Shown one piece after another: positions 1 to 41,519 of a stretch of DNA of 41,519 bases. This DNA is from Candidatus Berkelbacteria bacterium CG10_big_fil_rev_8_21_14_0_10_43_13 (GTDB lineage Bacteria; Patescibacteriota; UBA1384; XYA2-FULL-43-10; 1-14-0-10-43-13). The stretch lies in contig PEZW01000028.1 in the NCBI GenBank assembly GCA_002773985.1, forward strand, positions 1 to 41,519, read 5' to 3'. The position numbers and the translations under genes are program-made. The notes beneath the pieces were generated by a model that was given only the letters and a program-made list of their open reading frames with translations, was not told the DNA's origin and searched no databases. Positions within the stretch are counted from its first letter, which is position 1. Each line of letters starts with the position of its first letter.

Positions 1-88
1 TTGATGAATTAGCACCCCGAATTTGATATTAACCCAATATTTTCTGATTTGGGGTATACTATAATACAAAGACTAACGAGGAGGAAAT

Positions 89-901
89 GTGCAGGTGAAG
101 GATAAGGTTTTCGCGGTAACGGGTGCTGGAAGTGGGATCGGCAAGGCAATAGTCGTAAATTTGCTCGGCAGGGGTGCGATTGTTGCCGGAGTTGACCTAA
201 ACAAAGATGCTCTGGATGATCTCGTCAAAGAGGTCGGCGTAAAGAGCGATCTACTCTCGACTCATGTCCTCAGTATTACCGACAAGAAGGCCGTCGAGAA
301 ACTGCCCGAGGAAGTGGTAAAAGCTCATCAACACATCGACGCAGTGATCAACGATGCCGGTATCATCCAGCCTTTCGTCAAAATAAATGATCTCGACTAC
401 GACGCTATCGAAAAGGTGATGAACGTCAATTTCTACGGCGCGCTCTATATGACAAAAGCCTTCTTGCCACTTTTGCTGAAAAGACCGGAGGGCTACGTCG
501 TTAATGTCTCGAGCATGGGCGGATTCCTGCCGGTGCCGGGACAAAGCATCTATGGCGCGTCAAAGGCGGCAGTGAAGCTAATGACCGAGGGGCTCTACGC
601 CGAGCTGGCAGATACAAACGTCCATGTCTCAGTCGTCTTTCCCGGCGCAACCAATACCAATATTTCCAAAAATTCCGGTGTGGCAACGCCGGAGGTATCC
701 AGCAATAAGTCAAAACAGCAAAGCTATCCGACATTATCACCGGAGGAAGTGGCAGAGATTATTGTCAGCGGCATCGAGGACAATCGCCCGCAAATTTTTA
801 CCGGCAAAGATTCCAAGATGATGAATCTGCTTTATCGTCTAAATCCGGTATACGCGACCAACCTGATCGCCAAACAAATGAAATCATTACTCTCGAAATA
901 G
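89..901 (+). CDS. SDR-family oxidoreductase
   Basis: GTG start after GAGGAGG SD; N-terminal TGAGSGIGKA, NNDAGI-like and YGASKAA motifs typical of short-chain dehydrogenases. Confidence 0.93.
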   Translation: MQVKDKVFAVTGAGSGIGKAIVVNLLGRGAIVAGVDLNKDALDDLVKEVGVKSDLLSTHVLSITDKKAVEKLPEEVVKAHQHIDAVINDAGIIQPFVKINDLDYDAIEKVMNVNFYGALYMTKAFLPLLLKRPEGYVVNVSSMGGFLPVPGQSIYGASKAAVKLMTEGLYAELADTNVHVSVVFPGATNTNISKNSGVATPEVSSNKSKQQSYPTLSPEEVAEIIVSGIEDNRPQIFTGKDSKMMNLLYRLNPVYATNLIAKQMKSLLSK

Positions 902-927
902 AACGACTCTCGTCAGGACTCGAAAAA

Positions 928-1893
928 TTAGCCTCGAATTATTAGAAAAATCAGATAAGCAACATAAAGTAAAACACAAACGAACCCCTGCCAGCGCTCA
1001 AGGATATGTTTTTTGCCGAAAAAAATAAAAGCAAAAAGCAAAAATGTGACTATCAATAAAATCGCTAGATCGATGATGACTGTTGCTGGAAAAGCAATCG
1101 GGCGAATGACCGATGTCAGGCCCAAGACCCAGAGAATATTAAAAATATTACTGCCGACAATATTACCAACTCCAAGATCGACATTGCCTTTGCGCACAGC
1201 AACGACAGAGGTGATGAGTTCTGGCAGTGAGGTGCCGACTGCAATTACTGTTGCCGAGATCAAAAACTCACTTAGCCCAAATGATCTAGCGATCGAAATC
1301 GCCCCGTCGACAGTCCAGGTTCCGCCCAGGTAGAGTCCGACAAGTCCGACCAATATTGTCAGAATAATTACAATATTTGGCCGCTGATCTTTCGATAAAG
1401 ATATTTCTTTGAAATTTACTCTGCCATCCCTGGCTAACCTGAAAACATGAAAAAGAAAAAAACCAAAAAGCACCAACATGATTGCCCCTTCAAACCTGTA
1501 AAGATAATGCGTCTCTGGATGAGCTAGGTTTGGTAACGTAGCAAAAACGTATAGAACTAAAACAGCAAAAAATGAATACGGAATTTCTCTCAATGTGGTT
1601 GATTTTTTGACTTTGAGGCTTCGAATCATGGCAGCGATACCCAGGATCAAGAGAGTATTTGCCATGTTACTGCCGAGAATATTACCAAAGGCGACATCAC
1701 TAGTGCCTTTGATCGCTGAAACAACATTGACCACCAGCTCCGGCATCGAGGTACCGAAGGCAACAATCGTCAGGCCGACGACAAGTTTCGAGATACCAAA
1801 TTTTTCAGCCAGAAGCGAAGATCCCTCGACGAGGTAATCGGCTCCCTTGACCAAGAAAAATATACCAACGATCAAAATAATGTATGGCAGCAT
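928..1893 (-). CDS. CaCA-family Na+/Ca2+ antiporter (YrbG-like)
   Basis: Two alpha repeats: VAFGTSMPELVVN...GNILGSNMANTLLILG and VAVGTSLPELITS...GNIVGSNIFNILWVLG; multi-TM. Confidence 0.93.
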   Translation of the reverse strand: MLPYIILIVGIFFLVKGADYLVEGSSLLAEKFGISKLVVGLTIVAFGTSMPELVVNVVSAIKGTSDVAFGNILGSNMANTLLILGIAAMIRSLKVKKSTTLREIPYSFFAVLVLYVFATLPNLAHPETHYLYRFEGAIMLVLFGFFLFHVFRLARDGRVNFKEISLSKDQRPNIVIILTILVGLVGLYLGGTWTVDGAISIARSFGLSEFLISATVIAVGTSLPELITSVVAVRKGNVDLGVGNIVGSNIFNILWVLGLTSVIRPIAFPATVIIDLAILLIVTFLLFAFIFFGKKHILERWQGFVCVLLYVAYLIFLIIRG

Positions 1894-1983
1894 TTTACAA
1901 GAAGTTTAATGGTTTTCTTAATTTTACATTAGAAACAATAAAATATAAACTAAAAGCAGATAATTTCTTTAAAATTACTTGAA

Positions 1984-2565
1984 ATGCTTCACAAACGCAC
2001 ACTACAAATCATCAGTTTTCTGAAAGAAATCGAGAAGCTCAAGCTTGTCTGGCGAGTCAATTATCTATCTGACAAGAGAACGCGCGAAGACGACGCTCAG
2101 CATTCTTGGCACTTAGCGATGATGATTTTGGTTTTGCCGACGAACTCTCAGTCAAATTTGATGTCGGCCATGCGATCAAGCTAGCGCTAATTCATGACAT
2201 GGGCGAGATTTACACTGGTGACAGCTGGTCACTGAAGCCAGACAAGAAACAAAAACATGCTGAGGAAGAAAAGTCCATGAAGAAGGTACTGTCTGTCTTG
2301 CCACAGGATTTGCAAAAAGAATTGTATAATCTCTGGTTGGAATACGAAAATGGTGAGACAATTGAGGCCAAGGTTGCCAAAGCGCTCGACAAGATTATTT
2401 ATTCAATTCAATATGCAACCTCACAAGAAATTGAGTGGGGGGCAAAAAACTTCAATTCATGAATCAAGAGAATACGCGATGCCACATATTAAATTCGAGC
2501 CAAAATTAATCGAGATCATTAATCATCTTCTGTCCGAGGTGCCAGAATATCATAATCCAAAATAA
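1984..2565 (+). pseudogene. HD-domain hydrolase (YfbR/HDDC2-like), reading frame broken twice
   Basis: AQHSWHLAMM (frame of 1984) continues as LALIHDMGEIYTGD (frame of 2106), then IHESREYAMPHIKFEPKLIEIINHLL (frame of 2350); apparent 1-nt loss near 2130-2137 and 1-nt gain near the GGGGGGCAAAAAA run (about 2435-2450). Confidence 0.75.
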
Positions 2566-2573
2566 AATAATAT

Positions 2574-4919
2574 CTATCGATCAATTATTTTATTCAACAG
2601 CAATCTCTTCTCAACCGAAGCGATTAGTTTTTTGGTGGCGATGACGATGTCGGGAGTGACAGAAACTGAGGTTGTTCCGGCCCTCACCATCATCTCAGTA
2701 ATTTCTGGGTAGGTACTTGGTGCCTGCCCACAGATCGAGCAGGTCACATTTAGACGGCGGCAAGTCTTGATGACATATTCGATCGACATCGTCACCGCTT
2801 CATCGCGTTCGTCAAATGTGGCGGCAAGCGTCTGATTATCACGATCAACACCGAGAGTCAGCTGAGTTAGATCGTTCGATCCGATCGAGACACCGTCAAT
2901 GCCGAGAGCGATGAATTTTTCAAGCAATATGACGTTGGCAGGGATCTCACACATCATCAAAATCTTGAAGTCAGGTCCCTGTGACAATCCTCCAGCCTTG
3001 ATCAGCTCCATACACTGTTTCATTTCGTCGACTGTGCGGACAAAAGGCACCATCATGTGGAGATTTTTCAGATCAAGCTCTTCGCGAACTTTCTTGATCG
3101 CTTTCAACTCGTAAGCAAACATATCTGGATCGGCAATATAGCGCGAAGCACCACGATAACCGATCATCGGATTATCCTCGACTGGTTCATATTTATCGCC
3201 ACCTTTGAGACCACGATACTCGTTTGTCTTGAAATCAGTCGCGCGATAGACGACCGGTCGTGGGTTGAAAGCGCCAGCAATTGTCTTGAGCCCCTCGACT
3301 AAAGCATCAACATATTTGTCTCCTCGCCCAGAAGCAACCATCGCTTTTGGATGTTCACCTAGACTGGCGACCATAAATTCCGCCCGGAGTAAACCGACGC
3401 CATCTACTGGTAATTTCGCCACTTCCTCGGCCAAGCTTGGCTCGCCCAAATTGACATAAACTTTGGTGCCGGTTACCGGAATTTCTTCGGAGATCATCGA
3501 CCCAGAACCGGCCGGACCTGTCGCCAAAATATTGTCTTTTCCTGTTTGTGTCTTTGTTTGGATTTTTCCCTTGAAAACTAACCCCTTAGCTCCGTCGACC
3601 GTGATGACCTGACCATTTTTCAAGACGTGGGTCGCTGTTCCTGTGCCAACAACACAAGGGATTCCTAGTTCACGTGAAACAATAGCCGCATGGCAAGTTC
3701 GTCCGCCGGTATCGGTCACGATCGCTCGAGCTTTTCTCATCGCAGGGACGAAATCCGGTGTTGTCATCTCTGTCACCAAAACATCACCGTCATTTATTTT
3801 GTCAATTTCAGTCGGTTTATGAATAATTTTTACTGGGCCTGAGGCCATACCAAGAGAAGCAGCTGCCCCCTTTAAAATTACTTCAGCTTTGCTTTCGTCG
3901 GTGGCTGTATCTTCTCGTTGCTGATCTGTTTGACTGTCTTTGTGCGCCTTTTTTTTACCCAATGTCGTGATTGGTCGTGATTGAACAAAATATATTTTAC
4001 CGTCTTCAATCGCCCATTCGGTGTCTTGCGGCTTTCCATAATGTTTCTCGATTTTGAGACCAATTTCAGCTAGTTTTAATATAGTCTCATCAGAAATTTT
4101 TTGGACTTTTTGCTTGCTTTTTGGCACCGCCATATGTTGATCGCCGTGCTCACCTTTCTTGGCAACCTTCCACTTTTGCTCGTTTATTTCTTTGCTGACA
4201 ATCGAGAGGTTTTTCTTGTCGATAACATAACGGTCAGGAGTAACTTCGCCCAAAACGATTGCTTCACCCAAGCCCCAACCGGCTTCGATGATAAGGTAAT
4301 CAGGATTTTCTTCGACTGGATCAACGGTAAAAAGAATACCAGCGACATCTGAGTTGATCAGGTTTTGAACCGGTGCAGACAAACCAACTTTGAGATGATC
4401 ATACTTTTGCACAACACGATAATAGATTGCTCGTGCTTCGAAAAGCGAAGCATAGCAATTTTTCACCGATTTGACGACTTCGTCCGGAGTTGTCACGTTT
4501 AGGTATGTAGTCTGCTGGCCAGCAAATGAAGCATCAGGCAAATCCTCGGCTGTGGCACTAGAGCGGACAGCGACCGGAAAACCACCAAGCTTGTGATATG
4601 CATCCTTGATCTGCTTCACCAGGTCTTCTGGCATCTTGGCCGTGACAATTGTTCGCTTAATTTCTCTGGCGACAGCGTTTAGTCTCTTGTTGTCGTCAGC
4701 ATTTAAGCCTTTTAGCTCTTTTGCTATCTTTGCTTTAATGCCCGTCTTCTCGATGAAATAATAATATGCCTGGGCCGTGACGCAAAAGCCATTTGGCACT
4801 GGAATTCCAGCATTGACCAGTTCGCCGAGATTAGCGCCTTTGCCTCCGACAAGCGCGATATCCTCCTTGTGAATGTCTTTGAACCACATGGTTAAAGGCG
4901 CCTGTTGCTTCTTGGTCAT
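2574..4919 (-). CDS. ppsA: Phosphoenolpyruvate synthase
   Basis: VGGKGANLGEL, VAVRSSATAEDLPDASFAGQQ, TDTGGRTCHAAIVSRELGIPCVVG, GSNDLTQLTLGVDRD; start chosen at MTKKQQ after GGAGGG (track ORF extends to 4958). Confidence 0.95.
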   Translation of the reverse strand: MTKKQQAPLTMWFKDIHKEDIALVGGKGANLGELVNAGIPVPNGFCVTAQAYYYFIEKTGIKAKIAKELKGLNADDNKRLNAVAREIKRTIVTAKMPEDLVKQIKDAYHKLGGFPVAVRSSATAEDLPDASFAGQQTTYLNVTTPDEVVKSVKNCYASLFEARAIYYRVVQKYDHLKVGLSAPVQNLINSDVAGILFTVDPVEENPDYLIIEAGWGLGEAIVLGEVTPDRYVIDKKNLSIVSKEINEQKWKVAKKGEHGDQHMAVPKSKQKVQKISDETILKLAEIGLKIEKHYGKPQDTEWAIEDGKIYFVQSRPITTLGKKKAHKDSQTDQQREDTATDESKAEVILKGAAASLGMASGPVKIIHKPTEIDKINDGDVLVTEMTTPDFVPAMRKARAIVTDTGGRTCHAAIVSRELGIPCVVGTGTATHVLKNGQVITVDGAKGLVFKGKIQTKTQTGKDNILATGPAGSGSMISEEIPVTGTKVYVNLGEPSLAEEVAKLPVDGVGLLRAEFMVASLGEHPKAMVASGRGDKYVDALVEGLKTIAGAFNPRPVVYRATDFKTNEYRGLKGGDKYEPVEDNPMIGYRGASRYIADPDMFAYELKAIKKVREELDLKNLHMMVPFVRTVDEMKQCMELIKAGGLSQGPDFKILMMCEIPANVILLEKFIALGIDGVSIGSNDLTQLTLGVDRDNQTLAATFDERDEAVTMSIEYVIKTCRRLNVTCSICGQAPSTYPEITEMMVRAGTTSVSVTPDIVIATKKLIASVEKRLLLNKIIDR

Positions 4920-4959
4920 TATCCCTCCAAATATAATTTTAGAATTTAAAATTTTCAAT

Positions 4960-5409
4960 TTATAGCAACTTTTCCATTACATCTTTGACTATGTCCCATT
5001 CGTAGCCCCTACTGATCAAATGTCTGCCCAACTTTTCATATCTTTTCTCTGGTAGAATATTTCTCTGTTTGGCTAGCCATTTTTCTGCCAATTCCGTTGC
5101 TCGCTGCAGCTCATCGTCGGAGTCAATTCCGTTCAAATTTTGTTCTATCAGATCCGCGGGCACTTTCAATTGGATTAATTTTTGCCTGATCTTATATTTC
5201 CCTTTGGTACCAAAATCTGTGTTATTGCGAATTAAATTCTTGACAAATCGCTCATCGTTTATAAAGTCTTTGTCAGTCAGAAATTGAATAGTACTATCAA
5301 TTTCTGCTGGTTCATACTTTTTCATACGCATCTTGTCACGAATCTCACCTTCTGTCCGATCACGCAATTCCAGTAAATATAGGGCACATTCAAGCGGCTT
5401 TTTCTTCAT
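4960..5409 (-). CDS. recX: Regulatory protein RecX
   Basis: Helical RecX-like repeats (CALYLLELRDRTEGEIRDKMRMKKY..., LISRGYEWDIVKDVM); downstream of recA on the same strand. Confidence 0.88.
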   Translation of the reverse strand: MKKKPLECALYLLELRDRTEGEIRDKMRMKKYEPAEIDSTIQFLTDKDFINDERFVKNLIRNNTDFGTKGKYKIRQKLIQLKVPADLIEQNLNGIDSDDELQRATELAEKWLAKQRNILPEKRYEKLGRHLISRGYEWDIVKDVMEKLL

Positions 5410-5851
5410 GATTATCTTCGTTCTCGCTTAGTTCAATTTCATCAAGCACTTTTACACAATCATCATCGCTGCCTGTACCAAATAAAATTTTTAGTTGATT
5501 TAGCGCACTTCGAAAACCAAGCTCGTCTCCAATACGTTTACAAACCAGTGCTACGCCGATAGTGATTGTTTTTTGCATTTCAGGGTCTAATTTCCCATCT
5601 TTATTCAGAACCTCATTCGCATATTCAATATAACGCCTAGCTTTTTCACCATCACTCATCTGCCCAGGGTCACCTTCCCCAATCTTCCGCCTTAGATCAC
5701 GAAGTTGACCTGGCTCATTCTTTTTAAAAGCAACTTGAGGACTATCGTCAGGGCTTTGTTCAGTTTTTTGTTCTGGCTGATCAATATGTTCCTCTATAGC
5801 TTGTTGTTCTATTTTCCCATCCATTGGTTCTGATGGTTCTGACAATCCCAT
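5390..5851 (-). CDS. Hypothetical protein between recA and recX, disordered N-terminus
   Basis: ORF in the recA-recX operon, overlapping recX start. Confidence 0.7.
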   Translation of the reverse strand: MGLSEPSEPMDGKIEQQAIEEHIDQPEQKTEQSPDDSPQVAFKKNEPGQLRDLRRKIGEGDPGQMSDGEKARRYIEYANEVLNKDGKLDPEMQKTITIGVALVCKRIGDELGFRSALNQLKILFGTGSDDDCVKVLDEIELSENEDNHEEKAA

Positions 5852-5868
5852 ATTATCCTTTCAAATAA

Positions 5869-6933
5869 TTATTCTTCCTCTTCCTCTGCATCGGCTGAGT
5901 CTTTGTCCTTTTTGATCTTTTCTAAAATTTTTACTTTTATTTCTTCAGCAATTTTCTTATTCTTCTTCAGGAATTCTCGTGCACCTTCCTTGCCCTGGCC
6001 GAGTTTTTCGTCACCATAGGAGAGCCATGAGCCGGCTTTCTCAATAATCCCATGAGTAACACCGAGATTAATTATTTCACCGGTATAATCAATACCAGCC
6101 CCATAAAAAATATCAAATTCAGCCACTTTGAATGGTGGCGCAACTTTGTTTTTGACCACTTTCACCGTCGTCGCGTTACCGACGACATCATCACCTTTTT
6201 TCAGCGCCGCCCGACGACGAATATCGAGACGAACCGAGGAATAAAATTTCAGAGCATTTCCACCGGTCGTTGTCTCGGGATTGCCAAACATTACGCCGAT
6301 TTTCATACGAATCTGGTTGATAAAGATAAGAACGGTTTTTGACTTTGAGACAGCGCCTGTCAATTTGCGCAAAGCCTGCGACATCAGCCTGGCCTGGACG
6401 CCCATCATCGAATCACCCATCTCACCCTCAATCTCGGCGCGAGGGACCAGAGCAGCAACCGAGTCGACAACGACAACATCAAGCGCGTTCGAACGCACAA
6501 GTGTTTCACAAATTTCCAGCGCTTGTTCACCATTATCCGGCTGAGAAATAAGCAGGTTATCTAGATCAACACCAATTTTCCGAGCATATTCTGGATCAAA
6601 AGCATGTTCAGCATCGATAAAAGCGGCATTGCCACCCTTCTTCTGAGCCTCAGCGATCGAGTGGATTGCCAATGTCGTCTTGCCTGACGATTCTGGACCA
6701 TATATTTCGATAACGCGACCGCGTGGCAGCCCGCCGATACCTAGAGCAAGATCGAGAGAAAATGAGCCCGTGGAAACTGCGTCGACTTTCATCGCCGAGT
6801 TTTGGCTCATCGTCATGATGGCGCCCTTGCCAAACTGTTTTTCGATCGAGCTAAGAGCTGACTGAAGCGCCTCGCTCTTCCCTGACACCGCCTTCGTGGT
6901 TGAAGGAATATCAATATCCGACTTTTTTGCCAT
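5869..6933 (-). CDS. recA: Recombinase RecA
   Basis: [16 protein letters not shown] Walker [42 protein letters not shown]; start at MAKKSD. Confidence 0.97.
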
Positions 6934-7023
6934 TATGGTCCTTTCCATTGTTATATTGTTCTATTGTTACATTGTTACTTGCGGGCGAACAACAATGGAA
7001 CAATGAAACAATTGAGCAATTGG

Positions 7024-7731
7024 TTACTGGGTCTGACCTGTTTCGATAAGCGCTGTCTTTGGCTTATACTCTATCGTGATAATCTGACTTGTCTCTTTTT
7101 CAGCTCGATTCGAGGCCTGAACTTTGATCACATTGAGCCCACGTTGGAGCTTCAAATTTGTAGAAAAATGACCGTCAGTCGTAACCGGCACAGCTTCGTT
7201 GTTAATAGTGAGATAATCACCGTTTTCGGCTAAGCCACGAACATTGACCGAGTCCGATTCGACAATCGAATTATTTGACGGGTTCATCAACTGCAAGACT
7301 GGTGCACCAGCAAATCCAGCGACTTGAAAAGCAATGTATGCGAACATCGCAATCAAAAACATACTGAAGGTGGTGTAAACTGCGACTTTTGGCGTTATCA
7401 AAACTTTCTTTTCGCCAAGCGCTTTCTGATAGCTCATATTTTTACCGGCTTGAAAATTTATAAAACCGTATTCGTGTTCAAACTTTTTTTCGACTTCTTT
7501 GCGATCCAGACCAAGACATTTGGCATATGCAAGAACAAAGCCTCGCGTATACGCAAAGGATGGCAATGATTGCCAGTTGCCGGCTTCCAAGTCTTCGAGA
7601 TATTTTGCTTTGACTTTACAGGCAGCTTCACTGTCGCAAATCGACAGCTCTTTTCCTATACGAACAGACTTCAAAAATTCTCCTAGTGGTTTCTCACTTG
7701 CAATTTTTCTTTTTTTAAAGCCGTTGACCAT
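7024..7731 (-). CDS. RodZ-like HTH membrane protein
   Basis: N-terminal HTH_25-like GEFLKSVRIGKELSI...KYLEDLEAGNWQSLPSFAYTRGFVLAYAKCLGLD, single TM, extracellular beta domain. Confidence 0.85.
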   Translation of the reverse strand: MVNGFKKRKIASEKPLGEFLKSVRIGKELSICDSEAACKVKAKYLEDLEAGNWQSLPSFAYTRGFVLAYAKCLGLDRKEVEKKFEHEYGFINFQAGKNMSYQKALGEKKVLITPKVAVYTTFSMFLIAMFAYIAFQVAGFAGAPVLQLMNPSNNSIVESDSVNVRGLAENGDYLTINNEAVPVTTDGHFSTNLKLQRGLNVIKVQASNRAEKETSQIITIEYKPKTALIETGQTQ

Positions 7732-7859
7732 ATCAAAATAATTTTTAATTTCTAATTTCCCCCAAAGGGGAGTCTTTGACTTAATTTCTAATCAAGTCCT
7801 AATTTCTAATTTTTAAACATTAAATCATTGGAAATTGAATAAAAATTTAAAATTTAAAA

Positions 7860-10055
7860 TTAATACTGTTTGTTGTCTTCGTGGTAATCGTCACCATAAT
7901 TCTGACCACTATCATTGTAGCCAGAAAATCCACCGGAAACCAAAATGTCGCGCGGTTTGGCACCATCAGATGGACCGATCACGCCATTTTCCTCGAGAAT
8001 ATCGAGGAGTCGAGCAGCCCTGGCGTAGCCAACTTTGAGTCGGCGCTGGAGCAGTGAAGCAGACGCTTTACCAGAAGCAACAACCAGGTCAAGCGCTTCA
8101 CCATAAAGATCGTCCTCACTCGAACCATTACCACCGCTGACACCACCGTGAGCAGATTTGCCAAACGATAAAATCGATTCTTCGTATTGTGGTTCTGATT
8201 CATCCTTGAGAAACTTGACCAGGTCGTCGATCTCCGAATCAGAGACAAAACAGCCCTGAATACGACGTGGTTTGACACCAGCCGCCATGAAAAGCATGTC
8301 ACCATTGCCAAGTAATTTTTCACTACCAGACATATCGAGAATCGTCCGGGAATCGACTTGGCTAGCCGTGGCAAAAGCAAGACGTGAATTGATGTTTGCC
8401 TTGATCAGTCCAGTCAGGACATCGACCGATGGCCGCTGCGTCGCAACGATCAGATGAATGCCAGTCGCCCGCGCCATCTGAGCGATTCGGACGATCGAGC
8501 CTTCAACTTCCTTTGAGGAAGTCGCCATCAGATCCGCCAATTCATCGATAATTATAACGATAAATGGCAGCTTACCATCCGGACCCGGTGATTCATTGTA
8601 GGCACCAATATTGCGCTTGCCCAGATCAGAAAACATCTTGTAGCGCCGCTCCATCTCCCAAACCGTCCACTTCAGTGCAGAGACAGTCTTGTCAACATCG
8701 ACTACGACCGGCGTCAGCAAATGCGGAATATCGTTATAACCAATCAGCTCAACCCGTTTCGGGTCGATCAGCATCAAGCGCAAATCACTCGGAGCATTGT
8801 TGAAAAGCAGTGAAGTAATGATCGAGTTGATACAGACTGATTTACCTGAGCCAGTCGCACCGGCGATCATCAGATGAGGCATTTTTTCGAGATCGATGGC
8901 AACTGGTTCACCAGCAACATCACGACCAAGAGCCAGGGCTAATTTGCTTTTTGTCGCCTTGAATTGACTGGAGAGTAAAATTTCTCGAAGCGTCACCTTG
9001 GCAGTATTTTTATTTGGAAGTTCGACACCGACAGCATTTTTGCCTGGAATTGGTGCTTCGATCCTGATGCTCTTGGCTGACAAGGCCAAGGCTAGATCGT
9101 TTTGACGGGCAACGATTTGATTTAGCTTGACACCCTCGCTCGGCTTGATCGTGTACTGCGTCACTGTCGGTCCGACATTGGCATCGCCCAGAGCAACTTC
9201 AACGCCAAAAGTCTTCAGGCATTTCTGAATCGCTTCAGCGTTCTTGTAAATATTGCCTGGATCAGCCACCTCGTCCAGCTCTTTCAAAATTTCAATTGTA
9301 GGATATTCCCAGTTGACATCTTTCCTGACGATCGGTAATTCGCGCGGTGTCTCCATGACTGGAGCCTTAGCTGCTGGCTGGAGAGAAGATTTGCGTCGGC
9401 CGGAAAACTTACGCCTGACTGATTCGAAAACAGAGACCCTGGCTTCCGGCGCGCAGTTGACGTTGATCTCGTCTTCATCGGATTCCCCAGTCTTGATGCC
9501 GAGGAGTTCGTAGAGCGACAGATTGAAGATCATCATCACAGCGATGACAATCAAGATAATAGTGAGTAAGAAAGTCGGGAAAAGCCCGATCGCGTTGCGG
9601 AGTGGCCCTGAGACAGCATAGCCGATTGAACCGCCGTACTGGCCGTTTGATGCCGCTTCCTTTGCCGCTTCGATTGGGATGAAAAGATGTAGAAAAGCCG
9701 GCACTGAAATTATCAATAGAGCAAGCCCGATAAATTCGGCGATGCGATATTTTTTCTTTGGCGAGAGCAATATCACGCCGGTGTAAAACAAAACGACAAC
9801 AAAAATATAGGCAGTGAAAGAACCGAAAAGCTTGCTAATCAAAACCGAAAAAGTCAGACCAAGCACGCCGGCTTTGCCGATAAATCCAAGCATAAAGACG
9901 ACAGCCAGAATAATGAAAAAAAGTGAGAAAATGATCCGCCAGGTTTCTTTGCTCAAACCAAGCGACCAGTCAAAGACAAAATCACCCCAATCATTTTCTT
10001 TTTGATACCACTTCTTTCGTGGTTTTTTCTTTGGATGAACTCTGCGCCGACCCAT
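7860..10055 (-). CDS. ftsK: DNA translocase FtsK/SpoIIIE
   Basis: N-terminal TM segments, MIAGATGSGKSVCINSIITSLL, LMLIDPKRVEL, gamma-like wHTH tail (LLQRRLKVGYARAARLLDILEENGVIG). Confidence 0.95.
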   Translation of the reverse strand: MGRRRVHPKKKPRKKWYQKENDWGDFVFDWSLGLSKETWRIIFSLFFIILAVVFMLGFIGKAGVLGLTFSVLISKLFGSFTAYIFVVVLFYTGVILLSPKKKYRIAEFIGLALLIISVPAFLHLFIPIEAAKEAASNGQYGGSIGYAVSGPLRNAIGLFPTFLLTIILIVIAVMMIFNLSLYELLGIKTGESDEDEINVNCAPEARVSVFESVRRKFSGRRKSSLQPAAKAPVMETPRELPIVRKDVNWEYPTIEILKELDEVADPGNIYKNAEAIQKCLKTFGVEVALGDANVGPTVTQYTIKPSEGVKLNQIVARQNDLALALSAKSIRIEAPIPGKNAVGVELPNKNTAKVTLREILLSSQFKATKSKLALALGRDVAGEPVAIDLEKMPHLMIAGATGSGKSVCINSIITSLLFNNAPSDLRLMLIDPKRVELIGYNDIPHLLTPVVVDVDKTVSALKWTVWEMERRYKMFSDLGKRNIGAYNESPGPDGKLPFIVIIIDELADLMATSSKEVEGSIVRIAQMARATGIHLIVATQRPSVDVLTGLIKANINSRLAFATASQVDSRTILDMSGSEKLLGNGDMLFMAAGVKPRRIQGCFVSDSEIDDLVKFLKDESEPQYEESILSFGKSAHGGVSGGNGSSEDDLYGEALDLVVASGKASASLLQRRLKVGYARAARLLDILEENGVIGPSDGAKPRDILVSGGFSGYNDSGQNYGDDYHEDNKQY

Positions 10056-10217
10056 ACATTCCCTCACTTATATTAGAATACAGAATTAAGAATCAAGCTA
10101 ATCCTCTAATCAAAACTCTGGCTGAATTCTTTATTCTGAATTCCGTCCAGCTTTCCTACTATTATAGTTCAATCACATGAGCGTTGCAAATAAACGGAGT
10201 GAAATAAATACTGTTAA

Positions 10218-10263
10218 ACAAATTCTACAAATATGGACGATCGTCCATATTTGTAGAATTTGT
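10218..10263. repeat. Perfect 46-bp palindrome with CGATCG centre
   Basis: ACAAATTCTACAAATATGGACGATCGTCCATATTTGTAGAATTTGT equals its own reverse complement. Confidence 0.97.
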
Positions 10264-10290
10264 AATTTGTATATAAAATGGATTGTTACA

Positions 10291-10331
10291 AAAAAAGATC
10301 GCCAGCTCCCCCCTGAGCTCGGCGACCTTTT
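10291..10331 (-). terminator. Intrinsic terminator downstream of rnj
   Basis: Minus strand: AAAAGGTCGCCGAGCTC-aggggg-GAGCTGGCGATCTTTTTTT. Confidence 0.75.
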
Positions 10332-10338
10332 CACTTTT

Positions 10339-10410
10339 CTGGCCTTAATACATAATACGTTATACATAATACATAATACGTAATACGTAATACGTTATAC
10401 GTTATACGGT
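10339..10410. repeat. Degenerate word array (ATACATAATACGTTATAC...)
   Basis: Tandem-like words AATACATA/AATACGTA/ATACGTTATAC after the rnj stop. Confidence 0.8.
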
Positions 10411-10412
10411 TT

Positions 10413-12359
10413 TTAAACTTCGATAACCACTGGTATGACCATCGGTTTGCGTTCGGTTTCTTTGAACAAGAAGTCAGATAATTCATCGCGTAGTTTTTGT
10501 TTGACTGTGCCAAAGTCAGCTTTGGCACTACCTGCACTCTTGGTCAGATATTTGGCAAAAATTTTCTTGACTTCAGCTCTAGCCTTGTGAACTAGATCCT
10601 CGCTCTCGCGCATATAGATAAAACCGCGGGAGATAATATCGGGTGAAGTCAGAACCTGATTGGTCTGGTGATCGACAGTGACAATGACGACGAAAATTCC
10701 TTCCTCGGCCATCGCCTTGCGATCGCGTAGAACGATATTGCCGACATCACCAACACCAAGACCATCAACCATGACATAGGCCGCCGGAACTCGTTTGTTG
10801 GTCACTTCGCCATGACCTTTACTAAATTCCATCACCTGACCATCATCGCCGACAAGACAGTGATTTTCATCAACAATTCCCATCTCTCGAGCGATACGGC
10901 AGTGCATCATCAATTTATGACGCTCACCGTGAATCGGGATGAGATATTTCGGACGGATCAAGGCTAGCATTAATTTAATGTCTTCCTGATTGGCGTGACC
11001 AGAGGTATGGACATCCATCAATTTCTGATAAATGACCTGAGCACCTGCACGAAAGAGATTATCCATGACATGTGAAACCGATCTTTCGTTGCCTGGAATT
11101 GGTGATGAAGACAGGATAACAAGGTCACCGCGTTTCATCTTGACTTGGCGATGTTCGCCGTTGGCGATTCTCGTCAGTGCGGCATTGTCCTCACCCTGAG
11201 AACCGGTACAGACGATGACAATTTTATCATCAGAATATTTATTGAGATCCTTGGCATCGATAATTGTGTCTTTTGGTACGACTAAGGCCTCAAGAGAAAT
11301 GGCGATTTCGACAGTCGTCAGCATACTGCGACCGACAAAACAAATCTTGCGGTTTAGTTTTTTCGAGACATTTAAGATCTGCTGGATGCGTGAGATTAGT
11401 GTCGAAAATGTTGAGACAAAAATACGTTGATTGGCATTTTCCATAATAGAGAGCAGAGATCTTTCGATTTCTCTTTCAGAGATTGAAACGCCTGCTTTTT
11501 CGATGTTGGTCGACTCAGAAAGCATCACTAGTGGCTTCTTGGCACCGATCATCGCCAAAGCTGAAAAGTCAGCTGGTTTGCCATCGGCCGGTGTATGATC
11601 AAATTTATAGTCACCTGTGTGGACGACTATACCCTCAGGAGTGTCGATTTCGATCCCCATCGCCTGTGGAATACTGTGTGTCAGACGAAAAGTCGAGATC
11701 TTGAAGACACCCTGCTGGATGACATCCTCGCCAATTTTAATCGGTGAGAGTTTGGCGGTTTTATCAAGACCAAATTCTTCGAGCTTGCTCTTGATAATGC
11801 CCAGACTCAATGGCGAACCATAGATAGTTGGCGAACCGATCTTTTCGTAGATATAAGGAATCGCGCCAATGTGATCAAGGTGGGCGTGAGTAATCCAGAG
11901 TCCACGGATTTTTTGCTTGTTCTGTTCGAGATATGTAACGTCGGGCAGAACATAGTCAACGCCCGGCATTGTTTCGTCTGGGAACATAAAACCCATATCG
12001 ACGACGACAATGTCGTTTTTGTATTCGAAAACAGTCGAGTTCTTACCACCTGTCTCCTCGACACCACCAAGCGGGATGATTTTTAATTTTGGTTCGTAAA
12101 AAAACTTCGACTGTTTTTGTGGATTGACCGATTGAGCCGTATAGCGAGGCTCTTCCTGCTTTGTTCTATTGTCTGGTTTCTGACCCATCCTGTCATTTGG
12201 CAGAGCACGGTTTTTGAGTTTTGATCTAGGAGAGAAACGAGTGTTGACAGCATCGTTTTTCAACGCGTTATCTAGTAACTTGCTCCGACTTGTCCCGCGA
12301 AGCCCATTGGGCGAAGTAGGATCAGAACCGGAATGTTTAGTTTGTGTTTGTTCGTTCAT
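10413..12359 (-). CDS. rnj: Ribonuclease J
   Basis: THAHLDHIGAIPYI, HTGDYKFDHTP, SGHANQEDIKLMLALIRPKYLIPIHGE; start at MNEQTQ proposed because the upstream 17 codons are word-repeat DNA. Confidence 0.94.
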   Translation of the reverse strand: MNEQTQTKHSGSDPTSPNGLRGTSRSKLLDNALKNDAVNTRFSPRSKLKNRALPNDRMGQKPDNRTKQEEPRYTAQSVNPQKQSKFFYEPKLKIIPLGGVEETGGKNSTVFEYKNDIVVVDMGFMFPDETMPGVDYVLPDVTYLEQNKQKIRGLWITHAHLDHIGAIPYIYEKIGSPTIYGSPLSLGIIKSKLEEFGLDKTAKLSPIKIGEDVIQQGVFKISTFRLTHSIPQAMGIEIDTPEGIVVHTGDYKFDHTPADGKPADFSALAMIGAKKPLVMLSESTNIEKAGVSISEREIERSLLSIMENANQRIFVSTFSTLISRIQQILNVSKKLNRKICFVGRSMLTTVEIAISLEALVVPKDTIIDAKDLNKYSDDKIVIVCTGSQGEDNAALTRIANGEHRQVKMKRGDLVILSSSPIPGNERSVSHVMDNLFRAGAQVIYQKLMDVHTSGHANQEDIKLMLALIRPKYLIPIHGERHKLMMHCRIAREMGIVDENHCLVGDDGQVMEFSKGHGEVTNKRVPAAYVMVDGLGVGDVGNIVLRDRKAMAEEGIFVVIVTVDHQTNQVLTSPDIISRGFIYMRESEDLVHKARAEVKKIFAKYLTKSAGSAKADFGTVKQKLRDELSDFLFKETERKPMVIPVVIEV

Positions 12360-12360
12360 T

Positions 12361-12441
12361 GTACTAGAATACTGAATCATGAATACTGAATCATGGAGTT
12401 TAAAATCCATAATTCATAATTCTTTATTCATAATTCAAATT
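12361..12441. repeat. Degenerate word array (AATACTGAATCATG / CATAATTCATAATTC)
   Basis: Repeated words and their partial reverse complements between rnj and the UDG gene. Confidence 0.75.
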
Positions 12442-13091
12442 AGCCTTTCTTGTTTTAAATTAATAGTTTCTTTCTTGAAGCCTTTATCGGCTTCGTTAAT
12501 TTTTTTTATAATTGTGGGGATTTTTTGGAAATCGCCCATCAGTGTTGATCTGAGCCCTCCATTGTGTAGCGCCGCAGCGGGATGATATAGCGGTAAATAA
12601 ATGATACCGTTCGGACGCTTCAAAGCGTGCCCATGAATCGTCGAGATACTTGGCTGTCCCGGTAGCATCGAGGCAGTGGCGTGGCGGCCGAGGCAGACAA
12701 TAATTTTCGGCTTGATTAATTCAATTTGTCGCTCCAGATATGGCCGGCAGATTTTTTTCTCGTCGTCCTCCGGATCACGATTTTCCGGCGGTCGGCATTT
12801 GACTGTATTAGTGATGAAAACTTTGCTTCGGTCCAGATCGATCGACTCGAGCATACTATCGAGAAATTTACCCGAAGCGCCACAAAACGGAATTCCCTGC
12901 TCATCTTCACTTGCTCCCGGACCCTCACCGATAAACATTATCTCGGCGTCATAGCTTCCCTCACCTGGCACTGCATTTGTTCGCGTCTTGGACAAACGAC
13001 AAAGAGTGCAAGATAAAACTTTATCTCTGATCTCACTTGCAGTGAGCCTGTCGAACCTGTCGAATTCAGCTTTTCGCTCTTTTTCATCCAT
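12435..13091 (-). CDS. Uracil-DNA glycosylase family 4 (Fe-S type)
   Basis: CTLCRLSKTRTNAVPGEG, MFIGEGPGASEDEQGIPFCGASGKFLD, TNTVKCRPPENRDP, LYHPAAAL. Confidence 0.94.
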   Translation of the reverse strand: MDEKERKAEFDRFDRLTASEIRDKVLSCTLCRLSKTRTNAVPGEGSYDAEIMFIGEGPGASEDEQGIPFCGASGKFLDSMLESIDLDRSKVFITNTVKCRPPENRDPEDDEKKICRPYLERQIELIKPKIIVCLGRHATASMLPGQPSISTIHGHALKRPNGIIYLPLYHPAAALHNGGLRSTLMGDFQKIPTIIKKINEADKGFKKETINLKQERLI

Positions 13092-13239
13092 CTAGTATAC
13101 AAATAAGAAAATAGTACTAAATAAAAAATGCACTAAAACCGCATTAGAAAACATAGAACTGCTGAGATCACTCCCTCACAAGTTGCATCTAACATATCAT
13201 ATCGAGATTTGTTTGTCAATGGAAAGTTTTGTAATCACC

Positions 13240-13375
13240 CACTGTCATTGCGAGCCATTGGGTACTTCCAAGGCGCGGCAATCCTTCGACTTCGCTCAGG
13301 ACAGGTTCTATCATGACAGATTGCCGCGCCTTGATTACAAGTCACAAATCAATGGCTCGCAATGACAGCACAGTG
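13240..13375. repeat. MITE/REP-like element with terminal inverted repeats
   Basis: CACTGTCATTGCGAGCCATTG ... CAATGGCTCGCAATGACAGCACAGTG, plus inner inverted pair AAGGCGCGGCAATC / GATTGCCGCGCCTT. Confidence 0.9.
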
Positions 13376-13474
13376 AGTGGCTACCGACCGCCAATTTCAA
13401 TTACAACAAGAGAAGTGTCCTCTAAACCCAGCAAAATCGCTTGATAAATCAATGTGATATGCGATAATACTGTT

Positions 13475-14350
13475 ATGGAAAATGAATTTGAATCACAATT
13501 TTTACCAGAACATGAAGCTAGAAAAGCAGAATTGCTGGTAACAGAAAAGACAAAAATAGGAATTTTAATCGATTTGCGAAACTGGACCAAAGAAAATAGT
13601 TTTCTTTCTCTCGACGATTTCGAAAAGCTTATCACCGAAAAAAGACAGTCTGTCTTGGCTCTTTGGGACACCAATTTTAAAGAGAAATACAACTCTTATA
13701 AATCTTTAGTAGACGAGCTGTATAAAAATATCGAACAAGCCGATGAATTATGCGAATCAGAAGCCCCTCTAGACACTGAAACGTTCGATGCATTAGAAGA
13801 AAGACGAAAAAACTTAGATGAATCGATTTATTCAATGCAAGATCCAGATATCACCTTCATGGGGGAAATTGACCGTTTTGTTAAAACTATGGTCACAAAA
13901 AAGAGGCAAGTAGCTGAGCTTGAACAGATAGATAATTCAAGTGAATTATTTTGGGCAAAAATTTCAGAAATTACAAGCATTAATTTTGACGATGTCAATA
14001 CTGATTTAGCGACTATCGAAAGTTCGGGTCATTGTATAAATATTATTTTGCCAGCAAATGAATACCGAAAAATCTTTCATGACCGAAGCGTTGGTACGCA
14101 CCAAGCTAATTCTGCAGTTAGCTTTATAATTCTGGGAGAGGACCAAAACGCTACAATTTCGCATGAAAATAATCACAATCTTTCTGACTCATTTACTCCC
14201 TGTCCATTGGATGATGAGATGATGATAAAATGGATTGCTAGAAGAATAGAAATAATGAAGAAAAAAAAGGGACAGAAGAGTATGATTATCTCCAACAACG
14301 TAACATCAAAAATATCAAGCGCAGTTTTTCAGAATTATTCGGTGAATTAG
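13475..14350 (+). CDS. Hypothetical protein with HEXXH motif (N-terminal part, possibly joined to 14560-15009 by a -1 frameshift)
   Basis: ORF from MENEFESQ; SHENNHNLS (HEXXH); A AAA AAG at 14263-14269. Confidence 0.7.
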   Translation: MENEFESQFLPEHEARKAELLVTEKTKIGILIDLRNWTKENSFLSLDDFEKLITEKRQSVLALWDTNFKEKYNSYKSLVDELYKNIEQADELCESEAPLDTETFDALEERRKNLDESIYSMQDPDITFMGEIDRFVKTMVTKKRQVAELEQIDNSSELFWAKISEITSINFDDVNTDLATIESSGHCINIILPANEYRKIFHDRSVGTHQANSAVSFIILGEDQNATISHENNHNLSDSFTPCPLDDEMMIKWIARRIEIMKKKKGQKSMIISNNVTSKISSAVFQNYSVN

Positions 14351-15009
14351 TCGCAGATTTTGATCAGCAGCCAGGAAGATCGACTGTACACACATTAATA
14401 CACTATGCATTAACATCTTTTGACAGCATCACAAATTTTGTTAAGACCATAAGGGACGAAGAAATAAAATCAGAGCTAATTGAAGCACTAGAGAAACTCA
14501 AGGAAACAATCTGTAAAAACCTGTCTATTCTGGAAAAAATACTATTTTTTAGCGATATAATGGAGAACCGCGAAGAAGTCCAAGCAGCACTTATACTTCA
14601 TGGACCTGATGGATACAGAAAGACGGAGCGCTACCTGGTAAATACTTATGGCGCGGATCTATACAATTCTATCGATATGATGCGCCCTCCCGTTCTGTCT
14701 CGAATTACCGGTACAGGCGAAGCTGTAAGCCAAAGTTACTTTTCTCAACTCAATTTACATCCTGACGATCATCTGATGTTGTACATGTATAGATTGCGAT
14801 TGCCTTCTCAACAAATAAAAGAAAAAATATTTTTATACGAGAAAGAGATGTTGCGTAAAACAAGAAGTCTCAAAAAAATAAAAGGGATTATCAAAAATCT
14901 GATCAAAAGTGGCAACATTGAGATCCTAGAAAATCTTGCCGAGGTATCCCAAAATCAAAAAATGAAAGACCTAATTCTAGATTCTTTGGCTGGTGTGCAA
15001 CGAAAATAG
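14242..15009 (+). CDS. C-terminal part of the same protein in the -1 frame; frame is open from 14242, track ORF begins at 14560
   Basis: The -1 frame reads GTEEYDYLQQRNIKNIKRSFSELFGELVADFDQQPGRSTVHTLIHYAL... into ORF 14560-15009 without a stop. Confidence 0.6.
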   Translation, partial: KNRNNEEKKGTEEYDYLQQRNIKNIKRSFSELFGELVADFDQQPGRSTVHTLIHYALTSFDSITNFVKTIRDEEIKSELIEALEKLKETICKNLSILEKILFFSDIMENREEVQAALILHGPDGYRKTERYLVNTYGADLYNSIDMMRPPVLSRITGTGEAVSQSYFSQLNLHPDDHLMLYMYRLRLPSQQIKEKIFLYEKEMLRKTRSLKKIKGIIKNLIKSGNIEILENLAEVSQNQKMKDLILDSLAGVQRK

Positions 15010-15044
15010 TGGATAGACTCAAGAGATCGTCACCGATATAAATT

Positions 15045-16040
15045 TTACTTCGCTTCGTTGATCGTCTTGCCAGCGAGAAAAGCCGCAATGTTTTCTTTGG
15101 TTGTATTCATAATTCTTTGCAGTGCTTCTTTCGAATTAAAGGCGTTGTGTGGCGTGACAATCACCTTGGGATTCTTTAGCAAAATATTGTTTGCCATATC
15201 AATCGTTGCCTGAACCCGCGAGAATTTCTTGGACAATAATTGCCACTCTTCTTTAATATCACTTTCGCCTTCGAGAACATCGATACCGACACCAGCCAAA
15301 GTGCCATCTTGCAAAGCCGAGACCAGCGCCGTCGTTTCGACTAGACCACCGCGAGCAGTATTGATCAGATAGGCACCCTTTTTTATCTTGCCAATATTTT
15401 TAGCTGAGATCAGGTAACGAGTCTTTTCGTTTAATGGCAAGTGAAGCGTTATAATATCAGATTTAGACAATAGATCATCAAGATCGACATAATCCAAGCT
15501 GAAGTGATCGATCAAATCATTGTTGGGAAACGGATCATAAGCGATCGGGCGCATCTCGAAGCCATGAGCCATGCGGACGACGTGACTACCGATCTTGCCG
15601 GTGCCGACGACGCCGATGGTTTTGCCTTTCAGATCGAAACCGCGCAATTGGCTCAAGTCAAAATTACCGAGCCTTGTCTGATTGGCACTCTCGACGATCT
15701 TGCGCGACAAAGCCAAAATCAATGCAAAAGTATGCTCAGCAACTGTATTTTCACCGTACGACGGCACGTTTGAGACAACAATATTGCGTTTTTTGCACTC
15801 AGCGATGTCAATATGATCATAGCCGGTCGAGCGAGTGGCAATGAATTTTAGGTTTGGCAATTTATCAAGAGTTTTAGCGTCTACTTTGGAGTAAATAAAA
15901 ACCGAGACGATTTCGGCGTCGATTTTCTGATCCAGCTCATCGGTCAGCGGTTCATCGACAAAAGACAATTCTTGATCGGCTAATTCTTTTTGAAAATATT
16001 TCTTTTCCCATTCCTCGAGCTCAAAAAAGGCAATTTTCAT
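15045..16040 (-). CDS. D-isomer-specific 2-hydroxyacid dehydrogenase
   Basis: GKTIGVVGTGKIGSHVVRMAHGF, LPLNEKTRYLIS, LINTARGGLVET, VIVTPHNAFNSKEAL. Confidence 0.93.
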   Translation of the reverse strand: MKIAFFELEEWEKKYFQKELADQELSFVDEPLTDELDQKIDAEIVSVFIYSKVDAKTLDKLPNLKFIATRSTGYDHIDIAECKKRNIVVSNVPSYGENTVAEHTFALILALSRKIVESANQTRLGNFDLSQLRGFDLKGKTIGVVGTGKIGSHVVRMAHGFEMRPIAYDPFPNNDLIDHFSLDYVDLDDLLSKSDIITLHLPLNEKTRYLISAKNIGKIKKGAYLINTARGGLVETTALVSALQDGTLAGVGIDVLEGESDIKEEWQLLSKKFSRVQATIDMANNILLKNPKVIVTPHNAFNSKEALQRIMNTTKENIAAFLAGKTINEAK

Positions 16041-16139
16041 TTTTACTCCAAAATAATTGTTTGTTAATCAGATTATAGTGTAATTGGAAAATTATGCAAA
16101 GTTTTAAATTTTCAGTCATAAAACGAAGGAAGCCCTCCG

Positions 16140-16190
16140 GTGCAATCGCGTGTGTAGCGCGATGCTCCGAAGGGCAACCGGTTCTTGCTG
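16140..16190 (-). terminator. GC-rich hairpin downstream of the Cys-rich ORF
   Basis: Minus strand: GCCCTTCGG...GCATCGCGC-tacacac-GCGATTGC...CCGGAGGGC. Confidence 0.5.
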
Positions 16191-16208
16191 GCCCGGGCGG
16201 GGGCGAGG

Positions 16209-16418
16209 CTAGCCGAAATCGAGGTGATATGACCTCTCCTCTCCGTCCTTGGTGAGCATCACCCCCCTCGAAGTGTTCTCGCTCGGCTTCTCCAGCCGGC
16301 AGAGTTCCGAGGTGCCCTTGCCGCGACCCCCACAAGTCTCAGCAACAGAGCAACCCCTTTCACAGGGGAGGTCGACCGTCGGCGCAGGACCCCCCGACAG
16401 TGCATGACAACCCGCCAT
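16209..16418 (-). CDS. Small Cys-rich orphan protein (69 aa)
   Basis: MAGCHALSGGPAPTVDLPCERGCSVAETCGGRGKGTSELCRLEKPSENTSRGVMLTKDGEERSYHLDFG; GGGAG SD, upstream sigma70-like promoter, downstream hairpin. Confidence 0.55.
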   Translation of the reverse strand: MAGCHALSGGPAPTVDLPCERGCSVAETCGGRGKGTSELCRLEKPSENTSRGVMLTKDGEERSYHLDFG

Positions 16419-16457
16419 TTCAAATTCTCCCACCAGCACATTGCTGGTATGCCTAAA

Positions 16458-16486
16458 CTTATACAACAAAAACATTGCCCAGTCAA
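16458..16486 (-). promoter_or_regulatory. Sigma70-type promoter for the 16209-16418 gene
   Basis: Minus strand: TTGACT-N17-TATAAG. Confidence 0.65.
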
Positions 16487-16535
16487 TTGAATTTATTTTT
16501 TCTTTCTGGTACGTTGTGCTTAGTTGACACGGAGT

Positions 16536-16602
16536 GTCATCCCGCACTTGATGCGGGATCTTATTAAATTGAAAGATTCCCGATCAAGTCGGGAATGACA
16601 GA
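16536..16602. repeat. Double-hairpin repeat GTCATCCCG...CGGGAATGACAG
   Basis: CCCGCActtgatGCGGG and ATTCCCGatcaagtCGGGAAT, bounded by GTCAT/ATGAC. Confidence 0.88.
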
Positions 16603-16613
16603 ACTAAAAAAAT

Positions 16614-16654
16614 ATGAGTTTAAAGATAGGCATCGTCGGATTGCCAAACGTCGG
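16614..16654 (+). pseudogene. 5' remnant of a second ychF (MSLKIGIVGLPNVG)
   Basis: ATGAGTTTAAAGATAGGCATCGTCGGATTGCCAAACGTCGG encodes nearly the same first 14 residues as the intact gene, with mostly different codons. Confidence 0.88.
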
Positions 16655-16713
16655 CCCCACTTCGCTAAAGCTACGCGGGGCGAGTCTGCTGAAAGTAATA
16701 TTTGGAGAGTCGA

Positions 16714-17871
16714 ATGTCACTTAAAATTGCAATAGTTGGGCTTCCAAACGTCGGCAAGTCGACTTTATTCAACGCCCTAGTCAAAGGTTCGAAAGCAGAA
16801 GCTGCCAATTATCCCTTTTGCACTATCGAACCAAACACTGGTATTGTCGAAGTGCCGGACGAACGCCTCGCTCCGCTCGGCGAAATTTCACATTCAAAAA
16901 AAATAATCCCGGCTGTCGTCGAGTTTATCGACATCGCCGGGCTGGTTCGTGGCGCGTCCAAGGGTGAAGGTCTTGGCAATAAATTCCTCGCCCACATCCG
17001 CGAGTGCGACGCTATCGGCATGGTCGTCCGTTTTTTCGAAGACGGCAATGTCACCCATGTCGAGAATAAGATTGACCCGGAGGCTGACATCGCTACTATC
17101 GAAACTGAATTGCAATTAGCCGATATCACCACCGTCGACAAACGGCTTTTTTCGATCGAAAAGGAGCTGAAATCTGGTAGCGCCGAATCAAAATACGCTC
17201 ACTCCGGTTTGCAAAAAATAAAAGATAAATTATACGCCGGCGAGAACGCCCGCGAAGCCGATCTTGACGACTCTGAGCAAGATGCACTCAAAGGCTTGAA
17301 CTTGATGACGCAAAAACCGATTCTCTATATTGCCAACGTTTCAGAAGAACAGTTGAGCAATCCCGCTACTGTCATTCCTGCGAAAGCAGGAATCCAGGAC
17401 TCGCCACATAGATCCCCGGGCACCACTCTCAAGAACACCGCTGGTCCCGAGGATGACAACAAAAAGAATGACAATTTCGTGCCGATTTCGGCTAAAATTG
17501 AAGCTGAATTGAATGAATTGACCGACTCAGAAAAGGCCGAATACCTCGAAACTCTAGGTATTAAGAATACTGGCTTAAACGAACTGATAAAAGAAGCTTA
17601 TAAAACACTCGGGCTCATCACCTACTTCACCTCCGGCGAAAAGGAGACTCGCGCTTGGACGATACGCAAGGGAGATACTGCACCAATTGCCGCCGGCGCG
17701 ATTCACACCGATTTTACCAAGGGCTTCATCGCCGCTGAGATCGTCCAATGGGCTGATTTCTACGCCCAGGGCGGCTGGACCGGCGCCAAAACTCACGGCC
17801 TTGTCCGAACTGAGGGCAAGACCTATGTAGTGAAAGATGGGGACACAATTATTTTCAAGTTCAATAACTAG
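16714..17871 (+). CDS. ychF: Redox-regulated ATPase YchF (Obg-family GTPase)
   Basis: MSLKIAIVGLPNVGKSTLFNALVK, VEFIDIAGLVRGASKGEGLGNKFLAHIRECDAI, TGEKETRAW-type and GAIHTDFTKGFIAAE motifs. Confidence 0.96.
   Translation: MSLKIAIVGLPNVGKSTLFNALVKGSKAEAANYPFCTIEPNTGIVEVPDERLAPLGEISHSKKIIPAVVEFIDIAGLVRGASKGEGLGNKFLAHIRECDAIGMVVRFFEDGNVTHVENKIDPEADIATIETELQLADITTVDKRLFSIEKELKSGSAESKYAHSGLQKIKDKLYAGENAREADLDDSEQDALKGLNLMTQKPILYIANVSEEQLSNPATVIPAKAGIQDSPHRSPGTTLKNTAGPEDDNKKNDNFVPISAKIEAELNELTDSEKAEYLETLGIKNTGLNELIKEAYKTLGLITYFTSGEKETRAWTIRKGDTAPIAAGAIHTDFTKGFIAAEIVQWADFYAQGGWTGAKTHGLVRTEGKTYVVKDGDTIIFKFNN
17369..17460. repeat. REP-like repeat inserted in frame in ychF
   Basis: CTGTCATTCCTGCGAAAGCAGGAATCCAGGACTC...GATCCCCGGGCACC...GGTCCCGAGGATGACAA encodes ATVIPAKAGIQDSPHRSPGTTLKNTAGPEDDN; its reverse complement matches the 33899-34020 and 22919-23034 elements. 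Confidence 0.88.
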
Positions 17872-17879
17872 GCTCGCCA

Positions 17880-17901
17880 AATCCGCCAACTGGCGGAGGC
17901 G
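17880..17901. repeat. Palindromic repeat AATCCGCCAACTGGCGGAGGCG
   Basis: 22-mer also present with one mismatch in the groEL 3' coding region (23089-23110, opposite strand). Confidence 0.75.
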
Positions 17902-17930
17902 ATGTGATCATCTTTCGTTTCAATAACTAA
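17898..17930 (+). pseudogene. 3' remnant of a second ychF (GDVIIFRFNN*)
   Basis: GGCGATGTGATCATCTTTCGTTTCAATAACTAA against the intact end GGGGACACAATTATTTTCAAGTTCAATAACTAG (GDTIIFKFNN*). Confidence 0.88.
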
Positions 17931-17991
17931 ACTATCTTGCGAAATATTGAAATCGTGCTAATATACAAGTCAATGCGACGGGGGGGCGTCG

Positions 17992-18135
17992 ATGCGTTTT
18001 TTGGGTCCGATCTGGCCGCTGTGGCTGGCATCCGCTGCCGCAGTGGTTGTTTTATGGCTCATCATCGTGGCAAATCGACTACTTACAAAGCCGACAACCA
18101 CCGATGACACTACTGCTGACCAAATGGGAGGCTGA
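17992..18135 (+). CDS. Small single-TM orphan protein (47 aa)
   Basis: MRFLGPIWPLWLASAAAVVVLWLIIVANRLLTKPTTTDDTTADQMGG; preceded by a TGCTAATAT-type -10. Confidence 0.5.
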   Translation: MRFLGPIWPLWLASAAAVVVLWLIIVANRLLTKPTTTDDTTADQMGG

Positions 18136-18137
18136 GG

Positions 18138-18278
18138 ATGAAGCATCTCACACTGGTTGCACTGGCTGGCTGGGCGCTGGCAATCAGGCTGACGGTAGCG
18201 TACTTCAGACTGAAACGTCAGCTGGTTCGCGCTCGAGACATGCTCGACACCGCCAGAATCCTCGCTGACCCGCATTGA
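18138..18278 (+). CDS. Small single-TM orphan protein (46 aa)
   Basis: MKHLTLVALAGWALAIRLTVAYFRLKRQLVRARDMLDTARILADPH; GGGAGG SD overlapping the preceding stop. Confidence 0.5.
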   Translation: MKHLTLVALAGWALAIRLTVAYFRLKRQLVRARDMLDTARILADPH

Positions 18279-18299
18279 CACGGAGGAGGAACTGAGACC

Positions 18300-18545
18300 A
18301 TGGTACTGTGGTATTACGTCATCGTCGGAGTGATGATCGGCGTTGTCGTCGGAGCGATCGTCACCTACACTCTCGAGAAGGCGACGTTGAAGGTCTATCG
18401 TCGTCGCGATCACGAGCTGAGAGCAGAGACCATTGGTCTCGAGATTCAGCTTAAGGTAGCACAGGAAGAGGCCGAGCGGTACAAAGCGTGGACCAGGCTG
18501 CACGAAGTGTCTGGTGGGGTGGACCGAGGCGACAAGCCATTCTGA
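18300..18545 (+). CDS. Small TM plus coiled-coil orphan protein (81 aa)
   Basis: MVLWYYVIVGVMIGVVVGAIVTYTLEKATLKVYRRR...EAERYKAWTRL; GGAGGAGG SD. Confidence 0.65.
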   Translation: MVLWYYVIVGVMIGVVVGAIVTYTLEKATLKVYRRRDHELRAETIGLEIQLKVAQEEAERYKAWTRLHEVSGGVDRGDKPF

Positions 18546-18558
18546 ACCCAAACAATCC

Positions 18559-18590
18559 CGGAGCCGTTGTGGCACTCGCCCAGCGGCTCC
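18559..18590 (+). terminator. GC-rich hairpin after the first membrane-protein trio, no strong U-tract
   Basis: GGAGCCG...CGGCTCC. Confidence 0.5.
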
Positions 18591-18662
18591 AAGGAGACTT
18601 AAATTATTTCATTTAAATATACAAAAGTGCTATATTGACCAGAGAGACTAGGAGGCTCGTCT

Positions 18663-18779
18663 ATGCTAATTGTGCTCAAGTGGCTAGGAGGGCTGGCTCT
18701 CCTCGTCATTGGCATCATCGGACTGTTCGCCCTGAACCATTTCTTGGCGAATATGTCGCAAAACGACAGCGCACGCTAG
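18663..18779 (+). CDS. Small single-TM orphan protein (38 aa)
   Basis: MLIVLKWLGGLALLVIGIIGLFALNHFLANMSQNDSAR; TAGGAGG SD. Confidence 0.5.
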   Translation: MLIVLKWLGGLALLVIGIIGLFALNHFLANMSQNDSAR

Positions 18780-18787
18780 GAGTAGAG

Positions 18788-18952
18788 ATGGAAAAGCTAG
18801 GTTTTCTGCTCGGAGCAGCACTGGTGCTGTTCGTTACGATGGTTGTGATCATCCGTCGCGGTCACCACAACGAGCAGTCGCACCGCGCCACACGACTGAC
18901 GATGGGGGCACCGAAGCCTCGACCGACCAAGCCAAGAGAAAAAGACGCTTGA
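18788..18952 (+). CDS. Small single-TM orphan protein (54 aa)
   Basis: MEKLGFLLGAALVLFVTMVVIIRRGHHNEQSHRATRLTMGAPKPRPTKPREKDA; 8-nt gap from the preceding stop, TAGGAG SD. Confidence 0.55.
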   Translation: MEKLGFLLGAALVLFVTMVVIIRRGHHNEQSHRATRLTMGAPKPRPTKPREKDA

Positions 18953-18980
18953 ACAACGGCTGTCATCGCCCGCTACTGCC

Positions 18981-19016
18981 CGGAGGCTGACGTGCCATCG
19001 TGCATCGTCAGCCTCC
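18981..19016 (+). terminator. GC-rich hairpin after the membrane-protein pair
   Basis: GGAGGCTGACG-tgccatcgtgcat-CGTCAGCCTCC, no U-tract. Confidence 0.55.
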
Positions 19017-19198
19017 ATGGAGAACTCGAATCCTTGTCAATCTAATATTTTTCTGCTACTATAAACACACAAATTAATTAACTTTCTTCCATCGAGAAGA
19101 ACCGATGCTCGAACTAAACTGAGCGTCCTTCGACTCCTTCGCCTGCCATGAGCGCAGTCGAATGGCTCAGGATACCTTCGGTACCAAAAGGAGAATTT

Positions 19199-19933
19199 AT
19201 GCGAAAGTACGAAATTACGTACCTTGTTTCTGATCTTGTGCGTGAAAACGATTTGAACAAAGTGACCGGCGCGGTTGCTGGTTTTGTGACTGAGCTTGGC
19301 GGCAAAGTAGAAAAAGAAGAGATCTGGGGACGACGCAAACTCGCCTACCCGATCAAGAAGGCTGACTTCGCTACTTACGTCACGCTCAATTTCGAAATGC
19401 CGAGCGAAAAGTGTCCTGTGTTTGAACGCGATTTGCGTCAAAATACTTCTATCATTCGCCATTTGGTAATCGTCAAAGAACATGGTCATGAGAAGATTTC
19501 ACTTTCCAAGGCGGAGATTGCCGAGTCTGGTGATATAGAAGAAGTTGTTGGCGGTGAGAAATCGTTTGAAGCCATCGAAGGACAGACAGAGGAAAGTCGC
19601 AGTTTGATGGCCAAGCGTGAGGCTGGCGAAGACGAGGCTGAGGAAGAAACCGAGACAAAGTCTGAAACAGAGAAAGAAGAACCCAAGGGAGTTGAGGCAG
19701 AAACAGAAGAGCCTGAAATCAGGGAAGAAAAGGAAGAGGAAAAGCCAGTCGAGAAAAAGAAACCAGCGGCAAAACCAAAGAAGACAGTAACCGAAAAACC
19801 CACTACAGAAAAAGTTGTCGAGGAAAAGCCAAAAGCAGCCAAAGTAAAGAAGGAAAAGAAGACCGAGGATGAAGCTGATCGTTTGTCAAAACTAAACGAT
19901 GAGCTCGACGACATCCTCAAAGATGAGTTATAA
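19199..19933 (+). CDS. rpsF: 30S ribosomal protein bS6 with long charged C-terminal extension
   Basis: MRKYEITYLVSDL...GGKVEKEEIWGRRKLAYPIKKADFATYVTLNFE; AAGGAG SD; E/K-rich tail; track ORF begins at 19148. Confidence 0.93.
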   Translation: MRKYEITYLVSDLVRENDLNKVTGAVAGFVTELGGKVEKEEIWGRRKLAYPIKKADFATYVTLNFEMPSEKCPVFERDLRQNTSIIRHLVIVKEHGHEKISLSKAEIAESGDIEEVVGGEKSFEAIEGQTEESRSLMAKREAGEDEAEEETETKSETEKEEPKGVEAETEEPEIREEKEEEKPVEKKKPAAKPKKTVTEKPTTEKVVEEKPKAAKVKKEKKTEDEADRLSKLNDELDDILKDEL

Positions 19934-20017
19934 GGATAATGTTCAAATTAAGAATTACTAATGTCACAAATCAATACCCAAAAACCAATGCTTCAATGAT
20001 TTGTTTTGACATTTAGA

Positions 20018-20063
20018 AATTAGTGAATTAGGATTTGATTAGAAATTAGAAATTAGAAATTCG
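20018..20063. repeat. Degenerate word array (TTAGAAATTAG family)
   Basis: GAATTAGGATTTGATTAGAAATTAGAAATTAGAAATTCGAATTTC. Confidence 0.8.
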
Positions 20064-20087
20064 AATTTCCTTTCGAAGAAAGGTCCT

Positions 20088-20558
20088 ATGTTAAACTTAA
20101 ACCGTGCTCAAGTACTGGGTAATTTGACCAAGGATCCGGATATGCGATTCACCCCAAACGGTCAGGCCGTTGCCAACTTTAGTGTCGCGACAAATCGGAA
20201 ATGGAAAGGCCGAGATGGCGCGCCCGACGGTGAAGCGACTGAGTATCATGACATCGTCGTCTGGGGCAAACAAGCTGAAGCTGTCGTGCCGATGATGAAA
20301 AAAGGCGGACCTGTTCTTGTCGAGGGCAGACTGCAGACCAGAAACTGGGAAGGTCAAGACGGCGTCAAGCGTTACAAGACAGAGATCATCGCTGACAACA
20401 TAATCGTCCTTGGCAGTCGCAGTGGTGGCAGTGGAAATTACACACCCAAATCTGAGGGCAGTGGAACGACCGACCCGTCCGACCAGAGTGAGGCGAAGAC
20501 GAACACCCCAGATAAAAACAGTGATGAAGAAATCGATATAGAAGAAATACCCTTTTAA
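20088..20558 (+). CDS. ssb: Single-stranded DNA-binding protein
   Basis: MLNLNRAQVLGNLTKDPDMRFTPNGQAVANFSVATNRKW...ATEYHDIVVWGKQAE; acidic tail ending EIDIEEIPF. Confidence 0.96.
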   Translation: MLNLNRAQVLGNLTKDPDMRFTPNGQAVANFSVATNRKWKGRDGAPDGEATEYHDIVVWGKQAEAVVPMMKKGGPVLVEGRLQTRNWEGQDGVKRYKTEIIADNIIVLGSRSGGSGNYTPKSEGSGTTDPSDQSEAKTNTPDKNSDEEIDIEEIPF

Positions 20559-20676
20559 CCACGAAAATACGAACGAATACAAAAATACAAACAGACTGTT
20601 GTGGTCTGTAGTCTAAGTTATTTTTCTCTTCGTATTTTCGTATAATTTGTATTTTCGCAATTAATTAGGAGACTTT

Positions 20677-20886
20677 ATGGCTCGAAGAAGTAGATGTTTA
20701 ATTTGTAAGGCCAAAATGGCCGAAGTTGATTACAAAGATGTGACGACAATCGGTCGTTATCTTGACCGTTGGAACAAAATTTCCCCGGCCAGCCGCAACA
20801 ACAATTGCAGCCGTCATCAACGCCAGACCGAAACTGCCATCAAAAGGGCGAGATTTTTGGGATTGCTGCCGTTTACTGTACGATAA
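20677..20886 (+). CDS. rpsR: 30S ribosomal protein bS18
   Basis: CLICKAKMAEVDYKDVTTIGRYLDRWNKISPASRNNNCSRHQRQTETAIKRARFLGLLPF. Confidence 0.95.
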   Translation: MARRSRCLICKAKMAEVDYKDVTTIGRYLDRWNKISPASRNNNCSRHQRQTETAIKRARFLGLLPFTVR

Positions 20887-20901
20887 AAATAAAGGATTAT
20901 T

Positions 20902-20985
20902 CGAACACGGATTCTTTTACACAGATCAACACAGATAATGTCGAGTGATCCGTGAATATCCGTGTGACAAAATCCGTGTTGGAAT
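20902..20985. repeat. Hairpin-forming word array (CACGGAT / ATCCGTG) upstream of efp
   Basis: CACGGAT, CACAGAT, CACAGAT on the left; ATCCGTG x3 on the right. Confidence 0.85.
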
Positions 20986-20992
20986 ATACATT

Positions 20993-21553
20993 ATGTTGAG
21001 TATAACCAATCTCAAAACCGGCACCAAAATCACTTACGAGGGTGATCCTTGTATCGTTTTGTCGTATTATCATTCCAAAATGGGACGTGGCGGAGCTGTC
21101 GTCAAGACAAAGCTGAAAAATCTCCGCACCGGCTCGACTATCGATAAGACTTTCCAGGGTGCTGACAAGCTTGACGAAGCGGATCTGTCGAAAAAAACAG
21201 CAACTTATCTCTATTCCGACAACGAAGATGTCAACTTTATGGACTCGGAAACTTTCGACCAATTTTCTCTACCACTATCCAAGATTGGCGATGAAAAAAA
21301 ATATCTGATCGAAAACGCACCGATCGACATTCTCTATTTTGGCGACGAAGCACTCAACATCGAGATACCACTAAAAATGACTTTCAAGGTCATCTCCGCA
21401 CCGCCCGCCATCAAGGGCAATACCGCCGGCGCCGTGACCAAAAAAGTTGAGATTGAAACTGGCGCCTTTATCGACTCTCCTGTTTTTATCAAAGAAGGCG
21501 ACAAGATTGTCGTCGATACCCGAGACGGCAGCTATGTCGAACGAGCACAGTAA
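20993..21553 (+). CDS. efp: Elongation factor P
   Basis: MLSITNLKTGTKITYEGDPCIVLSYYHSKMGRGGAVVKTKLKNLRTGSTIDKTFQ...KEGDKIVVDTRDGSYVERA; track ORF begins at 20945. Confidence 0.96.
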   Translation: MLSITNLKTGTKITYEGDPCIVLSYYHSKMGRGGAVVKTKLKNLRTGSTIDKTFQGADKLDEADLSKKTATYLYSDNEDVNFMDSETFDQFSLPLSKIGDEKKYLIENAPIDILYFGDEALNIEIPLKMTFKVISAPPAIKGNTAGAVTKKVEIETGAFIDSPVFIKEGDKIVVDTRDGSYVERAQ

Positions 21554-21566
21554 AGGGTTGTTCCAG

Positions 21567-21705
21567 CACGGATCTTGTCACACAGATACACACTGATTAT
21601 TCTTCGAGCAAGCGAAGCGATTCGAGAAGTCTCTATTAGTTCTCGACAAGCTCGAACAATAATTTATATCCGTGAATATCCGTGTAAAGAGATCCGTGTT
21701 AGAAT
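21567..21705. repeat. Hairpin-forming word array (CACGGAT / ATCCGTG) upstream of the PRC-barrel gene
   Basis: CACGGAT/CACAGAT words, inner TTCGAG/CTCGAA words, then ATCCGTG x3. Confidence 0.85.
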
Positions 21706-21711
21706 AAACTT

Positions 21712-22221
21712 ATGTTAATTCTCTACTCAAAACTAATCGGGGCACCTATTGCCGAGATAAAGGAAGCAGCCAAGCTCGGCAGTATCACTGATTTTGTCAT
21801 AAATAATGATGATTTGACCATCGCTGCCGCAGTCGTCGAGATCGGACTACCACTGATCTCAAAGAAAAAAATTGTCTCTGCAACTGATTTTGTCAGAATT
21901 TTCAAAGATGGCATCATAGTTAGTAGTGACGACGCTATCGTCGAACTTGACGAGATCGTCAGAGTCGCCAAACTCTACGAGCAAAAATGTCATGGTCTGG
22001 CCCAAAAAGTCGTAACCAAATCAGGTCAATATATCGGCCATGTTTATGATTATCTGATCAATTCCAACACTGGCGCTATCCAAAAGTTTTATGTCAAAAA
22101 AATGTTTACCGACCGCATCATCCCCGCCTCCGCCGTCATCAGTATGGAGGGAAAATTAATCACGATCAAAGATGACAAACCGTATGTTTTCGTTCCAACC
22201 GTTGAAACAGCACTAGACTAA
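21712..22221 (+). CDS. PRC-barrel domain protein
   Basis: Two PRC-barrel-like halves (GAPIAEIKEAAKLGSITDFVIN..., VVTKSGQYIGHVYDYLINSNTGAIQKFYV). Confidence 0.75.
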   Translation: MLILYSKLIGAPIAEIKEAAKLGSITDFVINNDDLTIAAAVVEIGLPLISKKKIVSATDFVRIFKDGIIVSSDDAIVELDEIVRVAKLYEQKCHGLAQKVVTKSGQYIGHVYDYLINSNTGAIQKFYVKKMFTDRIIPASAVISMEGKLITIKDDKPYVFVPTVETALD

Positions 22222-22297
22222 AAAAATCCTCTTGTTTTTTGTCCGTTTGTTTTTTGTCCGTCATCCCGGACTGTAAGCTTGAGATCCGGGATCTTTA

Positions 22298-22343
22298 AAT
22301 ACATCAACAATTTCAAGCGATCGTTTGAAATTGTTGATGTATT
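22298..22343. repeat. 46-bp near-perfect palindrome with CGATCG centre
   Basis: AATACATCAACAATTTCAAGCGATCGTTTGAAATTGTTGATGTATT, one G-T pair. Confidence 0.95.
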
Positions 22344-22476
22344 AGAATCAATAATCTCAGATTTAGTTCAGCTGCCTCTTAGCTCAAGAATTTGAGATAA
22401 AAGGGGCGTGCGGAAACTTGGGTTGTCTCCGCCGGATTGCCCTCCTGATTCTCGCTCTGGCCGTTTCGCTGCTGGA

Positions 22477-22758
22477 TCACCGCCATCTGAACAGTTGACA
22501 GATCTGTTGCCAGAGTGACGGTTTGAAGACACGGATGTGCCCGCAGTTTTCTTTGTCCTCCAGAATGACAATCATCTGACCACAGCGCAGCGGGTGTTGA
22601 CGACAGATCGCCATGATCTCCGGAAGCGTACGCGCCTCTCCGATTGTCACAGCTCCCTCGAGCTGCTGTTCTGGGGCGTATGCATTCTCATAGACCTGCC
22701 TAGAGACCACGACTGCCTCGCACGATACCATAATCTTCTCCCCAAACCTAACGGTCAC
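22477..22758 (-). CDS. Orphan hypothetical protein (93 aa)
   Basis: GTG-start ORF with upstream GGAGG and own promoter; no family recognised. Confidence 0.5.
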   Translation of the reverse strand: MTVRFGEKIMVSCEAVVVSRQVYENAYAPEQQLEGAVTIGEARTLPEIMAICRQHPLRCGQMIVILEDKENCGHIRVFKPSLWQQICQLFRWR

Positions 22759-22794
22759 GGTCGGTTTTCACCTCCGCATCGTTGGACATTCTAA

Positions 22795-22823
22795 TAAATA
22801 CAGTAATTTGGCGCTTTTGTAAA
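22795..22823 (-). promoter_or_regulatory. Sigma70-type promoter for the 22477-22758 gene
   Basis: Minus strand: TTTACA-N17-TATTTA, with TG immediately 5' of the -10. Confidence 0.55.
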
Positions 22824-22864
22824 GGAATAAATGGCATTCTGTGTGTAAAATACAAATATACAAC

Positions 22865-22899
22865 AAAAAAATCCCCCTGATTTCTCAAGAGGATTTTTT
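22865..22899. terminator. Bidirectional intrinsic terminator
   Basis: AAAAAATCC...GGATTTTTT. Confidence 0.75.
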
Positions 22900-22918
22900 C
22901 GTCATTAACTTAGTTTAG

Positions 22919-23034
22919 TTGTCATCCCCGCGCAGGTCTTCGATTGTACTCAGACTGTGAGCAACAGTCGAACAGCGGGGATCCATTCCTTAATGTTTGT
23001 GCTACCTGGATTCCCGTCTTCACGGGAATGACAG
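22919..23034. repeat. REP-like double-hairpin repeat
   Basis: TTGTCATCCCCGCG...CAGCGGGGATCCATTCC...TGTGCTACCTGGATTCCCGTCTTCACGGGAATGACAG. Confidence 0.88.
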
Positions 23035-23041
23035 TTGTGCA

Positions 23042-24796
<1,755 letters not shown>

Positions 24797-24805
24797 CCAT
24801 CCTTT

Positions 24806-25084
24806 TTATAAGATCCCGAGGATCTCTTCTTCCTTCATAATCTTGTATTCGACATTATCTATTTTGATCTCGTCGCCGGAATACTTCGAATAAAGAACTT
24901 TGTCCCCTAGCTTGACGGAAAATTCATGTTTCTTGCCGTCTTTTATCTTGCCATTGCCGAGAGCAACTATCTTGCCCTGAGCTGGTGCTTCCTTGGCGGT
25001 GTCTGGGATGATGATGCCGCCTTTTGTCTTGGCTTCAGCTTCGAGTGGCTTGACTAAAACGCGGTCAGCAAGAGGTTTAATCAT
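24806..25084 (-). CDS. groS: Co-chaperonin GroES
   Basis: MIKPLADRVLVKPLEAEAKTKGGIIIPDTAKEAPAQGKIVALGNG...KVLYSKYSGDEIKIDNVEYKIMKEEEILGIL. Confidence 0.97.
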   Translation of the reverse strand: MIKPLADRVLVKPLEAEAKTKGGIIIPDTAKEAPAQGKIVALGNGKIKDGKKHEFSVKLGDKVLYSKYSGDEIKIDNVEYKIMKEEEILGIL

Positions 25085-25430
25085 TTTTCTCCTTATTAAC
25101 TTAAAAAATGGCTACTAATAATAAATATCAATTAGAACAAAAAATGTCAAGTCTACTTTACAATTTGTCTACAAATTACAAATTTAAATACTAATTTACA
25201 AATAATTTGTATGTTTGTAATTGATTTGTAATATGCAGAATTTTGGCAATTAATAAAAAATGCGGCAACAATCCAAGGGGGAAAGATCGCTACCGCAGAC
25301 ACAATATACTTGATTTCAGTCTCTGAAGTCAAGCGTAAAATAGACTAGAAATTTTTAATGTCTTTATTTTTTAGCATTATTTTGTTATTCTTCAGCATGT
25401 TTCGACGGGAGAAAGGAAGATCAAATCCCC

Positions 25431-26042
25431 ATGAAACCAATCACTCGTGCTTACATCGATGTCGATAGCAAGAAGGGCTTGGCCCCATTCTCTCGGCACC
25501 TTGTCAAGCACGGTATCAAGATCATCTGCCCGCAGACGATGGTCTCAGAGTTTGGCAGCCGTGGTGTTCAAGTCACTGCTGTCAAAATGGTGTACTCCTC
25601 ACCATTGCTCCAGACAACCAATGGCAAGCGCAGCCCGTGTCAGAGCGCGCTACAAGGAGAAAAACCGAACAGGCTGTTCTCCGTCGACGAGATGTTCTGC
25701 TTCAACGTTGGCGGGGTTGAGCAGATCGGCCTCGTCGTCGTCAACCTGCCGCTGCCCTGCAAGGTGTCACGACCCCAACTCGGTGATCAAAGCACTGAGG
25801 TTGAACGCACTCGGCTCGCTCTGTTGACAGCGGCGACCTACGAATCCGGCGTCATCGTCATCTACGACCCGTTCCAGTATCGATCTTTCGTGAAGAAACT
25901 GGAGTGGCGTGGACTCGATCATCAGGCCGATGCCGCTTACCTGTGTGAGCTGCGACAAAGTGCCTTGGGCTTTCTCGCCGCTTTCACTGCACAGCGCGCC
26001 CAGGCCTGTGCCGCAGCCACCGAGACCAGCGACGATGAATGA
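25431..26042 (+). CDS. Degenerate IMP-cyclohydrolase-like (PurH N-domain/MGS-like) protein A, 203 aa
   Basis: TRAYIDVDSKKGLAPFSRHLVKHGIKIICPQTMVSEFGSRGVQVTAV aligns with PurH RALLSVSDKxGxVEFAxALxxxGVELLSTGGTARLLxExGxPVTEV; EQIGLVVVNLPLP with PIDMVVVNLYPF. Confidence 0.75.
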   Translation: MKPITRAYIDVDSKKGLAPFSRHLVKHGIKIICPQTMVSEFGSRGVQVTAVKMVYSSPLLQTTNGKRSPCQSALQGEKPNRLFSVDEMFCFNVGGVEQIGLVVVNLPLPCKVSRPQLGDQSTEVERTRLALLTAATYESGVIVIYDPFQYRSFVKKLEWRGLDHQADAAYLCELRQSALGFLAAFTAQRAQACAAATETSDDE

Positions 26043-26054
26043 AATCGCGTCGCT

Positions 26055-26115
26055 ACACTCCCCGCAGCCACCCTGAGCAATGTGTTCCAAAAAAAATACA
26101 GAGTTCTCGGTGGCT
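26055..26115 (+). terminator. Hairpin between the two PurH-like genes
   Basis: GCAGCCACC...GGTGGCTGC. Confidence 0.5.
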
Positions 26116-26249
26116 GCACAGCCCCCAAAATAATTTGCAAAAAAATATTTAGAAGCCAGCATTTAACAGTACTGGTCTTTCTTTTTTTGTCTGATTATGG
26201 TATGGTCGGCTCAACCTCAAGCACTGAACTTGAGACCAGGAGACAGACC

Positions 26250-26873
26250 ATTCTACAGATTCATCGGGCACTACTCTGCCCGCGTGCATTCAACAATCTC
26301 GGCGGATTGACAAGAGGGTTGCTTGATCTCGGTGTTAGGACAGACACAACAAGCGAGATCATCAGCGCCTTGAGTTTCAATTGCATTGAAGATGAACTTC
26401 TCACTGATGTCATCACGCTTCCGGGCATTGGTGGCTGTTACCGCTCCGCGGCCTGGTGCATCCACCCTCGCATCATCGGGGCGATTGCCGCTGCGACACC
26501 TGAAGATGTGACGCGCGCAGACTTCTGCAAGACCATCGGTGTCCAGCCGATCGACCTCGTCATCGTCAACTTCATCGACCCCGAAGTGACGGAAGAAACG
26601 ACGGCTGAGGAAGCGGCGATGATGATCGACGTCATGCGCTACGCCCTGCTTGTCGCGGCGATGAACCCCGAAGTTGCCGTGCTGACTAAGCCGAATGACT
26701 ACGACGAGTTCCTCACTGAACTCCGAAAGCACAACGGCTCGATCAGCCAGGAGTACCTCGACGACCTCAATGCTCTGGCTTGTGACACGCTGATGATTCT
26801 CAACCATGATCTCTTCACGCTGACACAGCCGATCCACGCCGGCACCCACGCCCAGTCGGCACCGACCCCCTGA
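26250..26873 (+). CDS. Degenerate IMP-cyclohydrolase-like (PurH N-domain/MGS-like) protein B; AUU start proposed, 207 aa
   Basis: RALLCPRAFNNLGGLTRGLLDLGV..., CIHPRIIGAIAA (PurH TLHPKIHGGILA), GVQPIDLVIVNFIDPE, MIDVMRYALLVAAMNPEVAVLTKPNDYDEFLTEL; AGGAG SD 7 nt before ATT. Confidence 0.75.
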   Translation: MLQIHRALLCPRAFNNLGGLTRGLLDLGVRTDTTSEIISALSFNCIEDELLTDVITLPGIGGCYRSAAWCIHPRIIGAIAAATPEDVTRADFCKTIGVQPIDLVIVNFIDPEVTEETTAEEAAMMIDVMRYALLVAAMNPEVAVLTKPNDYDEFLTELRKHNGSISQEYLDDLNALACDTLMILNHDLFTLTQPIHAGTHAQSAPTP

Positions 26874-26884
26874 TGTTTCCCCAT

Positions 26885-26935
26885 CCCGCCATCACCCGAG
26901 ACTATTGCCTTGTGCGATCCTGTCTCGGGTGGTGG
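26885..26935 (+). terminator. Long GC-rich hairpin after protein B
   Basis: GCCATCACCCGAGAC...GTCTCGGGTGGTGGC. Confidence 0.6.
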
Positions 26936-27026
26936 CCCCTGCCCCAAAAATCTCCACAGATTTTCGAAATTTGCAAAAAAATATTGTTTCTAGTATATTG
27001 GAATAAATACAACATAGTATCCTCAA

Positions 27027-27100
27027 AAAAAACTCCACGAGCGCCAGCGAGTAAGCTAGTCAGCTTATCAGCCGGTCAGTAAAACTAGAAGGAGTTTTTT
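27027..27100. terminator. Hairpin with a long word-repeat loop (AAAAAACTCC...GGAGTTTTTT)
   Basis: 10-bp stem enclosing CAGCTTATCAGCCGGTCAG-type words. Confidence 0.55.
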
Positions 27101-27156
27101 GCATGTTATACAGCTGGTCAGCTTATCAGCCGGTCAGTTAGTCAGTTGGGAGGAAA

Positions 27157-27522
27157 ATGGCAAAGATTAACAGCTTCACAGAAATCGTTGCTTGGCAAAA
27201 AGCACATGAGTTAGTGCTTGCAATTTATTCTCTGACAAAGGATTTTCCAAAAGAAGAGATGTTCTGTCTAGCAAGCCAGGTACGTCGCGCTGTCGTCTCA
27301 ATTGCTGCAAACATCGCCGAAGGATTCAGACGAAAAAGCTACAAAGATAGTGACCATTTTTATACAATTTCCGCAGGATCACTGGAAGAAGTAAAATACT
27401 ATCTCGTTCTCTCTCGTGATTTGAGCTATATCACAGAGGCTGAGTATTTAAAATATTTTGATTTAGCAGAAGAAGTTAGCAAAACTCTGAGCGGATGGAA
27501 AAATTCGCAAAATAAATATTAA
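27157..27522 (+). CDS. Four-helix-bundle protein (23S rRNA IVS-type, TIGR02436-like)
   Basis: FTEIVAWQKAHELVLAIYSLTKDFPKEEMFCLASQVRRAVVSIAANIAEGFRRKS...FYTISAGSLEEVKYYL. Confidence 0.93.
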   Translation: MAKINSFTEIVAWQKAHELVLAIYSLTKDFPKEEMFCLASQVRRAVVSIAANIAEGFRRKSYKDSDHFYTISAGSLEEVKYYLVLSRDLSYITEAEYLKYFDLAEEVSKTLSGWKNSQNKY

Positions 27523-27575
27523 TACTGGTTAGCTGATAGGCTGAAAGGCTGACGGGCTGACAAGCTGGAGATAAA

Positions 27576-29234
27576 ATGTCAAAGAAGTACATTTTCGTCG
27601 TCGGTGGGGTGATGTCATCTGTTGGCAAAGGTATTGCGACAGCATCAATCGGCACTATTTTGAAATCAAAGGGTTTTCGTGTTACCGCACTCAAGGCTGA
27701 CCCTTATGTCAATGTCGACGCAGGGACGATGAATCCGACTGAGCACGGCGAGGTTTTCGTCACCAAAGATGGCGACGAATGTGATCAGGACATGGGCAAC
27801 TACGAACGATTTCTCGGCGAGGATTTGACGAAAATGAACTATATGACGACCGGTCGAATTTATCAAGCAGTTATCAATCAAGAACGCAATCTCAAATACG
27901 ACGGTAAGTGTGTCCAAGTTGTCCCCCATGTTCCAGAAGAAATTATCTCTCGAATCAACGCCTCAGTTAAAGGGACCAAATCCGAAATTGCTATCATCGA
28001 AATTGGCGGTACTGTCGGTGAATATGAAAATCTACTTTTTCTCGAAGCCGCCAGAATGATGAAATTAAAAAATCCCAAAGATGTCGTTTTTGTTCTCGTC
28101 TCTTACCTGCCTATTCCAGCCAAGGTTGGCGAGATGAAAACAAAACCAACCCAACACGCTTCCCGTGAGTTGAACTCTTGTGGTATTCAGGCTGATTTTA
28201 TTCTTTGCCGAGCCGAAAATCCAATTGATGAAAGACGACGCGAAAAATTGGCAACTTTTTGCTCGATTGATCCAGAAAACGCTATTAGTGCTCCAGATGT
28301 TGACTGTATATATGACATTCCGGTTAATTTTGAAAATGAACATTTTGGCCAAAAAATCCTCAAAAAACTCGGGCTGAGACCAAGGCAAAAAGATTTAGTT
28401 GAGTGGCGACAATTTGTTTCTTTAGCTAAGAGTGCAAAAAAAGAAATCAACATTGGGATCGTCGGCAAATATTTTGAAACTGGGAATTATGTTTTGTCAG
28501 ACTCATACATTTCTGTAATTGAATCAGTCAAAATCGCTGCTTGGACTCAGGGTTTTAGCCCAAAGATGGTTTGGCTCTCCTCGGATGAATATGAGACAAA
28601 TCCTGCAAAATTAAAGGAATTGAGTCAGCTAGACGGCGTCATCGTTCCCGGTGGTTTTGGTTCACGTGGAATTGAGGGCAAAATTTCGGTTGCAAAGTAC
28701 TGTCGTGAGAACAAAATCCCCTATTTTGGTCTTTGCTATGGGATGCAGATCGCAACGATCGAATTTGCTCGCAATGTCTGCAAACTAAAAGATGCTCACA
28801 CTGAGGAGATCAATCCAGAGACTCCCTACCCAGTCATTCACATCATGCCGGAACAAAAATCGAAATTGCGTCACAAAGATTACGGCGGTTCGATGCGTCT
28901 GGGCGAATATGCTTGCCAACTGCAAAAAGGCACAAAAGCCGATGCAGCTTACAGAAACTCTAATTTTCCAATTTCTGACGACAATATCATCTTGGAGCGC
29001 CATCGCCACCGCTACGAAGTGAATAACGACTATCGCGAGCAATTGGAAAAATGCGGTCTGGTCGTCGCCGGTGTCAATCCGGAGCGTGATCTAGTCGAAA
29101 TCATCGAGATCAAAGATCATCCTTTTATGATCGGAACCCAGTTTCATCCCGAGTTTGACTCTCGCCCACTCAGACCACAGCCGCTGTTTAAGGCTTTCAT
29201 CAAGGCGGCCGGCAAGAGACACTCTAGTTCGTAA
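27576..29234 (+). CDS. pyrG: CTP synthase
   Basis: KYIFVVGGVMSSVGKGIATASIGTILKSKG, NVDAGTMNPTEHGEVFVTKDGDE, GLCYGMQIATIEFARN, GTQFHPEFDSRP. Confidence 0.98.
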   Translation: MSKKYIFVVGGVMSSVGKGIATASIGTILKSKGFRVTALKADPYVNVDAGTMNPTEHGEVFVTKDGDECDQDMGNYERFLGEDLTKMNYMTTGRIYQAVINQERNLKYDGKCVQVVPHVPEEIISRINASVKGTKSEIAIIEIGGTVGEYENLLFLEAARMMKLKNPKDVVFVLVSYLPIPAKVGEMKTKPTQHASRELNSCGIQADFILCRAENPIDERRREKLATFCSIDPENAISAPDVDCIYDIPVNFENEHFGQKILKKLGLRPRQKDLVEWRQFVSLAKSAKKEINIGIVGKYFETGNYVLSDSYISVIESVKIAAWTQGFSPKMVWLSSDEYETNPAKLKELSQLDGVIVPGGFGSRGIEGKISVAKYCRENKIPYFGLCYGMQIATIEFARNVCKLKDAHTEEINPETPYPVIHIMPEQKSKLRHKDYGGSMRLGEYACQLQKGTKADAAYRNSNFPISDDNIILERHRHRYEVNNDYREQLEKCGLVVAGVNPERDLVEIIEIKDHPFMIGTQFHPEFDSRPLRPQPLFKAFIKAAGKRHSSS

Positions 29235-29344
29235 AGTTACAAAGTTTGTAAAGTAAAAAGTTGCGAATTGTCACGTGACGCTATTTTGTTTGTGATCTTG
29301 ATATGAGCGAAGTGTGAAATTAACAACACAATATTTTACTTGAT

Positions 29345-29398
29345 TAAAAATTACATACAAAATTGAAACGGTCGTTTCAATTTTGTATGTAATTTTTA
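29345..29398. repeat. 54-bp near-perfect palindrome with CGGTCG centre
   Basis: TAAAAATTACATACAAAATTGAAACGGTCGTTTCAATTTTGTATGTAATTTTTA; only the central G-T pair is imperfect. Confidence 0.95.
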
Positions 29399-29407
29399 TA
29401 TTGAGAA

Positions 29408-31945
29408 TTATTTTTCCCTGTTTACCATAAACTCTTTGATTAGTTCAGCGACCAAGAACGAGATAATTACGAAGCCCACGATCGTCAGGCTCTCGTTTAA
29501 TGTCAGACTGACCAGGCCAAAAACTGGAGCCAGCGGCGCAGTAAAGATTAGCAGTTGAATAATTATAATAATTATTGCACTGACGAGCAGATATTTGTTC
29601 TCGAAAAAGCCTTTGAAATCGCGCCAAATCGGCTCACGGTTACGGATTGAAAAGGCATAGCCAAGCTCAACAAAGATTATAAAAACAAAGACAAGCGTCC
29701 TCGCTTTTGCAATTGAGAAATTGAGTCCCCACAGGTATAGGCCAAGACTAAGAATAAAAGAGAGCACAGTCAGGGCTAGGGCGTATTTGATCGACTTCTT
29801 GAGCGAATTTGTATTGACTGGTCGCGGTTTTTGCCGCAATACACTCCGACTCGGCTTCTCAAACGCCAGCGTGATGCCAGAGATATTTTCTGTCACCATA
29901 TTGTTCCACAAAATCTGCATCGTCAGAAGTGGCACTGGTAGACCAAAGAGAAAAGCAATGATAATCAGGGTTACTTCGTTGAAATTACCAGAGATAAGCA
30001 AGGTGACAACATTGCGGATGTTATCGTGAATAGTCCTGCCGTATTCTACGGCCGAGACGATCGTTCCGTAGTGATCGTCCGCCAGGACAATATCTGAGGC
30101 ATCCTTGGCGATGTCAGTGCCTCGGAGCCCCATGCTAATGCCGACGTCGGCTTTCTTCAGCGCCGGGGCATCATTTGTGCCGTCCCCTGTCACCGCAACA
30201 GAATAGCCATTTTCACGCAAAGCCGAGACGATGTTTATCTTGTCTTCCGGTGTGACTCGAGCAAAAACTTTGACTTTTTGCAGCGCGATCGCTAGTTCTT
30301 TTTTATTTAAATGTTCAAGCTCTTCGCCGGAAATTATCTCGTCGTCAGAAGCATCGAATCCAACCGAGTTTGCAACCGCCTTGGCCGTCTCTAGGTGGTC
30401 TCCAGTAATCATGATCGGGCGAATGCCGGCCGCAATCGTCTTCTCTATCGCCTCTTTGACCCCAAAACCGGCCTCATCAGCAAAAGCCATCAAACCAAGA
30501 AATTTCAAGCCACGCAGAGTGCTCGACGCGCCGGCATCTAATTTTTTCTCAGCCAAAGCCAGAACCTTGAAACCAGTGCTGCTTAATTCCTTGGTCGTTT
30601 CCAGAATTTTTAATTGCTCTCCTTTCCGACAATCACAGAGCTGAACAATTTTTTCTGGCGCACCCTTGGCAATAAGATATTTACGATTGCCAATTTTGAC
30701 CGTCACGGCCATAAACTTTTTCAGTGAACTAAATGGTATCTCGGTAATTTTTTTAAACTTTGATTGAGTTTTTTTATTTTTTGCCAGCGAGGCAGCGATC
30801 GCTCGATCAACTGCATCGCCTGACGAAACATTGGTGCAGGCTAAACTTTTTTCAAGAAAATCGACTGTAGCAGGCGCTGAATGTGACGACTGCTTTTCTA
30901 GGTCTTTTCCAGCTAAGTATACTGCCGAAAGTGATAGCTCGTTTTTGGTCAACGTTCCAGTCTTGTCAGTCGCGATCACATTGACACTACCGAGTGCTTC
31001 AATCACGGCCAGCCGCCGGACGATCGCCTTTTTTTGAGCCATCCTTGAGACACCGACAGAAAGAGCAAGTGTAATTGCCGTCGGCAGACTTTCAGGCACC
31101 ATGCCGACAAGTAGAGCAATAGTAAAAGTCGAGAGTTCCCAAACAGGCATATTTGAGCGCCAGCCAAAGATAAAGATGACTGCTGCGAGAACGATGGCGA
31201 TCAGGCCCAAAACTTTCGCTAAATACAAAATTTCTTTTTCCAGGTGTGTTTTCTCTTCTCCAACCTCGACCAAACCAGCAATTTTGCCAAATTCGGTCTG
31301 ATCAGCAACAGCAACGACAACCCCGCGACCATGTCCGGCAGCAATCAATGTGCCGGCATACACCATGTTGCTACGGTCAGCTAGAGCCGTCTCGATCTTA
31401 CAAGCAGTAGTCTGTTTTGGAACTTCAAGTGATTCACCGGTCAGAGCCGATTCGTCGACAGTAAGCGACTCTGTTTTAATCAAGCGAAGATCAGCGGGCA
31501 CTTTATTACCATCGGACAGCTCGATAATATCACCAACAACTATCTTTTCGTTCTCAATATTTCTACCTTTTCCGTCGCGAATTACCGAGGTGTTGGCTTG
31601 GTATGACCGAGCCAGATCAAGCATCGACTTCTCAGCATGATATTCCTGAAAAAAACCAAGCAAAATATTTATTACGATGATAAAAAGCAGGACCAAGGCT
31701 TGCAACATTCCGTCAGCAAAATATGAAATAGCGGCGGCGACAAAAAGAAGCCAGATAAACAGATTGCCAAATTGACGCAGAAATATCTCAAATGCCGAGA
31801 TATTTTTGCGTTTTGAGAGAGCGTTTGGACCGTTCTTTTCCAAAAGAGCTTCGGCCTTTTTCTGCGTCAAACCAAGCTCAGCACTTGTCTCAAAGTGTTT
31901 GACGACATCACTGGATGACCATTGATAAAATTGATATTGCTTCAA
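29408..31945 (-). CDS. Cation-transporting P-type ATPase (P2-type)
   Basis: VDESALTGESLEVPK, ATDKTGTLTKNELS, VAVTGDGTNDAPALKKADVGISMG, VPESLPTAITLALSVG. Confidence 0.95.
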   Translation of the reverse strand: MKQYQFYQWSSSDVVKHFETSAELGLTQKKAEALLEKNGPNALSKRKNISAFEIFLRQFGNLFIWLLFVAAAISYFADGMLQALVLLFIIVINILLGFFQEYHAEKSMLDLARSYQANTSVIRDGKGRNIENEKIVVGDIIELSDGNKVPADLRLIKTESLTVDESALTGESLEVPKQTTACKIETALADRSNMVYAGTLIAAGHGRGVVVAVADQTEFGKIAGLVEVGEEKTHLEKEILYLAKVLGLIAIVLAAVIFIFGWRSNMPVWELSTFTIALLVGMVPESLPTAITLALSVGVSRMAQKKAIVRRLAVIEALGSVNVIATDKTGTLTKNELSLSAVYLAGKDLEKQSSHSAPATVDFLEKSLACTNVSSGDAVDRAIAASLAKNKKTQSKFKKITEIPFSSLKKFMAVTVKIGNRKYLIAKGAPEKIVQLCDCRKGEQLKILETTKELSSTGFKVLALAEKKLDAGASSTLRGLKFLGLMAFADEAGFGVKEAIEKTIAAGIRPIMITGDHLETAKAVANSVGFDASDDEIISGEELEHLNKKELAIALQKVKVFARVTPEDKINIVSALRENGYSVAVTGDGTNDAPALKKADVGISMGLRGTDIAKDASDIVLADDHYGTIVSAVEYGRTIHDNIRNVVTLLISGNFNEVTLIIIAFLFGLPVPLLTMQILWNNMVTENISGITLAFEKPSRSVLRQKPRPVNTNSLKKSIKYALALTVLSFILSLGLYLWGLNFSIAKARTLVFVFIIFVELGYAFSIRNREPIWRDFKGFFENKYLLVSAIIIIIIQLLIFTAPLAPVFGLVSLTLNESLTIVGFVIISFLVAELIKEFMVNREK

Positions 31946-31982
31946 GTCCCCTCCATTTCAATTGATGGCCGTGAATAACCAC

Positions 31983-33800
31983 CTACGGTGTTGGCGGTGG
32001 CGTTTCAGTTGGTGCCGGCGGCCCAACTAGCCACTGTTCAGCAATGGCGGTGTAAACTGAGTGAAAACCTTTGTCTTGCAAGACGGTACCATCAGTAGCT
32101 TTGACTGTGTATTGAAAGTCAGTCGTCGCACCTTGGTGTGAGTGACCAACCAGCTTTTTTTCGCCCGGCTGCAGAGTATCGCTGGCAGTCTCGACTGGTG
32201 GTGGTGGTTCAACATAATTGGATACAACGGGGGTGGACATCGTGACGGAGCGCCCATCCTTCGTCCCATAAAATGTAAATGTAAGTTTGGTCCCAACAAT
32301 CTGAGACTGGATGAGAATGTAGCTCGAAAAGTTGTTTACAAACTTAAAATCAGGTGAAGGGTCAAAAATTGTTGCATCCATTCCTGCCGGCGGTTCATAA
32401 TAACTGACACGATAAGCGTGATTGCGCCGCTCGGTAATTTTCATCCCTGAGTTCATCGACGCTCGGAAAAGAGTTGTCGAAACCTGGCAGAGCCCACCGC
32501 CAAAGTCAGGAACGGTTTTGTCATTCTTGATCACCAGCTCGGGTAGATAGCCGGTTGAAGCATCGATTTTACCCAGGTGTCCCAAAGTCGAAAATGTTTC
32601 ACCAGGCTTCAAAAGCACACCATTGATCGCCGCGGTGCCAATGGTAATGTTGTGAACTCGATTGCTCGGAGAGTTGTAAAAGCTTGTTGTTCCACTCCCG
32701 ACAACCTCAGTAATGCCATATGTTGAGATATCATCGGAGGTGACATCTGCCTGTTTTGTCGCGATAGTTAGATTTATCAAACCGGCGTCGACGACTGCAC
32801 TATCGTTGATCCTAGCAAAAAGTGCACTCTGAATATCAGTAATAGTTTTGACTTGATCTAATGTCTTACCAGCTTGCGAAAGTTGAAAGACTCCGACCTT
32901 TCCGTCTGAAATTGTCAGCTTAGCATCTCTCGGTACTACGTCTATACTTGTGGCTAGCTGAGAAACAAAGTTCTTGACACGTTCTGTGTTGAGAACCAGA
33001 TTTAGATCATCGTTATTTGGCTGAGAGATGATGAAGCCGCCAAGCGTATCTGCATCTGCAGTGAAATCAGCTGCGCCAGACTTGAGTGTCAAATCTCCAC
33101 CAGCCAAAATCTTGTTGGCGTCACTCAATGCTCGTTTTGCGTTCTCTTCTGCGATTTGAGGCTGATACTTCTCGAGTGAAAATGAATATTCACTGATTTT
33201 AATTTTTGATACTTGGTTTTTTATCTGCCTGCTAATTTCACTCTGATCCACTCTCTCTCCAGCCGTCCGATCGGTCGATAGTTGAAATTTCTCATCAGAG
33301 TAATAAATCGAATAATCTTTTTCTGGATGATCAAGCTCGGCCGCAATCGCAATGATCTTTTGATCTAGCGCATCGCTGTTTAAAGTGTAAACTGCAGAAT
33401 GATCACTTCTAGTAAAAACAGTTTTTATTTGTTCTTTTAGAGCTGTAACCGCACTTTTATTGCGTCCGCCTGACCAAATTACTGCAACTGTCGCATCGAC
33501 ATCATAGTTGAGACCAATCTCTGCTGGATTAATCTCGTATGTTTTTCCAGAATCAGAATTTTTCAGGGTCAATGTTGACCCGCTAGTTTTAGCAATCCTT
33601 TTTTTGATCAATGTCGTCAAGTCGGTCCGACTCAAACCGGAAAGTTTGGTCTCGCCTAGATATTGGTTGCGGTAGACTTTTGAATTAAAAGATATCGAAT
33701 AGATAGCAAAAGACAAAAGCACTAAAACCAAAAAGGCTCCTACTGCCAGTAGAGTGATTTTGACTGATTTGCGCTTGAAAAATTTATGTCTGATCTTCAC
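31983..33800 (-). CDS. VanW family protein with N-terminal TM anchor
   Basis: LKPGETFSTLGHLG...GYLPELVIKNDKTVPDFGGGLCQVSTTLFRASMNSGMKITERRNHAYRVSYYEPPAGMDATIFDPSPDFKFVNN. Confidence 0.93.
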   Translation of the reverse strand: MKIRHKFFKRKSVKITLLAVGAFLVLVLLSFAIYSISFNSKVYRNQYLGETKLSGLSRTDLTTLIKKRIAKTSGSTLTLKNSDSGKTYEINPAEIGLNYDVDATVAVIWSGGRNKSAVTALKEQIKTVFTRSDHSAVYTLNSDALDQKIIAIAAELDHPEKDYSIYYSDEKFQLSTDRTAGERVDQSEISRQIKNQVSKIKISEYSFSLEKYQPQIAEENAKRALSDANKILAGGDLTLKSGAADFTADADTLGGFIISQPNNDDLNLVLNTERVKNFVSQLATSIDVVPRDAKLTISDGKVGVFQLSQAGKTLDQVKTITDIQSALFARINDSAVVDAGLINLTIATKQADVTSDDISTYGITEVVGSGTTSFYNSPSNRVHNITIGTAAINGVLLKPGETFSTLGHLGKIDASTGYLPELVIKNDKTVPDFGGGLCQVSTTLFRASMNSGMKITERRNHAYRVSYYEPPAGMDATIFDPSPDFKFVNNFSSYILIQSQIVGTKLTFTFYGTKDGRSVTMSTPVVSNYVEPPPPVETASDTLQPGEKKLVGHSHQGATTDFQYTVKATDGTVLQDKGFHSVYTAIAEQWLVGPPAPTETPPPTP

Positions 33801-33898
33801 GCCGAGTTCAAGCCCGATTTAATTTTATTTCGACTTTATTATAACACAGCTTGGTGAAATTCAGAACACAGAATTCAGTAGTTGCTCACTCGCCCTCT

Positions 33899-34020
33899 TT
33901 GTCATCCTCGGGTTCAACGGTGAAGCTCGAGAGAGAAGCCCGGGGATCCATAAAAAATTTGTGCTACATGGATTCCCGCCGGAGTTTACCCCGTACTCTG
34001 ATACGGGGTGGGAACGACAG
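33899..34020. repeat. REP-like double-hairpin repeat
   Basis: TTGTCATCCTCGGG...GCCCGGGGATCCAT...TGTGCTACATGGATTCCCGCC...GGGTGGGAACGACAG. Confidence 0.85.
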
Positions 34021-34108
34021 ATACGAGTGAGCAGTTGCGAAATTTGACTTCTTTTTCAGGATAATGAATAATTAGGATGTTAACAAAAAAAATAAATGAA
34101 ACGGAGGA

Positions 34109-34615
34109 GTGATGGGATGGTGGCCATTTGGTAAGAAAAAAAAGGATGAAACACTTGATGGAGTATTAAGTCAAAGTGCGACACAAAATCAGCCTGCTGA
34201 TGCAAATGCAACCCCAGATCCAGCAACAGCAACTACTACTACTACTGCGGCTCCGACCGATACGCCAGCTGATACTAGTGCTTCCGGTACTACCTCAACC
34301 GCAGCTCCAGCTGATAGTTCGTCACAGGAATTATCAGATATTCCTTCACCGCTCAATCCCGATACAGACACATTACAACCCGCCAGTGACGACACAGCTG
34401 CTGCACCGGCAATATCAGATGTTCCGATCGAACGTGACGCCGTTATTGATTTGCCAGAGCACCCAGCTGCAGCTGAGACCGGTGACGGTTCTGAGCCAAC
34501 ACCACCGGCTACGCCAGACCAATCAACTGATGGTGCCACACCACCGGCTACGCCGACTCCTGCTGCCACAGACGACACGACTCCTGATCAACCAACCCCG
34601 CCGGCACAGCCCTAA
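34109..34615 (+). CDS. Low-complexity Pro/Thr/Ala/Asp-rich protein
   Basis: ACGGAGGAG SD; W-rich/K-rich N-terminus then a long disordered acidic tail; followed by an intrinsic terminator. Confidence 0.6.
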   Translation: MMGWWPFGKKKKDETLDGVLSQSATQNQPADANATPDPATATTTTTAAPTDTPADTSASGTTSTAAPADSSSQELSDIPSPLNPDTDTLQPASDDTAAAPAISDVPIERDAVIDLPEHPAAAETGDGSEPTPPATPDQSTDGATPPATPTPAATDDTTPDQPTPPAQP

Positions 34616-34633
34616 TCTCGACAAAAGTTTATA

Positions 34634-34668
34634 AATAAAAAAGTCTCCATCACGGAGACTTTTTTATT
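34634..34668. terminator. Bidirectional intrinsic terminator
   Basis: AATAAAAAAGTCTCC-atcac-GGAGACTTTTTTATT. Confidence 0.9.
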
Positions 34669-34685
34669 TATTGTGTTATGCAAAT

Positions 34686-34925
34686 CTAGTCTGAATTGCT
34701 CAAAATTTCGTTTAGGATTTCTTTTGCCTTTGTCTCACGACGCTTGGTCTCGGCTTTCTCAGTCGCGACAGTTATTATCAAAACTTCACCATCTTTGACT
34801 TCTCTTGGCAACAATTTTGCCGATAACTCGATCTTCTCATCATCAGCATCAAGCAAGACCGCTATATCCCCTTCAGTCCGGTCGAGAGTAAGCTCATGAA
34901 TGGCAGTGTCGTTGGATGATTTCAT
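34686..34925 (-). CDS. DUF3006-like small protein
   Basis: LTLDRTEGDIAVLLDADDEKIELSAKLLPREVKDGEVLIIT; start at MKSSND proposed (track ORF to 34967). Confidence 0.7.
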   Translation of the reverse strand: MKSSNDTAIHELTLDRTEGDIAVLLDADDEKIELSAKLLPREVKDGEVLIITVATEKAETKRRETKAKEILNEILSNSD

Positions 34926-34935
34926 ATAAAGCTGA

Positions 34936-37056
34936 CTAGCTGATAGACTTGTTGGCCTTCTTCCCACTGAGAAGCATTCCGCCAGCGATGAAAATGATTA
35001 GAACGGCGACGATAATGTATTTGGCAGTTGCGGTGACGGTAGTTGTGATCAGGGTGCTGGCGATCAGCAGGGCGATGATGTTAACAACCTTGATGATCGG
35101 GTTGATCGCTGGACCGGCAGTGTCTTTGTAAGGATCACCGACTGTATCACCGGTGACAGCCGCAGCGTGAGCAAAGGAACCTTTACCACCATGCGCGCCA
35201 TCCTCAATGTATTTCTTGGCATTATCCCAGGCACCACCACCGGAGGTCATCGAGATAGCGACGAAGAGACCGGTGATAATTGCACCGATCAGGAAGCCAC
35301 CCAGAGCAACTGGACCGAGAAGAAAGCCGACCAGAATTGGCGAAACGACGGTAATAACTGATGGCAAAATCATCTCGCGAATAGCAGCCTTGGTCACGAT
35401 ATCGACAGCCGTACCGTACTCCGGCTTCGTCTTGCCCTCCATGATACCCTTGATCTCCTTGAACTGTCGTCGAACTTCGACGACAACCGCACCGGCCGCT
35501 TTGCCGACTGCTTCCATCGCCAATGAGCCGAAGTAATATGGGAGGAGTCCACCGAGGAACAAGCCGACCAAGACGTAAGGATTGGTCAGGTCAAAAGATA
35601 AATGCGAACCGCTATTGGCCAATTTCTGCGTGTAGTCAGAGAAAAGAACCATCGCCGCCAAGGCCGCTGAACCGATGGCATAGCCCTTGGTCACAGCCTT
35701 GGTCGTGTTACCGACAGAATCAAGAGCGTCTGTATGAACACGAACATCGGCAGGTAGCTCTGCCATTTCTGCGATACCGCCAGCGTTGTCAGCCACAGGA
35801 CCGAAGGCGTCGATGGCGACGATGATGCCGGTCATAGACAACATTGCCATCGCCGCAACAGCGATACCGTAAAGACCAGCCAGCGAGTAAGCTGAGAGAA
35901 TGGCGACACAAATCATGATGACAGGAGCAGCAGTTGATCGCATCGAAACGGCCAGGCCGGCGATAACATTGGTACCATGGCCAGTGTTTGATGCCTCAGC
36001 GATAGATTGAACCGGCTTGTAATCCTTTGAAGTGAAATATTCTGTGATGACAACCATCGCTGCAGTTACCAGCAGACCGACAAGAGAGGCAAGATAAAGA
36101 TCTTTGACTGCATAAGTGCCGTTGTCTGTCATCAACCATTTGGTAATGTAGTAAAAAACGATTGCCGAAAGAATACCAGCAACAGCCAAGCCACGGTAAA
36201 GCGTGCCCATGATGTTCTTGGACTTTTTATTCAATTTGACAAACCAGCTACCGATAATCGAGGTCGCGATTGAAGCTGCGCCAAGAACCAGCGGGTACAG
36301 GATAGCATTTTCATAACCTGAGAAGAAAAGGTGTCCCATCAGCATCGTCGCAATAGCAGTGACAGAGTATGTTTCAAACAAATCTGCCGCCATGCCAGCA
36401 CAGTCACCGACATTGTCACCGACATTGTCAGCGATTACGGCTGGATTGCGCGGATCATCCTCGGGAATACCGGCTTCAACTTTACCGACCAGATCAGCGC
36501 CAACATCAGCCGCTTTGGTAAAGATTCCACCACCAAGACGAGCGAAGATTGAGATGAGTGAGCCACCAAAGCCAAGTCCGATCAGAGCATCGATATCTTT
36601 GAAAAAGCTATAGAAACCAGCGACAGCCAGAAGTGCCAAGCCGACGACTAGCAAGCCAGTGACGGTGCCGGATTTAAAGGCGACGTCCATACCAGCTGGC
36701 AAGCCTTTGCGGCAAGCTTCAGCCGTGCGGACATTGCCACGGACCGAAACCATCATGCCGATATAGCCAGCCAAGGCTGAAAAAACCGCACCAACGAGGA
36801 AACCGAGAGCAACTTTATAATTTAGAGCGTAGAGCAGAACGACAAAAAGAATGACAGCGACAACAGCAACAGTCGAATACTGTCTGTTAAGATAGGCCAT
36901 CGCCCCTTCCTGAATCGCCTTGGCGATGTCAGTCATTTTCTTGTTGCCACTTTCCATCTTGCTGATGCGCCGCGCCAGAAGCAGGCCATAGATAATCGAG
37001 ATAGCCGCCATGACAAGCGCTATTGTCATCGAAGTCGTGTACATAATCTCTCCCAC
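34936..37056 (-). CDS. hppA: Membrane-bound proton/sodium-translocating pyrophosphatase
   Basis: [75 protein letters not shown]. Confidence 0.98.
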
Positions 37057-37262
37057 ATTAATTTAAATTAAAAATGCTGAATCACGAATAAACCTTCATA
37101 ATCCAATAACTTTTAATTTAAACTTCCATCAGTGCCAACTTACCACAAGCACAAAATTTCTTCAATCTTGACGAAAGATAATAATTGTTGTAAAAGTAAT
37201 TATGCCCGACCCGAAGCTCGGCAAATCGCCGAGTTGCTATTCTACCGACTCAGGAGAGCCAA

Positions 37263-37892
37263 ATGACTGACAGTAGAGCCTGCTCGGTCTACCTGCAACT
37301 ACAGGAGATCGACGGAGGGATGGTTGAAGACGGTGACGAACTGAAAGTTGGTCGCTACTACAAGCTCGTCGTCGAAGACCTCTCGAGCGGAGCTGACCGC
37401 CTCGATCCCGAGTGCGGTATCACCGTGACGACAACTCTCAATGGGAACGAACTGCGAACCTTCTTCGACCCGCAAACCACGATAGCTCGGATTGCGGAGG
37501 AGGGGGTGTATGTCGTCAGCCTCAAGATTCCGGGTCGCAACGAACCGGTGGTCTTGACTCTGATTGCCGGCCCTCCACCAGTCTTCGAGTCACAGATCGA
37601 GGTTTACATGGAAGCTGGCGGTATCCACAAGGTCAAGGCGACACCAAGAAATCCTGTCCGGGTACTGATGAGTGTACAGGTCCGAGTGTTTGGCATCGTC
37701 CAGGGCGAGGCCAGACGTGAGTTGAACGCCGACAGAATCGCTGTGTTCGGACCTGATGGCAAGGAGCACAGTCTCAACAAGACCTTCGCCCGGTTTAATC
37801 CGGTTGAACCTGGTCTACACCGAATCGTCTGCCACGTCCACGGTGACAACGATGGACTCCTCGTCGAGACTGAGCTCGAGGTTGTCCAGTAA
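37263..37892 (+). CDS. Orphan beta-rich hypothetical protein (209 aa)
   Basis: CAGGAGAG SD; GC-richer than neighbours; alternating hydrophobic pattern suggests beta-sandwich; no signal peptide seen. Confidence 0.65.
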   Translation: MTDSRACSVYLQLQEIDGGMVEDGDELKVGRYYKLVVEDLSSGADRLDPECGITVTTTLNGNELRTFFDPQTTIARIAEEGVYVVSLKIPGRNEPVVLTLIAGPPPVFESQIEVYMEAGGIHKVKATPRNPVRVLMSVQVRVFGIVQGEARRELNADRIAVFGPDGKEHSLNKTFARFNPVEPGLHRIVCHVHGDNDGLLVETELEVVQ

Positions 37893-37929
37893 GGCCGGCG
37901 GCTTGCCTCGTTCAGAAAAGTCGCAGAGC

Positions 37930-37962
37930 AGACGTCCGCCCCCATGAAGGGCGGACATCTAG
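37930..37962 (+). terminator. GC-rich hairpin after the 37263-37892 gene
   Basis: ACGTCCGCCCCCATGAAGGGCGGACAT. Confidence 0.55.
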
Positions 37963-37982
37963 CGTTTAATAAATATTCTTAC

Positions 37983-38024
37983 CGTCATTGCGAGATCTTG
38001 ACAAGTCTGGATCTCACAATGATC
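37983..38024. repeat. Short CGTCATTGCGAG-type inverted repeat
   Basis: TCATTGCGAGATC...GATCTCACAATGA; resembles the ends of the 13240-13375 element. Confidence 0.65.
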
Positions 38025-38051
38025 GCTTGAAATATACTTATAACTTAATAA

Positions 38052-39251
38052 CTATATACTCAATACTGAATTATAAACTTCCAGCGTCTGCTTAGCCGTT
38101 TCGGCCCAGTCATATTTCTTGACCTGCTCTAGGCCAGACTTAATCAACTTTTGTCGTAGGCTGTGGTCAGAGATTATTTTTTTGATCGCACCAGTGATGT
38201 CGTCAACATTTAACGGGTCGAAATAAAGTGCGGCGTCACCCAGAATTTCCGGCATACAGGAAACTTTTGACGAGATGACCGGCGTGCCACAGGCCATTGC
38301 TTCAAGCGGCGGCCAGCCGAAACCTTCGGCTAGCGATGGTATCACGTAAGCAATCGCTCCGGCATAAATAGCGGCCAATTCGTCGTCAGAGCCAACTGGA
38401 CCAGAAGTCACAATTGCTTCATTGCTCCATTGCTTCATTGCTCGGCTGTTAATTCGAGCAATTTCTTTTAGAAGCGTTTTTTCTTTTCTGTCAATTTTGC
38501 CAACTAAAACTAACTGGACAAATTTTTCATTTTCAAAAACGTACTTCTCGTAAGCCGCAAGTAAACGCGATAAATTCTTGTGTGACTTCCAAGCACCAAC
38601 ATAGAGAAGATAATCATTTTCAATTTTATTTTTCTGGCAAAACTTGTCGAGAAGTTCTCGGTGGCTCTTGGCTGTGATATTAAATTTAGAATGATCAATG
38701 CCATGATAGATAAGATTAATCTTTTCCTCGCGACCTCGCAAAGTGTAAATTATTTCTCGTTTTGTTTCCTCCGAAGCAGTGATAATCGCCGCCGAATCTC
38801 GCGCGGCCGATTTTAGCACGGGCAAGAATGCTGCTCTTTTGACGAAATTTGCCTTGGCATGATTTAGCAATATCAGATCATGAATCGTCACGACAAATTT
38901 GCCCCGATAACGAATCGGGTGATTGAATTGAGGAAAATGAACAAGATCATAGTGTTCTTTTTTAAGAAATTTCAACAGACCAACTTGTTCGTTTAGCGAG
39001 TAATGCTTAATATCCAAAACTTTGATTTGTAAATTTCTAATTTCTAATTCCGAATTTCTAATTAAATTCCCAAGTTCCAATTTTTTAATGTCAAAACTTC
39101 CGCCGCAAGCATCTACTCCGGCAGGGCGAATTAGCAAGGTGTAACTATTTTTTTTGTCCAATTCCAAAATGTGTGACAGTAATTCTAGTGTGTACCGTCC
39201 GATCGACTCCCCAACCCCAACGAAACGACCATCAATTAAGATTCTACTCAT
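38052..39251 (-). CDS. Glycosyltransferase family 4 (GT-B) protein
   Basis: FVVTIHDLILL, LLYVGAWKSHKNLSRLLAAYE, VIPSLAEGFGWPPLEAMACGTPVISSKVSCMPEILGDAALYFDP. Confidence 0.95.
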   Translation of the reverse strand: MSRILIDGRFVGVGESIGRYTLELLSHILELDKKNSYTLLIRPAGVDACGGSFDIKKLELGNLIRNSELEIRNLQIKVLDIKHYSLNEQVGLLKFLKKEHYDLVHFPQFNHPIRYRGKFVVTIHDLILLNHAKANFVKRAAFLPVLKSAARDSAAIITASEETKREIIYTLRGREEKINLIYHGIDHSKFNITAKSHRELLDKFCQKNKIENDYLLYVGAWKSHKNLSRLLAAYEKYVFENEKFVQLVLVGKIDRKEKTLLKEIARINSRAMKQWSNEAIVTSGPVGSDDELAAIYAGAIAYVIPSLAEGFGWPPLEAMACGTPVISSKVSCMPEILGDAALYFDPLNVDDITGAIKKIISDHSLRQKLIKSGLEQVKKYDWAETAKQTLEVYNSVLSI

Positions 39252-40461
39252 CTTTTTTTCCTAAATTAGCACCAATCAGTGCAAACAATGTCCAGCTGGT
39301 CGCTGGGCTATCAGCAAAGGTGTGAAGAAATATTGCCGCGATCGACACTGCGATCAACCCGTAAGCCAGACCAGTATTTTTCTTTATCATATCGAGAAAC
39401 AAAACCACTATCAACCAAAGCCAACAAACTAAACCAATGACTCCAATCTCAAGTAAAATTTGCAGGTACCATGACTCGGAGATAAGACCGTCGTGATATT
39501 TCAGCACTAGCGGTCCAGCCGAACTCAGCCCTGAACCAAAAAGTAATTTGACCGGCTGGCGGAGACGTTTTTTCATCTCTGTCAGAGTCGTTGTCGCAGC
39601 AATTTCGTGGCTGACTTGCGATGTATCATGAGTCAAAATTGATGCCGTGGCACTGCCGCCGCTGACCGTTTTGACAGATAAAATAGGGATTAGCATCACA
39701 ATAATTGAGATAAAAATTATTTTAAACCGAACCGACCAACTTTTAAAAACAAAAATCAGTGTGAGCAAGACAATCACTGCCAAGCCGATCCAAGCCGCCC
39801 GAGAATAAGCGAAGCCGAGACCAAGAATTATGATCATGTAATACAAATAATCAGTCCAGTTAAATTTCTTTGCTCGAGCAATTCTTACCAAAACTAGGCC
39901 AGCCGCCAACAAAAGATAATTAGAGAGTTGGCTTGGTCCGTTAAAAATCGAGTCACTTCGTGGCGTCAGGCCGACAAAGTAGTTGCCGAAACCAAAATCA
40001 GGCGAGAAATTCAACAATTTCTGCCAGTAATGAACCGGCAGAAAACGTTCGACAATTGCCCAGGCTGAAATCAACCCAGCCAGAACTAAATAGATTTTAA
40101 TTAGACTCTGCGATAATTTTTCCGGTAAATCAGAGGCGATAAACAGTGTTAGCAGAAAAAACAAATCAAAGCGGAAACCCTCGATACCGCGACCCGCACT
40201 CTTGGACAAGAAGACGGCAGAGATCAGACCAAAAACGATTAAAATCAGGGCGATCACCCGGCCGCTTGAAAGATGTTTTTTGATACGAACCAGAAAAAAC
40301 AAAAGTATGAAAAATTCATACCAATGCGCTAGCCAGAAGGAAGTTCCAGCACTAAAATGGCAGACATTAAATAAAAATTCTTGTGCAAAGACCTGAAATG
40401 GCAAATAGACTATTAGTATCGCAAGAAATATAAAAACAAATTTTTGCCAATTCTTTTTCAT
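39244..40461 (-). CDS. O-antigen ligase-like polytopic membrane protein
   Basis: Multi-TM; NGPSQLSNYLLL, YSRAAWIGL, extracytoplasmic loop with LFGSGLSSAGP, WYLQILLEIGVIGL. Confidence 0.85.
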   Translation of the reverse strand: MKKNWQKFVFIFLAILIVYLPFQVFAQEFLFNVCHFSAGTSFWLAHWYEFFILLFFLVRIKKHLSSGRVIALILIVFGLISAVFLSKSAGRGIEGFRFDLFFLLTLFIASDLPEKLSQSLIKIYLVLAGLISAWAIVERFLPVHYWQKLLNFSPDFGFGNYFVGLTPRSDSIFNGPSQLSNYLLLAAGLVLVRIARAKKFNWTDYLYYMIIILGLGFAYSRAAWIGLAVIVLLTLIFVFKSWSVRFKIIFISIIVMLIPILSVKTVSGGSATASILTHDTSQVSHEIAATTTLTEMKKRLRQPVKLLFGSGLSSAGPLVLKYHDGLISESWYLQILLEIGVIGLVCWLWLIVVLFLDMIKKNTGLAYGLIAVSIAAIFLHTFADSPATSWTLFALIGANLGKKDE

Positions 40462-41516
40462 TCTAATTGCTCCTCATTACTATCGGCTGAACCAAGGATT
40501 AATAGAAACGTATAGACGGCAACTTGACCGGTATATAAACTGATAAAAAGACCGGCGACAAGAAAAGCTGGAACTAGCAGACGAGCCGTCCGAAATGTCG
40601 GATTGTCTGACGGTGCTACTACAATTTTGCGCCACAACAGAACTATAATACTTATAAAAAGCAAAAGGCCGATCAAACCAAACTCCTCAAATGTATCTAG
40701 GTAGGTACTTTCTGTCCAGTAATTTGGCCCATCATCAAGTCGATTTTGTGTCGTCGGCCCGGCATCACCAGCACCACGACCAAGCAAGCCGATGTCATGT
40801 CTGGTCTGCCAAATTCGTTTATACTCAGCAAATCGTTCATTTGTCGAAACTCCATGAGTGACAATTTGATTGACTGTCGCCGATTTTCGCGCCAGAACAA
40901 AAATCCCGGCACAAACGATCAATAATATTGCTATAAGTTGTGCAACTTTTGTCACCCTAAATTTGTAACGCGAAACGAGGGCGACAAAAGAAAGCACTAC
41001 CAGCCCAATCCAGACACTTCTCGAAAAAGTCAGTATAGCAATTAAAAAATAAACCCAGATCAACCATTTTGGTGTTTTTAATTCTTTGCCCCAAGATAAG
41101 ACAATTGTGATTAAAACAAGGAGATATAGTCCGAAAGCGTTTGGTCCAGCCAAGACTGATTGGAGCCGATGCAGATTGGCCGCACCGACAAAATGATCAG
41201 CTGAGAGTGTCCCCTGACTCGAGATCGCCGTCACTAGTGGTAGCTTGACACCGATTAGTTCCGGTATGGATAGAGTGACGATGAACACACTGACCCAGAT
41301 AACACTTTTGAAAATGGATTTTTTTTCTGATTGGGTAAAATTAGCCAAACTCAAAGTTAGGAGAAAAAGCATCGGTACGGCTGAAAAACGAACGCCACGA
41401 AGCCACTGCAAGGTGCTTGCCTCGCTCCAGAAATATGATAAAAGAATCCAAAATATATAGACAATAATTAGAAAAATCGGTAATGATTTTATTTTTTGCA
41501 AATTCACCCGAGGCAA
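40458..41516 (-). CDS. O-antigen ligase-like polytopic membrane protein (probably continues past window end)
   Basis: AGPNAFGLYLLVL, FSRSVWIGL, LLGRGAGDAGPTTQ, STYLDTFEEFGLIGLLLF. Confidence 0.85.
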   Translation of the reverse strand: MPRVNLQKIKSLPIFLIIVYIFWILLSYFWSEASTLQWLRGVRFSAVPMLFLLTLSLANFTQSEKKSIFKSVIWVSVFIVTLSIPELIGVKLPLVTAISSQGTLSADHFVGAANLHRLQSVLAGPNAFGLYLLVLITIVLSWGKELKTPKWLIWVYFLIAILTFSRSVWIGLVVLSFVALVSRYKFRVTKVAQLIAILLIVCAGIFVLARKSATVNQIVTHGVSTNERFAEYKRIWQTRHDIGLLGRGAGDAGPTTQNRLDDGPNYWTESTYLDTFEEFGLIGLLLFISIIVLLWRKIVVAPSDNPTFRTARLLVPAFLVAGLFISLYTGQVAVYTFLLILGSADSNEEQLE

Positions 41517-41519
41517 AAC

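Follow-up and report, generated by a model that had tools for sequence, protein, structure and literature searches.

Two mini-operons of predicted small membrane proteins between ychF and rpsF of a Berkelbacteria genome, and a counterpart in a sister species

Five plus-strand open reading frames (m1 to m5), flanked by ychF (16702-17871) and rpsF (start at approximately 19199), are very probably genuine protein-coding genes of lineage-restricted membrane microproteins. They form two units, m1-m2-m3 (operon 1) and m4-m5 (operon 2), each with a -10-like element and a strong 3' hairpin. Because a corresponding mini-operon occupies this position in a sister species, where promoter core and hairpin are the same and the proteins almost unrecognisable, the genes look both real and fast-evolving. 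In general kind, the cluster most likely belongs to the known small bitopic membrane proteins; literature searches found no account of the locus. The analysed stretch of DNA (41,519 nucleotides; "the window") makes up most of contig C23 in a genome of 838 kb (G000). The features of the locus are the following:

17956-17964, plus strand: P1, extended -10-like element TGCTAATAT of operon 1 (sequence, pattern scan)
17992-18135, plus strand: m1, 47-aa open reading frame with a single transmembrane (TM) segment; lacks a Shine-Dalgarno (SD) motif, G-run within a small hairpin
18138-18278, plus strand: m2, 46-aa open reading frame, weak TM segment and basic tail; marginal tail likeness to n1 of the sister species
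18300-18545, plus strand: m3, 81-aa open reading frame, TM segment followed by a long charged helix
18557-18596, plus strand: T1, terminal element of operon 1 (CCCGGAG-hairpin-CTCC-AA-GGAG)
18624-18640, plus strand: P2, promoter core AAAGTGCTATATTGACC of operon 2
18663-18779, plus strand: m4, 38-aa open reading frame with a single TM segment
18788-18952, plus strand: m5, 54-aa open reading frame, TM segment and basic tail
18979-19022, plus strand: T2, terminal element of operon 2 (CCCGGAG-hairpin-CTCC-AT-GGAG)

Coordinates and lengths of the five reading frames had been given exactly in the initial annotation, and the stop-to-start distances within the units, estimated there as 2-21 nt, measured 2, 21 and 8 nt. 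Its statement that most of the genes have a purine-rich SD sequence agrees with the AGGAG-type motifs of four of the five (m2 GGAGG, m3 AGGAGG, m4 AGGAGG, m5 AGGAG; m1 with a G-run alone). The sole candidate ribosome-site G-run of m1 lies within the small hairpin CGACGGGGGGGCGTCG (17976-17991) directly 5' of its start, where control of translation is possible. Upstream of the cluster, ychF has a doubled 3' end (17842-17871, ...DTIIFKFNN-stop; 17898-17930, GDVIIFRFNN-stop); the second is out of frame, lies beyond the palindrome CCGCCAACTGGCGG, shows many synonymous differences and is closer to the sister-species version of the ychF tail. The doubling may reflect recombination, or an insertion, at the end of the gene. 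Palindromes of the type TCCGCCANCTGGCGGA recur in G000 (window 17883 and 23094; L053 953; L057 8953; L065 11010 and 12953; L066 85) and are scarce in the sampled genome of the sister species.

In 3000 dinucleotide-preserving shuffles of region 17901-19030, SD-led ATG reading frames that encode 35-100 aa including an N-terminal TM segment were absent from 2985 and present once in 15, compared with four in the real sequence; without the SD rule the real sequence contained five and the shuffles at most two. The minus strand of the same region held no reading frame of this size with a TM segment. Codon usage was scored with a model whose training set was 32 further GC-rich genes from both genomes, chosen for GC content and reading-frame length rather than from annotation: the log-odds of all five genes were positive and the highest of the six frames, m3 scoring best (22.6) and m1 weakest (4.2), and GC3 of the microprotein genes was 0.64 versus 0.46-0.54 in the neighbours. 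That the plus strand is non-coding, the true gene being the 201-aa antisense reading frame 17970-18575 or the five frames having arisen by chance, is extremely improbable: the antisense frame has no stop in 201 codons, but it covers operon 1 in full and has a codon score close to zero (-1.2), whereas the plus-strand frames score positively, and the plus-strand pattern is absent from the shuffles.

Hydropathy analysis agreed with the single hydrophobic segment that the initial annotation had ascribed to each of the five proteins; the segment starts within residues 1-9 (best 19-residue Kyte-Doolittle mean 1.71-2.86, lowest in m2). With less than approximately 100 residues and one TM segment by hydropathy, m1-m5 and the two proteins of the sister species (n1 and n2) have the size and predicted insertion of small bitopic membrane proteins. 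Generally, basic residues mark the cytoplasmic side of a membrane protein (positive-inside rule): since such residues follow the TM segment in m2, m3, m5, n1 and n2, these proteins are predicted to adopt an N-out/C-in orientation, the charge signal being weak for m1 and undecided for m4. AlphaFold2 models from single sequences consisted of one helix (residues 2-71, mean pLDDT 81) for m3 and of a helix (residues 3-28) with a low-confidence tail for m5; single-sequence helix models of this kind are poor evidence, and an anatomy of TM segment plus helix is compatible with many roles.

Both -10-like elements by which two transcription-like units had been distinguished are present, TGCTAATAT in P1 and, by pattern scan, TGCTATATT at 18628 in front of operon 2. 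The proposal that each unit ends in a hairpin was borne out by strong folding at 18560-18590 and 18982-19016, but as neither hairpin is followed by a T-run or was listed by the terminator scan, they are not classic intrinsic terminators. The composite CCCGGRG-N(12-36)-CYCCAWGGAG, a pattern derived from the same three copies that it retrieves, matched twice in the window genome (T1 and T2), once in the sister species and nowhere else among 55 genomes of the class; the reversed-pattern control gave 0 matches. Since MAFFT placed T2 wrongly in an alignment of the three hairpins, their arms were compared directly: pairs 1-8 are standard in every copy, with variation at five of these eight positions, i.e. 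the arms differ in compensating ways, followed by A[AT]GGAG, a covariation whose three sequences are too few for strong statistics.

The sister species (G001, same genus) has retained the gene order of dehydrogenase gene, ychF, rpsF, ssb and efp, the flanking core genes being approximately 80-85% identical to those of the window with the exception of S6 (60% over the full length, 75% in the N-terminal part). Its ychF-rpsF gap contains one mini-operon of two small TM reading frames with helical tails, n1 (80 aa, SD GGAG) and n2 (63 aa, SD AGGAG). The sequence AAAGTGCTATATTGACC upstream of n1 is identical to P2 over 17 nt at the same locus, each of the two genomes has a single exact copy of the 14-mer GTGCTATATTGACC, and n2 is followed by a hairpin and AAGGAG. 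Near-matches of the promoter 14-mer elsewhere in relatives were not attached to clusters of tiny TM genes. Among the 21 protein pairs, m2 and n1 gave the top global alignment (z 3.6, p 0.005 against shuffles that keep segment composition; marginal after correction), with the common tail LxxQL...LDTAR...PH; otherwise the microproteins of the two species are nearly unalignable. On the conservation of reading frames in relatives, on which the initial annotation had made its interpretation depend, the sister species gives an ambiguous picture: unit, promoter core and terminal hairpin are kept and small predicted TM proteins are again encoded, but the amino acid sequences are unrecognisable save for the marginal m2-n1 pair. 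Based on the likeness of their control elements, the three units seem to form a single family, duplicated in tandem in the window genome. Such a contrast of kept control elements and changed proteins is unusual; many different sequences can form a TM helix or a charged helix, so that the proteins may drift although the transcription unit is preserved.

Whole-genome queries in relatives were run with m3, m5 and n2. Against 99 relatives, m3 yielded weak matches only, mostly within long reading frames or carrying stops; m5 retrieved itself alone among 55 genomes of the class; n2 found none in 287 genomes of the phylum, a weak negative, since G001 did not appear in the list of genomes and a positive control was thereby lacking. 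No window protein exceeded the cut-offs of Pfam, PHROGs, NCBIfam and PADLOC. The searches accordingly point to no homologues beyond the genus and barely any within it. Likenesses of m3 and n1 to ZapG, MreC and GpsB lay far below the cut-offs and do not indicate membership.

A phage origin, one of the earlier suggestions, found no support: m1-m5 gave no significant PHROG match, and neither viral contigs nor phage records yielded a relative of m3. The n1 protein of G001 had one weak PHROG match (E 6e-4) over 22 coil residues, to a family of unknown function. The type I toxin suggestion fared no better, neither a good antisense promoter nor an Rfam antitoxin RNA family being detected at the locus. 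Although m4 (38 aa) and m5 (54 aa) match type I toxins or lytic (holin-like) peptides in size and hydrophobicity, it is very unlikely that the cluster encodes these: the minus-strand promoter candidates are poor (best TGCTACCTT at 18461, in a scan insensitive enough to miss P1 and P2 as well), two to three genes per unit with strong SD sequences contrast with the tight repression of type I toxins, and an adjoining lysin gene was not recognised.

Both genomes contain many GC-rich orphan cassettes with a strong SD sequence and a strong terminal hairpin, scattered between core genes; the m1-m5 cluster, with GC and GC3 above those of the core, strong SD sequences, a hairpin after the last gene and a position between core operons, is of the same kind. 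The GC-rich orphan genes are located as follows:

Window: 22477-22758, minus strand; 25431-26873, plus strand; 37263-37892, plus strand
Further stretches of G000: L056, L057, L060, L062, L063 and L070
G001: L078, L079, L082 and L084-L087

An extended -10 pattern precedes 14 of 36 cassette starts, compared with 11% of random windows, and four of ten other cassette proteins had Pfam matches, to domains of purine or pyrimidine enzymes (AIR carboxylase, AIRS_C, OMP decarboxylase) and to a type IV pilin N-terminus. The sampled 363 kb of G000 (window included, approximately 43% of the genome) contained no second cluster of tiny TM genes. When the cassettes of a 166-kb sample of G001 were compared with that of G000, one of 17 had a clear relative (49% identity) versus 43 of 103 core genes (median identity 66% for 34 well-covered ones), a rough comparison in that both genomes were sampled and the cassettes were chosen by GC content. 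The sole cassette pair recognisable in both species (L060 4070-4777, minus strand; L087 159-881, minus strand) has no Pfam match; its upstream stretch TTGACA...TTTTTTTGTTGTATAAG is kept in both. Across the order, the ychF-rpsF gap measures approximately 0.3-1.6 kb in five genomes (G005, G006, G008, G009, G010) but reaches 5.8 kb in G004 and 7.7 kb in G002. Its contents are unrelated, and the site (16702-19933 in the window) is a variable insertion spot.

This turnover of cassettes, together with the unrelated contents of the spot and the near-unalignable proteins of the two genus mates, would also suit short-lived orphan genes that have not settled into a role, i.e. small hydrophobic reading frames that arise in GC-rich cassettes or travel with them, are expressed with hardly any effect on fitness and are soon replaced. 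We consider this somewhat unlikely, since promoter core and terminal element have been retained at the locus in both species, and the reading frames of both all encode predicted TM proteins with good translation signals. A role in conflict or immunity, such as blocking phage entry or cell rivalry, with arms-race variability and tandem duplication, would likewise explain hypervariable sequences flanked by kept control elements at a variable insertion spot, and two units in the window genome versus one in the sister; it is unlikely, however, as no PADLOC or PHROG family and no adjoining defence genes were recognised and fast drift alone can explain the same pattern. Rather doubtful, too, is the reading of the site as a hypervariable locus, perhaps shaped by an arms race, where promoter core and GGAG-trailed hairpin were held, a tandem duplication arose and the microproteins were replaced almost wholly between the sisters.

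Our tentative preference is for a genus-restricted, fast-evolving family of mini-operons encoding small bitopic inner-membrane proteins that act as partners or scaffolds of envelope complexes; of the three functions initially suggested, envelope microproteins are the likeliest. The family would comprise two tandem units in the window genome and one in the sister species, each probably transcribed from its own promoter, as the -10-like elements and the conserved core suggest, and each ending in the strong hairpin with its A[AT]GGAG. Judged from charge, each protein would insert as a single N-out/C-in helix, and its short basic or long helical cytoplasmic tail may hold or tune a larger envelope complex, with cell-wall, division, secretion or transport machinery as candidate partners.

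Among known systems, the small bitopic regulators of the MgtR type (less than 50-80 aa, one TM helix) are thought to contact larger membrane proteins (PMC6813294). The m1-m5 proteins resemble them in size and single TM segment, a likeness of anatomy only; the cluster differs in having two to three genes per unit. Like ZapG/YhcB (PMC8163987), the m3 model pairs a TM helix at the N terminus with a helical portion in the cytoplasm. This faint TM-plus-coil likeness speaks for the preferred reading, but m3 is not a member of that family: it has 81 aa compared with 133 positions of the ZapG model (NF008672), to which it scored 19.4 bits over residues 3-50 (cut-off 150), and it reached 10.9 with the Pfam ZapG-like family (PF06295; cut-off 33.5). 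In genomic islands of Patescibacteria, 61.6% of the genes in acquired regions are reported to lack an assigned function (PMC12455944); the cluster shares with these islands a non-core composition, no known function and a variable locus. In contrast to them, it spans approximately 1 kb at one operon boundary, consists of self-contained transcription-like units and has control elements conserved in two species.

Genomes of the CPR type are regarded as streamlined; here, one contains many orphan transcription units, some with genes of a size that gene finders may miss. A protein search alone misses such families, the relative in the sister species having been found via position and control elements. 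With two species, the same control elements and nearly unrelated microproteins, the locus offers a defined site for following directly how small membrane proteins arise, drift and are put to use; if the hypervariable-locus reading were true, it would be a fixed chromosomal site of this kind in an ultra-small bacterium.
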